Source: Rhizomonospora bruguierae (lineage in GTDB: Bacteria > Actinomycetota > Actinomycetes > Mycobacteriales > Micromonosporaceae). From it: 64,000 nt of DNA. The position numbers and the translations under genes are program-made. Below are positions 1-64,000 of this stretch, piece by piece. How positions within the stretch are numbered: the first letter of the stretch is position 1; every line of letters starts with the position of its first letter. The notes below the pieces were generated by a model that was not told where the DNA came from, ran no database searches, and was given only the letters and a program-made list of their open reading frames with translations. The stretch is taken from positions 294,987 through 358,986 of the forward strand of contig NZ_BBQH01000010.1 of the NCBI RefSeq assembly GCF_018397995.1, written 5' to 3'.

Positions 1-203
1 GCGGGGTCACCCTGGTCGGCGTCGCGGTGGGCAACCTCGACGACGGCGTCGAGCAGCTCGTCCTGCCCTTCGACCGGGCCAGCGGCGGGGGCCTGGACGC
101 CGCGGTCGACGCGGTGCGGGAGCGGTTCGGCCACGCCGCCGTGACCCGGGCGGTCCAGCTCAACCGCCGCCAGCCCGTTGCCGTCCCGCTGCTGCCGGAC
201 TGA
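1..203 (+). CDS. dinB: DNA polymerase IV (DinB), C-terminal end only
   Basis: This is the last 66 codons of a gene whose 5' part lies outside the window, read in frame from base 3. The visible part matches the little-finger end of Y-family DNA polymerase IV. It shows a V-x-L-V-G-V-A-V-G-N-L strand, an acidic stretch leading to Q-L-V-L-P-F, then a helix with D-A-V-R-E-R-F-G and an A-V-T-R-A segment typical of actinobacterial DinB tails. DinB carries out error-prone lesion bypass in the cytoplasm. No catalytic residue is visible, so activity cannot be judged. It ends five bases before the convergent carbonic anhydrase gene. Confidence 0.8.
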   Translation, partial: GVTLVGVAVGNLDDGVEQLVLPFDRASGGGLDAAVDAVRERFGHAAVTRAVQLNRRQPVAVPLLPD

Positions 204-208
204 GGTGG

Positions 209-862
209 TCAGACGCCGCGGCCGGCGACCTGGCGGACCGAACCCTCGCCGAGCCGGTACGCGAGCCCGGCGATGCCGAGCCGGCCCTCGGCCAACTGCT
301 GCGCGATCACCACCGAGCGCTGCGCCAGCATGTCCACGGTGTACCTGATGTGCTCCCGCAGGGCGAGGTCCGGGTCGGCCAGCGCCTCGTCCCGCACCCC
401 GACCAGGGCCGGCACCACCCGCTCGACCACGTCGCGCAGGTAGCCGCCGGGCACGGAGCCGCTGCGGATCGAGTCCAGCGCCGCGCCGATCGCGCCGCAC
501 GAGTCGTGGCCGAGCACCACCACCAGCGGCGCGTCCAGCACGGCCACCCCGTACTCGATGCTGCCCAGCACCTCGGGCCCGACCACGTGGCCGGCGGTGC
601 GCACCACGAACAGGTCGCCCAGGCCCTGGTCAAAGATGATCTCGGCGGCGAGGCGCGAGTCGGCGCAGCCGAACAGCACCGCGAAGGGCCGCTGCGCCGG
701 GGCGAGCGCGGCCCGCCGGTCCGCGTCCTGGTGCGGGTGCCTGCGCCGGCCGGTGATGAACCGCTCGTTTCCCTCGACCAGCAACCGCAGCGCGGTCGCC
801 GGATCCGCCGGCCATTCGTCGTCCACCGCGGCCCGCGTACCCTCCGGCTCGCCCATCGCCAC
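209..862 (-). CDS. Beta-class carbonic anhydrase
   Basis: This 217-residue protein should interconvert CO2 and bicarbonate with a zinc in the active site. The beta-class signature is intact: G-C-A-D-S-R near residue 66 supplies the Cys ligand and the Asp-Arg dyad, and G-H-D-S-C-G near residue 118 supplies the His and second Cys ligands. Length is normal for a cytoplasmic bacterial beta-CA and no signal peptide is seen. The GTG at 862 is preferred because GGGGAG lies six bases upstream; an ATG two codons later is the alternative. It converges on dinB with a five-base gap, so the two may share termination. Confidence 0.93.
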   Translation of the reverse strand: MAMGEPEGTRAAVDDEWPADPATALRLLVEGNERFITGRRRHPHQDADRRAALAPAQRPFAVLFGCADSRLAAEIIFDQGLGDLFVVRTAGHVVGPEVLGSIEYGVAVLDAPLVVVLGHDSCGAIGAALDSIRSGSVPGGYLRDVVERVVPALVGVRDEALADPDLALREHIRYTVDMLAQRSVVIAQQLAEGRLGIAGLAYRLGEGSVRQVAGRGV

Positions 863-951
863 CCCCCACTCCCCGACCGTGCTCGATTATCGTCGCTGCC
901 GGGCCGGACGGCCGGTCAGGTATCGCACTGCGATGCTCATCACTGCCACGG

Positions 952-2241
952 TCAGGACGGCGGGGTGGTGGGGGTGGGTTCCTGATCGCCCGCTTGCTGC
1001 CGGTCCAGGGCGCTGCCCTGGAGGACCTCGTCCCAGGAGAGGTTCCAGGCGGTGAAGCCGTTGCCCTGGTTCAGCTTGCGGCCGGTGCCCTTGACCACCA
1101 CGGGGTCGCCGACCCGGACCCAGTTGTAGATCCACTGCCCGTCGGCGGTCGAGACGTTCACGCAGCCGTGCGAGACGTTGCGCTTGCCCTGGTCGGGCAC
1201 GGACCACGGCGCCGCGTGGATGAACTGGCCGTCCCAGGTCAGGCGCTCGGCGAACTGGATGTCGGTGCGGTACCCGTCGGGCGAGTTGACCGGTGTGCCG
1301 TAGGTGGAGGAGTCGAAGACGGTCTTGGCCAGCCGCTCCATGATGACCATCGTGCCGGAGAACGACGGCTTGGCCGGGCGGCCGAGGCTCACCGGGAAGG
1401 TCTTGACGACCTGCCCGTCCTGCTTGGCGACGAGCTTCTTGGTGGCGTCGTCCACCTCGATCGAGCGGCGCACGGTATCGATCGCCGCGCGGATCGTGAT
1501 GTCGGTGGCGCCGTAGCGCCCGTCCCCGATCGGCAGGCCGCCGAGGCCCAGCCGCACGTCCAGCCTGGTGCCGGGCTGCCAGTACTCCCGCGGCCGGTAC
1601 TCGACCTGGATGTTGCTGTCCCAGTGCCAGGCGCCCTCCTGCGGCGGGTCGCTGCGCACGAACAGCCGCCGCTCCACGTCCGCCCGGTCCTTCGGCGCGA
1701 CACCGCCGGACTTGAACTCCACCACGATCGGCATGGCCTGCCCGTACGTGGCGTCGTCGGCCATGTACACGTGCGCCTGGAGCCGGTTGCCCGGCCGCGA
1801 CATGGTCGTGAACGTCGTCGTCCGGTCGACCGGGTCGCCGCCCTCGGGCTTCGCGGTGACCGTGACGGTGTACCGGGTGTCGTACTTCAGCGGCGAGGCC
1901 GGCACCCACGAGCTGCCGTCCTCGCGCATGGCGCCCTCGACCTCGGCGCCGCCGTCCGCCGCGAGCTTGAACCCGTCCACCGTGGTCCCCTCGCCGGGCC
2001 GGACCGACAGCTCGGCCGAGACCGGCACGCCGGTGGCGTTGTCGGCCGGGGTGACCTTGAGATTGACCTGCGGGGCCGGGGTCTGCCAGCTGCCGGCGCC
2101 GTCCCCGCCCCCGCTCGTGCAGCCCGCGAGCAGCAGAACCGCGGCGAGCGCGGCGGCGAACGCCCCGGTGAGCGCTCCGTGCGCCGTGCGGCCGCCCCGC
2201 CGCGTTCCCGTTGTCCGCGTTCCCGTCATCGCCGCGTCCAC
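952..2241 (-). CDS. L,D-transpeptidase (YkuD) lipoprotein with Ig-like domains
   Basis: This secreted cell-wall enzyme should form 3-3 crosslinks in peptidoglycan on the outer face of the membrane. The N-terminus has a basic stretch, a hydrophobic segment and a lipobox L-L-A-G-C, so it is probably lipid-anchored. The middle (about residues 45-260) looks like the two Ig-like domains of mycobacterial LdtMt2-type enzymes. The C-terminal YkuD domain has the catalytic motif S-H-G-C-V-N-V-S with the upstream F-I-H-A-A-P-W histidine. A GTG at 2241 has AGGAGGAGG just upstream; the ATG at 2229 is a second possibility. The 174 bp upstream to the next stop hold no other gene I can see. Confidence 0.92.
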   Translation of the reverse strand: MDAAMTGTRTTGTRRGGRTAHGALTGAFAAALAAVLLLAGCTSGGGDGAGSWQTPAPQVNLKVTPADNATGVPVSAELSVRPGEGTTVDGFKLAADGGAEVEGAMREDGSSWVPASPLKYDTRYTVTVTAKPEGGDPVDRTTTFTTMSRPGNRLQAHVYMADDATYGQAMPIVVEFKSGGVAPKDRADVERRLFVRSDPPQEGAWHWDSNIQVEYRPREYWQPGTRLDVRLGLGGLPIGDGRYGATDITIRAAIDTVRRSIEVDDATKKLVAKQDGQVVKTFPVSLGRPAKPSFSGTMVIMERLAKTVFDSSTYGTPVNSPDGYRTDIQFAERLTWDGQFIHAAPWSVPDQGKRNVSHGCVNVSTADGQWIYNWVRVGDPVVVKGTGRKLNQGNGFTAWNLSWDEVLQGSALDRQQAGDQEPTPTTPPS

Positions 2242-2415
2242 CCGCCTCCTCCTGCCCAGCCGGCCCGGATTCCACACCTTGGTTCCGCCCGTCGCGCCGG
2301 CCCGCGACGACGGCGGCGAAACGCACCCCCGGCGCGGGCCGCCCGACCCCGGTCCATCGGGATCGCCCGCACAACGGTAACCAAGGCGGTGGCCACCGGC
2401 CTCCTCGCCGCGGTT

Positions 2416-3033
2416 CTAGCCGGCGGGCGCGGTGGTGTGGGGCGCTCGCCACAGGCCCCAGGCGAGGCCGAGGCAGCCGGCGGCGACCAGGACGCCGTGC
2501 GCGATCCGCGCCGGCGCCGGCGTGAAGAACTGCGGCAGGTACAGCGCGAACCCGAGCGCGAACGCGATTGCGGCGGACCGCGACAGCGCCCCCGAGCGGA
2601 CCACCGCGACCGCGGCCAGGACCGCGCCGACCCCCAGCGCCAGCAGGCCGATACCGAACGTGGTGGCGGCGACCGCGCCGAAGCGGACCGCGTCCACCGC
2701 GGGAAGCAGTTCCCCCGGCTGGCCGGCGATGGCGTGCAGGCCGAAGTCCTCGGCGCCGTAGTACGGGAGCGTGAGGCCGGCGCCGATCCACATCGTGACC
2801 GCCGCCGCGAGGGCCGGCGGGCGGCGGAGAGTCGCGGCGATCGCCAGCACCCCCAGCGGCACGAGGATGAAGCCGATCATCGCGAACAGGTGCGACGCGA
2901 CCCAGGCACCGGAGGCCATCGCGGTGCGGGCACCCCGCTCGGTGGACTCGTCGGTCCACGGCCGGACCGCGGGGTAGAGCAGGAACAGCACACCGGCGGC
3001 GGCGAGCGCGGCGGCGCCGAGTCGGGCCCTCAC
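2416..3033 (-). CDS. Conserved membrane protein coupled to TetR regulator
   Basis: This is a 205-residue protein of about six hydrophobic segments with short loops and no motif I can assign. I do not recognise the family. The GTG start at 3033 overlaps the TGA of the upstream tetR-type gene (GTGA), which implies translational coupling and co-regulation. An open frame extends further upstream, but that part is antisense-like low-complexity Arg/Pro text over the regulator and was discarded. The pairing suggests that it is a target of, or works with, the regulator, possibly as a small-molecule-responsive membrane protein. Function is unknown. Confidence 0.8.
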   Translation of the reverse strand: MRARLGAAALAAAGVLFLLYPAVRPWTDESTERGARTAMASGAWVASHLFAMIGFILVPLGVLAIAATLRRPPALAAAVTMWIGAGLTLPYYGAEDFGLHAIAGQPGELLPAVDAVRFGAVAATTFGIGLLALGVGAVLAAVAVVRSGALSRSAAIAFALGFALYLPQFFTPAPARIAHGVLVAAGCLGLAWGLWRAPHTTAPAG

Positions 3034-3596
3034 GACCGCTCCGGCCGGGGCAGGCTCGCCACGTACATGGCGACGAGGCGGTGGTACGTCTCGTCCAGGT
3101 CCTCGGGCAGGCCGAAGCCGCCGGCGGCCTGGATCGTGGCGAAGCCGTGCACGACGGCGCGCAGGCACCGGGTGGCGTGCACGGCGTCCGTCTCGGTCAT
3201 GCCGTAGCCGCGCAGGACGGCCAGGAAGACCCCGAGCAGCCGGCCTCCGGCGGCGGCCAGCTCCTTGTTGTGCAGGGGGTCGACGGGCATGGCCGCGTAC
3301 CGGGCCGGGTGCTGCATGACGTAGGCGCGACATTCGTGCATGAGCGCGGTCACGGCGTCGTCGCCGGAGCGGCCCAGCGCGGCGGTGCCGAGCCGCCCGG
3401 TCAGCTCGTCCATGATCCGCACGCCGACCCCGACCCGCAGGTCCGCGAGGCTGCCGACGTGCTTGTACAGCGAGGGCGCGGCGACGCCGGTGCGCGCGGC
3501 GACCGCGGCGAGCGTGAGCGCCTCGGCGCCCCGCTCGTCGATCACCGCCAGCGCCGCGTCGACGACGGAGGAGGGGGACAGGCCGGCCCTAGGCAT
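3030..3596 (-). CDS. TetR/AcrR family regulator (WHG-type C-terminal domain)
   Basis: This 188-residue repressor has an N-terminal TetR helix-turn-helix at residues 8-55, with A-A-V-A-A-R-T-G-V-A-A-P-S-L-Y-K-H-V as the recognition region. A C-terminal ligand domain of the TetR_C_33/WHG type follows, with a helix near residues 145-160. It is the first gene of a two-gene unit with the membrane protein that overlaps its stop codon. A perfect 17-bp palindrome lies 37 bases upstream over the predicted -10 box, so autorepression is likely. The ligand is unknown. Confidence 0.92.
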   Translation of the reverse strand: MPRAGLSPSSVVDAALAVIDERGAEALTLAAVAARTGVAAPSLYKHVGSLADLRVGVGVRIMDELTGRLGTAALGRSGDDAVTALMHECRAYVMQHPARYAAMPVDPLHNKELAAAGGRLLGVFLAVLRGYGMTETDAVHATRCLRAVVHGFATIQAAGGFGLPEDLDETYHRLVAMYVASLPRPERS

Positions 3597-3631
3597 GGCC
3601 CGACCCGCGCTTGCTATCAGTCATAACCAAA

Positions 3632-3661
3632 AGGCTAATGTCATTAGCCATCCCTCGTCAA
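3632..3661 (-). promoter_or_regulatory. TetR operator and promoter
   Basis: On the minus strand, TTGACG (3661-3656) and TAGCCT (3637-3632) form a -35/-10 pair with an 18-bp spacer. The perfect palindrome GGCTAATG-T-CATTAGCC (3633-3649) covers the -10 and most of the spacer. This is the usual placing for a TetR-family autorepressor, and the tetR-type start is at 3596. Binding is inferred, not shown. Confidence 0.7.
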
Positions 3662-3727
3662 GGGCGGCCAACCCGGCCGGATCGGCGGCGATGGAATCCC
3701 CTGTTTGAGCGGGTTCGCGCGGTTCCC

Positions 3728-3760
3728 TTGACAACCATGATTTAGGTAAGGCTAGCCTTA
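3728..3760 (+). promoter_or_regulatory. Iron-regulated promoter with IdeR/DmdR box
   Basis: TTGACA at 3728-3733 is followed by TAGCCT at 3753-3758 with a long 19-bp spacer. The 19-mer at 3742-3760, TTAGGTAAGGCTAGCCTTA, matches the actinobacterial iron-box consensus TTAGGTTAGGCTAACCTAA at 16 positions. It overlaps the -10, so iron-loaded IdeR/DmdR should repress transcription of the downstream siderophore-type genes. Confidence 0.88.
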
Positions 3761-3791
3761 TCTCACATCGTACCGATCCCGGGGAGGCACA

Positions 3792-3938
3792 TTGTCCACA
3801 GTGGTTCATCAGGCCGCGCGGGCGAACCCGCTGGACCGCGCCGACCGGGGCGCCCGCGCGCCGCTCGCCGCCCCAGGCACCGTGATGGTCGTCGCGCACG
3901 CCCATCGCCTGGTAGGAGGCAGCCTTGCCACCGTCTGA
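3792..3938 (+). CDS. Possible 48-residue leader ORF before the hydroxylase gene
   Basis: A TTG at 3792 follows GGGGAGG with five bases between. The frame then runs for 48 codons with about 83% G/C in third positions, and its last 14 bases overlap the start of the hydroxylase gene. The peptide begins M-S-T-V-V-H-Q-A-A-R and has no motif I recognise. It sits directly after the iron box in the transcript leader, so it could be a small translated gene, a leader that couples translation, or a worn-down remnant. Support is the ribosome site and codon composition only. Confidence 0.45.
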   Translation: MSTVVHQAARANPLDRADRGARAPLAAPGTVMVVAHAHRLVGGSLATV

Positions 3939-5220
3939 GCGGTCCGGGTCCACGCGGCCACCGCGCGGCCGCCCGTACGACTTCGTCGCCGTGGGGCTGG
4001 GCCCGTTCAACCTCGGGCTGGCCTGCCTGACCGAGCCGATCGGGGACCTGGACGGCGTGTTCCTGGAGCGCCGCGACGGCCACGACTGGCACCCCGGCAT
4101 GCTGCTGGAGGGCAACACCCTCCAGGCGCCGTTCCTGGCCGACCTGGTGACGCTCGCCGACCCCACCTCGCCGTACTCGTTCCTCAACTACCTCAAGCAC
4201 ACCGGCCGGCTGTACCCGTTCTACCTCCGGGAGAGCTTCTTCCCGCTGCACGGCGAGTACGTGGACTACTGCCGCTGGGCGGCGAACCGCCTGACGTCCG
4301 TCCGGTTCGGACAGAATGTCGAGGCCGTCGAGCACGACGCGGGGGTCTACCTGGTACACACAAAGGACGTCACGTACCGGGCGCGGCGGCTGGTGCTCGG
4401 TACCGGCACGCCGCCCAACCTGCCCGAGCCGTGCCAACGGCTGGGCGGGGAGGTCGTGTACGGTTCCGGGTATCTGGCGGCCAGGGCTGCGCTGCGCGGC
4501 AAGCGGAGCATCACCGTGGTGGGCAGCGGGCAGAGCGCCGCCGAGATCTTCTACGACCTGCTCCAAGGCGCGCCGGAGGCCGGGTACGAGGTGGCCTGGG
4601 TGACCCGCTCCCCCTCGCCCGAACACCCGGACTACTTCCACGCGCTGCCGGCCGGCGTGCGCGACCGGCTCGGCACCGCGCAGAAGCAGTTGTCCGAGGA
4701 GATTGACGCCGACCTGGTCAACGCCATCTGCGGCCTGCTGTACCCGCAGAGCGTGGGCGGCCCGGTCCACGCCCGACTGATGACCAACACCGCGGTCGTC
4801 GGCACCCACCCGACCGGCGGCGGGTACACGTTGGACCTGCGCCACGAGGAGCACGGCGAGCGGTTCTCCCTGCACACCGAGGGCCTGGTGCTCGCGACCG
4901 GCTACCGGTACGAGGTACCGCCCTTCCTGGCGCCGATCGCCGACCGGATCGCCCGGGACGCCGAGGGCCGGTTCGCGGTCCGCCGCGACCACCGGGTCGA
5001 CGGCGCCGGGCCGCCGATCTACGCGCAGAACGCCGAACCGTACCCGCCCGGCTTCGTCGCGCCCGACCTCGGCATGGGTGCCTACCGCAACTCCTGCGTC
5101 ATCCGGGACATGCTCGGCCGCGAGCACTACCCGGTCGAGCGGTCGATCGCCTTCGGGGAGTTCGGCGCGCCCCGCATGCGGGAGCCCGATGCGCGGGAGC
5201 GGGAGGTGGTGCCGGCATGA
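3925..5220 (+). CDS. Lysine/diamine N-hydroxylase, siderophore type (IucD/DesB-like)
   Basis: This 431-residue FAD- and NADPH-dependent monooxygenase should hydroxylate the terminal amine of lysine or cadaverine for a hydroxamate siderophore. The FAD motif G-L-G-P-F-N-L-G-L is at about residue 27. The family motif F-F-P-L-H-G-E-Y-V-D-Y is near 110, the NADPH motif G-S-G-Q-S-A-A-E-I near 197, and D-Y-F-H-A-L-P near 235. TTG at 3925 has AGGAGG five bases upstream. The gene lies 165 bp downstream of an IdeR-type box and overlaps the acetyltransferase by ATGA. The decarboxylase (DesA) and NIS synthetase (DesD) of a desferrioxamine cluster are not next to it. Substrate choice between lysine and cadaverine cannot be read from the sequence. 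Confidence 0.92.
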   Translation: MPPSERSGSTRPPRGRPYDFVAVGLGPFNLGLACLTEPIGDLDGVFLERRDGHDWHPGMLLEGNTLQAPFLADLVTLADPTSPYSFLNYLKHTGRLYPFYLRESFFPLHGEYVDYCRWAANRLTSVRFGQNVEAVEHDAGVYLVHTKDVTYRARRLVLGTGTPPNLPEPCQRLGGEVVYGSGYLAARAALRGKRSITVVGSGQSAAEIFYDLLQGAPEAGYEVAWVTRSPSPEHPDYFHALPAGVRDRLGTAQKQLSEEIDADLVNAICGLLYPQSVGGPVHARLMTNTAVVGTHPTGGGYTLDLRHEEHGERFSLHTEGLVLATGYRYEVPPFLAPIADRIARDAEGRFAVRRDHRVDGAGPPIYAQNAEPYPPGFVAPDLGMGAYRNSCVIRDMLGREHYPVERSIAFGEFGAPRMREPDAREREVVPA

Positions 5221-5753
5221 ACCGCGTCGTGTTCAGTCGCACGGACGAACTCGGCGAGTTCGCGCTGCGCCCGGTCGAGCCGGCCGACACGGCCCTGCTG
5301 CACGGCTGGCTCACCCACCCCAGGTCCGCGTACTGGCTGATGCTGGAGGCCACGCCGGAGGAGGTGGCCAAGGAGTGCGAGGGCTCGCTGCTCGGGCTGC
5401 ACGGCGGCCGGCCGGCGTTCCTCGCGCAGCGGTACGACCCGCGCCCCGACCTCGGCCACCTCTACCCGGCCGAGGACGGCGACGTGGGCATGCACTTCCT
5501 GGTCGCGCCCGCCGGGACGCCGGTGCACGGGTTCACCCGCGCGGTCCTCGTCACCGTGATGGCGGCCCTGTTCGCGGACCCGGCGGCGCGACGCGTCGTC
5601 GTGGAGCCCGACGTGCGCAACACCGCGGTGCACCGGCTCAACGCGTACGTCGGCTTCCGGGTGCTCGGCCGGGTCCGGCTGCCGCACAAGGAGGCGCTGC
5701 TGAGCGTGTGCACGCGGGCCGACTTCGAGGCCGCGACCGAGGGGGCGCGATAA
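5217..5753 (+). CDS. GNAT acyltransferase for hydroxamate formation (DesC/RhbD-like)
   Basis: This 178-residue enzyme should transfer an acyl group from acyl-CoA to an N-hydroxylated amine. It has the siderophore acetyltransferase pattern: R-P-V-E-P-A-D near 18, L-H-G-W-L-T-H-P near 29, P-A-F-L-A-Q-R-Y-D-P near 64, H-G-F-T-R-A near 105, R-V-V-V-E-P-D-V-R-N near 127 and a closing L-P-H-K-E-A-L-L. ATG at 5217 overlaps the hydroxylase stop (ATGA), with GGAGG upstream. The pair would make N-acyl-N-hydroxylamine units from lysine or cadaverine. Acyl specificity (acetyl or succinyl) is not visible. Confidence 0.9.
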   Translation: MNRVVFSRTDELGEFALRPVEPADTALLHGWLTHPRSAYWLMLEATPEEVAKECEGSLLGLHGGRPAFLAQRYDPRPDLGHLYPAEDGDVGMHFLVAPAGTPVHGFTRAVLVTVMAALFADPAARRVVVEPDVRNTAVHRLNAYVGFRVLGRVRLPHKEALLSVCTRADFEAATEGAR

Positions 5754-5765
5754 CCGCCCCCTCGG
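5737..5765. terminator. Hairpin terminator with stop codon in the loop
   Basis: CCGAGGGGGCG (5737-5747) pairs perfectly with CGCCCCCTCGG (5755-5765) around the seven-base loop CGATAAC. The loop contains the acyltransferase stop codon (5751-5753). It lies between convergent genes and could end transcription from both sides. No U-tract follows, as is common in actinomycetes. Confidence 0.75.
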
Positions 5766-5771
5766 GGCCAA

Positions 5772-7307
5772 CTACCGGGCGGCGGGGAGGGTGCGTTGCC
5801 AGAGGGTGGCGCCGTCCAGGTCGTTCAGGCGGACGGTCAGCGCCCGGGAGTGCGCGTCGATGTCCACCTGGCCGAAGTGCTGGAAACCCTCCATCGGGGA
5901 CGCGTTGGAGCGCGGCGGGGCGTGCACGAACACCGCCTCGGGGCCGAACGTCGCGTCCAGCGTGTTGGGGCCGAAGGCGCCCGCGTTCGCCGGTCCGGAG
6001 ACGAACTCCCAGAACGGCGTGAACTCCCCGACCGCCGCCCGGGACGGGTCGTAGTGGTGCGCGGCCGTGTAGTGGACGTCCGCGGTGAGAAAGACGATGC
6101 CGGTGACCCCGGCCCGGTGCGCCGCGCGCAGGATCTCGGCGAACTCCAGTTCCCGGCCCAGCGGCGTGCCCGGGTCGCCCTGCGCGACGCCCTCCTGGGT
6201 GCCGGGGCCGTCCGGTACCACGAGGCCGAGCGGCAGGTCGTTGGCGATGATCTTCCAGGTGGCCCGGGAGGCGGCCAGCTCGCGGATCAGCCACGCCCGC
6301 TGCCGCGCGCCGAGCAGGCCGCGCCGCGGGTCGGCGTAGACGTTGGCGTCGTTCGGGTCCTTGTAGGTGCGCATGTCCAGGCGGAACACGTCCAGCAGCG
6401 GCCCGTAGGAGATCTTGCGGTAGATCGGGCCGGCGCTGATCGGCACCCACTCCAGGAACGCCTGCTTCGCGCGGGCGGCGAGCACGTCCACCCGCTTCTC
6501 GGTGTACCGGTCGTCCGCCAGGATCTGCCCGGGGTACCAGTTGTTGAGCACCTCGTGGTCGTCCCACTGGTTCAGCTGGGGCACCTCGGCGGCGAAGGCG
6601 CGCAGGTTCGCGTCCATCAGGTTGTACGCGTACTGGCCGCGGTACTCGGCGAGCGTCTCGGCCACCTTGCTCTTGGCCTCGGTGGTGAGGTTGCGCCAGA
6701 TCCGGCCGTCGGGGAGGGTGGCGGTCTCGGGGATGGGGCCGTCGGCGTAGACGGTGTCACCGCTGCACAGGTAGAAGTCCGGCCGCACGTCCCGCATCGC
6801 CCGGAAGATGCGCATGCCGCCGACGTCGGGGTTGATGCCCCAGCCCTGCCCGCTGATGTCGCCGGTCCACACGAAACGGATCCCCTTGTGCTCGTGGGGG
6901 ATCGACAGGCTGCCGGTGAGCGGCGCGCTGGTCAGCCCGTTGTCGCCGGCGACGCTGACCCGGTAGTACAGCCGATGCCCGGAGCCGCCCCGGACGGGTA
7001 CCCGGAGCTTGCCGGTGAAGTCGGTGGCGGCCGTCATCACCGGGCCGCGCAGGCGGTGCGCGCCCTTGAAGTCGGGGCGGTGGCTCAGGTCGACGAGGAG
7101 GCGGCCGGGGCGGTCGGCCCGGGTCCAGAGGGTGGCGGCGCCGCCGAACGCGTCGCCGCTCTGCACGCCGTGGGTGAGCAGCGGCCGTCCACTGGGGACG
7201 AACGCCGCGGCACGGCCGGAGAACAGGGTCGAGGCGGTGGCGGCGCCGAACGCGGCCGCGGCCGAGGTGCCCAGGAGCCGGCGCCGGCTCCACTGTCCAG
7301 AGTTCAT
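5772..7307 (-). CDS. phoD: Tat-exported alkaline phosphatase/phosphodiesterase PhoD
   Basis: This 511-residue secreted metalloenzyme should release phosphate from phosphodiesters or monoesters outside the cell. A twin-arginine signal S-R-R-R-L-L-G begins at residue 7 and is followed by a hydrophobic segment ending near 35. A PhoD N-terminal Ig-like domain spans about 40-135. The metal centre motifs follow: W-T-G-D-I near 147, C-S-G-D-T-V-Y-A-D near 182, N-Q-W-D-D-H-E-V near 252 and T-A-D-V-H-Y near 410. Length is typical. A 123-bp region upstream separates it from the ABM gene; I see no PHO box in it. Confidence 0.93.
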   Translation of the reverse strand: MNSGQWSRRRLLGTSAAAAFGAATASTLFSGRAAAFVPSGRPLLTHGVQSGDAFGGAATLWTRADRPGRLLVDLSHRPDFKGAHRLRGPVMTAATDFTGKLRVPVRGGSGHRLYYRVSVAGDNGLTSAPLTGSLSIPHEHKGIRFVWTGDISGQGWGINPDVGGMRIFRAMRDVRPDFYLCSGDTVYADGPIPETATLPDGRIWRNLTTEAKSKVAETLAEYRGQYAYNLMDANLRAFAAEVPQLNQWDDHEVLNNWYPGQILADDRYTEKRVDVLAARAKQAFLEWVPISAGPIYRKISYGPLLDVFRLDMRTYKDPNDANVYADPRRGLLGARQRAWLIRELAASRATWKIIANDLPLGLVVPDGPGTQEGVAQGDPGTPLGRELEFAEILRAAHRAGVTGIVFLTADVHYTAAHHYDPSRAAVGEFTPFWEFVSGPANAGAFGPNTLDATFGPEAVFVHAPPRSNASPMEGFQHFGQVDIDAHSRALTVRLNDLDGATLWQRTLPAAR

Positions 7308-7390
7308 GCCCTGGGTTGTAGCGAGCCCCGGTGGCCGGCCGGTGAACGCCGGCCGAGGCGGGCCTGGCGCGTACCGGTCAGCCGATCATC

Positions 7391-7439
7391 CCTCGGCCGC
7401 TCAGCCCTTCGGCCGCTCAGCCTCGGCCGCTCAGCCCTT
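7391..7439. repeat. Three-copy short tandem repeat at the end of the ABM gene
   Basis: CGGCCGCTCAGCC recurs three times in register within 49 bp, beginning at 7394, 7410 and 7424. The outer copies share the 19-mer at 7391-7409 and 7421-7439. The last copy contains the stop codon and final codons of the ABM gene, so the array duplicates the end of that gene. It looks like replication slippage. Confidence 0.75.
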
Positions 7440-7760
7440 GGGCACCGCCATCTCGCCCAGTTCGGACCAGCCGTCCTGCGGGACCGTGACGCTCACGATG
7501 CGCGGGGTCTCCACCAGGTGCGGCGGCAGTTCCCGCTGGGCGCGCCTGAAGTGCTCGGACCCCACGTGCGCCGCGCCCGCGTCGCCGTCCCGAAACGCCT
7601 CGACCAGCACGTACTCGGTGGGGTCATCGACGCTGCGGGACCAGTCGAACCAGAGGCAGCCGGGCTCGGCGCGGGTGGCACGGGTGAACTCCCCGGCGAT
7701 CTCGGGCCACCGGTCGGCGTCCTCCGGCCTGATCCGGAACTTCGCGGTGATGAAGATCAT
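7431..7760 (-). CDS. Antibiotic biosynthesis monooxygenase (ABM) domain protein
   Basis: This 109-residue protein is a single dimeric alpha-beta barrel of the ABM family: a first strand M-I-F-I-T-A-K-F-R-I, a helix with W-P-E-I-A-G-E-F, the motif E-P-G-C-L-W-F-D-W-S near 33, and Y-V-L-V-E-A-F-R-D near 50. Relatives are cofactor-free monooxygenases or quinone-handling enzymes, often annotated as putative quinol monooxygenase. ATG at 7760 starts the conserved first strand; the longer open frame upstream covers the divergent methyltransferase and was rejected. Only 33 bp separate the two divergent starts. The substrate is unknown. Confidence 0.85.
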   Translation of the reverse strand: MIFITAKFRIRPEDADRWPEIAGEFTRATRAEPGCLWFDWSRSVDDPTEYVLVEAFRDGDAGAAHVGSEHFRRAQRELPPHLVETPRIVSVTVPQDGWSELGEMAVPKG

Positions 7761-7793
7761 TCTCGTGATTCTAGTACCGGGCAGAATGGGCGC

Positions 7794-9002
7794 ATGCCGG
7801 ACCCAACCGTCCTGCGCGCCGGCCTGGTCGACGCGGTCCTGCGCGCGACCGGACCGATCGGCCCGCCGATCGTCGAGGCCCTGCGTACGGTCCCCCGCCA
7901 CCTGTTCCTGCCCGAGGTACCGGTGGAAGACGCGTACCGGGACGACGCCATCGTCACCAAGCGGGACCCGCGGGGCCGGCCGATCAGTTCCTCCTCCCAG
8001 CCGACCATCATGGCGCTGATGCTCGACCAGTTGGCCCCCGCGCCCGGCCACCGGGTCCTGGAGATCGGCGCCGGCACCGGATACAACGCCGCCCTACTGG
8101 CGCACCTGGTGCGCCCCGGCGGCCGGGTGGTGAGCGTGGACATCGACGCGGACCTGGTCGAGCGGGCCGCGGCGGGGCTGGCGCGCACCGGGTACCCGGA
8201 GGCGGCGGTCGTGCGCGGGGACGGCGGCCTCGGCGTCCCGGAGCGGGCGCCCTACGACCGGGTCATCGCCACGGTCGGCGTCTGGGACCTGGCACCGGCC
8301 TGGCTGGCGCAGATCGCGCCCGGCGGTCGCCTGGTGGCCCCGCTGGACCTCGGCGGCATCCAGTGCTCGGTGGCGTTCGAGCGGTGCGGGGAGCACTGGC
8401 GCAGCCGATCGGTCGTCCCGTGTGGCTTCATGCGGCTGCGCGGCGCGTTCGCCGGACCCGAACGCACGCTGGTGCTCGACCCGGAGGCCCAACTCGCGGT
8501 CATGCTGCCCGGCGGCGGTGCCGCGGAGCCCGCCGCCCTGCGGGGCATGCTCGCCGCGCCGCCGGTCGTGCGGCTGCCCGCGCCGGCGACCGGCGCGTCC
8601 GACATGTTCGGCGGGCTGGGCCTGTGGCTGGGCGCGCGCGAGCGCCGGTACTGCCAGTTCAGCGAGGGCGGGGCCACCGGACCGATCCTGCCATCGGCCC
8701 CGGCGCAACTGCGGGACCTGCGGATGACCGTGGGCCTGTTCGACCGGGACGGCGTCGCGCTGCTCGGCGCCGAACCGCACGGCGCGACCGTGGCGTTCGG
8801 GTACGGCGCGGGCGGCGGCCGGCTCGCCGGGGATCTGGTCGGGCACATCCGGGCGTGGGAGGCAGCGGGCCGGCCCGGTGTCGCGGGCCTGCGCATCGAC
8901 GCCTATCCCCGGGCGGCCCCGCCGCCGCCCCCGGACGGGGCGACCGTCATCGAGAAGGCGCACACCCGCCTGCTACTCAGCTGGCCCGTCAGCCGGCCGT
9001 GA
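7794..9002 (+). CDS. Protein-L-isoaspartate O-methyltransferase-like enzyme with extra C-terminal domain
   Basis: The 402-residue protein has an N-terminal PCMT fold. R-T-V-P-R-H-L-F-L-P-E is near residue 30, the S-S-S-Q-P-T-I-M acceptor-binding region near 65, and the SAM motif L-E-I-G-A-G-T-G-Y-N-A-A near 86. About 190 residues of less conserved C-terminal sequence follow. Housekeeping Pcm is about 210 residues. The long actinobacterial form is the type seen beside peptide natural products, where it modifies aspartate in a precursor (OlvS_A- or FxLD-type enzymes). No precursor or cyclase is visible here, so a general repair role is equally possible. The 3' end overlaps the convergent OsmC gene by 14 bp. 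Confidence 0.85.
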   Translation: MPDPTVLRAGLVDAVLRATGPIGPPIVEALRTVPRHLFLPEVPVEDAYRDDAIVTKRDPRGRPISSSSQPTIMALMLDQLAPAPGHRVLEIGAGTGYNAALLAHLVRPGGRVVSVDIDADLVERAAAGLARTGYPEAAVVRGDGGLGVPERAPYDRVIATVGVWDLAPAWLAQIAPGGRLVAPLDLGGIQCSVAFERCGEHWRSRSVVPCGFMRLRGAFAGPERTLVLDPEAQLAVMLPGGGAAEPAALRGMLAAPPVVRLPAPATGASDMFGGLGLWLGARERRYCQFSEGGATGPILPSAPAQLRDLRMTVGLFDRDGVALLGAEPHGATVAFGYGAGGGRLAGDLVGHIRAWEAAGRPGVAGLRIDAYPRAAPPPPPDGATVIEKAHTRLLLSWPVSRP

Positions 9003-9468
9003 CCGTCGGCTCGTGCCGGACCGGGAAGGCCACCGACCTGGCGATGAAGCAGATCCCGTGGGCATCCCCGTGCAGCGCGGTCGCGCGCTCCACCATGCCC
9101 GCCTCGGCGACCGTGACGCGGGGGCGCAGCAGCACGTCGGTGAAGGCGCCGCCGCCGTCGCCGCTCTCCGCCATGGTGCCGACCGCCTCGTCCACGTAGC
9201 CGGTGACCACCACGCCGCCGCGGGCGCACAGGCTCAGGTACGACAGCATGTGGCACTGCGAGAGCGAGGCGACCAGCAACTGCTCGGGGTTCCAGCGGGC
9301 CGGGTCGCCCCGGAACGCGGGGTCGGCCGAGCCGAGCAGCGGCGCCGGCCCGGCGGCGGTGACCGAGTGGTCCCGGCCGTACGAGCGGTAGTTGACCGTG
9401 CCGCCGTCGCCGGCACCCGTCCATATGACGGTCAACGAGTACGTGTGGGATCGAGGCATGGCGACCAT
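8989..9468 (-). CDS. OsmC/Ohr family peroxide-reductase-like protein
   Basis: This 159-residue protein is an OsmC-family member that should reduce organic peroxides through two cysteines. N-P-E-Q-L-L-V-A-S-L-S-Q-C-H is near residue 65 with the first cysteine, and the second cysteine is in the H-G-I-C-F-I-A-R-S motif near 140. ATG at 9468 has AGGG seven bases upstream; an ATG three codons later is the alternative. It is a single cytoplasmic gene that overlaps the convergent methyltransferase. No OhrR-type regulator is adjacent. Confidence 0.88.
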   Translation of the reverse strand: MVAMPRSHTYSLTVIWTGAGDGGTVNYRSYGRDHSVTAAGPAPLLGSADPAFRGDPARWNPEQLLVASLSQCHMLSYLSLCARGGVVVTGYVDEAVGTMAESGDGGGAFTDVLLRPRVTVAEAGMVERATALHGDAHGICFIARSVAFPVRHEPTVTAG

Positions 9469-9486
9469 CGTAGTACCCTGCGACAG

Positions 9487-9588
9487 GTGAACCCCGTGGC
9501 GGCCGTCGCCTCGGCGTACGCCGCGTGGCGCACGCCGGACCTGCCGCTGTACGGCAACGACCACGAGCGCGCCGACTTCGCTCCCTGA
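9487..9588 (+). CDS. Doubtful 33-residue ORF between osmC and MFS genes
   Basis: GTG at 9487 opens a 33-codon frame ending D-H-E-R-A-D-F-A-P. Third positions are G/C-rich, but the ribosome site is weak and no family is recognised. It fills most of the 170-bp divergent region. It may be a small protein or chance reading in GC-rich DNA. Confidence 0.2.
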   Translation: MNPVAAVASAYAAWRTPDLPLYGNDHERADFAP

Positions 9589-9638
9589 CCGGTACCGCGC
9601 CCGCTCGCCGTACCCGTCACCGCCGTCGTGGGAGCATC

Positions 9639-10823
9639 ATGTCCGTCGATCGTCCGGCCCCGGTAGGGGTCCGCCCGGTGCTGCGCGCACCGCAGGTTCC
9701 GTGGGTGCTGGTGGCCAGCCTGGTGGGTCGGCTGCCGCTGGGCACCGCGCCGCTCGCGCTGCTGCTGTTCGCCCGGCAGAGCATGCCGATCTCGCTGGCC
9801 GGCGTGCTGGTCGGCGCGTACACCGCCGGCACCGCCCTGGGTCAGCCGCTGCTGGCCCGGGCGGCGGACCGCTGGCGGCAGCCGCCGGTGATGTGGGCGG
9901 CGGTGGCGCTGTCCACCGCCGGCCTGCTCGCCGTCACGGTCCGGCCGGGCCCGGCCGGCACCGTCGTCGCCGCGTTCGCCGCCGGCGCGGGCGCCCCGCC
10001 GTTCGAGGCATGCCTGCGGGTGCTCTGGACCGACCTGGTCGCCGACCGGCTGCGCCCGGCGGCGTACACACTGGACGTGGCGGTCCAGGAGCTGATCTTC
10101 ATCGTCGGCCCGCTGGTCACGCTCGGCGCGGTGGCGCTGGCCGGCCCGCGCGGCGGGCTCGCGGCCACCGCGCTGGTCCAACTCGCCGGCACCGCCGCGT
10201 TCGCCGCCGCACCGGCCGTGCGGCGCTGGCGGGGCGAGGCGGCGCCGCGGCACTGGGCCGGCCCGCTGCGCGCCGGCCGGCTGCGCCTGCTGCTCGCCGC
10301 CACGCTGCTCATCGGCGCCGGCGTGGGCAGCACGACCGTCGCCGTCGCCGGGTTCGCGGAGGCGCACGGCACCCCCTCCTGGGCGGGCTGGCTGCTCGCA
10401 GCGCAGGCTCTCGGCGCGCTCATCGGTGGCCTGGTGTTCGCCGGGGCCGGCGGCCGGCTCCCCGCGGACTCCCCTGCGCTGCTGCCGGGGTTGGTAGCCG
10501 CGCTCGCCGCCGGGTACCTGCCGCTGCTGCTGCCGCTGCCGGTGCCGGCGATGGCGCTCGCCATGATCGTCAGTGGTCTGGCCCTGCCGCCGGTGCTCAC
10601 CCGGGTGTTCATCACCACCGACGCGGTCGCGCCGGCCGGCACCGCGGCGGAGGCGTTCGCCTGGGTGGCCACCGCGTTCGCCGTGGGCAGCGCGCTCGGG
10701 GCCGCAACCGACGGCGCGATCCTGGACGCGCTGCACGCCGTCGTGGCCGGCTTCGCCCCCGCCCCGCTGGTGATCTTCGCCGCCGCCGCGCTGCTGTACC
10801 GCGACGCCCGCGCCCGCCGCTGA
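9639..10823 (+). CDS. Major facilitator superfamily transporter
   Basis: This is a 394-residue 12-helix membrane carrier of the MFS. The loop after helix 2 has the A-R-A-A-D-R-W-R form of the MFS motif, and the two halves are joined by a short central loop near residue 200. Its substrate is not evident; small actinobacterial MFS proteins of this kind are usually efflux carriers. ATG at 9639 has GGGAG five bases upstream. An upstream open frame lacks coding features. It stands alone, convergent to the MscS pair, with a hairpin at its stop codon. Confidence 0.88.
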   Translation: MSVDRPAPVGVRPVLRAPQVPWVLVASLVGRLPLGTAPLALLLFARQSMPISLAGVLVGAYTAGTALGQPLLARAADRWRQPPVMWAAVALSTAGLLAVTVRPGPAGTVVAAFAAGAGAPPFEACLRVLWTDLVADRLRPAAYTLDVAVQELIFIVGPLVTLGAVALAGPRGGLAATALVQLAGTAAFAAAPAVRRWRGEAAPRHWAGPLRAGRLRLLLAATLLIGAGVGSTTVAVAGFAEAHGTPSWAGWLLAAQALGALIGGLVFAGAGGRLPADSPALLPGLVAALAAGYLPLLLPLPVPAMALAMIVSGLALPPVLTRVFITTDAVAPAGTAAEAFAWVATAFAVGSALGAATDGAILDALHAVVAGFAPAPLVIFAAAALLYRDARARR

Positions 10824-10844
10824 CGGCACGCGCCGGGTGCCGTC
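10822..10844. terminator. Hairpin terminator between convergent genes
   Basis: GACGGCAC (10822-10829) pairs with GTGCCGTC (10837-10844) around a seven-base loop. The left arm starts inside the MFS stop codon, and the convergent gene ends at 10854. Confidence 0.6.
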
Positions 10845-10853
10845 GATCGCTGG

Positions 10854-11216
10854 CTACGGGGTCTCGGCGGGCGCGCTCTCGCTCGCCGTGGGCTCCGGCG
10901 CGGTCGTCGGCCCCGTGGTGGGCGTCGGCGGTGGCGGCTCCGGCGTGGGCGCCGGCGGGGGTGTGGTCGGTGCCGGCACGGTCGTCGCCGCCGGCGGCTC
11001 GGCCGGCCCGGTCGTGGCCGTGGTGGGCGGCTGGGTCGTGGGCGCCCTCGTCGGAGCCTGCCGGGTCGGCGCCGGCCGCCGCAGCAGCGGCTCGGTCGAG
11101 TTCCTCGCCACCGGGTCCGGCCGGACCAGGAGGTACAGCCCGAGCGTCAGCAGGAAGACGACCACGAGCACGAGCGTGGACGGGCGGACGCGTCCGCCGA
11201 ACAGGGCGGGGCTCAT
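10854..11216 (-). CDS. Single-pass membrane protein with Pro/Thr-rich tail
   Basis: This 120-residue protein has one transmembrane helix at about residues 14-31. About 75 residues of Pro, Thr, Ala and Glu with many P-T and T-T-P units follow, probably on the outer side of the membrane. No domain is recognised. Its ATG overlaps the TGA of the MscS gene by one base (TGATG), so it is translationally coupled to that channel. It may be a wall-spanning accessory or a linker protein for the channel; this is inference from position only. Confidence 0.75.
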   Translation of the reverse strand: MSPALFGGRVRPSTLVLVVVFLLTLGLYLLVRPDPVARNSTEPLLRRPAPTRQAPTRAPTTQPPTTATTGPAEPPAATTVPAPTTPPPAPTPEPPPPTPTTGPTTAPEPTASESAPAETP

Positions 11217-12121
11217 CAGCTGATACCGGTGGGCTGGGCGACGTCGACGCCGGGCGACCCGGGCGCCTCCGGGTCGCTGAGATCCTCAGCCTTGAGCGCC
11301 TGGGCGACCCGGGCGCGCAGTTCCCGGCCGACCTCGAACTGCTTGCCGGGCAGGGTGCGGGCGACGACCCGGACGACCAGGGTGTCCAACTCGATCCGCT
11401 CCACGCCGAGCACCGTGGGCGCGTCCAGCAGCAGCGGGCCGAGGTAGTCGTCCTGGACGGCGGCGCGGCCCACCCGGCGCAGCGTGTCGCGGATCTCGTT
11501 GACGTCCGAGGCGCTGGGCACCGGCACGTCCACCACGGCCCGGGCCCACTCCCGGGACATGTTGGTGACCTGCACGATCTGCCCGTTGGGGACGATGACC
11601 ACCTCGCCGTTGGCGCTGCGCAGCCGGGTGATCCGCAGCGTGACCTCCTCGACGGTGCCGCTGACGCCGCTCTCCTGCCCGAGCGCGGCGATCCGGATCA
11701 CGTCGCCGAAGCCGTACTGCCGCTCGACGATGATGAACACCCCGGCGAGCAGGTCCTGGACGATCCGCTGGGCGCCGAAGCCGAGCGCGACGCCGATCAC
11801 CGTGGCCGGCACCACCAGGCCGGCGAACGACACGCCGAGCCGCTGGAGGACCATCGCCCCGGTCACGCAGTAGATCAGCACGATGACGGCCCACATGATG
11901 ACCTGCGCCAACGTGTGCCGGTGCTTGGACGACTCCGAGCGCACCAGGCCGTTGCGCCCGCCGAACGCGTCGATCCGCCGGGTCGTGCGCTGCCCCAGCC
12001 ACCGGACCAGCCGGGCCAGCAGGATGGCGCCCGTGACCAGCAGCACGACCTCGAGGGCGCTGCCGCGTAGCCAGGTGGTTACGTCCGTTAACGGAGTAAT
12101 CGCCGCATCCATCGTTCCCAT
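11216..12121 (-). CDS. mscS: Small-conductance mechanosensitive channel (MscS family)
   Basis: This 301-residue protein should open under membrane tension and release solutes on osmotic downshift. It has three N-terminal membrane helices. TM3 carries the MscS signature G-V-A-L-G-F-G-A-Q-R-I-V-Q-D-L at about residue 110. The beta domain with F-G-D-V-I-R-I follows, with V-E-E-V-T-L-R-I-T-R-L-R and N-G-E-V-V-I-V-P-N-G. Length matches minimal MscS. The start may be the ATG at 12121 or the one three codons later; neither has a strong ribosome site. It is followed by a coupled Pro/Thr-rich membrane protein. Confidence 0.93.
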   Translation of the reverse strand: MGTMDAAITPLTDVTTWLRGSALEVVLLVTGAILLARLVRWLGQRTTRRIDAFGGRNGLVRSESSKHRHTLAQVIMWAVIVLIYCVTGAMVLQRLGVSFAGLVVPATVIGVALGFGAQRIVQDLLAGVFIIVERQYGFGDVIRIAALGQESGVSGTVEEVTLRITRLRSANGEVVIVPNGQIVQVTNMSREWARAVVDVPVPSASDVNEIRDTLRRVGRAAVQDDYLGPLLLDAPTVLGVERIELDTLVVRVVARTLPGKQFEVGRELRARVAQALKAEDLSDPEAPGSPGVDVAQPTGIS

Positions 12122-12205
12122 GCTGCCACCAGAACCGGCGCATCGACCGCGCTCGGGCGCGATGCGTGAGGGCCGTCACCGGTCCGCGCCGCGGCGGCGG
12201 GCGGC

Positions 12206-13537
12206 TCAGCCGGTGAGCCAGTTCCGGCGCTCGCCGACCGAGCTGCTCTCCGGCGGTGGGTCGGTCGGGCCGGCGCGCTCCTCGGCCCGCTCGGTCCGCT
12301 CCTCCGCGCGGGCCTCGTCCTTCTTGCTGGCCCGGGTGCCGGGCGGCTTCCGGTCCGGCGTCGGCTCGCCCCCCGGGTGCTCGACCAGGTAGCGCACCGC
12401 CGTGTTGAAGACCGCCAGCAGCGGCACCGCCACGAGCCCCCCGACGATGCCGGCCACCACCACGCCCGTGGCGATCGCCAGCACCACCGCCAGCGGGTGC
12501 AGCGCCACCGCCCGTCCCATGATCAGCGGCTGGAGGACGTGGCCCTCCAGCTGTCCCACGGCGATCAGCAGGCCGATCACGGCCAACGCGCTGACCGGAC
12601 CGTGCGTGACCAGGGCGATCAGCACGGCCAGCGCGCCGGACAGGATCGCGCCGATCACCGGGATGAACGCCCCCAGGAACACCAGCGCGGCCATCGGCAG
12701 CGCCAGCGGGATGCGCAGCAGCGCCAGGCCGATACCGACGCCGAGCGCGTCCACGAACGCCACCAGCACGGTGGCCCGCACGTACGAGACCAGGGTGAAC
12801 CAGGCGTAGTGGCCGGCGCGGGCGACCGGCACCCGGGCCGGGCGGGGCAGCAGGCGGCACAGGAAGCGCCAGATGGTCGCGCCGTCCCGGAGGAAGAAGA
12901 ACAGCGTGAACAGCACCAGCAGGAAGCCGGTCGCCAACTCGCCCACGGTGGTGGCGGTGTTGAGGGCGCCCGAGGTCAGGGCGCCCTGGCTGGCGCCGAT
13001 CCGCTTCTGCAGGCTGTCGATCGCGTTGGTGAGGTGCGCCTGGGAGATATGCAGCGGCCCGCGCGCGAGCCACACGCGCACCTCGTCCAGACCCTGCCGC
13101 ACCTGCGTCGACAGGCCGCTGACCTGCCCGATGACGGTCTGCGCGATCAGGGCGACGGCGCCGAACACCAGCAGCAGCGAGCCGACCAGCACCAGCCCGG
13201 CCGCCAGCGACCGCTGCACGCCGTGCCGGTTCAGCCAGGCGGCGAACGGCTGGAACAGCGCCGCCAGCAGCAGCGCGATCGCCACCGGGATGAGCACCAC
13301 GCGCAGCAGTGAGATCAGCTTGAGCAGCACGTACGCCGTGAGGACGAAGAGGATCAGGCGCCACGACCAGGCGGCCGCCACCCGGACGCCGCGCGGGATC
13401 CCGCCGTCGATCGTCGACCCGGACTCCGCGGTCACGACCCGCAGCGGCTGGTCCTCGCCCGGGGCGGTGAACGGGGGCGGCTCCCCGCGCCGCGCGGCGC
13501 CGGACATGCGCGTCCGCGCCCTCTCCATCCAACTCAC
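12206..13537 (-). CDS. AI-2E family (TqsA/PerM-type) membrane transporter
   Basis: This 443-residue membrane protein has about eight transmembrane helices, with the family features F-V-L-T-A-Y-V near residue 65, a soluble segment at about 140-190, and the conserved G-A-F-I-P-V-I-G-A near 290. A basic, Pro-rich cytoplasmic tail of some 55 residues ends the protein. Members move small molecules or ions (autoinducer-2, Na+/H+ exchange); the substrate here is unknown. The GTG at 13537 has GGAAAGGG six bases upstream. It is a single gene. Confidence 0.88.
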   Translation of the reverse strand: MSWMERARTRMSGAARRGEPPPFTAPGEDQPLRVVTAESGSTIDGGIPRGVRVAAAWSWRLILFVLTAYVLLKLISLLRVVLIPVAIALLLAALFQPFAAWLNRHGVQRSLAAGLVLVGSLLLVFGAVALIAQTVIGQVSGLSTQVRQGLDEVRVWLARGPLHISQAHLTNAIDSLQKRIGASQGALTSGALNTATTVGELATGFLLVLFTLFFFLRDGATIWRFLCRLLPRPARVPVARAGHYAWFTLVSYVRATVLVAFVDALGVGIGLALLRIPLALPMAALVFLGAFIPVIGAILSGALAVLIALVTHGPVSALAVIGLLIAVGQLEGHVLQPLIMGRAVALHPLAVVLAIATGVVVAGIVGGLVAVPLLAVFNTAVRYLVEHPGGEPTPDRKPPGTRASKKDEARAEERTERAEERAGPTDPPPESSSVGERRNWLTG

Positions 13538-13645
13538 GGTGCACCCTTTCCTCGCGCGGTCGCGGGGGGTATACCCACGCCGCTCGCCCTCACCGCCGCC
13601 GCGGCGCGGCAGGGGGCTCGGGGCGGGTGCGCCGCCGGCGCCGGA

Positions 13646-14278
13646 TTACCGCTCGGGGACGAGGTAGGCCAGGGCGGTGCTGACCAGGCCGGCCAGGGAC
13701 TCCTCCGGGTGGTCGATCCAGTGTTGGGTGGCGGCGCGGAGGGTGGCCAGGAACGTGGCCGCGAGGACCCGGGCGCGCAGGGGCGCGGCCGGGGTGGCGG
13801 GGAGGCGGCCCAGCAGTTCGGCCGTGAGATCGCGTTCGATCGCGCCGAAGGCGGCCACCTGGTAGGCGGTCAGGGACGGGTGCCCGCTGATCAGGCGGCG
13901 GCGGGCGAGCCAGGCCGGGTCCGGCGGGCCGGCCTCGGCGGTGAGGGCCTCGCCGGCCCGGCGCAGGGCGGTCCACGGGGGATCGGTGCGCGGGCGGGCC
14001 CGGACCAGGTCGAGCAGGACCCGGATGCGGACCAGGTCCGCGTGCAGCAGGGCCTCCTCCTTGCTGGCGAAGTAGTTGGAGAAGGTGCGGCGGGAGACGT
14101 CGGCGGCGTCGGCGATGGCCTCGACGGTGAGGCGGTCGAGGCCGTGCTCGGCGGCGAGGCGCAGGGCCGCCTCGTGCAGCGCCTGGCGGGTCGCGGCCTT
14201 CTTCCGCTCCCGCAACCCGACCGGCACCTCGGCCACGGGGTGCTCCAGCGGGCCGACCTGCACCGTGCCAGCGTCCAT
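13646..14278 (-). CDS. TetR family regulator divergent from marR-emrB
   Basis: This is a 210-residue TetR repressor. The helix-turn-helix lies at about residues 40-75, with I-A-D-A-A-D-V-S-R-R-T-F-S-N-Y-F as the recognition helix. The C-terminal ligand domain is of the MftR/TetR_C_17-like type. It is transcribed away from a marR-emrB operon across a 106-bp region with several palindromes. The 13-bp palindrome at 14309-14321 lies 31 bp upstream of its start and is the best operator candidate. No ribosome site is clear, so the mRNA may be leaderless. Confidence 0.9.
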   Translation of the reverse strand: MDAGTVQVGPLEHPVAEVPVGLRERKKAATRQALHEAALRLAAEHGLDRLTVEAIADAADVSRRTFSNYFASKEEALLHADLVRIRVLLDLVRARPRTDPPWTALRRAGEALTAEAGPPDPAWLARRRLISGHPSLTAYQVAAFGAIERDLTAELLGRLPATPAAPLRARVLAATFLATLRAATQHWIDHPEESLAGLVSTALAYLVPER

Positions 14279-14308
14279 CGGGCCAGCGTAGCCCGTCGCG
14301 TGATCCAG

Positions 14309-14321
14309 TTCTCAATGAGAA
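14309..14321. promoter_or_regulatory. Palindrome, candidate TetR operator
   Basis: TTCTCA-A-TGAGAA is a perfect 6-1-6 palindrome in the divergent region, on the side of the TetR-type gene. It differs in sequence from the CAAGC-type repeats nearer the marR gene. Confidence 0.5.
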
Positions 14322-14323
14322 AA

Positions 14324-14368
14324 CTTGCGCAGCGGGCAAGATCTCCCGATGCTTGTATGTGCCAAGCA
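14324..14368. promoter_or_regulatory. Two inverted repeats, candidate MarR operators
   Basis: CTTGC at 14324-14328 faces GCAAG at 14336-14340. TGCTTG at 14350-14355 faces CAAGCA at 14363-14368 across seven bases. Both share the CTTG/CAAG half site used by many MarR-family autorepressors, and both lie just before the marR start at 14385. Confidence 0.6.
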
Positions 14369-14384
14369 ATACGAGGAGGAGTCC

Positions 14385-14876
14385 GTGACCGGCAACGTGG
14401 AGATCCCCACCCGCCACGGGGAGCTGGGCGAGCGGCTGCGCGACCTCACGAAGGTCATCCGGCTGCTGCGCCAGCGCCGCGGCGACGACCGCCCGGCGGT
14501 ACCGGTCGGGCTGCTGGGCACGCTGATGTACATCGACGCGTGCGGCACCGGCGTGCCCGGCTGCCACGCCAAGGACCTGGCCGCCGAGGCCGGCCTGGAC
14601 CCCTCGACGGTCAGCCGGGCGGTCGCCTCGCTCGTGGCGCACGGCCTGGTCGAGCGGCAGGCCGACCCGGCGGACCGGCGGGCGAGCGTGCTGGCCCTGA
14701 CCGGGGCCGGCCGGGCGGCGCTCACCGAGGCGCAGAACTGGTACGGCGGCGTGCTCGACCGGGCGCTCGCCGCCTGGCGGCCCGAGGAGCTGGATGTGTT
14801 GAGCGCCCTCCTCGGCCGCTTCATCACCGATCTGGAGAGAACCCTGACTACCGAGAACCTGGAGGCCGCGCGATGA
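14385..14876 (+). CDS. MarR family regulator of the downstream efflux gene
   Basis: This 163-residue winged-helix regulator has A-K-D-L-A-A-E-A-G-L-D-P-S-T-V-S-R-A-V as the recognition helix (about residues 62-80) and D-P-A-D-R-R-A-S-V-L-A-L-T as the wing. GTG at 14385 is chosen because GAGGAGGAG lies just upstream. The gene overlaps the EmrB-type transporter by ATGA. CTTG/CAAG inverted repeats before the start suggest autorepression relieved by the exported compound. Confidence 0.92.
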   Translation: MTGNVEIPTRHGELGERLRDLTKVIRLLRQRRGDDRPAVPVGLLGTLMYIDACGTGVPGCHAKDLAAEAGLDPSTVSRAVASLVAHGLVERQADPADRRASVLALTGAGRAALTEAQNWYGGVLDRALAAWRPEELDVLSALLGRFITDLERTLTTENLEAAR

Positions 14877-16450
14877 GCGCACCGACCACCACGGCGTCAT
14901 CGGCCGGCGTCACCGGCGCCGAGCCGATGACCCACCGGCAGACGCTGGAGGCGCTCAGCGGACTGCTGCTGGTGCTGTTCGTCGCCATGCTGAGCGGCAC
15001 CGTCGTCGCCACGGCACTACCGAAAATCATCGGCTCGCTGGACGGCTCGCAGACCCAGTACACCTGGGTCGTGACCGCGACGCTGCTGGCAGCGACCGCG
15101 ACCACGCCGATCTGGGGCAAGCTGGCGGACCTGTTCAGCAAGAAGGCCCTCGTGCAGATCGCCATCGTGGTCTTCGTGCTGGGCTCGGTGGTCTCCGGGC
15201 TGAGCCAGACCGCCGGACAGCTCATCGCCGCCCGGGCGTTCCAGGGCATCGGCGTCGGCGGGTTGCAGGCGCTGGTGCAGGTCGTGATCGCGGCGATGAT
15301 CCCGCCACGGGAGCGTGGCCGCTACAACGGCTACCTGGGCGGGGTGATGGCGCTGGCGACCGTCGGCGGCCCGCTGCTGGGTGGCCTGATCGTGGACACC
15401 TCCTGGCTGGGCTGGCGCTGGTGCTTCTTCGTGGGCGTCCCGGTCGCCGTGCTGGCGCTGGTGGTGCTCCAGTTCACCCTGCACGTCCCGACGATCCGCC
15501 GGGAGAACGTCAAGATTGACTACCTGGGCGCCGCGCTGATCGCGGTCGGCGTCAGCCTGCTGCTGATCTGGGTGTCGTTCGTGGACGGTTCGTTCGGCTG
15601 GCTGTCCTGGCAGACGGCGGCGATGGTCGGCGGCTCGGTGCTGCTGCTGGCGATCGCGGTGCTCGTCGAGTCGCGGGCGGCGGAGCCGGTCGTGCCGCTG
15701 CGGATCGTGCGGGAGCGGACCACCGCGCTGGCGATCCTGGCCAGCCTCGCGGTCGGCATGGCGATGTTCGGCGGCGCGGTCTTCCTGGGCCAGTACTTCC
15801 AGATCGGACGCGGCTACAGCCCCACCGAGGCCGGTCTGCTGACCATCCCGATGATGGGCGGCGTGCTGATCTCCTCGATCGTGGCCGGCCGGCTGATCAC
15901 CAAGCACGGGCGGGTCAAGCCGTACATCGTGACCGGGCTGGTGGTGCTGATCGTCGGGTTCGCGATGCTGAGCGTGATGGACCACGAGACGTCCCTGTAC
16001 TACCTGGGTGTGGCGATGTTCGCGGTCGGCGTCGGCGTCGGCATGAGCATGCAGAACCTGGTGCTCGCCGTGCAGAACACGGTCCGGCTCAAGGACATCG
16101 GCGCGGCCAGTTCGTCGGTGGCGTTCTTCCGGTCGCTGGGCGGGGCGGTCGGGGTCTCGGTACTCGGCGCGGTGCTCGCCCGCCGGGTCACCGACCAGAT
16201 CACGCACGGCCTGGCGACGGCGGGCATCCCGGCCGGGAGCTCGGGCAACGCCGGCGGCAGCCTGAACCTCAACGCGCTGCCGGAGGCCGTCCAGCACATC
16301 GTGCGGGCCGCCTACGGGGACGCGACCGGGCACATCTTCCTGATCTCGGCCGCCATCGCGGTGGTCGGGCTGGTCGCCGCGTTCGCCCTGCGGCCCGTTA
16401 CCCTACGTACCAGCCTCGATCTTCCGGAGGCCACCGACCGGACACGTTGA
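14873..16450 (+). CDS. DHA2-type MFS drug exporter (EmrB/QacA family)
   Basis: This 525-residue carrier has 14 predicted helices and the DHA2 pattern: V-V-A-T-A-L-P-K-I in TM1, the loop motif G-K-L-A-D-L-F-S-K-K near residue 82, R-A-F-Q-G-I-G-V-G-G near 122, and the TM5 motif with G-P-L-L-G-G near 163. It should export a hydrophobic compound with proton exchange. It is translationally coupled to marR (ATGA overlap; GGAGG upstream) and ends at a strong hairpin. The substrate is unknown. Confidence 0.94.
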   Translation: MSAPTTTASSAGVTGAEPMTHRQTLEALSGLLLVLFVAMLSGTVVATALPKIIGSLDGSQTQYTWVVTATLLAATATTPIWGKLADLFSKKALVQIAIVVFVLGSVVSGLSQTAGQLIAARAFQGIGVGGLQALVQVVIAAMIPPRERGRYNGYLGGVMALATVGGPLLGGLIVDTSWLGWRWCFFVGVPVAVLALVVLQFTLHVPTIRRENVKIDYLGAALIAVGVSLLLIWVSFVDGSFGWLSWQTAAMVGGSVLLLAIAVLVESRAAEPVVPLRIVRERTTALAILASLAVGMAMFGGAVFLGQYFQIGRGYSPTEAGLLTIPMMGGVLISSIVAGRLITKHGRVKPYIVTGLVVLIVGFAMLSVMDHETSLYYLGVAMFAVGVGVGMSMQNLVLAVQNTVRLKDIGAASSSVAFFRSLGGAVGVSVLGAVLARRVTDQITHGLATAGIPAGSSGNAGGSLNLNALPEAVQHIVRAAYGDATGHIFLISAAIAVVGLVAAFALRPVTLRTSLDLPEATDRTR

Positions 16451-16474
16451 CGCCATCCGGTCACCCAGCACCGC

Positions 16475-16506
16475 CCGGTGCCCCCGCCGCGAGGCGGGGG
16501 CACCGG
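16475..16506 (+). terminator. Strong hairpin terminator after emrB-type gene
   Basis: CCGGTGCCCCCGCC (16475-16488) pairs perfectly with GGCGGGGGCACCGG (16493-16506) around a GCGA tetraloop. The 14-bp stem lies 24 bp after the transporter stop and before the next gene on the same strand. Confidence 0.85.
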
Positions 16507-16543
16507 TGTCGTCACCGGCCTCGAGACGGGGGGGATCGAGGGT

Positions 16544-17404
16544 ATGAGCTTGCTGCGGGAGCTGCCCGTCGGGGTGGACAGTGAGGCGGTCATCGGGCAG
16601 CGGCGGCGCCTGCCCTGGCCGGCGGTCCGGGAGGTGCTGCTCGTCGCGGCGCTGTTCCTGGCCTACAAGCTGGGGCGGCTGGTCGCGGACGGCAACGTCG
16701 CCGCGGCGATGGAGAACGCCCGGGTGGTCTGGAACCTGGAGCGCGTGCTGCACCTGCCCAGCGAGTACGTGGTCCAGCACGCGGTGCTCGGCAACCGGGC
16801 GCTGGTGCGCGCCGCCAACATCTACTACGCGTACGTGCACTTTCCGGTCACCGGCGCCTACCTGATCTGGATGTACCTGCGCCGCCCCACGTTCTACCGG
16901 TGGGCGCGCCGGACCATGGCCTGCCTGACCGCCGCCGCCCTGGCGCTGCACCTGCTGACCCCGCTGGCCCCGCCGCGGATGCTCACCGCGGTGGGCATGG
17001 TGGACACCGGCCGGCTCTACGGCCCGGCCGTCTACGGACCGCCCGATGTGGACCAGTTGGCCAACCAGTACGCGGCGATGCCCTCGCTGCACGTGGGCTG
17101 GGCGCTGGCGGTGGCGCTCACGCTGATCGTCGCGACCCGCGGCCGCTGGCGCTGGCTGTGGCTGCTGCACCCGCTGGTCACGCTGCTGGTCGTGGTCGTG
17201 ACCGGCAACCACTACTGGCTCGACGCGATCGTGGTCACCATGCTGCTGGCCGCCGTCCTCCTGCTGCTGCCGCCCGCGCCCCGCGCGACGGAAACGCCGG
17301 CACCTGCCAAGCCGGCGCCGGAGACGGCGCATACGGAGCCGGTGACAGCCGAGAAGGCGGAAGCGACGCCGAAGGCGGCTCCCCTGATCCCGGCGCAGCG
17401 CTGA
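16544..17404 (+). CDS. PAP2-superfamily membrane enzyme (Aur1/IPC-synthase-like)
   Basis: This 286-residue protein has about six membrane helices and the PAP2_3-type catalytic motifs. M-P-S-L-H-V-G-W-A-L near residue 184 replaces the PSGH motif, and G-N-H-Y-W-L-D-A near 223 supplies the second His and Asp. Family members act on lipid phosphates or transfer phospho-headgroups at the membrane surface, for example inositol phosphoryl transfer. An Ala/Pro/Glu-rich tail of about 40 residues follows. ATG at 16544 lies 37 bp after the preceding terminator. The substrate is not determinable. Confidence 0.87.
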   Translation: MSLLRELPVGVDSEAVIGQRRRLPWPAVREVLLVAALFLAYKLGRLVADGNVAAAMENARVVWNLERVLHLPSEYVVQHAVLGNRALVRAANIYYAYVHFPVTGAYLIWMYLRRPTFYRWARRTMACLTAAALALHLLTPLAPPRMLTAVGMVDTGRLYGPAVYGPPDVDQLANQYAAMPSLHVGWALAVALTLIVATRGRWRWLWLLHPLVTLLVVVVTGNHYWLDAIVVTMLLAAVLLLLPPAPRATETPAPAKPAPETAHTEPVTAEKAEATPKAAPLIPAQR

Positions 17405-17417
17405 GATCGGGGGAGCC
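17377..17417. terminator. Hairpin at convergent junction
   Basis: GGCTCCCCTGATC (17377-17389) pairs with GATCGGGGGAGCC (17405-17417). All 13 positions pair, one as G-U, around a 15-base loop that contains the stop codon of the PAP2 gene. The convergent ABC permease ends at 17429. Confidence 0.6.
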
Positions 17418-17428
17418 TCCCGGCCGGT

Positions 17429-19012
17429 TCAGCCGATGTCGCGGCGGCGGAAGCCCACCAGCCCGGCCGCGGCCAGCACCACGGCGACGGCGGTGAGCCA
17501 CAGCACCGGCGTGGCGCTGAACTCGGCGCCGGGCAGCTTCGGCACGTGCGCGAACGGCGACGCGTCGACGATCCACCGGCTCAGGTTCAGCAGCGCGCCC
17601 AACTCCAGCAGGACCAGGCAGGCCACCAGGGCGACCCAGGTCAGCGGGGTCGCCTGCGGCACCAGGCCGAACAGCGCCACGCCGAGGCCGGCCAGCACCC
17701 AGGCCGCCGGCAGCTGGACCATGGCGGCGCCGAGCAGCCGGGGCACCTGACCGCCCACATCGGAGATCTGGGCGCCGTAGGCGAGCCCGCCGGCGGCACC
17801 CGCGGCGGCCAGTAGCAGCGCCGAGCCGACGACCGCGAAGACCAGGTGGCTGAGCGCCCACCGCACCCGCCCGGTGCGGGTGGCCAGCAGCGGCTCCAGC
17901 CGCCCGGCGCTCTCCTCGGCGCGCAGCCGCAGCGTGGCCTGCACGGTGTAGCAGGCCACGACCAGGCCGACGATGCCGAAGACGGCACCCAGGTACCCGT
18001 CGGTCACGCCCTTGCTGCCGCCCAGCCGGGCGAGCATGTCGGTCAGCTCCTGGTTCACCGCGATCTGGTCCGTCAGGGCGCTCGCGGCACCGCCCAGCGC
18101 GGCACCGGCCACCGCCATGCCGAACAGCCAGCCGGCGAGCAGGCCGCGGTGCAGGCGCCAGGCCAGCCCGAACGGGCTGCGCAGCCCCGCCGCGGCCATC
18201 GCCGGACCGGGGCGCTGGGCGAGCAGCGCGGCGCCGACGTCCCGCCGGCCGGCCAGCGTGTACGCGAGCGCCGCCAGCAGCGCGGCGAGCGCCACGGCCA
18301 GCCCGGCCACCCACCACCGCTCCCCCGCGTACGCGCGGATGTGGATCGCCCAGCCCAGCGGCGACAGCCAGCTCAACCAGGTGGGTCCGGTGTCGCCAAC
18401 GGCGCGCAGCAGGTACGAGCCGGCCAGGACGGCGCCGGCGATGGCAATCGCGGTCCGGGCGTTCTCGGTGAGCTGGACGGCGACGGCGGCGATCGCCGCG
18501 AACGCCAGCCCGGTGACGCAGACGGCGAGGCCCAGGGCCAGCGAGCCGGTGGCCGGCAGCCCCGTGGCGAGCAGGAACAGCGCGGCCAGCGCCCCCGCGA
18601 CCAGGTCCGCCAGGCCGGCGGTGACCAGGGCGGCGGTCAGCGGGGCGTGCCGGCCGACCACCCCGGCGCTGATCAGCTCCAGCCGGCCGGTCTCCTCCTC
18701 GGTGCGGGTGTGCCGCACCACGGTCAGCAGGCTCATCAGCCCGATCAGGATCAGCTCGGTCGACATGATCTTCCATGCCGTGAGACCGCCGAGCGAGACC
18801 CGGAACAGCGGGCCGCCGATCGCGACCAGGGCGGGGGTGGACAGGACCGCCCGGACCGAGTCCAGGTCCGCCTTGGTCGGGTAGAGCTGCTTGTACTGTG
18901 CGGCGGTCGCCATGGGCAGCAGGGCGATGGCCAGCACCCACACCGGCAGGCGGAGCCGGTCGAGCCGGAACGCCAGCCGGGTCAGGTGGCGCGTCCCGGT
19001 GAGCGCGCTCAT
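17429..19012 (-). CDS. ABC exporter permease (polyketide-antibiotic exporter type)
   Basis: This 527-residue membrane protein has about 12 helices arranged as two ABC-2-like halves. It matches the actinobacterial permeases annotated as exporters of polyketide antibiotics (TipC/OleC-B-like). Features include [14 protein letters not shown] at the N-terminus, [10 protein letters not shown] near 106 and [13 protein letters not shown] near 360, the repeated E-x-G-R-L-E signature of each half. Its ATG overlaps the stop of the ATPase gene (ATGA). Together they should export a small hydrophobic compound. Confidence 0.9.
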
Positions 19013-19905
19013 GACCCGACCAACTCCTCCTCGTAGTGGCGCAGGAACAGCTCCTCCAGCGTGGGCGGCTGGCTGGTCAGGGACCGCACGCCGCAGCCGG
19101 TGAGCTGGCGCAGCACGTCACCCAGGTGCTCGTTGTCCACGTCGAAGCGGACCCGGGGCCCGTCCACCACCAGGTCGTGCAGGCCGGGCAGGGCGTCCAG
19201 CCCGGTCGGCGTGGCGGCCAGTTCGGCGGTGATCGACGTGCGGGTCAGGTGGCGCAGTTCGGCGAGGGTACCGGTGTCGACGGTGCGCCCGGCCCGGATG
19301 ATGCTGACCCGGTCGCACAGCGCCTCCACCTCGGCCAGGATGTGGCTGGACAGCAGCACGGTGCGCCCGTTCTTCCGCTCCTCGGCGATGCAGGTGCGGA
19401 ACACCTCCTCCATCAGCGGGTCCAGGCCGGACGTGGGCTCGTCGAGGATCAGCAGCTCGACGTCGGAGGCGAGGGCGGCGACGAGGGCGACCTTCTGCCG
19501 GTTGCCCTTGGAGTAGGTGCGCCCCTTCTTGGTGGGGTCGAGGTCGAAGCGTTCCAGCAGGGTGGCCCGGCGCCCGGCGTCCAGCCCGCCGCGCAGCCGC
19601 CCGAGCAGGTCGATCACCTCGCCGCCGGTGAGGCTGGGCCAGAGCGTGACTTCGCCGGGCACGTACGCGAGCCGGCGGTGCAGGTCGGCCGTGTCCCGCC
19701 ACGGGTCGCCGCCGAGCAGCGTGGCCGTGCCCGCGTCGGCGCGCAGGAGCCCCAGGAGCACCCGGATCGTGGTGGACTTCCCGGCGCCGTTGGGGCCCAG
19801 GAAGCCGTGCACCTCGCCGGTGCGGACGGTCAGCTCGAGACCGTCCAGCGCGCGGGTCCGGCCGAAGGTCTTCACCAGGCCGGACACCGAGATGGCGTCA
19901 GTCAT
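19009..19905 (-). CDS. ABC exporter ATP-binding protein
   Basis: This is a 298-residue ATPase. Walker A is [10 protein letters not shown] near residue 37, the signature is the variant Y-S-K-G-N-R-Q-K-V near 132, Walker B is [12 protein letters not shown] near 152, and the switch His is in L-L-S-S-H. The DrrA-type C-terminal extension is present. ATG at 19905 is chosen because the family begins about ten residues before the first strand. Its gene is divergent from a MarR-like regulator across an 87-bp region with a perfect palindrome, which suggests repression by that protein. Confidence 0.93.
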
Positions 19906-19924
19906 GGCGCCGACGGTACGCTTC

Positions 19925-19940
19925 TTCAGAAAGTTCTGAA
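19925..19940. promoter_or_regulatory. Perfect palindrome between ABC exporter and its regulator
   Basis: TTCAGAA-AG-TTCTGAA has perfect 7-bp arms and lies 20 bp upstream of the ATPase start and 53 bp upstream of the regulator start. It is the only strong dyad in this short AT-richer divergent region and is the likely operator of the adjacent MarR-like protein. Confidence 0.65.
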
Positions 19941-19992
19941 AGTTGGGAACACACAAAATTAATGGTCAGATCAAGGCAGAAGGAGGTGCGCT

Positions 19993-20487
19993 GTGCCGCA
20001 GCGACCCGCCCCCACCAGCATCGACCGCGATCAGGCCGCGGTAACGCGGTTCATCGAGCGGTTTGCCCAGATGATGGTCGAGGCGGGCATGCCGCGCATC
20101 GCGTCCCGCATCTTCGTGGCCATCCTCGCCGCCGACTCCGGCCGGCTCACCGCCGCGGACCTGGCCGACCAGCTCAGGGCGAGCGCGGGGGCGATCTCCG
20201 GCGGGGTCCGCTACCTGATCCAGGTGCGGCTCATCACGCGCGAGCGCGAGCCCGGCTCCCGGCGCGACCACTACACGGTCGGCGATGACATCTGGTACCA
20301 CAGCCTCAGTCAGCGGGACCAGATGCTCCGCACCTGGATCGAGGCCATGCGCGACGGCGCGGCCACCCTGGGCGGCGACACACCGGCCGGCGCCCGGTTC
20401 GCCGAGTCCGCGGAGTTCTACGAATTCATGCTCACCGAACTGGAGAGCATGCTGGAGCGCTGGCACCGGCACCGCGCCGGACGCTAG
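19993..20487 (+). CDS. MarR/GbsR-type regulator of the ABC exporter
   Basis: This 164-residue winged-helix protein resembles the MarR-like regulators found beside DrrA-type exporters. The first helix has F-I-E-R-F-A-Q-M-M-V-E-A-G-M-P-R, followed by A-A-D-L-A-D-Q-L-R-A-S-A-G-A-I-S-G-G-V-R-Y as the DNA-binding helix, and E-P-G-S-R-R-D-H-Y as the wing. The GTG at 19993 has AGGAGG exactly six bases upstream. It is divergent from the exporter genes and shares the palindrome at 19925-19940 with them. Confidence 0.9.
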   Translation: MPQRPAPTSIDRDQAAVTRFIERFAQMMVEAGMPRIASRIFVAILAADSGRLTAADLADQLRASAGAISGGVRYLIQVRLITREREPGSRRDHYTVGDDIWYHSLSQRDQMLRTWIEAMRDGAATLGGDTPAGARFAESAEFYEFMLTELESMLERWHRHRAGR

Positions 20488-20503
20488 GCCGCCGACTCGT
20501 CCA

Positions 20504-20522
20504 TGCAATTGCAGGGTGCAAT
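20504..20522. repeat. Inverted repeat upstream of GPP34 gene
   Basis: ATTGCA (20508-20513) and TGCAAT (20517-20522) form a 6-3-6 dyad that overlaps the palindrome TGCAATTGCA (20504-20513). It lies 82 bp before the GPP34 start and 17 bp after the regulator stop. It could be an operator; a terminator is less likely because of its low GC. Confidence 0.35.
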
Positions 20523-20604
20523 CGCTGATACATACGCCAGGTGACGGATGTCTCGCTCTGCGCGCTGACCAGAATCAGATCTCGTGCATGCTGCCAAGAC
20601 ATCC

Positions 20605-21252
20605 ATGCGCCTGGCCGACCAGCTCTACCTGATCGCGCACGAGGAGCGGACCGGGCGGTCGCGGGTGCACCCGCGGGCGGCCGGGCTGGGCCTGGCCGCG
20701 GGCCTCGTCGGGGAGCTGATGCTGCTCGGACGGGTCACGATGGACGGCGGCGAACTGCGGGTGGTCAGCCGGGAGCCCCCGGGCGACGCGCTCGCCCACC
20801 ACGTGCTGGACCTGCTCGTGGCCCAGTGGCAGCACCGCGACCTGCGCACCTGGCTGGCGTTCCTGGCCCAGGACGCCATCGCCAAGGTCGGCGAACGGCT
20901 GCTGCGCGCCGGCGCCGTGGAGGCGGTGGTGCGCCGCCGGTTCATGGGCCCCACCCAGACGACGTACCTGCCGGTGAACGCGGACCAGCGCAACGCCGCC
21001 GTCTGGGCCGGCGTGCGCCTGGCGAACCTGCTCGTCGAGCAGGGCGGCGGGCTGGCGCCCGCGGAAGGTGTACTCGCCGGGCTGGTGCTGGCCACCGGGC
21101 TGACCCGGCACGTGCTGTGGGACTTCCCGCTGCACCGGCCGGGCCTGGCGAACCTGCACACCGCCGTCGAGTTCCTCCCCGCCGAACTGCGCGAGCTGGT
21201 GGAGCACACGCAGACCTCGGTCGGCGCCGTCCTCGCCGCCGGCCGCCGGTGA
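20605..21252 (+). CDS. GPP34 family phosphoprotein
   Basis: This 215-residue protein matches the GPP34/GOLPH3-like family, which is abundant in Streptomyces and relatives. The start M-R-L-A-D-Q-L-Y-L-I-A-H-E-E, the helix G-L-G-L-A-A-G-L-V-G-E-L-M-L-L-G-R and a final A-V-E-F-L-P region fit. In eukaryotes the fold binds phosphatidylinositol 4-phosphate; the bacterial role is unknown, with membrane-lipid association as a guess. ATG at 20605 starts the conserved motif; an in-frame GTG seven codons upstream is possible. It is followed by an amino-acid permease on the same strand. Confidence 0.88.
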   Translation: MRLADQLYLIAHEERTGRSRVHPRAAGLGLAAGLVGELMLLGRVTMDGGELRVVSREPPGDALAHHVLDLLVAQWQHRDLRTWLAFLAQDAIAKVGERLLRAGAVEAVVRRRFMGPTQTTYLPVNADQRNAAVWAGVRLANLLVEQGGGLAPAEGVLAGLVLATGLTRHVLWDFPLHRPGLANLHTAVEFLPAELRELVEHTQTSVGAVLAAGRR

Positions 21253-21326
21253 GCCCTCGGGGACGGCACGCCCCGAGCCGGCACAACCGCTTGTCCCGGG
21301 TCGATCCCCACGTTTGGAGGCAGGAG

Positions 21327-22925
21327 TTGGAGTTGGCGCGACCGGATACGGCCGGACCGGACATCGTGTCCCGGTCACTGGCGAGCAACCGGCTGGGCGT
21401 GCCGTCGGTGGTGTTCTTCGGGGTGGCCGGCGCCGCACCGCTGACCGTCGTCCTCGGCGCGATAACCACGATCTACGCCGTGCTCGGCAGCACCGCGGTG
21501 CCGCTGTCCTACCTGGTGGCCGCCGCGATCCTGTCCCTGTTCACCGTGGGCTTCGTGGCGATGAGCCGGCACATCGTCAACTCCGGCGCCTTCTACTCGT
21601 ACATCAGTCACGGGCTCGGGCGGGTCGCCGGGGTGGGCGCCGCGTTCGTGGCCCTGCCGGCGTACTCGATGATGCAGATCGGCCTGTTCGGGCTGTTCGG
21701 CGTGGTCGCCTCGGGGGTCGCCGGCGCCGCCGGGTACCACCTGAGCTGGTTCGTCTGCGCGCTCGCGGCGTGGGCGCTGGTCGCGGTGCTGAACCTGCTC
21801 TGGGTGGACCTGTCCGGCAAGGTCCTCGCGGTGCTCCTGGTCTCCGAGATCACGATCGTGCTGATCTACGACGCGGTGATGATCGCCAACCCGGCGGGCG
21901 GCGCGGTGCGGGTGGACATGCTCGCGCCCACCGCGATGCTCTCCCCGCAGGCCGCCGCGATGCTGGTGCTCGCGATCGCCGGCTTCGTCGGCTTCGAGGC
22001 CACGGTGGTGCTCTCCGAGGAGACGAAGGACCCGAAGCGGACGGTCGCCCGGGCGACCCACTGGGCGGTGCTGATTCCCGGCCTGCTGTGCGGGGCGTCC
22101 GCGTGGGCGATGGCGGTCAACGCCGGCCCGGAGAACATCGTCGCGACCGCCCGGGAGCACGAGACCGACCTGGTCTTCGCGCTCGTCTCGCCGCACGTGC
22201 CGGCCATCCTCGTGCAGATCGGGTACGTGCTGTTCCTCACCAGCGTGTTCGCCGCGCTGCTGGCGTTCCACGCGGCCGTTGCCCGGTACCAGTTCGCGCT
22301 GGGCCGGGAGGGCATTCTGCCCTCGGCCTGGGGCCGCACCCAGCCCCGGACCGGCGCGCCGCTGCTCGGCTCGCTGACCCAGAGCGTGCTCGCCCTGGGC
22401 GTGCTGATCGCGTACGCGTCCAGCGACGCCGACCCGCTGGTCTACCTGTTCGCCTGGCTCACCGTGGTCGGCGGGCTCGGCGTGCTGATCCTCATGTGGG
22501 CCGCGTCCGCCGCGGTGGTGGCGTTCTTCGCCCGGCACCGCCGGCGGGAGAACGCCTGGCGCTCGACGGTCGCGCCCGCCATCGCGTTCCTGCTGCTCAG
22601 CGGCGTACTCGCCGCGACCGTCGTCGGCCTGGGCGACATGCTCCAGGTCGCACCGGACTCGCCGTTCCGGTGGCTGATCCCGCCCGCGTACGCCGGGGTG
22701 GCCCTGCTCGGCTTCGGCTGGGGCCTGGTCACCCGGCTCGCCCGCCCGGACGTCTACGCCTCGATCGGGCGCGGTGCCGGCGGCGGTGCCGGCGGTGCCC
22801 GCCCCGTCTCCCCCGCGCCGGCCGGCACGCCGGCACCGCTCCTGCCGCCCACCGAGGAGGAATTCCCATGCGCGACCCCATCCGGGACGATGCCGTCCGG
22901 GACCATGCCATCCAAGACCTGGTGA
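21327..22925 (+). CDS. APC-superfamily amino acid permease
   Basis: This 532-residue membrane protein has about 12 helices. APC features include G-V-A-G-A-A-P-L-T-V in TM1, N-S-G-A-F-Y-S-Y-I-S-H-G-L-G-R near residue 85, and G-F-E-A-T-V-V-L-S-E-E-T-K-D-P near 230, typical of amino acid/polyamine carriers. Starts at TTG 21327 or 21333 both have GGAG-type sites; the longer open frame upstream covers the GPP34 gene. The last 58 bp overlap the downstream GNAT gene, and the tail contains a repeated P-S-G-T-M unit, so the C-terminus may be extended by repeat growth. The substrate is unknown. Confidence 0.88.
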   Translation: MELARPDTAGPDIVSRSLASNRLGVPSVVFFGVAGAAPLTVVLGAITTIYAVLGSTAVPLSYLVAAAILSLFTVGFVAMSRHIVNSGAFYSYISHGLGRVAGVGAAFVALPAYSMMQIGLFGLFGVVASGVAGAAGYHLSWFVCALAAWALVAVLNLLWVDLSGKVLAVLLVSEITIVLIYDAVMIANPAGGAVRVDMLAPTAMLSPQAAAMLVLAIAGFVGFEATVVLSEETKDPKRTVARATHWAVLIPGLLCGASAWAMAVNAGPENIVATAREHETDLVFALVSPHVPAILVQIGYVLFLTSVFAALLAFHAAVARYQFALGREGILPSAWGRTQPRTGAPLLGSLTQSVLALGVLIAYASSDADPLVYLFAWLTVVGGLGVLILMWAASAAVVAFFARHRRRENAWRSTVAPAIAFLLLSGVLAATVVGLGDMLQVAPDSPFRWLIPPAYAGVALLGFGWGLVTRLARPDVYASIGRGAGGGAGGARPVSPAPAGTPAPLLPPTEEEFPCATPSGTMPSGTMPSKTW

Positions 22926-23515
22926 TCCGGGACATCACCCCGCCGGACACCACCGACATCACCGGCCTGCTCGCCGAGGCGATGGGCGAGGGCCCGGTCG
23001 CCCGGTGGCTGATGCCGGACGCGCGGGTCCGCCGGGAGTCCGCGCCCGCCTACTTCGAGATCTTCGCCGAGCACGCCGTCCGGTACGGCGAGGTCTACAC
23101 CTCGGTGGCGGCCGCGGGTGGCGAACTGTCCGGCGTGGCCCTGTGGTTCCCGATGACCGCGCCGGTGCCCCCGCCGCAGGACTACGACGCGCGGCTCAAG
23201 GACGCCGCCGGCGCGGCCTTCGACCGGGCGCGGGAACTGGACGCGGCGCTGGAGACGCACCACCCGATGGTGGCCCACCACTACCTGGCCTTCCTGGCGG
23301 TGCACCCGGACCGGCAGTGCCACGGGATCGGCAGCGCCCTGCTCAACCGGCACCACGACCGGCTCGACGCCGCCGGCCTGCCCGCCTACCTGGAGGCCAA
23401 CGACCCGCGCAACCGCGAGTTGTACCTGCGCCACGGGTACCGCGACCGGGGCGTCATCCGGCTGCCCGACGGCGGACCGGAGATCTGGCCGATGTGGCGC
23501 GAGCCGGCGTCCTGA
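22868..23515 (+). CDS. GNAT family N-acetyltransferase
   Basis: This 215-residue acetyltransferase has motif A as H-P-D-R-Q-C-H-G-I-G-S-A-L-L near residue 142 and motif B as Y-L-E-A-N-D-P-R-N-R-E-L-Y-L-R-H-G-Y near 174. ATG at 22868 has GAGGAGG eight bases upstream. It begins inside the permease gene, suggesting coupling. The N-terminus contains a short repeat, R-D-x-[IA]-[RV], which corresponds to a repeat in the DNA. It may acetylate a compound handled by the permease, but no substrate can be named. Confidence 0.87.
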   Translation: MRDPIRDDAVRDHAIQDLVIRDITPPDTTDITGLLAEAMGEGPVARWLMPDARVRRESAPAYFEIFAEHAVRYGEVYTSVAAAGGELSGVALWFPMTAPVPPPQDYDARLKDAAGAAFDRARELDAALETHHPMVAHHYLAFLAVHPDRQCHGIGSALLNRHHDRLDAAGLPAYLEANDPRNRELYLRHGYRDRGVIRLPDGGPEIWPMWREPAS

Positions 23516-23546
23516 CCGCCGGGCTCGGCCGGTGGCCCGGGGTGGC

Positions 23547-24092
23547 TCAGGCGGCTGGTTCCGGGAAGTCGTACAGCCAGTACGACTGCTGGTCCAGCCG
23601 CTCCATCCGGACCGGACCGGAGATCCGCCGCAGCAGTGCCCGGACGGACCGTGGCAGGTGCCGCACCTCGTCCGTGCGTGCGCAGACATCCAGCGCGGTG
23701 ATCGAATCGCGGGTGGACGTCTGGTGCATCGCCCCGATCAGCTCCGGGAATGCGGTGACCGGCGCACCCTGCCGCACCGCCACGAACACCACGTACCAGA
23801 TACGCCGCCGCGCGTAGTGCTCCGGCCACCGGCGCGCGAAGTACGCCGGCGAGATCAGCGGCACCGCCTCGAGATGGTTGGTGTATGTGGACAGCCCGCA
23901 GAGGCTGCCGTCGTCACCCAGGCACAGGTACTTCCGCACCCGCGCGTCGAGCATCACCTGGTCGAACTCGTCCCGGTACATCAGGTGCCGCTGGACGGCG
24001 AGGGCGTTCAGTTCCCTGAACGCCTCGTGGTACAGCTCCCACGCATCGTCGATGAGGGATTCGTGGACCTCGTCGACAATCTTGATGCTCAT
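23547..24092 (-). CDS. Conserved hypothetical protein, possibly GNAT-like
   Basis: This 181-residue soluble protein has no motif I can assign with certainty. It begins M-S-I-K-I-V-D-E-V and carries D-D-A-W-E-L-Y-H-E-A-F-R-E-L-N near residue 17, followed by L-C-G-L-S-T-Y-T-N-H-L-E-A-V and a V-V-F-V-A-V strand. The strand order resembles an acyl-CoA N-acyltransferase fold without a clear CoA loop; this is a guess. ATG at 24092 has a G-rich site just upstream. It converges on the GNAT gene and is divergent from nothing; 184 bp of AT-richer DNA lie between it and the peptide-binding gene upstream. Confidence 0.7.
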   Translation of the reverse strand: MSIKIVDEVHESLIDDAWELYHEAFRELNALAVQRHLMYRDEFDQVMLDARVRKYLCLGDDGSLCGLSTYTNHLEAVPLISPAYFARRWPEHYARRRIWYVVFVAVRQGAPVTAFPELIGAMHQTSTRDSITALDVCARTDEVRHLPRSVRALLRRISGPVRMERLDQQSYWLYDFPEPAA

Positions 24093-24151
24093 ACCCCACC
24101 CCCGTCGCCGCGCCGGTGGCACCCGTGGCCGTAAGATACTCGCTGTTATTT

Positions 24152-24167
24152 ACTCATGACAATGAGT
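24152..24167. promoter_or_regulatory. Inverted repeat in AT-rich intergenic region
   Basis: ACTCAT-GACA-ATGAGT is a perfect 6-4-6 dyad, 60 bp upstream of the hypothetical gene at 24092 on the minus strand. The surrounding 24140-24195 stretch is AT-rich for this genome and probably holds the promoter of that gene. Confidence 0.4.
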
Positions 24168-24276
24168 TACATTTAGCAACTTGCATATGGCAATCCGGAT
24201 CTTGGGCGACCATCGGCCACCCGATGCCGCGCCCCGCGTCCGGCGCCGGGTTCGGCGCCGGACGCGGGTGGGTGGA

Positions 24277-26016
24277 TCAGGCCTTCACGAACAGGTTCGG
24301 GAAGAACGGCAGCCCCTTGGTCACGTCGGGCTCGGCGCCGCCGATCGCGGTACCGATGACGCAGGCCATCCGGGTGTAGTACAGCGGCAGGCCGATGTAC
24401 ATGCCCATGAGCTTCTGGTCCAGGTCAGCCCACTTCGCGGTCGCCTCCTCCGCGGGCAGATCGGCGATCGCGTTGATCTCGGCGTCCAGCGCCGGGTCGC
24501 TGAGCTGCCCCCAGGACTGGCCCTCGCCGATGCTCTGCGAACGGAACAGCACCGGGAACCAGCTGCCGCCGGACGGCCAGTCCGAGCACCAGCCGCGCGG
24601 GGCCTGGCCCGTGTTCACGTTGGCGCTGTAGTCACCGGTCTTGGCGCGCAACTCCGCGGTGGTCACACCGATCGCCCGGACGGTGAAGCCGGCCTCCTTC
24701 AGCGCCTGCTCCCGCACCTGGCTGACCTGCTGGGTCACCGGCTTGGTGTTGTCGTAGTACCAACTGACCTCGAAGCCGACCTTGCCGGCGTCCTCGAGCA
24801 TCTTCTTGGCCGCGACGGGGTCGCCCTTGCCGGTGCCGGTCAGGTCCGCGATCGGGGTGTACTTCCGGTAGCCCGGCACGCTCGGCGGCATGATCGTGCT
24901 GGCCGGCTCGGCGACGAACTCGTTCAGGCCCTGCGCGGTCCAGGTCTGGTCGTACGGGTACGCCTTGGCGATCGCCTTGCGCACCTCCAGCGGGATCTTC
25001 GTGCTGTCCAACTGCCAGAAGTACGTGCACGGCTTGTCGCCCCGCAGCAACTGGGCCGACTTGTCGCCGGTCAACTGGGGCAGCAGCGACGCGTCGACGA
25101 CGCCGTAGTTGAACGAGGCGGCGTCCGGGCCGTTGCTGTTGAGCACCTGCTGCTGGTTCTTGATGTCGTCGACGCCCCACTTGAACAGCCACGAGTCCGG
25201 GTACTGGTGCCGCACCGGGTCGGTGTTCGGGTCCCAGTTCGGGTTCCGCTTCAGCTTCAACTCGGTACCCGGGGTGTACGTGTCGAACGCGTACGGGCCG
25301 GTCGAGATCGGGTGGTTCTTGTACTCCTGCTTGGTGTCCTTCGCCTGCGGGATCGGCGTGAAGACCGAGAAGGACAGGTAGAACGGCAGGTCCGAGAAGG
25401 GCTTGCTGAGGTGGATCACCAGCGTGGTGGCGTCCGGGGTCTCCACGCCGGCGTAGCTGTCGCCGCTGGCGTACGGCCCCTTGTACTTGTCGCCGTCCTT
25501 GAACAGCGAGAGTTGGTACGCCGGGCCGTTGGCGTACACGTCGTGCGCGAACGAGCGCTTGATCGCGTAGGCCAGATCATCGACCTTGACCTCGCTGCCG
25601 TCCTCGTACCTGATCCCGGACCGCATCGTGAACGTCCAGGTCAGCTTGTCCTCGGAGACGGTACCCAGGTCCGTCAGGTCCGGCACCAGGATCGCCTTGC
25701 CGTCGCGCATCGCCCAGGTCGTGGGGGTGCGGAACAGCAGCCGACCGATCTCGTTGCCGTCGGTGTAGTAGATGTCGGTCGGGTCGAACGTGTTGGGGGT
25801 GGACTGCGAGTAGACGGTGATCGTCCCGCCCTTGCGCGCCCCCGGCACCTCCGCCGCCGGCCCCTTCGCGTTCGGGTCCATCACGGCCTGCTGGGCCGAG
25901 ATCTCCCCGCTGTCCTTGCCGCCCTGCCCCTCGTTGGTGGTGGACGGGCTCCCGCAGCCGGCCACCGCGAGGGTTACCGCGGCGGCCGCCGCCACGGCCT
26001 GACTCCATCGCCTCAC
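24277..26016 (-). CDS. Peptide/nickel-type ABC substrate-binding lipoprotein
   Basis: This is a 579-residue family 5 solute-binding protein. The signal peptide ends with the lipobox L-A-V-A-G-C. The SBP_bac_5 fold shows G-G-T-I-T-V-Y-S-Q near residue 65, D-L-A-Y-A-I-K-R-S-F near 150, S-T-G-P-Y-A-F near 240, and R-K-A-I-A-K-A-Y-P-Y-D near 350. It should bind oligopeptides or similar ligands outside the membrane. GTG at 26016 is placed 11 bases after AAGGGG; a GTG four codons upstream is possible. No permease or ATPase genes lie beside it, so it must work with a transporter encoded elsewhere. Confidence 0.92.
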   Translation of the reverse strand: MRRWSQAVAAAAAVTLAVAGCGSPSTTNEGQGGKDSGEISAQQAVMDPNAKGPAAEVPGARKGGTITVYSQSTPNTFDPTDIYYTDGNEIGRLLFRTPTTWAMRDGKAILVPDLTDLGTVSEDKLTWTFTMRSGIRYEDGSEVKVDDLAYAIKRSFAHDVYANGPAYQLSLFKDGDKYKGPYASGDSYAGVETPDATTLVIHLSKPFSDLPFYLSFSVFTPIPQAKDTKQEYKNHPISTGPYAFDTYTPGTELKLKRNPNWDPNTDPVRHQYPDSWLFKWGVDDIKNQQQVLNSNGPDAASFNYGVVDASLLPQLTGDKSAQLLRGDKPCTYFWQLDSTKIPLEVRKAIAKAYPYDQTWTAQGLNEFVAEPASTIMPPSVPGYRKYTPIADLTGTGKGDPVAAKKMLEDAGKVGFEVSWYYDNTKPVTQQVSQVREQALKEAGFTVRAIGVTTAELRAKTGDYSANVNTGQAPRGWCSDWPSGGSWFPVLFRSQSIGEGQSWGQLSDPALDAEINAIADLPAEEATAKWADLDQKLMGMYIGLPLYYTRMACVIGTAIGGAEPDVTKGLPFFPNLFVKA

Positions 26017-26220
26017 TTGTGGATACACCCCTTCTGAACGCCGTCGGTCAATATGGGTGGAGGTAACCTACGTGACGACGGTCGATGGTTGGCGGAGAGT
26101 TCCGGACCGTCGCCGTACCGTGATGGTGTAGTGACATAGGCACCGTGTCCGATCCTTCCGGCATCGCCCGGGCGGCCGCGGCGACGGCGGACGGATCGGT
26201 CTGTTCGCACGTAACCGGGC

Positions 26221-26249
26221 TTGCCCCACCGATCTTGGCTGGGTATCTT
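26221..26249 (+). promoter_or_regulatory. Likely promoter of the M48 peptidase gene
   Basis: TTGCCC (26221-26226) and TATCTT (26244-26249) are separated by 17 bp, a sigma-70/HrdB-type arrangement, with the start codon about 50 bp downstream. The rest of the 284-bp divergent region shows no gene. Confidence 0.5.
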
Positions 26250-26300
26250 TCGACGGCCGCCCGGCGGTCGGGACGGATCTTCGGGGAGGAACGTCGCGTC

Positions 26301-28163
26301 ATGTCCGCTGCCCTGCGCGCCGCAGTCACGGTCGCCATGCTGGTCGGCTTCTACGTGCTCGGCCTGGTCCAGCTCGCCGTCGCCGGCCTGCTGCTGTTCT
26401 GGATCTGGACGCACCTGCACGGCGCCGGCGCGGCCAAGCTGAGCTGGCTGCTGATCGTCGGCGTCGGCGCGGTGGTGGTCGGGCTCTGGCGGGCGATCCG
26501 CGCCACGCCGGGCGAGCCGGAAGGGCTGCCGGTCACCCCGGAGCAGGCACCCGAGTTGTGGCGGCTGGTGCACGACATGGCGGTCGAGGCGGGCACCCGG
26601 GCGCCGGACGAGATCCGACTGGTCGCCGAGGTCAACGCCGCGGTCACCGAGGACACCGAACTGCTCGGCCTGGTCGCCGGCCGGCGCCGGCTCTACCTGG
26701 GCGTGCCGCTGCTCCAGGCGTTCACCGTCGACCAGATGCGCTCGGTGATCGCGCACGAACTGGGCCACTACTCCGGCTCGCACACCCGGCTCGCCGCGGT
26801 CGCGTACCGGGGCCGGATGGCCATGGGCGAGACGCTCAGCCGGGTCGGCAAGTGGAACGTGTTCGGCTGGGTGTTCAAGGGGTACGGGCTGCTGTTCCTG
26901 CTGGTGAGCAACGCCGTCACCCGGCGGCAGGAGTTCGAGGCCGACCGGGCGTCGGTGCGGGTGGCCGGCGTCGAGGCGGCGACCTCGGCGATGCGCGAGA
27001 TCCCCGTGGTCGCGACGGCCTGGGACTTCTACTTCGGGCGGTACGTGGCGTACGGCTGGGAGCTGGGGTACGCCCCGAACGACATCTTCGGCGGCTTCGC
27101 GCACCTCTACGCGGCCCGCACCCAGGAGCTTGCCGAACTGCGGGAGCGGGAGCCGGATGGCGAGACCTCCCGCTGGGACACCCACCCGTCCACGGCCGAG
27201 CGGATCGCGGCGATGCACGCCATGCCGCCGGTCGCGCACCCGGTCGACGGCCGGCCGGCCGCGACGCTGCTGCCGCGGCTCGGGGACGCGGGGCTGGCGC
27301 TGCAGCGGGAGGTGGTCGACTTCGGCTCGCGCACCATCCTGCCCTGGCCGGAGTTCACCGCCGCGTCGACGACCGCCCTGGTGCAGCACCGCGCCGACCG
27401 GGTGTTCCGCTCGGTGGCCCGCTGCGCCGGCGTCCCCGAGGCCGGGCTGGCCGACCTGTTCGCCCTGGTCGCCGCCGGCCGGCTGGGCGAGCTGACGGCG
27501 GAGTTCTTCCCACAGTCGGCCCGCGACGAGGCCGCCGCGAAGTTCGCCGATGTGATGGACGACCTGATCACGCTGGCCGCGGTGCGCTGCGGGGTGGCGT
27601 TCTGGCGGCACTCCTGGTCCGAGCCGGTCCGCGCGGTCGACCCGGCCGGCAACCCGGTCGACTACACCGAGATCGCCAAGCTGGCGGTGGCGCCGGAGAC
27701 CCTGGAGGAGGCCCGGGCCCGCCTGACCCACCTGGGCATCCGGGTGGACGCGGCGCGGGTGGTCGAGGTCCAGGCGACCGCGACCGGCTCGGATGTGATC
27801 GGCGCGATGGCCAACGTCCGCCTCGACGGGCAGGAGAGCGACCTGATCCTGCTGAACCGGGGCTTCATCTTCGTGCCCGCACCGAAGAACACCGACGAGG
27901 GCGAGCAGCGGATCGCCACGCTGCTCGCCTCGAGCAGCCCGGTCGAACTGGCCCGCCTGCACCGGTTCGTGCCGTTCGAGGAGGTGGCCGCCGCCCGGGT
28001 GGTCAAGAACGTCCCGATCAACGTCGAACTGACCCTGCACGGCGGCGACACGCTGACGGTCAAGGAGCGGTGGTCCAGCGACACGGTCGGCAAGAGCCGG
28101 GACACCCTGGAGGCCATCCTGGACCGGATCAACGAGCGCACGCAGGCGCAGCAGGGGGCCTGA
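26301..28163 (+). CDS. M48 family membrane zinc metallopeptidase
   Basis: This 620-residue protein has two N-terminal membrane helices (about residues 5-35 and 45-65). The M48 domain follows, with the zinc motif A-H-E-L-G-H at about 150 and the third ligand in R-R-Q-E-F-E-A-D-R-A near 213. A second half of about 300 residues has no zinc motif and ends in a PH-like segment rich in R/E; I cannot name it. Relatives degrade abnormal membrane proteins (HtpX-like). ATG at 26301 follows GGGGAGG. It ends at a hairpin before the aminotransferase gene. Confidence 0.88.
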   Translation: MSAALRAAVTVAMLVGFYVLGLVQLAVAGLLLFWIWTHLHGAGAAKLSWLLIVGVGAVVVGLWRAIRATPGEPEGLPVTPEQAPELWRLVHDMAVEAGTRAPDEIRLVAEVNAAVTEDTELLGLVAGRRRLYLGVPLLQAFTVDQMRSVIAHELGHYSGSHTRLAAVAYRGRMAMGETLSRVGKWNVFGWVFKGYGLLFLLVSNAVTRRQEFEADRASVRVAGVEAATSAMREIPVVATAWDFYFGRYVAYGWELGYAPNDIFGGFAHLYAARTQELAELREREPDGETSRWDTHPSTAERIAAMHAMPPVAHPVDGRPAATLLPRLGDAGLALQREVVDFGSRTILPWPEFTAASTTALVQHRADRVFRSVARCAGVPEAGLADLFALVAAGRLGELTAEFFPQSARDEAAAKFADVMDDLITLAAVRCGVAFWRHSWSEPVRAVDPAGNPVDYTEIAKLAVAPETLEEARARLTHLGIRVDAARVVEVQATATGSDVIGAMANVRLDGQESDLILLNRGFIFVPAPKNTDEGEQRIATLLASSSPVELARLHRFVPFEEVAAARVVKNVPINVELTLHGGDTLTVKERWSSDTVGKSRDTLEAILDRINERTQAQQGA

Positions 28164-28184
28164 GCTGGGCCCTCCCGGAACCCC

Positions 28185-28209
28185 GGCCGGGCGACCCGGT
28201 CGCCCGGCC
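28185..28209 (+). terminator. Hairpin terminator after M48 gene
   Basis: GGCCGGGCGA (28185-28194) pairs perfectly with TCGCCCGGCC (28200-28209) around CCCGG. It lies 21 bp after the stop codon and 35 bp before the next start. Confidence 0.75.
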
Positions 28210-28244
28210 CACCGGCAGGCAGACGCACAGCGGGAAGGTCGGCG

Positions 28245-29402
28245 ATGCGACTCCGCCCACGAACGCTCCGGCAGATCGACTCACCCATCGACACCGCGTA
28301 CGCCCTGCTCGACCGGCGCCGTAACGGGCGACCGCTGCTCGACCTGGCGCAGGCGGCGCCGCAGTACCCACCGGCGCCCGAGGTGGTCGCGCACGTCGCA
28401 GCCGTGGCGCGGGATCCACGCGGCAGCTCCTATGTGGAGATCCCCGGCTTGCCGCGCCTGCGCGAGGCGTTCGCGGCGGAGATCGCCGACGCCTACCGGT
28501 GCCGGATGCGCCCCGGGCACATCGTCGTCACGGCCGGCTGCAACCAGGCGTTCTGCCTCGTGGCGTCGGCGCTGGCCGACCCCGGCGACGAGGTGATCCT
28601 GGCGCTGCCGTACTACTTCAACCACGACATGTGGCTGCGCCTGAACGGGATCGCCCCAGTGTACCTGGAGCCCGGCCCCGACCTGGCGCCCACGGCCGAG
28701 GCGGCGCAGGCTCTCGTCACCGCGCGGACCCGCGCGATCGTCCTGGTCACCCCGGGCAACCCGACCGGCGTGACCGTCGGCCCGGACGAACTGGCGCGGT
28801 TCGCGGCGGTCGCGCGGCGGCACGACATCGCGCTGGTGCTGGACGAGACCTACCGGTCGTTCCGCGACACCGAGGAGCCGGCGCACGACCTGTTCGCCGA
28901 CCCGGACTGGGCGCGCACGGTCGTGAGCCTGCACAGCTTCTCCAAGGACCTGGCCATCCCCGGGTACCGGGTCGGCGCGATCGTCGCGTCGGAGCCGCTG
29001 AACCGCGAGGTGCTGAAGCTGCTGGACTGCGTGGCCACCTGCGCCCCGCGGATCGGCCAGGAGGCGGCGTGGGCGGGCCTGACCGGCGCCCGCGAGTGGC
29101 GGCGGGCGCGGGTCCGGGAGATGGCGGAGCGACGGGAGTGCTTCCTGGCCACGATGGCGGGGCGACCGGGCGGGTTCGAGGTGCTCTCCGCGGGCGGCTT
29201 CTTCGGCTGGCTGCGCCACCCGTTCGCCGGCCGGTCCACCGAGGACGTCGTGCGCGAACTCGCCCTCGCGTACGACACGCTCGTCCTGCCCGGTACGGCG
29301 TTCCTGCCGGACGACCGGGGCACCTTCCGGGTCAGCCTCAGCAACGCGGACCGCTCCGCCCTGACCGACTTCGCCGGCCGGCTGGCGGTCGCGGGCGCAT
29401 AG
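28245..29402 (+). CDS. PLP-dependent class I/II aminotransferase
   Basis: This 385-residue fold-type I aminotransferase has a substrate-loop region G-L-P-R-L-R-E-A-F-A near residue 68. N-P-T-G near 171 and D-E-T-Y-R-S-F near 205 bind PLP. The Schiff-base lysine is in S-F-S-K-D-L-A-I-P-G-Y-R-V-G at about 227, and the carboxylate-binding Arg in F-R-V-S-L near 365. It transfers an amino group to a 2-oxo acid in the cytoplasm; specificity is not visible. ATG at 28245 has GGGAAGG eight bases upstream. It is a single gene. Confidence 0.92.
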   Translation: MRLRPRTLRQIDSPIDTAYALLDRRRNGRPLLDLAQAAPQYPPAPEVVAHVAAVARDPRGSSYVEIPGLPRLREAFAAEIADAYRCRMRPGHIVVTAGCNQAFCLVASALADPGDEVILALPYYFNHDMWLRLNGIAPVYLEPGPDLAPTAEAAQALVTARTRAIVLVTPGNPTGVTVGPDELARFAAVARRHDIALVLDETYRSFRDTEEPAHDLFADPDWARTVVSLHSFSKDLAIPGYRVGAIVASEPLNREVLKLLDCVATCAPRIGQEAAWAGLTGAREWRRARVREMAERRECFLATMAGRPGGFEVLSAGGFFGWLRHPFAGRSTEDVVRELALAYDTLVLPGTAFLPDDRGTFRVSLSNADRSALTDFAGRLAVAGA

Positions 29403-29415
29403 CACGCCCGAGCAC

Positions 29416-29446
29416 CCCGCTCCCGACCGTCGGCCGGCGGGAGGGG
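29416..29446 (+). terminator. Weak hairpin after aminotransferase gene
   Basis: CTCCCG (29420-29425) pairs with CGGGAG (29438-29443), with G/C-rich flanks that add a few interrupted pairs. It lies 18 bp after the stop codon. The remainder of the 244-bp gap before the beta-helix gene holds the LacI-type box described separately. Confidence 0.35.
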
Positions 29447-29589
29447 GCGCCGAATCCACCGGTGGTCAGGGCGCGGTCGGCGCGGTGGGCTTACAAAGGG
29501 GGTGGTGGCGCGCGCGTTGACACGGTAGAAACATCCCATCCACCTTCTTCTACACCTTGAACCAAGTAGCGACCGAGCGACGCGAGACA

Positions 29590-29601
29590 GAGAGCGCTCT
29601 C
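29590..29601 (+). promoter_or_regulatory. LacI-family-type operator before the beta-helix gene
   Basis: GAGAGCGCTCTC is a perfect 12-bp palindrome with the central CG step typical of LacI/GalR-family operators; Streptomyces CebR boxes have the core GAGCGCTC. It lies 46 bp upstream of the ATG at 29647. A TTGACA at 29517 may be the -35, but no good -10 follows. Regulation by a sugar-responsive repressor is inferred. Confidence 0.6.
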
Positions 29602-29646
29602 ACCATCTGCCGCGCGGCCCGGCCGTCCAGCGGAAGGGACCTTCGC

Positions 29647-31542
29647 ATGACAACCCACACGCACGGCGGCGGGTCCGCGCGGCTGCGTTCCGGCCGCCGG
29701 TTCGCGGCTCGGGCGTTGGCCGCCGGCCTCGTCGTGATCAGCGTCGGCGCCGCGACCGGTACCGCCGCCGCGGCTTCCCCACCACCCGGAGGCCCGCGGC
29801 ACGGCGCGCAGAACCTCGGGGCCAACGTGACCGTCTTCGACCCCGGCATGCCGGTGAGCCAGATCCAGGCGGCCCTCGACGCGGCGCGCGCGGTCCAGGT
29901 CGACAACGAGATGGGCACGGACCGGTACGCCTTCCTGTTCAAACCCGGCACCTACGGCACCGTCGACCAACCGCTACAGATCAAGGTCGGGTACTACACG
30001 GAGATCGCCGGCCTGGGCGCCGCGCCGACCGATGTGGTCATCAACGGCAAGGTCGAGGTCTACAACCGCTGCCTCGCCGACGGCGGTACCGGCAACTGCC
30101 TGGCGCTGGTCAACTTCTGGCGGACGCTGTCCAACCTGTCGATCAACATCGACGCGAAGGGGCAGGACGACTGTCGGGGGTCGGCGAACTTCTGGGCCGT
30201 CTCGCAGGCGGTGTCGCTGCGCCGGCTCAACATCACCGGCGCGAACCTGTCCCTCATGGACTACTGCACCGCCGGTCCGCAGTACGCCAGCGGCGGCTTC
30301 ATCGCCGACTCCCCCCTGCCGTTGGTGGTCAACGGATCGCAGCAGCAGTGGCTGACCCGCAACAGCGAGGTCGAGGGCTGGTCCAACGGCGTGTGGAACC
30401 AGGTCTTCTCCGGTGTGGTCGGCGCGCCGGACGAGGCCGGCTTCCCCGACCCGCCGTACACCACCCTCGCCGCCACCCCGGTGAGCCGGGAGAAGCCGTA
30501 CCTGTTCGTGGACGCCCGGGGCGGGTACAACGTGCGCGTCCCGTCCGCCCGGAAGAACAGCAGCGGCGTCTCGTGGGGCGGCGGCCTGACCCCGGGCCAC
30601 ACCATCCCGCTGTCCGACTTCTACGTCGCGAAGCCCTCCGACTCGGTGACCACCATCAACGTGAACCTGGCGCAGGGCAGGAACCTGCTGCTCACGCCCG
30701 GCGTGTACGACATCGCCCGGAGCATCGAGGTACGCCGGGCGAACACGGTGGTCCTCGGCCTCGGGCACGCCACGCTGACCGCGGTCAACGGCGCGATCCC
30801 GCTCAACGTCGCCAGCGTCCCCGGCGTGATCGTCGCGGGGGTCACCATCGACGCGGGGGCGAAGGAGTCGCCGGTGCTGCTGCGGGTGGGCCGCGCGCAC
30901 GGCCACGGGTTCAGCTCCTCCGACAACCCGACCACGCTCTGCGACGTGTACTTCCGGGTCGGCGGGCCGCACGTGGGCAAGGCGAACATCGCGCTGGAGG
31001 TCAACAGCGACAACGTGCTCATCGACCACACCTGGGTGTGGCGCGGCGACCACGGCGTGGAGGGCCTCACCGACACCCAGCGCTGGAGGACCAACATCGG
31101 CCGTTACGGCGCGGTCATCAACGGCGACAACGTGACCGCGACCGGCCTGTTCGTCGAGCACTTCCAGCGGTACAACACGGTCTGGAACGGCGACCGGGGC
31201 ACGACCATCCTGTACCAGAACGAGTTGCCGTACGACCCGCCGACGCAGGCGGACTGGATGAACGGCAAGGTCAAGGGGTACGCCGGGTACCGGGTGGGCG
31301 ACCAGGTCCGCAGCCACAAGCTGTACGGCGCGGGCGTGTACGTGTTCAACCAGAACAACCCGTCCATCCACACCGGGAACGGGTTCGAGGTGCCGCGCAG
31401 GCCGGGCGTGCGGCTGCACCACATCATGACCGTCAACCTGAGCGCCGGCACGATCGACCACGTCGTCAACGGCGTGGGCGACGCGGCCGACACCACGAAG
31501 GTCGGCGCGCCGGTGTTCGTGGCCGACTACCCCGCCCCGTAA
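29647..31542 (+). CDS. Secreted right-handed beta-helix protein
   Basis: This 631-residue exported protein has a basic N-terminus, a hydrophobic stretch and A-A-A-A-S-P as a likely cleavage region near residue 40. Short strands with repeated N-x-x-I/V-x-G turns follow: T-E-I-A-G-L-G, N-T-V-V-L-G-L-G-H-A-T-L, V-P-G-V-I-V-A-G-V-T-I-D-A, and V-L-I-D-H-T-W-V-W-R-G-D-H. These mark a pectate-lyase-like parallel beta-helix in two halves. Similar actinobacterial proteins are annotated as coagulation factor 5/8 type or adenylyl cyclase, names I do not trust. A polysaccharide-acting role fits the fold and the LacI-type box upstream, but I cannot identify catalytic residues. Confidence 0.8.
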   Translation: MTTHTHGGGSARLRSGRRFAARALAAGLVVISVGAATGTAAAASPPPGGPRHGAQNLGANVTVFDPGMPVSQIQAALDAARAVQVDNEMGTDRYAFLFKPGTYGTVDQPLQIKVGYYTEIAGLGAAPTDVVINGKVEVYNRCLADGGTGNCLALVNFWRTLSNLSINIDAKGQDDCRGSANFWAVSQAVSLRRLNITGANLSLMDYCTAGPQYASGGFIADSPLPLVVNGSQQQWLTRNSEVEGWSNGVWNQVFSGVVGAPDEAGFPDPPYTTLAATPVSREKPYLFVDARGGYNVRVPSARKNSSGVSWGGGLTPGHTIPLSDFYVAKPSDSVTTINVNLAQGRNLLLTPGVYDIARSIEVRRANTVVLGLGHATLTAVNGAIPLNVASVPGVIVAGVTIDAGAKESPVLLRVGRAHGHGFSSSDNPTTLCDVYFRVGGPHVGKANIALEVNSDNVLIDHTWVWRGDHGVEGLTDTQRWRTNIGRYGAVINGDNVTATGLFVEHFQRYNTVWNGDRGTTILYQNELPYDPPTQADWMNGKVKGYAGYRVGDQVRSHKLYGAGVYVFNQNNPSIHTGNGFEVPRRPGVRLHHIMTVNLSAGTIDHVVNGVGDAADTTKVGAPVFVADYPAP

Positions 31543-31562
31543 CCCCGTCCCGTTCCCCCGAT

Positions 31563-31599
31563 GCCGGCGGGTCGGAGCCCTCCGCTCCGGCCCGCCGGC
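31563..31599 (+). terminator. Strong hairpin terminator after the beta-helix gene
   Basis: Arms 31563-31578 and 31584-31599 form a 16-bp stem (GCCGGCGGG, one U-G pair, CGGAGC) with the five-base loop CCTCC. It starts 21 bp after the stop codon. Confidence 0.8.
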
Positions 31600-31818
31600 C
31601 CGTCCGGTAGTGGTACCGGCACAGGTGCGCGAACCCGGCCCGCTCGTACGGCCGTACCGCCCCGGCGTTGCCGCATTCGGCCCGGCGGATCCGGCCCGCC
31701 AGCCCCGCCCGCGTGGCGTCGGCGTGGGGCAGTACCGAGCCGGCCCACCGGGCGCCGCCCTCCGTGTGCCACAGCCACCACCCGTCGGCATACTCGGTGA
31801 CCAGGAGGGGGAAGCGCG
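31597..31818 (-). pseudogene. GNAT acetyltransferase remnant
   Basis: On the minus strand this stretch encodes a readable fragment that ends like a GNAT protein: G-N-A-G-A-V-R-P-Y-E-R-A-G-F-A-H-L-C-R-Y-H-Y is the motif B helix and last strand. Upstream text (L-L-V-T-E-Y-A-D-G-W-W-L-W) may come from the middle of the same or another protein. Motif A (Q/R-x-x-G-x-G/A) is missing, and the frame runs unbroken into antisense of the neighbouring gene with no proper start. I read it as a decayed gene. It fills the 333 bp between the beta-helix gene and the membrane protein. Confidence 0.45.
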
Positions 31819-31875
31819 CGCCGCCCGCTCCTGGAGCCCTCGCACGAGGCCGGGCGCGGTCGCGGCTGCCCCTCC

Positions 31876-32985
31876 TCAGCCGAACGCCGGGGGCGGCGCC
31901 ATCGGCGACGGCGGAGGCGGCGCGGGCGGCCGCGCCGAGGGCTGCTGCGCCGGGGGCGCGATACCGAGTTGCTGGGCGATCATCGGGGTGTTGACCGGCT
32001 CCACCCGGGCGCGCATGTCCGCGTACGCGGTGAGGGTCAGCGGGGCGATCAGGATCGCGAGCGCCCCGGCGATCAACGCGGAGAGCAGCGTCGTGACGAC
32101 CTCGCCGACGACCACCCCGGTCGTGCCCGGCAGCGAAGCGCGGGCGCCCCCGTTGATGAACAGGCCGAACAGGGCGCCTACCAGGCTGGCGCCGATGGAC
32201 AGCCCCAGGATCGTCGCCAGCCGGCCGACCGAGACGCCCAGGTCGCGGTGGAACAGGGAGAAGCAGCGGCCGAACGCGTTCCCCCGCTCGATCGCCACGG
32301 CCGCCGGCAGGACGAGGAACACGGCCGCCACGTAGAAGACCGGCAGGACGCAGAGGCAGACCCCGACCACGTAGAGCGGCACCGCGAGAAGCTGCCAACC
32401 GAGCAGCGGGAGGGCCCGCCGCACGGCCAGGCGCAGCGCGTCGCCGAGGCGGACCTCGCCCCGGACCGCGATGGAGACCCCGACGTACACGGCCGCGAGC
32501 GTCACCATCGCCGAGACCACGACGGCGACCAGCGCCGACAGCAGGCTCAGGCCGGCCAGCGCGAACACCGGCCCCAGGTCCGGGGACCGCGTCGCGTCGG
32601 CCCGGGCGAGGTCCCGGTTCAGATCCTCGGAGACCAGCGTCGTGTAGACCGCCACCGGCGTCTGCACCAGCAGGGCCAGCACGACCCCGACCGCCTGGAG
32701 CGTGGCCAGCGGCCGCCAGCCGCGCTTGGCGATCGCCACGCCCCGGCCCCACCAGCCGCTGTAGTTCGGGCTGATGAGCGGCTCGGTGAGCGGGTCCGAC
32801 GGGGGCATGTCGCTACCGAAGGGGGCGGGCGGGTACGCACCGTACGGCGCGGGCGGGTAGGCGCTGTAGGGCGGGGGCGTGTAGCCGCCGTACGGGGCCC
32901 CGCCACCCGGTGGGCCGGGAGAAGCGCCGTACGGCGGCGGGTAGCCGCCGGGTGGGTGGGCGGAGTTCGGATCCCAGTTGGTCAT
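31876..32985 (-). CDS. Membrane protein with Pro/Gly/Tyr-rich N-terminus
   Basis: This 369-residue protein begins with about 65 residues of Pro, Gly, Tyr and Ala in repeats such as P-P-A-P-Y-G-A-Y. About six membrane helices (residues 95-340) and a short Pro-rich tail follow. It resembles actinobacterial proteins labelled glycerophosphoryl diester phosphodiesterase membrane domain or DUF7544-like, but no catalytic residue is seen. ATG at 32985 has AGAGGGA close upstream. The tyrosine/proline-rich head is like those that mediate assembly at the membrane. It is divergent from the glycosyltransferase gene across 226 bp in which I find no gene. Confidence 0.8.
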   Translation of the reverse strand: MTNWDPNSAHPPGGYPPPYGASPGPPGGGAPYGGYTPPPYSAYPPAPYGAYPPAPFGSDMPPSDPLTEPLISPNYSGWWGRGVAIAKRGWRPLATLQAVGVVLALLVQTPVAVYTTLVSEDLNRDLARADATRSPDLGPVFALAGLSLLSALVAVVVSAMVTLAAVYVGVSIAVRGEVRLGDALRLAVRRALPLLGWQLLAVPLYVVGVCLCVLPVFYVAAVFLVLPAAVAIERGNAFGRCFSLFHRDLGVSVGRLATILGLSIGASLVGALFGLFINGGARASLPGTTGVVVGEVVTTLLSALIAGALAILIAPLTLTAYADMRARVEPVNTPMIAQQLGIAPPAQQPSARPPAPPPPSPMAPPPAFG

Positions 32986-33211
32986 CGTTTCCCTCTTACT
33001 CAGCTGGCCACGACCGGGATCAACATAGTGCGCACGCACCACCCCACGATGCCCCCGTTCCGACCGCTGAGGATTCGGCCGGCCCGGCGACCGGTTCACC
33101 GCCCGGCGCGAGCAGGCCAAGTGCGGCAACGGGCCGCGGCCCCATGCCCCTGACGGGTGCCGTCGGGCCAACCTCCCGTGGCGGGAAGCGGGCGGTGCGA
33201 GACTCGCCCGT

Positions 33212-34309
33212 GTGCGGGTCACTCACGTCGTCCCGATTCCGTTCGGGCCGGGTGGGATCCTCGGCGGGGGCGAGCGGTACCCGATCGAGTTGGCGCGGGC
33301 GCTGGCCCGGCACGTGGACTGCGAGCTGATCACCTTCGGGGACCGGCCCGCCGCGTGGCGGGAGCCGGGCGGGCTGCGGGTACGGGTGTTGCGGCGGTTC
33401 GGGCGGCTGCGGGGGCATCCGGTGCACCCGATCGCGCCGCAGTTGGCGTGGTGCCTGCGCGGGGCGGACATCGTCCACACCCACCACCTGCGCAGCGCGC
33501 CGTGCCGGGTCGCCACGGCCGTCGCCGCCGTGGCGGGGCAGCACCGGGTCACCACGGACCACGGGCTCGGCGGCGGCGGGTGGGGCGGGGCGCTGCCGGC
33601 GATGGTGGAGCGGTTCCTGACCGTGTCGCGCTTCTCGGCGGAGAACCTGGCGGCCCCGGCGGACCGGACCCGGGTGATCTACGGCGGGGTGGACCCGGGC
33701 CGCTTCCGCCCGGATTCCGGCGGGCGCGACCGGGACGGGGTGCTGTTCCTCGGCCGGCTGACCCCGCACAAGGGGGTGGACCGGCTGCTGCGGGCGCTGC
33801 CGGCGAACGCGTCCCTCACGGTGGCCGGGTCGTCCGGGCACGACCGGCGGCCCCCGGAGCGCGACTACCCCGATCTTCTGCGCCGGCTCGCGGCCGGGCG
33901 GCGGGTCCGGTTCACCGGCCCGGTCACGGACGCGGACCTGCCGGCGCTGTACCGGGGCGCGGCGGTGTTCGTCCTGCCGACGGTCGAGCGGACCTGCTAC
34001 GGCCGGCCGGTGGCGGTCACCGAACTGCTCGGCCTGGCGGTGATCGAGGCCATGGCCAGCGGCACGCCGGTGGTGGCCAGCCGCACCGGCGGGCTGCCCG
34101 AGGTGGTCCGCCACGGCGAGACGGGGCTGCTGGTCACGCCGGGGGACGTGGACGAACTGCGCGACGCGGTCGCCCGGCTGCTGCGGGACCGCCGGCTGGC
34201 CCGCCGGATGGGCCGGGCGGCGCGCGCGGCGGTCCTGGCGCAGTTCACCTGGGACCGCACCGTGCACCGCTGCCTGTCCGCGTACGCCGAACTCACCGCC
34301 CGCGGCTGA
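33212..34309 (+). CDS. Glycosyltransferase family 4 enzyme
   Basis: This 365-residue GT-B enzyme transfers a sugar from a nucleotide donor with retention. The acceptor half has G-G-I-L-G-G-G-E-R-Y near residue 15. The donor half has F-L-G-R-L-T-P-H-K-G-V-D-R-L near 178, the catalytic E-x7-E-like segment G-L-A-V-I-E-A-M-A-S-G-T-P-V-V-A-S near 275, and G-E-T-G-L-L-V-T-P-G-D near 303. GTG at 33212 gives a start directly at the first strand. It is followed by an FkbM methyltransferase, and the pair may modify a surface glycan or small glycoside. Confidence 0.9.
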   Translation: MRVTHVVPIPFGPGGILGGGERYPIELARALARHVDCELITFGDRPAAWREPGGLRVRVLRRFGRLRGHPVHPIAPQLAWCLRGADIVHTHHLRSAPCRVATAVAAVAGQHRVTTDHGLGGGGWGGALPAMVERFLTVSRFSAENLAAPADRTRVIYGGVDPGRFRPDSGGRDRDGVLFLGRLTPHKGVDRLLRALPANASLTVAGSSGHDRRPPERDYPDLLRRLAAGRRVRFTGPVTDADLPALYRGAAVFVLPTVERTCYGRPVAVTELLGLAVIEAMASGTPVVASRTGGLPEVVRHGETGLLVTPGDVDELRDAVARLLRDRRLARRMGRAARAAVLAQFTWDRTVHRCLSAYAELTARG

Positions 34310-34402
34310 AGACAGCGCGGCTGAAGACGGCGGGGGCGTGAAGCAGAGGCGGCATGAGGGCCAGGCGAGTGAAAGCAGGGCGGGTGAAGACGGTGGGGGC
34401 TG
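34301..34402. repeat. Short repeats between GT4 and FkbM genes
   Basis: CGCGGCTGAAGAC occurs at 34301-34313 and again at 34316-34328 (period 15). The first copy contains the GT4 stop codon. A degenerate third copy, GCGGGTGAAGACGGTGGGGG, begins at 34378 inside the start of the FkbM gene. The array looks like local duplication and may have shifted the N-terminus of the methyltransferase. Confidence 0.6.
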
Positions 34403-35457
34403 AGCCGGGACGGCCCGGGTACCAGCGCGACATGCTTGCCGGGCTCGAAGGGCGCAGGGCGCTGCGGGACCGGGCGACGCGGGCCGCTCACCTGGCGGGC
34501 CGGGCGCTGCTCAACGGCGCGGTCGGTCACCTGCCGCCCGCGGTCGCGGCACCGCTGCGACGGCCGGTCCCCGGCGGACCGATGCTGCGGGCCGTGCGGG
34601 GAGTGCTACGCCGCGGCGGGGTCCCCCGCGCGGTGCGGACGTTCACGCTGCCGGACAACCCGACGCTGCGGTTCGTCAATGTGGACTCGCTGGTGCTCCA
34701 GCAGTTGTACTGGTTCGGCGAGCGGGGCTGGGAGCCCGAACTGCTGCCGTGGTGGCGATACCTGTGCCGGCGCTCGGCCAGCATCCTCGAACTGGGCGCC
34801 AACGTGGGGTACTTCACCGTGCAGGGCGCCGCCGCCGCGCCCGGCGCCCGGTACACGGCGGTGGAACCGCACCCGTTCTCGGTGCGGGTGTGCCGGCAGA
34901 ACCTGGCCCTCAACCGCATCGAGAGCGTGCGGGTGCTGGCGGCCGCGGCGACGGACGGCGACGGGGCGGGCCGGATCACGCTGAGCATCCCGTGGGAGCA
35001 GCTCGCCACCCCGACGGTGGCCTTTGTGGCCGGCGACTGCGAGCTGCCCGGCTCGATGGCCGACCGCCCCGGTACCGCGATCACCGTGCCGACCGCCGAC
35101 GTGCGGACCCTGCTGGGCGGGGTGGACCTGCTGAAGCTGGACGTCGAGGGCCAGGAGCACGCGCTGCTGCGCGCGGGCTGGCGGCAGCTGCGGGAGTCCC
35201 GGCCGGCCATTGTGGTGGAACTGCTGCCCGGCACGCCGCAACTGCGCGGCGTGCTGAAGGACCTCTGCGACCAGCTCGGCTACCGCTGTTACGTGCCGGC
35301 ACCGGACCGGCTCGTCCCGCTCGGGGCCGACCGGCTCGCGGCGGTGCAGGTGCAGCGGGAGTACGGCGTCAACGATGTGGTGCTCGCCGCCCGGCACGAC
35401 CTGCCCACCCGCCCGGTCCCCCACGGCGGGGCCACCCCGGACCTACGCTGCGGGTAA
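34354..35457 (+). CDS. FkbM family SAM-dependent methyltransferase
   Basis: This 367-residue protein has SAM motif I as L-E-L-G-A-N-V-G-Y-F near residue 149, acidic motif II V-E-P-H-P near 172, and the FkbM signature L-L-K-L-D-V-E-G-Q-E-H-A-L-L near 258. Members methylate hydroxyl groups of sugars or polyketides. The start is uncertain: ATG 34354 lies in a repeat region and ATG 34432 (27th codon) is nearer the conserved part. It follows the GT4 gene by 44 bp on the same strand, so O-methylation of the transferred sugar is a reasonable inference. Confidence 0.87.
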   Translation: MRARRVKAGRVKTVGAEPGRPGYQRDMLAGLEGRRALRDRATRAAHLAGRALLNGAVGHLPPAVAAPLRRPVPGGPMLRAVRGVLRRGGVPRAVRTFTLPDNPTLRFVNVDSLVLQQLYWFGERGWEPELLPWWRYLCRRSASILELGANVGYFTVQGAAAAPGARYTAVEPHPFSVRVCRQNLALNRIESVRVLAAAATDGDGAGRITLSIPWEQLATPTVAFVAGDCELPGSMADRPGTAITVPTADVRTLLGGVDLLKLDVEGQEHALLRAGWRQLRESRPAIVVELLPGTPQLRGVLKDLCDQLGYRCYVPAPDRLVPLGADRLAAVQVQREYGVNDVVLAARHDLPTRPVPHGGATPDLRCG

Positions 35458-35507
35458 GGTCGGTTCCCGGCACTACCCCTTATCGGGTGCGACCGCTGGG
35501 AGGATCT

Positions 35508-36698
35508 GTGGTTTCTCGTCGGACGATGCTGACCGTGACGGCCGGCGCGGCCGCGGGCGCGGTGGCGTCGATCGCCGCCGCGACACCGGGATCGGCGTTT
35601 CCGATCAACCCGGACCTGGCGACGCCGGCGACAGCGCCGCCGCGACCGCGGGTGCCCGGTACCAAGTCGGTCCGGCGCGGCGTGCGCGGCGGGCGGTTGC
35701 GGGTCGAGAGCGCCGACGTCAAGGTGAGTCACCTCGGCGTCGCCCCGGCGAAGGGGTCGGTCACGCAGGTCCGGGTGCGCACCGCGATCGGGTGGGGCCA
35801 CTGGAAGACCGTGCACGGCTGCACCGCGGGCCGGGACGGCTACCCCGAGGCCGGCGGGGTGCTCCTCAACGCGACGGGCGTACTCGGGTACGAGGTCTGG
35901 GTGGCCGGCGCCGGGTCGGCCGCGGTCACCGAGATCGACGCGTCGAGCGCACCGCGCGCCGGCCTGGCCGCGACGGCGGCCCCGGCCAGCTCGATGCCAC
36001 TGCCCGGCGGCGCCTCCTGCACCGTGCCGTACCTGTCCCGGGCCGCGTGGGGCGCGAACGAGTCGCTGCGGTTCAAGAACGGCGTCGAGAGCTTCCCGGC
36101 GGAGTACTACCCGGTGCAGACGGTGACCGTGCACCACCAGGGCGACGAGGGCAGCAGCTCGGACCCGGCCGCCACCGTGCGCGCCATCTACGAGTACCAG
36201 TGCGTCGGGCAGGACTGGGGCGACATCGGCTACCACCTGCTCATCGACGACGCCGGCCGGGTCTACGAGGGGCGCTGGTCCGGCTCGGACGGGCTGCCGA
36301 TCTTCGGCGGCGCCCCCGGCCCCGACGGGCGGCCCCAGATGGTCACGGCCGCGCACGTTGACGGGTTCAACTCCGGCAACATCGGCATCTGCCTGCTCGG
36401 CGATTTCACCACCAAGCTGCCCACCACCGCCGCGCGGGATTCCCTGCTCCGGGTGCTCGCCTCGCTGTCGGTGCTCTGCCGGCTCGACCCGTGCGGCACC
36501 ACGAACTTCGTCAACCCGGTCAGCGGCACCGAAAAGCCGGGGATCAAGACGATCCCCGGGCACCGCGACTGGGCGGCCACCGAGTGCCCCGGCAACAAGT
36601 TCTACCCGCAACTGCCGAGGCTCAGGAGCGAGGTGGCCTACCGGAGCACCCCGGCCCCGCAGCTGACACCGGTACCGCCGGTCCGCCGGCTCCCCTGA
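35508..36698 (+). CDS. Tat-exported PGRP-type N-acetylmuramoyl-L-alanine amidase
   Basis: This 396-residue wall hydrolase should cut between MurNAc and L-Ala. A twin-arginine start S-R-R-T-M-L is followed by a hydrophobic stretch ending near residue 30. Residues 60-160 look like a beta-rich domain common in actinobacterial amidases. The PGRP/Amidase_2 domain begins near 175, with zinc ligands in T-V-H-H-Q-G, G-H-R-D-W-A-A-T-E-C-P-G (His and Cys) and the G-Y-H-L-L-I-D-D-A-G-R-V-Y-E-G-R core. All catalytic positions are present. GTG at 35508 has GGGAGG four bases upstream. Confidence 0.93.
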   Translation: MVSRRTMLTVTAGAAAGAVASIAAATPGSAFPINPDLATPATAPPRPRVPGTKSVRRGVRGGRLRVESADVKVSHLGVAPAKGSVTQVRVRTAIGWGHWKTVHGCTAGRDGYPEAGGVLLNATGVLGYEVWVAGAGSAAVTEIDASSAPRAGLAATAAPASSMPLPGGASCTVPYLSRAAWGANESLRFKNGVESFPAEYYPVQTVTVHHQGDEGSSSDPAATVRAIYEYQCVGQDWGDIGYHLLIDDAGRVYEGRWSGSDGLPIFGGAPGPDGRPQMVTAAHVDGFNSGNIGICLLGDFTTKLPTTAARDSLLRVLASLSVLCRLDPCGTTNFVNPVSGTEKPGIKTIPGHRDWAATECPGNKFYPQLPRLRSEVAYRSTPAPQLTPVPPVRRLP

Positions 36699-36737
36699 GT
36701 CGGCGGGCGCCGGGTTCACCGCTGGGGCGGCGGTCCG

Positions 36738-37718
36738 TCAGTGGACGAGTACCGCTGCCGGCGAGTACGTCCCGAGGGCGGTGAACGCCCGGACGCTGTA
36801 GGTGTGCAGGCCCGGTCCGGGCGCCGGCAGGGCGGCCTCGCCGGCGCCGACCCGGCTCACCGGCGTGCCGTCCACCGCCACCTCGTACCCGGCGATCGGC
36901 GCGTTGGCGTACGGGTTGGCCCAGAAGTTCGCATCCCAGGCGAGCCGGACCACGGACGCGTCGGCGGCCGCGACGCGCGGGTTGGCCGGGGCGGCGGGGG
37001 TCACGTCGGTCCAGGAGACGTTGCCGAGCGCCGCGTAGGCCAGGGGCGACCGGTTGCCGGCGGCGTCCACCGCCCGGATCGCCCAGATGAACAGCTTCGG
37101 CGGCAGGATGCCGCTGGTGATGAACAGGCGCGGCTCGGTGGCCGTGCCGTACGGCATCCCGGACTCGAGCACCTCGTACGTCACCGCGCCCCGGTCGTCG
37201 GTGGCGGCGTCCCACTCCAGCCACAGGCCCTCGTTCGTGACGGTCCGCGCGTTGGTGGGCGCGGTGGGCGGCACGGTGTCCACATCGGTGGGTGGCTGGC
37301 CGCCACAGGGCGCGCCGTTGAGCGTGCAGCGCAGGGGAAGCCCGGTGCCGGTGGCGTTGAAGCCGAAGGTCGCAGTCCCGCCCGGCGGCACGTTCCCGGC
37401 CCATGAGGCGTTGCGGAACGTGTAGTGGTCGCCCGTACGGGTGTATGTGGCGCCCCATACCGAGGACAGGCTCGCCCCGGCGGGCAGGTCGAACTCCACG
37501 CGCCAGGTGACCAGGGCCGTGCCGGCGCCGTTGCGGATCGCCACGCTGGCCACGTACCCGGTGGACCAGGCGGCGGCCCGGGTGATCGCGGCGGTGGCCT
37601 GCCCCTCGGCGGCCCGCGCCGGCGCGGGCGCGACGGCGGCGAGGGCCACCGCGGCGAGGGGTACGGCGGCGGCGAGGGCGAACGTGACGGGCAGGCGGCC
37701 GGTACCGAGTCGCTTCAT
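36738..37718 (-). CDS. Secreted CBM2 protein with two FnIII domains, no catalytic domain
   Basis: This 326-residue exported protein has a signal peptide ending near A-P-A-R-A-A. A CBM2 (cellulose/chitin-binding) module at about 38-140 has W-R-V-E-F-D-L-P, V-W-G-A-T-Y, N-A-S-W-A-G-N-V-P-P-G-G-T-A-T-F-G-F-N and a Cys pair. Two fibronectin-III-like domains (about 150-235 and 240-326) follow, each starting with P-x-x-P-x-N-x-R. There is no hydrolase or oxidase domain. It may adhere to polysaccharide or help a partner enzyme. ATG at 37718 is used; neither it nor an ATG four codons upstream has a strong ribosome site. Confidence 0.87.
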   Translation of the reverse strand: MKRLGTGRLPVTFALAAAVPLAAVALAAVAPAPARAAEGQATAAITRAAAWSTGYVASVAIRNGAGTALVTWRVEFDLPAGASLSSVWGATYTRTGDHYTFRNASWAGNVPPGGTATFGFNATGTGLPLRCTLNGAPCGGQPPTDVDTVPPTAPTNARTVTNEGLWLEWDAATDDRGAVTYEVLESGMPYGTATEPRLFITSGILPPKLFIWAIRAVDAAGNRSPLAYAALGNVSWTDVTPAAPANPRVAAADASVVRLAWDANFWANPYANAPIAGYEVAVDGTPVSRVGAGEAALPAPGPGLHTYSVRAFTALGTYSPAAVLVH

Positions 37719-37888
37719 ATCGAGCAGCATAGATGAAATGGCGGCGGAGCGGTTCATCCGCGACCCGTTCAGCGAGGACCCGGACCGGCGGTGGCCAGCG
37801 GATCATCCCATCGCCCCCTTCTGCCCGCGGCACCCCACACGTGCCTCCCGCCACTTCCTTCCCGCCGGTAGGAGTAAACGATCACCCA

Positions 37889-38233
37889 ATGTGGAGCCGG
37901 AAATGGCGGCATGCCCGGCGCGTGCGCGGGAACGATGCCGGGGTGGCGAGTTTCGCGGTCGCGGCCTCCAGCCGGGCCACCAGCGTGGGCGGCACATGGG
38001 TGCCGGCCGGCGCGGTCCACGCGTGGCCGCCGGGGCAGAACCAGACGCTGTGCGGCCTGCCACTGGCCAGCAGCGGCCTGCGCCCCTTCCCGCACGTGCG
38101 CTGGGAGTACCAGCGCAGCGACCGGTTGGGCGCGACGGACGAGGTCCGGCACGTCTGCCGGCGCTGCCTGGCCGCCAGCCTCTCCCACGCGGAACACGGC
38201 CGGGCGTGGACCCGCACCGCGCCCCGCCCCTGA
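37889..38233 (+). CDS. Small conserved hypothetical protein with paired cysteines
   Basis: This 114-residue basic protein has a conserved-looking core: G-T-W-V-P-A-G-A-V-H-A-W-P-P-G near residue 36, T-L-C-G-L-P-L near 55, and V-C-R-R-C near 90. It has three Cys and several His and could hold a metal. No family name is known to me. ATG at 37889 is preceded by AGGAG 14 bases upstream, so the start is uncertain; the 156 bp before it are open in the same frame but look non-coding. Its 3' end faces the hydratase gene. Confidence 0.6.
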   Translation: MWSRKWRHARRVRGNDAGVASFAVAASSRATSVGGTWVPAGAVHAWPPGQNQTLCGLPLASSGLRPFPHVRWEYQRSDRLGATDEVRHVCRRCLAASLSHAEHGRAWTRTAPRP

Positions 38234-38254
38234 CGGACCGCGGGCCCGCCCGCC

Positions 38255-39040
38255 TCAGTGCACCGCGAGCGCGACCGTTCCCAGGGGCCCGAAGTCCGCG
38301 GCCACGCGGGTGCCCGGACGCAGCGGCGCCGGGGCGGTCATCGAACCGGTGAGGACCACGTCGCCGCGGCGCAGCAGGCGGCCGTGCCCGGCGAGCGCGT
38401 TCGCCAGCCACACCACCGCCAGGAGCGGATCACCCAGCACGGCGGACGCGCTGCCCCGCACCGGCTCGCCGTCGTCCACCCGCAGCTGGCACGTCGCCGT
38501 GCGCACCGCGTCGGCGTCGTAGGCCGCCGGGGCGCCGAGAACGGCCCCGCAGCCGGCGCCGTTGTCCGCGATCAGGTCCGGGGCGCACCGCGCCCAGCCC
38601 GCGATGCGGCTGTCGACCACCTCGAACGCCGGGGCCACGTGCCCGACCGCCGCCGCGGCCTCGGCCGCCGTCGCCTCCGGACCGGGCAGGTCCCGGCCGA
38701 GGACGAACGCGATCTCCGGTTCGACCATGGGCGCGAACAGGCCCGCGCCCTCGATCCGGGCGGGCGTCGCGTGCGCCGTCCCGGCGAACAGCCGACCGTA
38801 GATCGGCGCGTCGCCGCCCATCGCGGCGCGGGCGGCGGCCGTGGTCAGCCCCACCTTGTAGCCCGCGACCCGCTCCCCCGCCGCGACGCGCCGCTCCACG
38901 ACGAGCCGCTGCACCTCGTACGCGGACGCCTCGTCCCACCCGGTCAGCCGCCGGGAGGGCGGCTCGATGCCGCCCCGCTCGGGGGCGGCCGCCAGCAGCT
39001 CCGCCGACAGCGAAGCCAGGGCGGACGCCGGCGGCATCAC
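38255..39040 (-). CDS. 2-keto-4-pentenoate hydratase family protein (MhpD-like)
   Basis: This 261-residue enzyme belongs to the FAH-like hydratase/decarboxylase family of meta-cleavage pathways. G-Y-K-V-G-L-T-T near residue 60, the metal ligands in V-E-P-E-I-A-F-V near 107, F-E-V-V-D-S-R-I near 139, and the end V-L-T-G-S-M-T-A-P-A-P are present. It would hydrate 2-oxopent-4-enoate-type compounds. GTG at 39040 overlaps the stop of a truncated VOC gene (GTGA); ATG at 39037 is the alternative. The expected aldolase and dehydrogenase partners are absent from the window. Confidence 0.87.
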   Translation of the reverse strand: MMPPASALASLSAELLAAAPERGGIEPPSRRLTGWDEASAYEVQRLVVERRVAAGERVAGYKVGLTTAAARAAMGGDAPIYGRLFAGTAHATPARIEGAGLFAPMVEPEIAFVLGRDLPGPEATAAEAAAAVGHVAPAFEVVDSRIAGWARCAPDLIADNGAGCGAVLGAPAAYDADAVRTATCQLRVDDGEPVRGSASAVLGDPLLAVVWLANALAGHGRLLRRGDVVLTGSMTAPAPLRPGTRVAADFGPLGTVALAVH

Positions 39041-39174
39041 GACCCACCGCCGAAGTCGGGGACGATCCGGCAGCGGACCGTCTCCCGGACCCGCCAGCCG
39101 AGCCGCTCGTTGCCGGCGCGGGCCCGGCCCACGTCGGCGACTCCCAGCGTGACGAGGCTGATGCGTTGCTCCAC
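39037..39174 (-). pseudogene. Truncated VOC (glyoxalase-like) gene
   Basis: GTG at 39174 opens a 45-codon frame whose start M-E-Q-R-I-S-L-V-T-L-G-V-A-D-V is the classic first strand of VOC/glyoxalase proteins. It runs on as G-R-A-R-A-G-N-E-R-L-G-W, the first helix, where family members usually have F-Y-E-R-L-G-W. The reading then ends after 22 more residues, while the family needs about 120. About 75 codons have been lost. The stop still overlaps the hydratase start, so the fragment may survive because its translation drives the downstream gene. Confidence 0.75.
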
Positions 39175-39214
39175 GGACGCAGCCTATCCGCCGGGCGGCC
39201 CGCCACCCCGCGCG

Positions 39215-40336
39215 CTAGGCGAGGGCGTGGCGGGTCTGCTCGGCGATCTCGAACTCCTCGTCCGTGGGGATCACGCAGACGGTCACCGGCGAGCCGGGCG
39301 GGGAGATCACCGGCTCGGCGCGGGCGTTTCGGTCCGGGTCCACGGCGATGCCGAGGCCGGCCAGGCCGGCCAGGGCGGCCGCCCGGACCACCGGGGCGTT
39401 CTCGCCCACCCCGGCGGTGAACGCGATCGCGTCCAGCCGGCCGAGCAGCGCCAGGTACGCGCCGACGTACTGCTTGATGCGGGTGCAGTACACGTCGAAG
39501 GCGAGCGTCGCCGCGGCGTCCCCTTCGGACCGGCGACGCAGGACGGCGCGCATGTCGTTCTCGCCGGCCAGGCCGCGCAGGCCGCCGTCCCGGTTCAGCA
39601 GGTTGTCGATCTCGTCGATGGACATGCCGCCGACCCGGTGCAGGTGGAACACGACGGCGGGGTCGATGTCCCCGCTGCGGGTGCCCATGACCAGGCCCGG
39701 CAGCGGCGTCATCCCCATCGTCGTGGCGATGCTGCGCCCGCCGTGCACGGCGCACGCGCTGGCACCGTTGCCCAGGTGCAGCGTGATGACGTTGACCTCC
39801 GCCGGTGGGCGGCCCAGCAGGGTGGCGGCGCACCGGGACACGTACGCGTGGGAGGTGCCGTGGAAGCCGTACTTGCGCACCCGCAGCCGCCGCGCCACCT
39901 CGACGTCGATGGCGTAGGTGGCGGTGGCCTCGGGCATGGTGGCGTGGAACGCGGTGTCGAACACGGCCACCTGCGGCACGTTCGGCAGCAGCCGCCGGGC
40001 CACCTCGATGCCGGCCAGGTTCGCCGGGTTGTGCAGCGGCGCGAGCGGGATCAGCCGGCGGACCGCGTCGACCACCGCGTCGTCCACGACCGCCGGGGCG
40101 GAGAAGTCCGGGCCGCCGTGCACCACCCGGTGGCCGACCGCGGCCAGCCCCGTCAGATCCAGAGTGGACAGGACGGAGCCGAGCGCGGCACCGTGGTCGG
40201 CCGCGTCGCCGCCCGGCTCCCCGATCCGCTCGACCAGGCCGTGCGCGAGGGTGTCGGCGCCGTCGAACAGGCGGTACTTCAGCGACGACGACCCGCAGTT
40301 GAGGACGAGCACCGCGCCCGCCAGGCGGCCGCTCAT
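39215..40336 (-). CDS. ackA: Acetate kinase
   Basis: This 373-residue enzyme forms ATP and acetate from acetyl phosphate and ADP. The family signatures are complete: V-L-V-L-N-C-G-S-S-S-L-K-Y at residue 9, G-H-R-V-V-H-G-G near 66, F-D-T-A-F-H-A-T-M-P near 125, Y-G-F-H-G-T-S-H near 153, and L-H-L-G-N-G-A-S near 181. ATG at 40336 overlaps the pta stop (ATGA). It is the last gene of the xfp-pta-ackA operon, which would yield ATP from phosphoketolase-made acetyl phosphate. Confidence 0.97.
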   Translation of the reverse strand: MSGRLAGAVLVLNCGSSSLKYRLFDGADTLAHGLVERIGEPGGDAADHGAALGSVLSTLDLTGLAAVGHRVVHGGPDFSAPAVVDDAVVDAVRRLIPLAPLHNPANLAGIEVARRLLPNVPQVAVFDTAFHATMPEATATYAIDVEVARRLRVRKYGFHGTSHAYVSRCAATLLGRPPAEVNVITLHLGNGASACAVHGGRSIATTMGMTPLPGLVMGTRSGDIDPAVVFHLHRVGGMSIDEIDNLLNRDGGLRGLAGENDMRAVLRRRSEGDAAATLAFDVYCTRIKQYVGAYLALLGRLDAIAFTAGVGENAPVVRAAALAGLAGLGIAVDPDRNARAEPVISPPGSPVTVCVIPTDEEFEIAEQTRHALA

Positions 40337-42420
40337 CCGGCCGCCTGGATCGCGGTGATGGCCACGGTGTTGACGATGTCCTTGACCGTGGCGCCCCGGG
40401 ACAGGTCGTTGACCGGGCGGCGCAGCCCCTGCATGACCGGGCCGACCGCCACCGCCCCGGCCGAGCGCTGCACCGCCTTGTACGTGTTGTTGCCCGTGTT
40501 CAGGTCGGGGAAGACGAACACCGTGGCCCGCCCGGCGACCGGGTTGCCGGGCAGCTTCGCGGCGCCCACCACCGGGTCGATCGCGGCGTCGTACTGGATC
40601 GGCCCGGCCACCGGCAGGTCCGGCCGGCGCTGGCGGACCAGCGCGGTGGCCGCGGCCACCTTCTCCACGTCGGCGCCGGCCCCCGAGGTGCCGGTGGAGT
40701 ACGACAGCATCGCCACCCGGGGCTCCACGCCGAACCGGGCCGCGGTGTCGGCCGACGAGACGGCGATGTCCGCCAGCGCCTCCGCGTCCGGGTCCGGGTT
40801 GACCGCGCAGTCGCCGTAGACCAGCACCCGGTCCGGCAGCAGCATGAAGAACACGCTCGACGCCACCGAGACGCCCGGCACGGTCTTGATGATCTCGAAC
40901 GCGGGGCGGATCGTCGCCGCGGTGGTGTGCGCGGCGCCGGAGACCATCCCGTCGGCGTACCCCGCGGCCACCATCAGCGTGCCGAAGTAGTTCACGTCCC
41001 GCACCACGTCGTACGCCAGGTCGAGGCCGACCCGCCGGTGCCGGCGCGCCTCGGCGTAGGCGGCGGCGAACTCCTCCCGCCACGGGCTGGTTTCCGGGTC
41101 GACCAGCCGGGCCGCGCCCACGTCCACGCCCAGCTCGCGGGCCCGGCGGGCGATCTCCCCCGGGTCGCCGAGCAGGGTCAGGTCGGCCACCCCGCGGCGC
41201 AGGATCGTCTCGGCCGCCCGCAGGATGCGCTCCTCGGTCCCCTCCGGCAGGACCAGGTGCCGCCGGTCCGCCCGGGCCCGGTCGATCAGGTCGTACTCGA
41301 ACATGAGCGGCGTCACCCGGTCGGAGCGGGTCACCTCCAGCCGGCTGGACAACTCGTCGGTGTCCACCGCCGACTCGAACGCCCCCAGCGCGGCCTCCAC
41401 CTTGCGCGGGGTGGCCACGCTCAACTGCCCCTCGATGCGGCTGGCGGCGGCGATCGTGTGGTAGCTGTCGGCGGCGGTGACCAGCATCGCCAGCCCGGTG
41501 TTGAGCCGCTCGATGACCCGCACCGCCCGCGGGTCCGGCCGCTCACCGAGGGTGATCACCAACCCGGAGAGCGCGACCTGCCCGGCCGCGTGCGCGGCGC
41601 TCGCGGCGATCAGCAGGTCCGCCCGGTCCCCCGGGGTGATCATGAGCGCGCCCTCGACCAGGTAGTCGAGCAGCACCGGCACGTGGGCGGCGCCGACCAC
41701 GAAGTCCAGCACGTCCCGGTCGAGGGCGGCCGGGCCGCCGGTCAGCACGGTGGCGTCCAGGGCCTCGGCCACCTCGGTGACCGTCGGCGCGGAGACCGCC
41801 GGGACCTCCGGGATCGCGTACACCGGCACCGGCAGGCCGGCCGGCGGCTTCGTCTCCGGCTGGACCCGGTTGGCGACCACCGCGAGGACGGTGCTGCCGA
41901 GGTCCACCAGGGAGTGGTAGGCGCTGCGCACGGCGGCCTCGACCGACGCGGCCGGCTGGTCGAGGCCGTCCACCACCGGCACCACCACGCTGCCGAACTC
42001 GGTCGCCAGTCGGGCGTTGAAGGCCAGCTCGCGCGGCAGTTCGCGGGGCCGGTCGCCGTCGTCCGCGGCGAAGTCGCTGCCGGCCACCACGACGGCGGCG
42101 CAGCGGCGCTCCAGCGCCCGGTACCGCTCGACGATGCGGCCGATCAGCTCCTCCCGGCGCCCGTCCGCCACCAGGGCGACGGCCTCCTCCAGGGTCACCC
42201 CGTACGCGTCGGAGTACGGCGCGACCACCGGGTACCGGGTGGTCAGCAGCTCCAGCAGCGGGTCGGTGCGGTCGCCGGGGACCAGCGGGCGGAACACGCC
42301 GATGCGGGCCACCCGCCGGGACAGCAACTCGGTCAGGCCGAGCGCCACGGCGCCCTTGCCACCACCCCGGCCCAGGCCGGTGACGTAGACGCCGCGCGCC
42401 GGCGGACGCTCATCACCCAC
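40333..42420 (-). CDS. pta: Phosphate acetyltransferase, long form
   Basis: This 695-residue enzyme interconverts acetyl phosphate and acetyl-CoA. Like long Pta enzymes it has an N-terminal P-loop-like domain (G-L-G-R-G-G-G-K-G near residue 15, an altered Walker A) and a DRTGG domain (about 210-320). The C-terminal PTA_PTB catalytic domain has P-E-G-T-E-E-R near 384, A-D-G-M-V-S-G-A-A-H-T-T-A near 481 and V-F-P-D-L-N-T-G-N-N near 641. GTG at 42420 overlaps the end of xfp by eight bases, and its stop overlaps ackA. Confidence 0.96.
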   Translation of the reverse strand: MGDERPPARGVYVTGLGRGGGKGAVALGLTELLSRRVARIGVFRPLVPGDRTDPLLELLTTRYPVVAPYSDAYGVTLEEAVALVADGRREELIGRIVERYRALERRCAAVVVAGSDFAADDGDRPRELPRELAFNARLATEFGSVVVPVVDGLDQPAASVEAAVRSAYHSLVDLGSTVLAVVANRVQPETKPPAGLPVPVYAIPEVPAVSAPTVTEVAEALDATVLTGGPAALDRDVLDFVVGAAHVPVLLDYLVEGALMITPGDRADLLIAASAAHAAGQVALSGLVITLGERPDPRAVRVIERLNTGLAMLVTAADSYHTIAAASRIEGQLSVATPRKVEAALGAFESAVDTDELSSRLEVTRSDRVTPLMFEYDLIDRARADRRHLVLPEGTEERILRAAETILRRGVADLTLLGDPGEIARRARELGVDVGAARLVDPETSPWREEFAAAYAEARRHRRVGLDLAYDVVRDVNYFGTLMVAAGYADGMVSGAAHTTAATIRPAFEIIKTVPGVSVASSVFFMLLPDRVLVYGDCAVNPDPDAEALADIAVSSADTAARFGVEPRVAMLSYSTGTSGAGADVEKVAAATALVRQRRPDLPVAGPIQYDAAIDPVVGAAKLPGNPVAGRATVFVFPDLNTGNNTYKAVQRSAGAVAVGPVMQGLRRPVNDLSRGATVKDIVNTVAITAIQAAG

Positions 42421-44842
42421 GGCGGGCCCAGTCCCCGAGCGACCAGTCGCGCACCTCGGGCATGTCCTCCAGGTGCTCCACCACGTACGCCTGGTGCTCG
42501 GCGAGCTTGGCCTCGCACCACGCCATCAGGTCGGCGGCGCCGGGGGGCAGCCGCCGCGCGTTGTTGATCGCGTCCATCACCAGGTGGTACCGCGAGGTCC
42601 GGTTGCGCACGGTCATGTCGAACGGGGTCGTGGTGGTGCCCTCCTCGATGAAGCCACGGACCCGGAACCGGTCGGCGTCCGGCCGGCCGTGCACGAGCTG
42701 GTGGATCGCGCCGGGGTAGCCGTGGAAGGCGAACACCACGTCGACGTTGGTGGTGAACAGTTCGGCGAACCGGACCGCGCTCATGCCGTGCGGGTGGTCC
42801 TTCGGCCGTTGCAGCGCCATCAGGTCCACCACGTTGACCACCCGGGCCCGCAGGCCGGGCAGCCGGTCGCGGAGAATGTTCGCCGCCGCCACCGTCTCCA
42901 TCGTCACCACGTCCCCGGCGCAGGCCAGCACGATGTCCGGGTCGCTGGTGCCGTCGTCGGTGCCGGCCCACTGCCAGATGCCGGCGCCCCGGGTGCAGTG
43001 CTCGATCGCCTCGTCCATGGTCAGCCACTGCAACTGCGGCTGCTTGTCGATGACGATCAGGTTGATGTACGAGCGGGACCGCAGGCAGTGGTCGGCCACG
43101 GAGAGCAGGCAGTTCGCGTCCGGCGGCAGGTAGACCCGGGCGATGTCGCCGCGCTGGGTCAGCACGGTCTGGATCAGGCCGGGGCCCTGGTGCGAGAACC
43201 CGTTGTGGTCGTTGCGCCACGCCGTGGAGGTCAGCAGCACGTTCAGGCTGGGCACCCGGGCCCGCCACGGCAGCCGGGTCGCCTCCTGCAGCCACTTGCC
43301 GTGCTGCACCGTCTGCGAGGCGCTGACCATCGCGAACGCCTCGTAGGTGGCGAACATGCCGTGTCGGCCGGTGAGCGTGTACCCCTCCAGCCAGCCGTGG
43401 CAGTTGTGCTCGGAGAGCACCTCCATCACCCGGCCGTCCCGGCCGATCGCCACGTCGTGCGGGTACACCTGCTCCATGAACGCGCGGTCGGAGACCTCGA
43501 AGACCGCGCCGAGCCGGTTGCTGTTGGTCTCGTCCGGGCAGAACAGGCGGAACCGGTCGGGGTTGCGGGCGTAGACGTCGCGCAGCAACTCGCCGAGCTT
43601 GCGGGTGGACTCGGCGCGCAGCCGGGCCGGCTCGGGCACCTCCACCGCGTACTCGCGGAAGTCCGGCAGCTCCAGGTCGCGGGTGAGCCGGCCGCCGTTG
43701 GCGTGCGGGCTGGCGCTCATCCGCAGATCGCCGGCGGGGGCGAGATCACGCACCGGCGGGGTCGGCGCACCGTCCGCGTCGAACAGCTCCTCCGGCCGGT
43801 ACGAGCGCAGCCACCGCTCCAGCAGCGCCATGTGCTCCGGGTTCTCCCGGACCCCGGACAGCGGGACCTGGTGGGCGCGCCACGTGCCGGTGATCCGCAC
43901 GCCGTCGACCTCGTCCGGGCCGGTCCAGCCCTTGGGGGTGCGCAGCACGATCAGCGGCCAGCGCGGGCGGGTGCCGTCCCACTGCCCGGCCCGCGCCCGG
44001 TGCTGGATGCCCCGGATGGTGCCCCACGCCTGCGCCAGCGCCGCGGCGAACCGGTGGTGCATGCCGGGCAGGTCGTCGCCCTCGACCTCGATCAACTCGT
44101 AGCCGTGCCCCGCCAGCAGCGAGCGGACCTCCTCGCGGCTCTTGCGGGCCAGCACCGTCGGTCCGGCGATCTTCGCGCCGTTCAGGTGCAGGACCGGCAA
44201 CACCGCGCCGTCGCGGACCGGGTTGAGGAACGACACGCCCTTCCAGGAGCCCTCCAGCGGGCCGGTCTCGGCCTCGCCGTCACCGACCACCGCCACCGCC
44301 AGGAGGTCGGGATTGTCCATCACCGCGCCGAACGCGTGGACCAGCACGTAGCCCAACTCACCGCCCTCGTGGATCGAACCGGGCGTGGTCACCGACACGT
44401 GACTGGGAATGCCGCCCGGGCTGGAGAACTGCCGGAACAGCCGCAGCAGCCCCGCCTCGTCCTGGCCGACCCGGGGATAGATCTCACTGTAGGTGCCCTC
44501 CAGGTAGCCGGCCGCCACCAGAGCCGGCCCGCCGTGCCCCGGGCCGGCCAGGTAGATGGCCTCCTGCCCGGTGCGGCGGATCAGCCGGGACACGTGCGCG
44601 TAGACCAGCGCCAGCCCCGGGCTGGTACCCCAGTGGCCGAGCAGCCGCGGCTTGATGTGCTCGGGGCGCAGCGGCTCGCGCAGCAGCGGGTTCGCCCGGA
44701 GGTAGATCTGCCCGACGGTCAGATAGTTGTTCGCCCGCCACCAGGCGTCGATCTGGCGCAGTTCCTCCTCGCTCAGGCTCGCCAGTTCCCGAGCCAGCGG
44801 CTCAGGGTCGAGGTCGGTGGCGTGCTGGATGACTGTGGACAC
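42413..44842 (-). CDS. xfp: Phosphoketolase (xylulose-5-P/fructose-6-P)
   Basis: This 809-residue thiamine-diphosphate enzyme splits xylulose 5-phosphate or fructose 6-phosphate to acetyl phosphate plus triose or tetrose phosphate. Hallmarks are G-H-W-G-T-S-P-G near residue 63, G-P-G-H-G-G-P-A near 90, the TPP motif G-D-G-E-A-E-T-G-P-L near 182, P-D-E-T-N-S-N-R near 440, and H-Q-G-P-G-L near 550. GTG at 44842 has GGAGGGAG eight bases upstream. It heads the xfp-pta-ackA operon, whose genes all overlap. Sites resembling DevR/OsdR boxes lie about 70-100 bp upstream. Confidence 0.97.
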   Translation of the reverse strand: MSTVIQHATDLDPEPLARELASLSEEELRQIDAWWRANNYLTVGQIYLRANPLLREPLRPEHIKPRLLGHWGTSPGLALVYAHVSRLIRRTGQEAIYLAGPGHGGPALVAAGYLEGTYSEIYPRVGQDEAGLLRLFRQFSSPGGIPSHVSVTTPGSIHEGGELGYVLVHAFGAVMDNPDLLAVAVVGDGEAETGPLEGSWKGVSFLNPVRDGAVLPVLHLNGAKIAGPTVLARKSREEVRSLLAGHGYELIEVEGDDLPGMHHRFAAALAQAWGTIRGIQHRARAGQWDGTRPRWPLIVLRTPKGWTGPDEVDGVRITGTWRAHQVPLSGVRENPEHMALLERWLRSYRPEELFDADGAPTPPVRDLAPAGDLRMSASPHANGGRLTRDLELPDFREYAVEVPEPARLRAESTRKLGELLRDVYARNPDRFRLFCPDETNSNRLGAVFEVSDRAFMEQVYPHDVAIGRDGRVMEVLSEHNCHGWLEGYTLTGRHGMFATYEAFAMVSASQTVQHGKWLQEATRLPWRARVPSLNVLLTSTAWRNDHNGFSHQGPGLIQTVLTQRGDIARVYLPPDANCLLSVADHCLRSRSYINLIVIDKQPQLQWLTMDEAIEHCTRGAGIWQWAGTDDGTSDPDIVLACAGDVVTMETVAAANILRDRLPGLRARVVNVVDLMALQRPKDHPHGMSAVRFAELFTTNVDVVFAFHGYPGAIHQLVHGRPDADRFRVRGFIEEGTTTTPFDMTVRNRTSRYHLVMDAINNARRLPPGAADLMAWCEAKLAEHQAYVVEHLEDMPEVRDWSLGDWARRG

Positions 44843-44907
44843 GGACGCTCCCTCCGGGCAGCCTCTTCGGCCCCACCATCCTATGAACGAACCGGGGCCC
44901 CGTCCCG

Positions 44908-44944
44908 GGGACGACCGCCCCTTCCGAGACGGGCCCTTGGTCCC
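44908..44944. promoter_or_regulatory. Two DevR/OsdR-like boxes between xfp and doxX genes
   Basis: GGGACCAAGGGCCC (minus strand, 44944-44931) fits GGGAC-N4-GGCCC, the form I recall for DevR/OsdR boxes. GGGACGACCGCCCC (plus strand, 44908-44921) fits with one mismatch. The first is nearly midway between the two divergent starts (44842 and 45031). Function is inferred from the match and the gene content. Confidence 0.5.
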
Positions 44945-45030
44945 ATCGATCCCGGCGCTCCGGCCCGGGCGCCGCACCCGGCCACGGCGCGATCCTGATG
45001 GTGTCGGAAATCGAGGAAGCGGAGCCGGCC

Positions 45031-45636
45031 ATGACCATCCAGAACAGCACCAGCGAGAGCAGCACCAGAACCCTGACCACCCCGCTCGAGCGGGCCGAGG
45101 TGCCCGGCGCGATGCTGACCAAGGCGGCGGCGAAGACGCTCGCCGTGCTCCGGATCGCGACCGGCTTCGTGTTCCTGTGGGCCTTCCTGGACAAGCTGTT
45201 CGGCCTCGGGTACTCGACCCCGTCCGCGCGGGCCTGGATCAACGGCGGGTCACCGACCAAGGGCTTCCTCTCCTCGGTCGAGGTCGGCCCGTTCCAGTCG
45301 GCGGCGCACGCGATCGCCGGCACCTGGTGGGCGAACGTCCTCTTCATGCTGGGCCTGGCGGCCATCGGGCTGGCCCTGATCAGCGGGATCGGCCTGCGGG
45401 TCGCGGCCGGGTCGGCCACCCTCATGATGGGCATGATGTGGCTCGCCGAGTTCCCGCTCGCCCAGCACACCAGCGCCGGCGCGCCCACCGGCTCGACCAA
45501 CCCGCTGACCGACTACCACCTCGTGTACGCCATCGTCGCGATCGTCCTGGCCGCGGCGTACGCCGGGCACACCTGGGGCCTCGGCCGCCGGTGGGCGAAG
45601 CTGCCCTTCGTCCAGAAGCACCGCTGGCTGATCTGA
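45031..45636 (+). CDS. DoxX/DoxD-family membrane protein
   Basis: This 201-residue protein has about four membrane helices after a 40-residue polar head. R-I-A-T-G-F-V-F-L-W-A-F-L-D-K-L-F-G-L-G-Y in the first helix and G-L-R-V-A-A-G-S-A-T near residue 130 are DoxX-family features. Relatives belong to thiosulfate:quinone oxidoreductase or to redox-stress membrane complexes. ATG at 45031 has CGGAG eight bases upstream; an ATG 11 codons earlier is possible. It is divergent from xfp, shares the DevR-like sites, and ends at a strong hairpin before the Acg-type gene. Confidence 0.85.
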   Translation: MTIQNSTSESSTRTLTTPLERAEVPGAMLTKAAAKTLAVLRIATGFVFLWAFLDKLFGLGYSTPSARAWINGGSPTKGFLSSVEVGPFQSAAHAIAGTWWANVLFMLGLAAIGLALISGIGLRVAAGSATLMMGMMWLAEFPLAQHTSAGAPTGSTNPLTDYHLVYAIVAIVLAAAYAGHTWGLGRRWAKLPFVQKHRWLI

Positions 45637-45650
45637 CCGGCACCCTCCAT

Positions 45651-45679
45651 CGTGGCGAGCCGCACCGCGGCTCGCCACG
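45651..45679 (+). terminator. Strong hairpin terminator after doxX-type gene
   Basis: CGTGGCGAGCCGC (45651-45663) pairs perfectly with GCGGCTCGCCACG (45667-45679) around ACC, a 13-bp stem followed by CATGCTTTGCT. It starts 14 bp after the stop codon. Confidence 0.85.
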
Positions 45680-45748
45680 CATGCTTTGCTGGTCCAGGAG
45701 CGGGTACCGGTCACCCGGGAGCAGCAGCAGGAAACGGAGCGACAAGAC

Positions 45749-46732
45749 ATGAGCGACCAGCAGGCGACGCCACGGCCCACCTCCGCCGCCCTGACGGAGG
45801 CGGCGGCGGTGGCCGGGTACGCGCCGTCGGTGCACAACACCCAGCCGTGGCGGTGGCGGATCCTGCCGGACGCGATGGAGCTGTACGCGGAGCGGTCCCG
45901 GCAGCTGTCGGCGGCCGACCCGGAGGGGCACCTGATGCTGGTCAGCTGCGGCGCGGCGCTGCACCACGCGGTGGTCGCGCTGGCCGCGGCGGGGCGCGCC
46001 GCCGAGGTGCGGCCGCTGCCCGACCCGGACCGGCCGGACCTGCTGGCCCGGGTCACCGCCGAGGCCCCGGCCGAGGTCACCGCCGAGGCGATGCGGCGCA
46101 TGCAGGCGATCCGGCTGCGCCACACCGACCGCCGCCCGGTCAGCGACACGCCGGTACCGGAGGCGGCCGTGCAGGCGATCGTCGCCGCGACCACCGGGCT
46201 GGCCCGGCTGCACCTGCTGACCCGCGACCAGGTCCTCGAACTGGCCGCGGCGGCCAGCGCGGCGGCGGAGGCCGAGCAGGCGGATCCCCAGATGCAGGAG
46301 GAGTTGGCCTACTGGCGGGACCGCGCGCTGCCGCCCGAGGTGCTGCCCGAGCGGCCGGCGCAGACCACGGTGCCGGTGCGGGACTTCGGGGCGCCCGGCA
46401 CGCTGCCGATCGGCCCCGGCCACGACCGCGCCGCCCGGTACGCGGTGCTGTACGGCGACGACGACGAGCCCCGGACGTGGCTGCTGGCCGGGCAGGCGCT
46501 CTCGGCGGCGTGGCTGGCCGCCACCCAGTTGGGCGTGTCGATGGTGCCGCTGTCCAGCGTCATCGAGGTCCCCGGCACCCGGCAGGCGCTGCGCCGCGCG
46601 CTGGCCGACCTCGGCTACCCGTATCTGGTGCTGCGGCTCGGCGTGGCCGACCCCGAGCGCCGCGGCCCCGCCCACCCGCCGCGCCTGCCGGTCGAACAGG
46701 TGATCGACACGTCGGCGGTCGCGGCCGGGTAG
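45749..46732 (+). CDS. Acg family nitroreductase-like flavoprotein
   Basis: This 327-residue protein matches the Acg (Rv2032-like) branch of the nitroreductase fold. A-A-A-V-A-G-Y-A-P-S-V-H-N-T-Q-P-W-R-W is near residue 15, R-H-T-D-R-R-P-V near 130, and the second half has G-Q-A-L-S-A-A-W-L-A-A-T near 250. In Mycobacterium such genes belong to the DosR dormancy regulon, and the protein is thought to bind and perhaps store FMN. ATG at 45749 has CGGAG about ten bases upstream. Its position beside the doxX and xfp-pta-ackA genes supports a hypoxia or redox-stress role. Confidence 0.88.
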   Translation: MSDQQATPRPTSAALTEAAAVAGYAPSVHNTQPWRWRILPDAMELYAERSRQLSAADPEGHLMLVSCGAALHHAVVALAAAGRAAEVRPLPDPDRPDLLARVTAEAPAEVTAEAMRRMQAIRLRHTDRRPVSDTPVPEAAVQAIVAATTGLARLHLLTRDQVLELAAAASAAAEAEQADPQMQEELAYWRDRALPPEVLPERPAQTTVPVRDFGAPGTLPIGPGHDRAARYAVLYGDDDEPRTWLLAGQALSAAWLAATQLGVSMVPLSSVIEVPGTRQALRRALADLGYPYLVLRLGVADPERRGPAHPPRLPVEQVIDTSAVAAG

Positions 46733-46748
46733 GCGGGCCGGGCGCCGG

Positions 46749-47915
46749 TCACCCGTTGCGCCACGCCGCGGCGTCCCCGCTCCACTTCGGAGTGCGCTCG
46801 CTGCGGCCCGGCGCCCGCCCGCGCGCGGCCAGCAGGTGGCCCAGGGCGAACGACCCGAGCACCCCACCGACGCTGACGACCAGCGCCTTCGCCTCCGCCG
46901 GCGCGGGCACCGGACGGGCCAGCAGCGCCAGGAGCACCAGTACGTGCCCCTGGACCACGTAGGCGGCGAACGCGTCCCGGGTCAGCGCCGGGAACCGCAG
47001 TGGCGCCGCGAGGTGCCGCTGCGCCGCGCCGAGTAGCCAGACCGCGAGGTTGACCGACAGCAGCCCCTCCGCCGCCGCGGTGGCGAGCGCGGCCGGGTTC
47101 CAGCCGCCGAGGAAGTGGTCGGTCGGCTCACCCAGGGCCGCGACGAGCAGCGCGAACCCGGCGATGGCCGCGGAGCCGACGAGGGCGGCCAGGCCGCAGG
47201 CGCGGCGCAGCCGGTCCGGCACCGGGTTCGCCAGCCAGCCGGCCCGGGCGGCGTGGACCCCGAGGGCGAACAGCGCGACGAACTGCGGCCACTGGCACAG
47301 GTGGAGCCCGAGCGGGCCGCTGGTGTTCAGCGGGAACCAGCCGCGGACCACGAACGAGCCCGCCGCGACGACGGCCGACAGGCCGAGCAGCCGCCCGATC
47401 GTGATCGGGGTGGGCGGGCCCGCCCCCGCGCCGGCGCGCCGACCGGGCACCGCGCGCAGCACCGCGTACCCGAGCGAAAAGACCAGCAGCACCTCGGCGA
47501 ACCACAGGTGTACCGGGTCCAGCGCGGTGACCGTCGCCCACGGGGAGCGTGGGCGCCCGGTCAGGCGGTCCAGAATGTACTGCGCGGGCGGCCAGAGCAG
47601 CAGGGTGAACACGAGCAGGGGCAGGCCCAGCCGCCGCAGGCGCTCGCGGGCGTACCGGCCCGGCGCCCGGCGGTCGACGGAGGCGGGGGTGAGCAGCCCG
47701 GCGATGAGGAAGAACATGCCCATCGCGAACAGCGCGAACGGCCCGAGGATCCCCTCCAGGACGGCCGTGGTGACCGGCGACAGGGTCACCTCGCGCGCGT
47801 CCGTGTACGCCCACGCGCCCTGGAACGTCGAGTAGCCCGCCCAGGCGTGCCCGAAAATCACCCCCGCGACCAGCACGATCTTCAGCCGGTCCAGGTAAGG
47901 CAGGCGATCGTCCAA
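46749..47915 (-). CDS. Acyltransferase family 3 membrane protein
   Basis: This 388-residue protein has ten or more membrane helices. The family start is R-L-P-Y-L-D-R-L-K-I-V-L-V-A-G-V-I-F-G-H, with the catalytic His in the first helix. F-F-L-I-A-G-L-L-T-P near residue 68 and R-R-L-G-L-P-L-L-V near 93 also fit. Members O-acylate sugars of cell-surface or secondary-metabolite glycans. TTG at 47915 has AAGGGGG nine bases upstream. It converges on the Acg-type gene with a 16-bp gap. The acceptor is unknown. Confidence 0.88.
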   Translation of the reverse strand: MDDRLPYLDRLKIVLVAGVIFGHAWAGYSTFQGAWAYTDAREVTLSPVTTAVLEGILGPFALFAMGMFFLIAGLLTPASVDRRAPGRYARERLRRLGLPLLVFTLLLWPPAQYILDRLTGRPRSPWATVTALDPVHLWFAEVLLVFSLGYAVLRAVPGRRAGAGAGPPTPITIGRLLGLSAVVAAGSFVVRGWFPLNTSGPLGLHLCQWPQFVALFALGVHAARAGWLANPVPDRLRRACGLAALVGSAAIAGFALLVAALGEPTDHFLGGWNPAALATAAAEGLLSVNLAVWLLGAAQRHLAAPLRFPALTRDAFAAYVVQGHVLVLLALLARPVPAPAEAKALVVSVGGVLGSFALGHLLAARGRAPGRSERTPKWSGDAAAWRNG

Positions 47916-48031
47916 TGCCGCCGCCCCCTTCCCCCTCGGCCTCCCCGGTGCACCGGCGGGATGGCCGAAGGGTATGCCGCTGACGGCGGCGCGTCTACAT
48001 CAGACGAGCACCCCGCCGGCGGGCGGGTTCG

Positions 48032-48046
48032 AGGTGACGGTCACCT
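48032..48046. repeat. Palindrome at the end of the MFS gene
   Basis: AGGTGAC-G-GTCACCT is a perfect 7-1-7 palindrome that covers the stop codon of the MFS gene (48041-48043) and lies in the 125-bp gap before the acyltransferase start. It could be a weak terminator or an operator for the acyltransferase gene. Confidence 0.4.
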
Positions 48047-49504
48047 GTCCGGCTCCGCCCTACCCGCCCGGCGCAGGGCGCTGAACAGCGGCGGGGACTC
48101 CCAGGCCGGCTCCGCGCTCTCGTGCCAGCGCTCCAGGTCCGGCGCCTCCAGGCGGGGCCGCCCCGACAGGTACAGGAAGGAGCCGCCGAGGAACCCGGCG
48201 GCGGCCAGGCCCAGGCAGACGAGGATGCCCACCTCGATCCCCGACTCCTGGCCCAGCGACCCCGCGACGAAGGCGAGGATCGGGGAGACCAGGAACGCGG
48301 TGACGCCGCGCAGCAGTTCGATCAGCGCGAACACGCGTTGCAGCAGGCGGGAGCGCAGCGACAGGCCGGCGATGAACAGCGCCGGGGAGACGGACGCCCC
48401 GACGCCCAACCCGACCAGGCCCGTGGCCACCGCCAGCGTCGTCCCGGTGCCGGGCAGAGTGATCACCACCAGCAGCGCGGCCACCACGATCAGCAGCACG
48501 CCGATCCCGGCCAGGACCGGCAGATACCGGGTCCGGAGCAGGGCGCCGAACAGGACGGCGACCGCGCCGGCGGCGACGAACTCCGGCAGGAAGATGAGCG
48601 CGGCGGCGGTGGGCGTGCTCGCCCGGTGCAGGAAACTCAGCAGCAGGCCCATGACGCCGAAGGCGGCGGCGCTGGCGGCGAGCGCGACGAAGATCCCGGC
48701 GACCGGCACCGACGTGGCGAGCGCCTTGACGGGGATGAGCGGGTTCGGGAGCCGGTACTCGTAGATCACCAGGAACACGATCAGGGCGACCCCGACGACG
48801 AGCGGGACGAGCGCCAGCGGGCTGGCCGTCATGCGCGCCTGGAGGACACCGGCCCCGAAGAAGGCCGACACGCAGCCGACGAACGCCACGCCGAGCGCCA
48901 CCACGTCCCACGGCGCGCTGCGGTCCTGCGCCGGCTCGTCCCGGAAGGTCAGCACCGAGAGCAGGAACGCCGCGCCGGCGATGGCCGCCACACCCCAGAA
49001 CAGGGCCCGCCAGTGGCCGACGGCGGCCTGCAGCGCGCCGAGGCTGGGACCGGCGGCCACGGCGCCGAAGATGCACAGGTTCAGGATGCCGGCGCTGATC
49101 GGCATCTTCGCCGCCGGCCAGGCGGTGACCAGCGGCGGCACCGCGGCGATCAACATCAGGCTGGTCAGCAGCCCCTGGACGATGAAGGCGGCCGCGAACA
49201 CCGGCGCGTTCGGCGCCCACGCCGCGAGTACCGACGCGGTGACGAACGCGGCCTCGTACCCGACGAGCAGGCGTCGCGGAGGGAAGCGCGAGGCGAACTG
49301 GATGGCCAGCACGGTGCCCACCGCGTAGGCGCCGGCCGACAGGCTGACGGCAACCTGCAATATCGACAGGGGTACGCCGAGGCTGGCCGAGATGGCCGGG
49401 CCCAGCGGGAGGATGGCCACCACGAGGATCAGGTAGGGAACCAGGGAACAGACGACAAGGGCCACCGCCCCCGGGTAGCTCTCGGCGAGCGGTCCGCGGC
49501 GCAC
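48041..49504 (-). CDS. MFS transporter, 14-helix type
   Basis: This 487-residue carrier resembles DHA2-type MFS proteins by length, with about 14 hydrophobic segments and short loops. F-P-P-R-R-L-L-V-G-Y near residue 74 stands where motif A is usually found and lacks its acidic residue; G-I-L-N-L-C-I-F-G-A-V-A-A-G-P-S-L-G near 140 is the motif C region. A basic tail of about 40 residues ends the protein. GTG at 49504 is weakly supported by upstream purines. The substrate is unknown. It is divergent from the polysaccharide deacetylase gene. Confidence 0.87.
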   Translation of the reverse strand: MRRGPLAESYPGAVALVVCSLVPYLILVVAILPLGPAISASLGVPLSILQVAVSLSAGAYAVGTVLAIQFASRFPPRRLLVGYEAAFVTASVLAAWAPNAPVFAAAFIVQGLLTSLMLIAAVPPLVTAWPAAKMPISAGILNLCIFGAVAAGPSLGALQAAVGHWRALFWGVAAIAGAAFLLSVLTFRDEPAQDRSAPWDVVALGVAFVGCVSAFFGAGVLQARMTASPLALVPLVVGVALIVFLVIYEYRLPNPLIPVKALATSVPVAGIFVALAASAAAFGVMGLLLSFLHRASTPTAAALIFLPEFVAAGAVAVLFGALLRTRYLPVLAGIGVLLIVVAALLVVITLPGTGTTLAVATGLVGLGVGASVSPALFIAGLSLRSRLLQRVFALIELLRGVTAFLVSPILAFVAGSLGQESGIEVGILVCLGLAAAGFLGGSFLYLSGRPRLEAPDLERWHESAEPAWESPPLFSALRRAGRAEPDR

Positions 49505-49631
49505 CCGGGGCCGCTACCCGCACGCCCGGCGGGTAACCGGATGCACCGGCGCGGTGGCCGGGGATACACCCGCGCGGGTGTAGCGCCGCGCATCCGGCCG
49601 CTGCTCGCGCCTGGCTGGCTACCGTCCGTAG

Positions 49632-50456
49632 GTGCCCAAGAACGATGTAGCGGGCCGGCGGCCGGGCCGCGCGCTGCTGGTCGCGGCGCTCTTACCGCTG
49701 CTCGTGGCCGCCTGCCACGCGTCGCCCCGGGTGGACCGCGTGGGGTCCACGGCCGGTGGGGCGCAGCCGCGGGCCTCGGCCGCGGGCGCGGCCACCGGTA
49801 CCCCCGCGGGCCGCGGCTACCTCGACCGCCTGCCCGCCTTCGGGACCGCCCCGCCGGCACACCCGGTCGCGCTGCCCGTGGGCGGCGGCGTGCCGTCGTT
49901 CTCCCGGGTGCCGACCGACCAGCCCGTGGCGTTCATCACCATCGACGACGGCTGGGTCAAGCACCCGCGGGCCGAGGAACTGCTGCGGGCGGCGCACGTG
50001 CCGGTGACCCTGTTCCTCACGATCGATGCGATCAAGGACGACCCGGGGTACTTCGCGCGGCTGCGGGACGCCGGTGCCGTCATCGAGTCGCACACCATGA
50101 CCCACCCCCGGCTGGCCGGCCGGTCGTACGCGTTCCAGCGGAACGAGATCTGCGGCGCCACTGACCGGCTGGCCGACCTCTACGGCCGCCGGCCGACGCT
50201 GTTCCGCTCGCCGTTCGGCGAGCAGGACGCGACGACCCTGCGGGCGGTCCGCGACTGCGGGCTCAAGGCCGCGCTGACCTGGCGGGAATCGGCCTTCAAC
50301 GGGCGGATGCACTACCAGGAGGGCCGGACGGTGCGGCCCGGCGACATCATCCTCATGCATTTCCGGGACCAGTTCGTCGACGACTTCATCGCCATCCTGC
50401 GCGCCGTCAAGAAGTCCGGGTTGACCCCCGCCGCGTTGGTGGACTACCTCCCCTGA
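49632..50456 (+). CDS. Polysaccharide deacetylase lipoprotein (NodB fold)
   Basis: This 274-residue protein has a lipobox L-L-V-A-A-C near residue 28 and a linker. A carbohydrate esterase 4 domain begins near residue 95: F-I-T-I-D-D-G-W holds the catalytic base and metal Asp, E-S-H-T-M-T-H-P the two His ligands, R-S-P-F-G-E near 195 and I-L-M-H-F-R near 240 the remaining motifs. It probably removes acetyl groups from peptidoglycan or another surface glycan. GTG at 49632 is the start; the ribosome site is weak. Confidence 0.92.
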   Translation: MPKNDVAGRRPGRALLVAALLPLLVAACHASPRVDRVGSTAGGAQPRASAAGAATGTPAGRGYLDRLPAFGTAPPAHPVALPVGGGVPSFSRVPTDQPVAFITIDDGWVKHPRAEELLRAAHVPVTLFLTIDAIKDDPGYFARLRDAGAVIESHTMTHPRLAGRSYAFQRNEICGATDRLADLYGRRPTLFRSPFGEQDATTLRAVRDCGLKAALTWRESAFNGRMHYQEGRTVRPGDIILMHFRDQFVDDFIAILRAVKKSGLTPAALVDYLP

Positions 50457-50500
50457 CGCCCGCCCGCCGCAGGGGTGAACGGTGGGGCTCGCGGAGCGCT

Positions 50501-50716
50501 ATGGTGGCCCGCATGCGGGACCAGCGGACCATGAGCCGCATCGGCGAGCACACCGCGCTGCCGATGCTGGCCCTGCTGTCTGTGCTGGTCATCGTGCTTG
50601 CGGCCGGCCGCTCCATCGGGCTGTGCATCGTTTTCCGCCTGGCGCGGCGGGCGATCCCGGGCTGCGTGCCGGCGTGGTCGGCGGACCGCGCTCCGCCCGC
50701 GCCGTCGGCGGCCTGA
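50501..50716 (+). CDS. Possible 71-residue single-pass membrane protein
   Basis: ATG at 50501 has GGAG four bases upstream. The frame encodes one hydrophobic helix (L-P-M-L-A-L-L-S-V-L-V-I-V-L-A-A) between a basic head and a Pro/Ala-rich tail. No family is recognised. It lies between the deacetylase and the KhtT-like gene on the same strand. The evidence is limited to the ribosome site and the helix. Confidence 0.35.
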   Translation: MVARMRDQRTMSRIGEHTALPMLALLSVLVIVLAAGRSIGLCIVFRLARRAIPGCVPAWSADRAPPAPSAA

Positions 50717-50805
50717 CGCCCCTCAGCCAACAGCCCCCACCGGCCACTCCCCGCCCGGCGACACCACGCCCGCGGGGCCGCCGGTTCCTCCGCCTGGAGT
50801 TTGTG

Positions 50806-51039
50806 ATGGACCTCGAAACGACCCCGTTACCCGGCATCGGGGTTCGCTGCATGCTGACGACCGTGGACGGCCGCCGCGTGGGCGTGGTGACCCACCACGC
50901 CGACGGGCGCCGCGAACTGATCTTCGACGGCGGCTCGGACACCGATCCCGACGCGATGTGCAGCCTCACCCTCTCCCGCCGCGAGGCCCTCGCACTGGCC
51001 CGGCTGCTCGGCATGCTCGACGTCACCGAAACCCCGTGA
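50806..51039 (+). CDS. Lone KhtT/AmhT-like N-terminal domain
   Basis: This 77-residue protein matches the N-terminal domain of cation:proton antiporter regulatory subunits: T-P-L-P-G-I-G-V-R-C near residue 6, D-G-R-R-V-G-V-V-T-H-H-A-D-G-R-R-E-L-I-F near 21, and D-P-D-A-M near 47, with a final helix E-A-L-A-L-A-R-L-L-G. Full subunits have about 160 residues, the second half being a TrkA-C nucleotide-binding domain, which is missing here. No antiporter gene is adjacent. ATG at 50806 has GGAG six bases upstream. It may be a complete small protein rather than a broken gene, because the ending is clean and lies in a terminator stem. Confidence 0.75.
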   Translation: MDLETTPLPGIGVRCMLTTVDGRRVGVVTHHADGRRELIFDGGSDTDPDAMCSLTLSRREALALARLLGMLDVTETP

Positions 51040-51085
51040 CCGCGGGTGCCGTGCCAGTGAGCGCCGGCACGGTACCCGTCACGGG
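51033..51085. terminator. Long hairpin between convergent genes
   Basis: The left arm 51033-51055 (with a three-base bulge, CGC) pairs with 51066-51085: CCCGTGAC plus GGGTGCCGTGCC against GGCACGGTACCC plus GTCACGGG, one G-U type pair, loop of ten bases. The left arm includes the stop codon at 51037-51039. Confidence 0.8.
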
Positions 51086-51098
51086 CCGCCGGCCCCGA

Positions 51099-51431
51099 TC
51101 AGGACCCGGCGACGACGGTGAGCAGGACCACCGAATCCTCCAGGGCGGCCAGCGAGTGCCGTTCGGACGGTATCGCCGCGTAACCGCCCTCGGCCAACTC
51201 CACGCTTTCCGTGCCGGCCGACAGCCTGACGCGTCCACACAGGACGTGCAGGCTGGCCTCGCCGGGGCTTTCGTGCTCGGCCAGTTCCCGCCCCGCCACG
51301 AGCGCGAGGACGGTCTGCCGCAGCGCCGCGCGCTGGCCGCCGCGGACCGAGTGGGCGGCGCGGCCGCTGCCGGACCGGCGCGCGAGGGCAAGCTGTTCGT
51401 CGGCGACGGCGGTCAGGGAGAGCGCGTCCAT
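51099..51431 (-). CDS. Cupin-domain protein
   Basis: This 110-residue single-cupin protein has the double-stranded beta-helix pattern. A-L-V-A-G-R-E-L-A-E-H-E-S-P-G-E-A-S-L-H-V-L-C-G-R-V is motif 1, with one canonical His kept and the second replaced by Ser/Glu. A-A-I-P-S-E-R-H-S-L-A-A-L is motif 2. Loss of some ligands makes metal binding uncertain. ATG at 51431 has AGGA about seven bases upstream. Substrate and role are unknown. Confidence 0.8.
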   Translation of the reverse strand: MDALSLTAVADEQLALARRSGSGRAAHSVRGGQRAALRQTVLALVAGRELAEHESPGEASLHVLCGRVRLSAGTESVELAEGGYAAIPSERHSLAALEDSVVLLTVVAGS

Positions 51432-51597
51432 GGGCTGTCCTTTCGCCGGTACGCGCCCGTCGCCCGCCGGCGACCCGGCGATCCCGGACGTCACGCCCGC
51501 GAGTTTACACAACCCGCCCTGGTACAAAAGGCGATGCCCGCCACGCGTGGCGCGGGCAGCACGGCGGCTGGGCGCGACGCGGAGGGGGCGGCGGCGG

Positions 51598-51964
51598 TCA
51601 GCGGAGGCGGCGGGCGGTGAAGGTCGGCGGCGGCTTGGCGATCGCCCCCTGGGCGGCGACGATCTGAAGCTCCCGGGCGCCGGCCGCGAGCGTCGCTTCG
51701 AGGACCGCGAAGACCGTGCGGGTGGTGCGCTCCAGCGCCGCCGCGGGCGAGCCGGTGGCCAGCAGGTGGGCCAGGTACAGCGCGGCGGTTATCTCGCCGC
51801 CGCCGTTCGGGTTGATGGGCAGCAGTGGGGTGGTCACCGCCCAGGCGCCCTCGTCCGAGACGGCCACCACCTCCAGCGACCCGGTGGGCAGGTCGCCGTG
51901 CAGCACGCTGGTGACCAGCACGTGCCGCGGGCCTGTCCCACGCCTGGACCGAGAGGATCTTCAC
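51598..51964 (-). pseudogene. pdxY: Internally deleted pyridoxal kinase gene
   Basis: The first eight codons from GTG 51964 read M-K-I-L-S-V-Q-A, the exact start of PdxY-type kinases. After about 25 bases the frame changes by one, and from 51924 the sequence encodes the last 108 or so residues of the same protein: V-L-V-T-S-V near the join, P-L-L-P-I-N-P-N-G-G-G-E-I-T-A-A-L-Y-L-A-H (the phosphate-binding and catalytic region, with the usual G-A-G-D altered to G-G-G-E), and the closing E-L-Q-I-V-A-A-Q. Family length is about 285 residues, so roughly 165 codons are gone and the frame is broken. It cannot make an active kinase. Confidence 0.85.
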
Positions 51965-52096
51965 CGGCCCATCCTGGCACCACCCCACCCCACCGAGGCG
52001 CCCTGCCGCCTCGGGGCCACCCGGCGCTCGCCGGGGCGCGGGCACGCGCGATACTTGCCTCGACGCAACAAGATCGGGCGATCGGAGGCGGTGTCG

Positions 52097-52435
52097 ATGG
52101 GGTTCAGCCAGGCCTTGACCCGATCGGGTGACGTGGCGCGCATCGCCATGTCCGGCGAGATCGACCTGCGCGTGCACGACCAGGTCCGCGCGGTCCTGGT
52201 TGAGGCGCTGGCGACCGCGCCGGCCCGGCTCGAACTGGACCTGGGCGGCCTGGACCTGATCGACTCGCGCGGCGTCGGGGTGCTCGTCGGCGTCCACCGC
52301 GCCGCGGTCGGCTGCACCGTGGAGATCACGCGCCTGCAGCCGCCGGTGGCCAGGGTGCTGCGGGATCTCGGCGTGTTCGATGTGCTCTGCCCCGGCGGGA
52401 CCGATACCGGTCTACCGCCGGATCGTGATCTCTGA
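52097..52435 (+). CDS. STAS-domain anti-anti-sigma factor-like protein
   Basis: This 112-residue protein is a single STAS domain: S-G-E-I-D-L-R-V-H near residue 20, L-D-L-G-G-L-D-L-I-D-S-R-G-V-G-V-L near 50, with the phosphorylatable Ser in D-S-R-G. It should be an antagonist of an RsbW-like anti-sigma kinase, released by dephosphorylation. ATG at 52097 has GGAGG eight bases upstream; a GTG two codons earlier is possible. No anti-sigma kinase or sigma gene is adjacent. Confidence 0.9.
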   Translation: MGFSQALTRSGDVARIAMSGEIDLRVHDQVRAVLVEALATAPARLELDLGGLDLIDSRGVGVLVGVHRAAVGCTVEITRLQPPVARVLRDLGVFDVLCPGGTDTGLPPDRDL

Positions 52436-52593
52436 AGCACGCGTGCCGGCGAGCTGACCGCCGCCGGGGTCGACCAACACCGCGACCGACGATGCGCCGT
52501 GGGTGCTCCGCCGGTTGGGCCGTCCTTGGCGTCGTCCGGGCGCGGACATTGCCGGACGACATCTTCCCGACAGTCGGCGGCGCGTCTGGTTCC

Positions 52594-52599
52594 TACAAT
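52594..52599 (+). promoter_or_regulatory. Strong -10 box before the STAND gene pair
   Basis: TACAAT at 52594-52599 is a near-consensus -10 in otherwise GC-rich DNA, 42 bp before the start at 52641. CAGTCG at the -35 spacing (17 bp) is poor, so an activator may be needed. Confidence 0.45.
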
Positions 52600-52640
52600 C
52601 CAGGCCGCCGGAGTCACTCCACGTGGGAAGGCCGTCCCTT

Positions 52641-53000
52641 ATGCCACGTCGCCGTCGAGTCTGGGTCTGGACCGGACGGAGTGTCGCCACGCTGTGCGTC
52701 GCCGGCCTGGGCGGCTACCTGTACCTCGTCGGGCTGGACAAGGCCGACAAGGTGGCCAGTGCCATCGCCAGCCTGATCGCGGTGGCCGCGCTGGTCGCGC
52801 CGTACCTGCTGCCGGCACGCGGTCAACCCTCGGATCCGCGACCACGGCCGGGCGGCCCCGAAGGGGCCACCGCCATCCAGGTCACCGGCGATGTGCGGGT
52901 TCTGGCCAAGGGCACCAGCGCGGCCGCGGTCTCCATGCGGGACGTGACCGTTGGCGCGGTTCCCGTGGACCCTCCCCCGCCGGGGCGGTCCCGCGACTGA
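52641..53000 (+). CDS. Small two-helix membrane partner of the STAND NTPase
   Basis: This 119-residue protein has a basic head, two membrane helices (about residues 10-27 and 35-55), a Pro/Arg-rich linker, and a short tail with V-R-V-L-A-K-G-T-S-A-A-A-V-S-M. That tail segment resembles the N-terminus of the next protein, L-V-I-T-A-S-G-G-S-V-A-A-Q-H-I, with A, G, S, A and A at matching places. No family is recognised. ATG at 52641 has GGAAGG nine bases upstream, and a good -10 box lies 42 bp upstream. It probably tethers or senses for the STAND protein; this is inference. Confidence 0.7.
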   Translation: MPRRRRVWVWTGRSVATLCVAGLGGYLYLVGLDKADKVASAIASLIAVAALVAPYLLPARGQPSDPRPRPGGPEGATAIQVTGDVRVLAKGTSAAAVSMRDVTVGAVPVDPPPPGRSRD

Positions 53001-53116
53001 CCGCGCCCGGTGACGCCGCTTCATCGTCGCCCCACCACCACGTACCGGCAGAGCCCGCCCGCGCGCCTGTCGCCGATGCCACCGACCACACCGCGCCGGC
53101 GGAATCGGGCGCGGGG

Positions 53117-55753
53117 TTGGTCATCACGGCGAGCGGCGGGTCCGTCGCCGCCCAACACATCGATCAGGTGCACTATTACCAGCCGGGGAGGGCGGTGTCC
53201 TGGCCGCAGCGGGTCGGCGACATCCCGGTCCTGGCGTCGGCGTTTCAACCCCGTACCGGCCTGCGCGCGCACATTGGGGCCGCCCGCGGCGATGGGGGCA
53301 CGGTAGTGCTCACCCAGGTCCTTTCCGGCGGCGGCGGGGTGGGCAAGTCGCAGCTGGTCGCCTCCTACGCGGTGCGGGCCATCGCCGAGGGCACCGACCT
53401 GGTGGTGTGGGTCAACGCCGCCAGACCCGAGGCGATACCGGCCGCCTTCGCCCAAACCGCGGCCCGGGTGCAGGCGCCCGGGGCGGACGGCGGCGACGCC
53501 GAGGCCGACGCCAGGGCGTTGCTGGACTGGCTGGCCACCACGGACCGGTCGTGGCTGGTCGTGTTGGACGACCTGAGCGACGCCGCCCACGTCGGTGCCT
53601 GGTGGCCGGCCAGCCACACCGGCACCGGCTGGGTGCTGGCCACGACCCGCCGCCGGGACGCCGCGTTCTCCGGTGGCGGACGCTCCATGGTGGACGTCGA
53701 CGTGTACAGCGCGGACGAGTCCGCCGGCTACCTCGCCGAGCGGCTGTCCGGCGCCGGCGCGGCCCACCTGCTCGATGCCGGCGTCGGGCCCCTCGCTGAG
53801 GAACTGGGGCGGCTGCCGCTGGCCCTGTCCCACGCCGCCGCCTACATGATCAATGAGAACATCGGCTGCACGGAGTACCTCGCCCTGGTCACCGACCGGC
53901 GATCACGACTCGATGCGGTGCTGCCGCCCAGCGCCGACGCCGACGGTTACCGCCGCCCCGTCGCGGTCACCCTGCTCCTCGCCGTCGACGCGGCCCAGGC
54001 GTGCGACCCCGCGGGCCTCGCCCTACCGGCGCTGCGGCTGGCCGCCGCGCTCGACCCCGCCGGCCACCCCGACACGCTGTGGACCGAGAGCGCTGTCACC
54101 ACCTACCTGAGCGCCCACCGCACCACCGACAGCCCCGATCCACCACCCGTCACCGGTGCCGAGGCCCGCGCGGCGATGCGGCTCCTGCACCGCTACGGGC
54201 TGGCCACCCACGACCCGAGGCCCGGACCGCGTGCGGCACGCGTCCACGCCCTCACCGCCCGGGCGGCCCGCGAAGCCACCCCACCGGCGCAGTGGGCAGC
54301 CATCGCGCACGCTGCCGCGGACGCGCTGCTGGCCGCCTGGCCGGACCCGGACACCAGCCCGGACCTCGCCGACCTGGTCGCCGCGCTGAGAGCCAACACC
54401 GACACCCTCACCGCCCACGCCGGTGACCTGCTCTGGCAACCCGACGGGCAGCCACTGCTGTACCGGGCCGGCGACAGCCTCCTGGACGCCGGCCTGCACG
54501 ATGCCGCCACCACCCACTGGCAGAAGCTGGTCGCGTCGGCCGAGCGGACCCTCGGCCCGGACCACCCCGCCACCTTGTCCGCCCGGGCCCGTCTCGCCAA
54601 GGCCCATCGGCAGGCCGACCGCCTCGCCGAGGCCATCACCATCCAGGAAGGGGTGGCCACCGACCGCGAACGCGTCCTCGGCATCGAACACCCGGACACG
54701 CTGAGGGCACGGGACAACCTGGCCACGTCCTACTGGCAGATCGGGCGCGTCGGCGAAGCAATCGCCCTGATGGAGCGAGTGGTCACCGACATGGAGCGGG
54801 TTCTCGGCCCCGAAGATACGGACACGCTGGCCGCCTGGACGAATCTCGCCCTCTCCTACGGGAAGGTGGGGCGTACGGCTGAGGCCATCGCCATCCAGGA
54901 GCGGGTGGTCACCGATGCCGAACGGATCGTCGGCCCGGACGACATCGACGCCTTGTTCGCCCGGGCCATTCTCGCCGCCTTCTATCGGGAGGTGGGGCGC
55001 ACCGCCGAGGCCATTGTCATCGAGGAGCAGACGGTCGCCAGCGCCCAGCGGCTCCTCGGGCCCGAAAACCCGTCCACGCTGATTGCCCGGGCCAACCTCG
55101 CCGCCTCGTACGAGCAGGCCGGGCGCGTCGACGATGCCATCGCCGTGCAGGAGCGGGTGGCCGCGGACAGCGAACGCCTGTTCGGCCCCGAAAGTCCGAA
55201 GACGTTGAGCGACCGGTCGATCCTCGCCACCTTCTACCGGAATGTGGGCCGCACCGCCGAAGCCATCACGCTCTTCGAGCGGGTGGCCGCCGACCGGGAA
55301 CGCCTGTTCGGCCCCGAACACCCGGAAACGCTGACCGCCCGGGGCAATCTGGCCTCCTCCTACCAGAAGGCGGGGCGCACCACGGAGGCGACCACCATCA
55401 TGGAACGGTTGGTTACCGACATGGAGCGGATCCTCGGCCCGGAGCACCCTTACACGCTGACCTCGCGAGCCATCCTCGCCGCCTGCTATGAGCAGGCCGG
55501 GCGCGTCGACGAAGCCATCGCTGTTCAGGAACAGGTGGTCGCGGACCGGGAACGCATTCTTGGCACCGAACACCCGGAAACGGTGGCCGCCCGCAGCGAT
55601 CTGGCCACCTCCTACCAGAACACGGGGCGCACCTCGGAGGCGATCACCATCATGGAGCGGGTGGTGGCCGACCGCGCGCGGATTCAGGGGGCCGAACACC
55701 CGGACGCGACGGCAGCGGCGGCCATCCTGCGCGAGTGGAGGCAGGATGTCTGA
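53117..55753 (+). CDS. STAND (NB-ARC) NTPase with kinesin-light-chain-type TPRs
   Basis: This 878-residue protein has an NB-ARC-like NTPase at about residues 40-300: Walker A S-G-G-G-G-V-G-K-S with K77, Walker B W-L-V-V-L-D-D at about 146-152, T-T-R-R-R near 178 as sensor 1, and G-R-L-P-L-A-L-S-H-A-A as the GxP motif. A winged-helix/linker region spans 300-440, then nine 42-residue TPR units and a partial tenth. Such NLR-like proteins act as regulated switches in signalling, development or phage defence. The start is unsure: TTG 53117 is conventional but lies at the edge of a conserved motif; a CTG at 52997 would overlap the previous stop as CTGA. Confidence 0.9.
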   Translation: MVITASGGSVAAQHIDQVHYYQPGRAVSWPQRVGDIPVLASAFQPRTGLRAHIGAARGDGGTVVLTQVLSGGGGVGKSQLVASYAVRAIAEGTDLVVWVNAARPEAIPAAFAQTAARVQAPGADGGDAEADARALLDWLATTDRSWLVVLDDLSDAAHVGAWWPASHTGTGWVLATTRRRDAAFSGGGRSMVDVDVYSADESAGYLAERLSGAGAAHLLDAGVGPLAEELGRLPLALSHAAAYMINENIGCTEYLALVTDRRSRLDAVLPPSADADGYRRPVAVTLLLAVDAAQACDPAGLALPALRLAAALDPAGHPDTLWTESAVTTYLSAHRTTDSPDPPPVTGAEARAAMRLLHRYGLATHDPRPGPRAARVHALTARAAREATPPAQWAAIAHAAADALLAAWPDPDTSPDLADLVAALRANTDTLTAHAGDLLWQPDGQPLLYRAGDSLLDAGLHDAATTHWQKLVASAERTLGPDHPATLSARARLAKAHRQADRLAEAITIQEGVATDRERVLGIEHPDTLRARDNLATSYWQIGRVGEAIALMERVVTDMERVLGPEDTDTLAAWTNLALSYGKVGRTAEAIAIQERVVTDAERIVGPDDIDALFARAILAAFYREVGRTAEAIVIEEQTVASAQRLLGPENPSTLIARANLAASYEQAGRVDDAIAVQERVAADSERLFGPESPKTLSDRSILATFYRNVGRTAEAITLFERVAADRERLFGPEHPETLTARGNLASSYQKAGRTTEATTIMERLVTDMERILGPEHPYTLTSRAILAACYEQAGRVDEAIAVQEQVVADRERILGTEHPETVAARSDLATSYQNTGRTSEAITIMERVVADRARIQGAEHPDATAAAAILREWRQDV
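54551..55684 (+). repeat. Nine 126-bp repeats encoding TPR units
   Basis: Nine in-frame units of exactly 126 bp encode 42-residue TPRs of the form L-G-P-E-H-P-x-T-L ... A-x-S-Y ... G-R-x-x-E-A-I ... E-R-V-x-x-D-x-E-R. A tenth partial unit ends the protein. Units differ at many codons, so this is an old array under selection, though the strict period would let copy number change. Confidence 0.9.
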
Positions 55754-55792
55754 TGAGGTCACGCCGCTACCGGTGGCGGCTAGCATCCGATT

Positions 55793-56374
55793 GTGCGGAT
55801 TTTTCTCGCCGGGGCGACCGGGGTGATCGGTTCCCGGCTCACGCCGCTGCTGCTGCGGGCCGGGCACGAGGTGGCCGCGATGACGCGCACGCCCGCGAAG
55901 GCGGCGGGACTGGCGGCCACCGGCGCCCACCCCGTCGTCTGCGACGTGTACGACGCCGAGGCGGTGCGGAGCGCGGTCGTGGCGTTCCGGCCGGACGTGC
56001 TGATCCACCAGCTGACCGACCTGCCGGACAAGGCGGCGGACCTGCCCGCCCGGCGGGAGGCGAATGCCCGGATGCGCCGCGAGGGGACTGACAGCCTGCT
56101 CGCCGCGGCGCGGGCCGCGGGTGCGGCGCGGGTGCTCGCCCAGAGCGTCGCCTGGGAGTTGGCCGGGGAGGGCGGAGCGGCGAAGGAGTACCTGGAGCAC
56201 CGCGTGCTGGACGCCGGCGGCGTGGTCCTGCGGTACGGCCAGTTCTACGGGCCGGGCACGTACCACGAGCGGCGGCCGCCCGAGCCGCCCCGGATCCAGG
56301 TGGACGAGGCCGCCCGGCGCACCGTCGACGCGCTGGACTCCCCGACCGGAATTCTCACCATCGCGGACGAGTAG
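55793..56374 (+). CDS. NAD(P)-binding epimerase-like protein, short
   Basis: This 193-residue protein has the Rossmann motif G-A-T-G-V-I-G at residue 7 and the NAD(P)H-binding pattern of atypical SDRs, D-V-Y-D-A-E-A-V near 51 and A-Q-S-V-A-W-E near 115. Full epimerase-like proteins have 280-300 residues. Here the Y-x-x-x-K element is replaced by a short K-E-Y-L-E-H, and the chain ends soon after R-Y-G-Q-F-Y-G-P-G-T. It may be a compact variant or have lost an internal part. GTG at 55793 is 39 bp after the STAND stop; co-transcription is possible. Confidence 0.8.
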   Translation: MRIFLAGATGVIGSRLTPLLLRAGHEVAAMTRTPAKAAGLAATGAHPVVCDVYDAEAVRSAVVAFRPDVLIHQLTDLPDKAADLPARREANARMRREGTDSLLAAARAAGAARVLAQSVAWELAGEGGAAKEYLEHRVLDAGGVVLRYGQFYGPGTYHERRPPEPPRIQVDEAARRTVDALDSPTGILTIADE

Positions 56375-56540
56375 GGGCGCCGCGTAAAGCCGCCCGGCCG
56401 GCACCGCGGAACCCACGCCGCCGGTGAGCCCCGGCCGCCACCCCGCGTCACCCTCGACTCTGCTGGCGCTACTCAACTCGCGCCGGATGGGTATCCCACC
56501 GCGCCAGGGGCGTCCGAGTCACGGAGCGAGCAGCAGACGC

Positions 56541-57473
56541 ATGAACGACAGACCAGGCCATTCCCCCACCGGCGGGCACCACCCGCCGCCGTCACCGGCG
56601 CGCCGGCGGCCGCTGGCCACCGTGCTCGGCATCACCTGCGCGATCATGATTGCCGAGATCGCCGGGGCGCTGCTGTCCGGGTCGCTCGCCCTGCTGGCGG
56701 ACGCGGGGCACGTGCTCACCGACGTCGCGGGCCTGAGCCTGGCCCTGGTCGCCGCGGTCCTGGCGGCCCGGCCCGCCACCGCCGCGTACACCTGGGGCTA
56801 CCAGCGGGCCGAGGTGCTGGCGGGTGCCGCCCAGGCCGCCGTCCTGCTCACGGTCGGCGGGCTGATCCTCATCGAGGCCGTCCGGCGGCTGGTCGCGCCG
56901 CCGGGCGTCGTCACCGGGCCGATGATCCTGTTCGGGGCCGTCGGCCTGGTCGGCAACGCCGTGGCGGCCGCGGTGCTGTTCCGGTCCGGCGACCGGAACC
57001 TCAACACCCGCGCCGCGACCCTGGAGGTGCTCAACGACGCGCTCGGCTCGGTGGCCGTGCTGGTCGCCGCCGGCGTCATCGCCCTGACCGGCTGGACCCG
57101 GGCGGACGGGATCGCGTCGCTGCTGATCGGCCTGTTGATCCTGCCGCGCACGTGGCGGCTGCTGCGGGAGTCCGTGGACGTGCTGCTCGAGGCGACCCCC
57201 AAGGGCATCGACCTGGCCGCGGTGCGCGCGCACATCCGGGAGCTTCCGGGCGTGCGCGCCGTGCACGACCTGCACGCGTCCACGGTGGCCAGCGACCTGC
57301 CCGTGCTGACGGCCCACGTGGTCGTCGACGATTGCTGCTTCCGGGCGGGGCAGCTTCCCCGCCTGCTGGACCAGCTCCAGGACTGCCTCGCCGGGCACTT
57401 CGACGTGCGGCACTCCACGTTCCAGTTCGAGCCGGCCGGTCACGCGGACCACGAAGGGTCGTCGCACGCCTGA
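56541..57473 (+). CDS. Cation diffusion facilitator (CzcD-like metal exporter)
   Basis: This 310-residue exporter has six helices. The zinc-site motifs are L-L-A-D-A-G-H-V-L-T-D in TM2 (residues about 55-65) and L-N-D-A-L-G-S in TM5 near 172, plus a His/Pro-rich head G-G-H-H-P-P-P. The cytoplasmic C-terminal domain holds further His and Cys residues (V-V-D-D-C-C-F). It should export Zn, Co or Cd by proton exchange. ATG at 56541 is used; no strong ribosome site is seen. The 166 bp upstream show no ArsR/SmtB-type dyad that I can identify. Confidence 0.93.
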   Translation: MNDRPGHSPTGGHHPPPSPARRRPLATVLGITCAIMIAEIAGALLSGSLALLADAGHVLTDVAGLSLALVAAVLAARPATAAYTWGYQRAEVLAGAAQAAVLLTVGGLILIEAVRRLVAPPGVVTGPMILFGAVGLVGNAVAAAVLFRSGDRNLNTRAATLEVLNDALGSVAVLVAAGVIALTGWTRADGIASLLIGLLILPRTWRLLRESVDVLLEATPKGIDLAAVRAHIRELPGVRAVHDLHASTVASDLPVLTAHVVVDDCCFRAGQLPRLLDQLQDCLAGHFDVRHSTFQFEPAGHADHEGSSHA

Positions 57474-57499
57474 GGCGCCGGCCGGGAGCACCCGGCGTG

Positions 57500-57527
57500 C
57501 CGGGCCGGCCCGCGCGGGCCGGCCCGG
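57500..57527. terminator. Perfect 28-bp GC palindrome between convergent genes
   Basis: CCGGGCCGGCCCGC (57500-57513) is followed at once by its exact reverse complement (57514-57527). With a four-base loop it gives a 12-bp stem. It lies between the CDF gene and katG stops and would act in both directions. Confidence 0.75.
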
Positions 57528-57536
57528 ACGTGCGGA

Positions 57537-62772
<5,236 letters not shown>

Positions 62773-62776
<4 letters not shown>

Positions 62777-64000
62777 GAGGCGACCCGCAGGTGAGCGGCG
62801 TCCGCCCGGCGGGCCTGGACGGCGACCACCGCGGTCACCGCCAGCGTGCAGCCGGCCACCAGCGCGGCGAGCAGGGCGGCCTCAGCGGCCCACGGCCAGT
62901 GCGCCACCGCGCCCGGGACCGGGGCGGCGCCGGTGCCGGTGCGGACCAGCAGGGGCGCGACGAGGCGGGTGGCGAGCGCGCCGACCACGGCGCCGGTTGC
63001 GAGCAGGGGCAGCAGGACGCCGGCGTGCTGGCCGAGCAGCACGGCGCGGATCTCGCGCCGGGTCATGCCCAGGCCGCGCAGGCGCGCCACCTCGAGGGCG
63101 CGCAGGTGCAGGTCGCAGGTCACGTGCAGGACGATGCCGGCGAGCAGCAGCAGCGCCGAGGCCGGGACGAGCAGCCGCAGCGCGGCCGGCAGCCCGGCGC
63201 TCAGGGGACCGCCGGTGCGCCGGGCGGCCTCGCCGGCGCGCGTGGTGACGGCGCCGAGGTGGAGGGCGCCGGCGCGCTCGGCGGCGTCGGGCCGGGCCGG
63301 CTGGCCGACCCAGATGGCGTCCACGGGGAACGCCAGGTCGCCGTTGCCGACGAGGGCGCGGGACAGGGCGTCCACATCGACCAGAACGGCGGCGGCGCCG
63401 GGCGCGGAGGGGACGGTGGGCACCACCTCGGCGACGGTGACCGGCACCGGGGTGGCACCCACGGTCAGGCTCAGCCGGGCGCCGGGCCGGGCCCGCAACT
63501 CGTCGGCGAACCGGGCCGAGACGGCGACCGGCACCGGCCCGTCGACGGGGAACGCGGTGGCGACGAGGTCGCGGGCGGCCTCCGGGGGGCCGGTGAGCCG
63601 GACGGACGTGGTCATCCTGAGCTGAACGCCCGCGGGCGTGCCGGTGACCGCGACGGCCGGGTCGGTGAGGTGCGCGGGCGAGGGAGCGGCGGAGGTGGCG
63701 GTCCACGGCGATCCGGGCGGCGCGTCCCCGGCGCCCGGCACCGTCAGCGTGACGGCGACCCGGCTGCCGTTGGGGTCGGTCCCGGTCCCGTCGACGGCAC
63801 CGGCCGGGCCGGTGAACGGGAGGGACACCGCCACCAGTCGCAGCCCCTCGGCCGGCGCGCACTCCGGCAGCCGGTGCGCCCGGCCGTCGAGCGGGACGGG
63901 CGAGCCGACGCAGGGGGTCCGCAGGCCGGTGGCGTCCTGCATCAGCAGGCGGGGCGTCACGGCGAGCAGGATCGCGCCGCTCGCCGTGCCGGTCAGGGTG
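62773..64000 (-). CDS. FtsX-like ABC permease, 5' part outside the window
   Basis: The frame is open to the window edge, so the visible 408 codons are the C-terminal part. A large outer domain is followed by a helix A-L-L-L-L-A-G-I-V-L-H-V, the FtsX core L-E-V-A-R-L-R-G-L-G-M-T-R-R-E-I-R near residue 300 of the visible part, and two more helices. The GTG at 63960 is not a likely start because the reading continues without a break as A-I-L-L-A-V. It pairs with the downstream 939-residue permease; the ATPase gene may lie just outside. Confidence 0.85.

What the first reader, a model, noticed from the sequence alone, without database searches (positions are those of the whole stretch)
52594..55753. 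Two-gene STAND/TPR system with a small membrane partner sharing a motif
A two-helix membrane protein and an NB-ARC NTPase with nine strict 42-residue TPRs lie together behind a consensus -10. The tail of the first and the head of the second share a pattern, V/I-x-A-x-G-x-S-x-A-A-x-x-M/I, like a homotypic contact motif. This could be a membrane-anchored NLR-like sensor or defence switch. The sequence does not show what it senses or does.
Basis: partly seen in the sequence, partly recalled or inferred. Interest (0 to 1): 0.7.

Follow-up and report, generated by a model that had tools for sequence, protein, structure and literature searches.

The report
Membrane hairpin paired with NLR-like switch
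Two neighbouring genes in an actinobacterium encode an immune-type molecular switch and a tiny membrane hairpin protein; relatives suggest the switch triggers the hairpin through a short shared motif, as in known bacterial and fungal amyloid death signalling, though in this particular pair the shared motif is too blurred to be proved.

Summary
The two genes are real: a 119-aa protein with a two-helix membrane hairpin (52641-53000) and a STAND/NB-ARC-like NTPase with nine exact 42-residue TPRs (to 55753).

Relatives rescue the idea in another form. The hairpin is a family, found in 30 of 300 sampled Micromonosporaceae genomes. In 36 of 41 testable pairs hairpin tail and neighbour head share a motif; 0 of 20000 permutations reach the observed total. 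All 31 other pairs with a P-loop neighbour are significant; the window is the exception. Motif types differ between pairs. This is the two-gene architecture of NLR-associated amyloid signalling (BASS), with a membrane hairpin where Bell-like proteins stand in other pairs. One relative fuses hairpin and NTPase. The window NTPase probably starts at CTG 52997, at the usual 4-nt overlap.

Most likely: NTPase assembly clusters or templates the hairpin's tail and disturbs the membrane. Inferred: trigger, amyloid formation and death were not tested. New variant of a known kind; the window pair is a diverged member.

The parts
52594..52599 (+). TACAAT, -10-like hexamer without a recognisable -35
   Evidence: sequence; scan finds no sigma-70 site
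52641..53000 (+). small two-TM hairpin protein, 119 aa (P0001)
   Evidence: family profile A1; homologues
52647..52730 (+). helix 1 of hairpin (residues 3-30)
   Evidence: AlphaFold model
52743..52808 (+). helix 2 of hairpin (residues 35-56); the conserved GLDKADK stretch overlaps its start
   Evidence: sequence; not significant in this pair
52997..55753 (+). STAND/NB-ARC-like TPR NTPase; start inferred as CTG 52997 (overlaps stop TGA 52998-53000); alternative start TTG 53117
   Evidence: 4-nt overlap in 26 of 41 other pairs
   Evidence: sequence; weak 8-residue match to the DSG-class profile, reached by 4 of 2000 shuffles
53327..53350 (+). Walker A (GGGGVGKS)
   Evidence: sequence
53555..53572 (+). 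Walker B (LVVLDD)
   Evidence: sequence
54557..55690 (+). nine 42-residue TPR units (126-bp tandem array)
   Evidence: 16 PDB matches, kinesin-light-chain-type TPRs

Best explanation
A two-gene NLR-type signalling cassette. The STAND NTPase senses a cue, probably through its TPR superhelix, and oligomerises. Its N-terminal segment, in the cytosol, then clusters or templates the cytosolic C-terminal tail of the co-translated membrane hairpin through a short homotypic, probably beta-arch (amyloid-type) motif. The hairpins gather and perturb the membrane, giving dormancy or cell death, plausibly against phage. Shown by computation: the gene pair, the usual 4-nt overlap, tail/head motif matching across the family, exchange of hairpin, Bell-like and fused N-terminal parts, and a hairpin-NTPase fusion. 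Inferred: oligomerisation, amyloid nature, membrane damage, defence role and trigger. In the window pair itself the motif has diverged, so its coupling is inferred from relatives.
For: 36 of 41 pairs share a tail/head motif at shuffle p<0.05; mean own score 54.2 against 33.1 permuted, 0 of 20000 permutations; still 0 of 20000 with one representative of the commonest class (27 pairs). Of pairs whose neighbour has a P-loop pattern, 31 of 31 other than the window are significant. Motif types differ between pairs. 4-nt overlap in 26 of 41 other pairs. Hairpin and NTPase are one 873-aa ORF in L059 (hairpin profile 65 bits). NTPases of the same family pair with Bell-like proteins (L169, L170, L179), and 1 of 20 Bell-like proteins with a P-loop neighbour carries the DSG motif class found on 16 hairpins (L194). 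Basic N-terminus and unstructured C-terminal tail fit a cytosolic motif. Reviews describe motif-sharing NLR/effector gene pairs in actinobacteria (PMC7889193 passages).
Against: The window pair is the only pair with a P-loop neighbour whose motif match is not significant (p=0.88). Profiles of seven motif classes give no robust joint assignment: a six-sequence DSG profile scores both sides (1 of 500 shuffles each), but a fuller DSG profile scores only the head (4 of 2000 shuffles; 2 of 66 sequences of other classes score as high) and not the tail (1404 of 2000). A CTG start would be unusual. No defence domain among ten flanking ORFs scanned with Pfam. Hairpins also occur without an adjacent large gene: seven of 49 loci had no downstream ORF of 200 aa or more in range (one of these, L059, is the fusion).
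Confidence: 0.55

Rival explanations
1. The hairpin is a membrane anchor or receptor half, not an executioner: it recruits the NTPase to the membrane and the output lies elsewhere.
For: Several hairpin proteins carry long further parts after the hairpin, by eye with extra TM or extracellular-like stretches (L034, L041, L045, L049, L051), as a receptor would. Fusion of hairpin to NTPase fits anchoring as well as effector action.
Against: The hairpin's slot is taken by Bell-like proteins, another 2-TM protein or a fused N-terminal domain in NTPase relatives, which is how effectors swap. No other output domain is seen in the window NTPase.
Confidence: 0.25
2. The window pair is a decaying or rewired member: the tail/head contact is lost and the NTPase may act alone or with an unlinked partner.
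For: Motif match absent; probable start changed to CTG; two close NTPase homologues have a head motif but no small hydrophobic upstream partner passed the filter (L165, L166).
Against: Both ORFs are open, with Walker motifs and nine exact TPR units. Tail and head keep a similar glycine/alanine-rich pattern at the expected places (ungapped core p=0.026).
Confidence: 0.2
3. An FxSxx-COOH peptide-system regulator (FxsT), as NCBI's model would name it.
For: NF040586 scores 424 bits against a cut-off of 300.
Against: No FxsB maturase over its cut-off in the own genome; three weaker matches to that model only. A plasmid NTPase next to a hairpin gene, P0004, also passes NF040586 at 381 bits (a second, P0006, scores 229 and does not), so the model reaches NTPases of hairpin pairs.
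Confidence: 0.04

Closest known systems
NLR/Bell amyloid-signalling gene pairs with BASS motifs (Dyrka et al. 2020, paper not held; described in PMC7889193, PMC8086366, PMC9815663, passages read)
   Same: Adjacent or overlapping genes in multicellular actinobacteria; motif at the NLR N-terminus and the effector C-terminus; many motif families, sometimes in two or three copies; several effector domains.
   Different: Effector is a two-TM hairpin of about 65 aa, unrelated to the Bell-like profile (hhalign probability 0.2%). Amyloid formation untested. The window motif matches no class robustly.
Fungal NLR/HET-S and HELLP amyloid signalosomes
   Same: Receptor head motif templates an effector tail motif; effectors target membranes (abstract starts and passages).
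   Different: No sequence relation shown; different effector domain; bacterial TPR-type sensor.
Antiphage STANDs (Avs, bacterial NLR-related proteins)
   Same: STAND NTPase; such proteins protect against phage (PMC12881547 passage).
   Different: Effectors there are usually fused (recalled); no PADLOC model hit here; trigger unknown.
FxSxx-COOH system TPR protein (NF040586)
   Same: Match above the model cut-off.
   Different: No FxsB over cut-off in the genome; partner is a membrane hairpin.

Membership tests
STAND/NB-ARC TPR NTPase | P-loop NTPase with Walker A/B, plus TPR array | tested here: met
   NB-ARC E=2e-4 (21.2 bits, under the 23.5 cut-off), TPR_10 E=1.7e-83; NF040586 424 bits; Walker motifs by eye
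NLR-associated amyloid signalling pair (BASS architecture) | adjacent or overlapping receptor and effector genes | tested here: met
   window: genes adjacent, 4-nt overlap if CTG is the start; 26 of 41 other pairs overlap by 4 nt
NLR-associated amyloid signalling pair (BASS architecture) | motif shared between NLR head and effector tail, family level | tested here: met
   36 of 41 pairs; 0 of 20000 permutations
NLR-associated amyloid signalling pair (BASS architecture) | motif shared in the window pair itself | tested here: inconclusive
   p=0.88 whole tail/head; 0.071 and 0.026 for chosen cores; profile tests disagree
NLR-associated amyloid signalling pair (BASS architecture) | motif belongs to one of BASS1-10 | not testable with these tools
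   published profiles not held
NLR-associated amyloid signalling pair (BASS architecture) | motif forms amyloid / prion-like foci | not testable with these tools
   needs experiment
Bell domain effector | Bell-type helical domain | tested here: not met
   hairpin profile against Bell-like profile: probability 0.2%; the Bell-like set was recognised from description and memory, not from a curated model
FxSxx-COOH system | FxsB radical-SAM maturase present | tested here: not met
   0 matches over cut-off in own genome (genome 98% complete, 182 contigs)
Known antiphage defence system | match to PADLOC model | tested here: not met
   0 families for both proteins

The most novel reading that the evidence does not exclude
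A previously undescribed class of minimal executioner: about 65-residue two-TM hairpins, widespread in filamentous actinobacteria, wired to NLR-type receptors by private, fast-diverging amyloid-type 'passwords'. The window pair would carry a new password class outside the seven motif types profiled here, so that co-existing cassettes stay insulated from each other.
Probability: 0.3. Interest if true: 0.7.

Novelty: new variant of a known kind. Interest (0 to 1): 0.5.

Why it matters
If right, NLR-linked amyloid-type signalling in bacteria reaches beyond Bell, CHAT and TIR effectors (the three named in the review passage read) to a tiny membrane hairpin, small enough to synthesise, mutate and study in vitro. 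The dozens of naturally matched tail/head pairs listed here would make specificity and insulation of homotypic signalling motifs directly testable.

Tried and rejected
Rejected: FxsT role. Rejected: hairpin as a Bell domain. Rejected: literal motif as a family signature. Rejected: assignment of the window motif to the 'AVGG' class: tail reached by 51 of 500 shuffles, head not reported by the search; with a smaller profile tail 160 of 500, head 96 of 500. A 'GAGDI' class from plasmid pairs: head 22 of 500, tail 139 of 500. Of the other classes, 'QIG' (three sequences) gave tail 5 of 500 and head 7 of 500, which I did not follow up; 'QHN' 43 and 298, 'VRDV' 40 and 269, 'QAGRD' 30 and 366. The commonest class, 'DSG', looked good with six sequences (1 of 500 on both sides) but failed for the tail with the fuller profile. 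With seven classes tried, I count no assignment as shown.

Led nowhere: no hairpin relative in viral contigs (one scan with P0001); no Rfam match or tRNA in the window; the STAS-gene search (matches in 5 of 61 genomes, the own one included) was not followed to neighbourhoods; the genus search saw only the own genome. An earlier pair test (38 loci tried, seven without a P-loop gene downstream, then L044, L063 and L071 dropped by hand, 28 left) gave 53.3 for own pairs against 31.5 for mismatched ones, 0 of 20000; one search supersedes it.

Selection: the 49 loci were chosen by hand. Of 41 places viewed, eleven were left out (second place of L035; L056, L058, L060, L062, L063, L064, L066, L068, L071, L072: other protein families, contig end, or distant or no downstream partner). 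L088 (same small protein as L035), L182, L103 (same small protein as L097), L104 and other weak hits were also left out; three plasmid pairs (L215, L216, L218) and the window were added. All 49 match the hairpin profile, at 16 to 114 bits, but the profile's founders are among them. Of 49, seven had no downstream ORF of at least 200 aa in range, and L041 was dropped for length, leaving 41; no two share an identical 60-residue tail, but relatedness was reduced only by the one-representative control. The choice favours loci that look like pairs, so 36 of 41 is not a genome-wide rate; the permutation test compares only within the set. Non-significant pairs besides the window: L047 (0.74), L048 (0.41), L053 (0.80), L061 (0.054); none of these four neighbours meets the P-loop pattern.

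Not done: defence-island statistics, complex prediction (no multimer tool), comparison with published BASS profiles (paper not held). One of two structure jobs and no fold search were used.
Full report
WHAT IS THERE. Its family is Micromonosporaceae: a same-family genome, G103, holds a 45,124-base contig that matches Plantactinospora endophytica NZ_BONW01000052.1 in length and hairpin protein. Two genes lie on the + strand: P0001, 52641-53000, 119 aa, and an NTPase ending at 55753. AlphaFold with 13 sequences gives P0001 helices at 3-30 and 35-56 and an unstructured tail (mean pLDDT 66, pTM 0.33). The N-terminus is basic (5 K/R in 14 residues), which suggests both ends in the cytosol (positive-inside rule, established knowledge). 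The NTPase has NB-ARC-like signal (21.2 bits, cut-off 23.5) and ten TPR_10 stretches. Nine consecutive units of exactly 42 residues were printed from the sequence. The 16 PDB matches cover the TPR part and are kinesin-light-chain-type TPRs.

START OF THE NTPASE. Among 41 other hairpin loci with a testable downstream ORF, 26 overlap by exactly 4 nt and 37 start within -31 to +5 nt. In the window the codon at that place is CTG 52997, whose TG begins the TGA stop of P0001. The next standard start downstream is TTG 53117. By homology CTG is the likely start (inferred). Both starts keep the head motif.

The pattern V/I-x-A-x-G-x-S-x-A-A-x-x-M/I is in both window proteins and in none of the 48 other hairpin proteins or 41 other neighbour heads. 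Tail against head: Smith-Waterman 22, shuffle p=0.88, row rank 33 of 41. With hand-cut cores: p=0.071, and 0.026 for the best ungapped 18 residues. Seven motif-class profiles were tried. The best joint hit (a six-sequence DSG profile, 1 of 500 shuffles on each side) did not survive a fuller profile for the tail (1404 of 2000), while the head kept a weak eight-residue match (4 of 2000; 2 of 66 sequences of other classes score at least as high). In this pair the shared motif is suggestive at best.

THE FAMILY. The hairpin profile A1 (23 sequences, core GLDKADK between the helices) finds matches in 30 of 300 genomes of the family at E<=1e-8, and in 14 of 298 of the order and 12 of 394 of the class at E<=1e-5; each count includes the own genome, and the weakest hits may not be true members. 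Named carriers include Micromonospora tarensis, Plantactinospora endophytica, Streptomyces, Actinoallomurus, Microbispora and Actinomadura (12 loci), and plasmids of Verrucosispora sp. NA02020, Kitasatospora purpeofusca and Streptomyces sp. NBC_01213 (profile scores 112, 25 and 18 bits). One scan of viral contigs found no relative. Of 49 hand-selected loci, the window included, 32 have a P-loop pattern in the downstream ORF; 22 of the 31 others overlap it by 4 nt.

MATCHED, PRIVATE MOTIFS. Of 41 testable pairs, 36 share tail and head sequence at p<0.05. Mean own score 54.2, permuted mean 33.1 (sd 1.5); 0 of 20000 permutations reach the observed value. With the 15-member commonest class reduced to one representative, 27 pairs give 54.4 against 30.9, again 0 of 20000. 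Examples: L092 VSSSSVSGSNIQIGQAGGSVRI with VSDSQIGGHNVQIGFAGGDVNV; L042 VNLGGTNTQHNSF with INVGGTNTQHNTF; L094 HNEISGGTIHGPVIQGHT with RNTISGGLFLSAVIQGHT. Tail and head lie in different, non-homologous proteins, so the match is best explained by a contact that must be kept. All 31 other pairs with a P-loop neighbour are significant; the window is the exception.

EFFECTOR EXCHANGE. In a sample of 121 genomes the closest NTPase homologues (58-66% identity, seven besides the window) carry a hairpin (two: L055/L140, L038/L141), another 2-TM small protein with a QHN-type motif (two, L168), a fused N-terminal domain that looks TIR/SEFIR-like by eye (one, L167; no profile run), or no partner passing the script's filter (two, L165, L166). 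More distant homologues have Bell-like partners (L169, L170, L179) or, by eye, fused membrane segments (L175-L178). A Bell-like query matched in 35 of 150 genomes at E<=1e-6. Of 20 Bell-like proteins with a P-loop neighbour, one (L194) carries the DSG motif class seen on 16 hairpins. In L059 hairpin (65 bits to A1) and NTPase are one ORF of 873 aa; a weaker case is a Streptomyces sp. A144 plasmid gene, L223 (10.7 bits). 'Bell-like' rests on the published description and memory; no curated model was available. Hairpin and Bell-like profiles are unrelated (probability 0.2%).

MECHANISM. Inferred: STAND activation, probably by a ligand of the TPR array, clusters the heads; heads template or bind hairpin tails; hairpins cluster and disturb the membrane. 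Reviews report amyloid motifs in actinobacterial NLR/Bell gene pairs, and foci or prion-like behaviour of some of these motifs in a fungal host (passages of PMC7889193 and PMC9815663). None of this was tested for hairpins. What is positively supported is a receptor/effector-type pair with a homotypic motif at family level; amyloid is the most likely form of the contact, not a shown one.

KNOWN OR NEW. The architecture is that of NLR-associated amyloid signalling (Dyrka et al. 2020; paper not held). The review passage names Bell, CHAT and TIR as partners. Seven literature searches listed no paper whose title or abstract start describes a two-TM hairpin with such motifs; most subscription papers and bioRxiv preprints are missing from the library, so this is weak. 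One caution: a characterised Streptomyces atratus BASS3 motif spans residues 70-124 of its protein (PMC9815663 passage), so short N-terminal effector domains, perhaps even hairpins, may already be in the published BASS set. I could not check this. Papers were seen as passages found by terms (PMC8086366, PMC7889193, PMC12261475, PMC7159879, PMC8195603, PMC9815663, PMC12881547), none in full.

CONTEXT. Ten flanking ORFs were scanned with Pfam: MFS transporter, polysaccharide deacetylase, a cupin (below its cut-off), STAS, epimerase, cation efflux, peroxidase (KatG-like), FtsX-like permease, and two without a match. No PADLOC match for the pair (flanking ORFs not scanned with it). GC content of the pair, 70-75% per kb, is in the range of its surroundings. 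Defence-island enrichment was not tested.

VERDICT. Good catch of architecture; not borne out in detail for the motif; a diverged member of a family-level system that is a new variant of a known kind.

Noticed in passing
L059 (G209), 4738-7359 of the reverse strand: Hairpin and NTPase fused in one 873-aa ORF without a clear shared motif.
   Followed up: yes
L040 (G101), downstream of the hairpin gene: A DSG-type head motif (p=0.002) on a protein with a membrane segment and no P-loop pattern, next to a hairpin with the same motif: a possible non-NLR receptor.
   Followed up: partly
L044 (G103): Downstream 1416-aa ORF with a DSG-type head motif, then a stretch that looks trypsin-like by eye, then a P-loop.
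   Followed up: no
L041, L045, L034, L049, L051: Hairpin proteins with long additional C-terminal parts; in L041 and L045 a QHN-type motif lies between the hairpin and the rest. No P-loop neighbour was found in the range searched.
   Followed up: partly
L167 (G030): NTPase 65% identical to the window's with a fused N-terminal domain that looks TIR/SEFIR-like instead of a motif.
   Followed up: no
L215 (Kitasatospora purpeofusca plasmid): Two tandem related NTPase genes after one hairpin gene, with very similar head motifs.
   Followed up: partly
L218, L219, L224 (Streptomyces plasmids): Records label such NTPases 'fxsT'; in L218 the neighbour is a hairpin gene and no other FxSxx genes are listed in the stretch, suggesting over-reach of NF040586.
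   Followed up: partly
window 54557-55690: Nine TPR units of equal length as a 126-bp tandem array (67% matches), a likely site for repeat-number change.
   Followed up: partly
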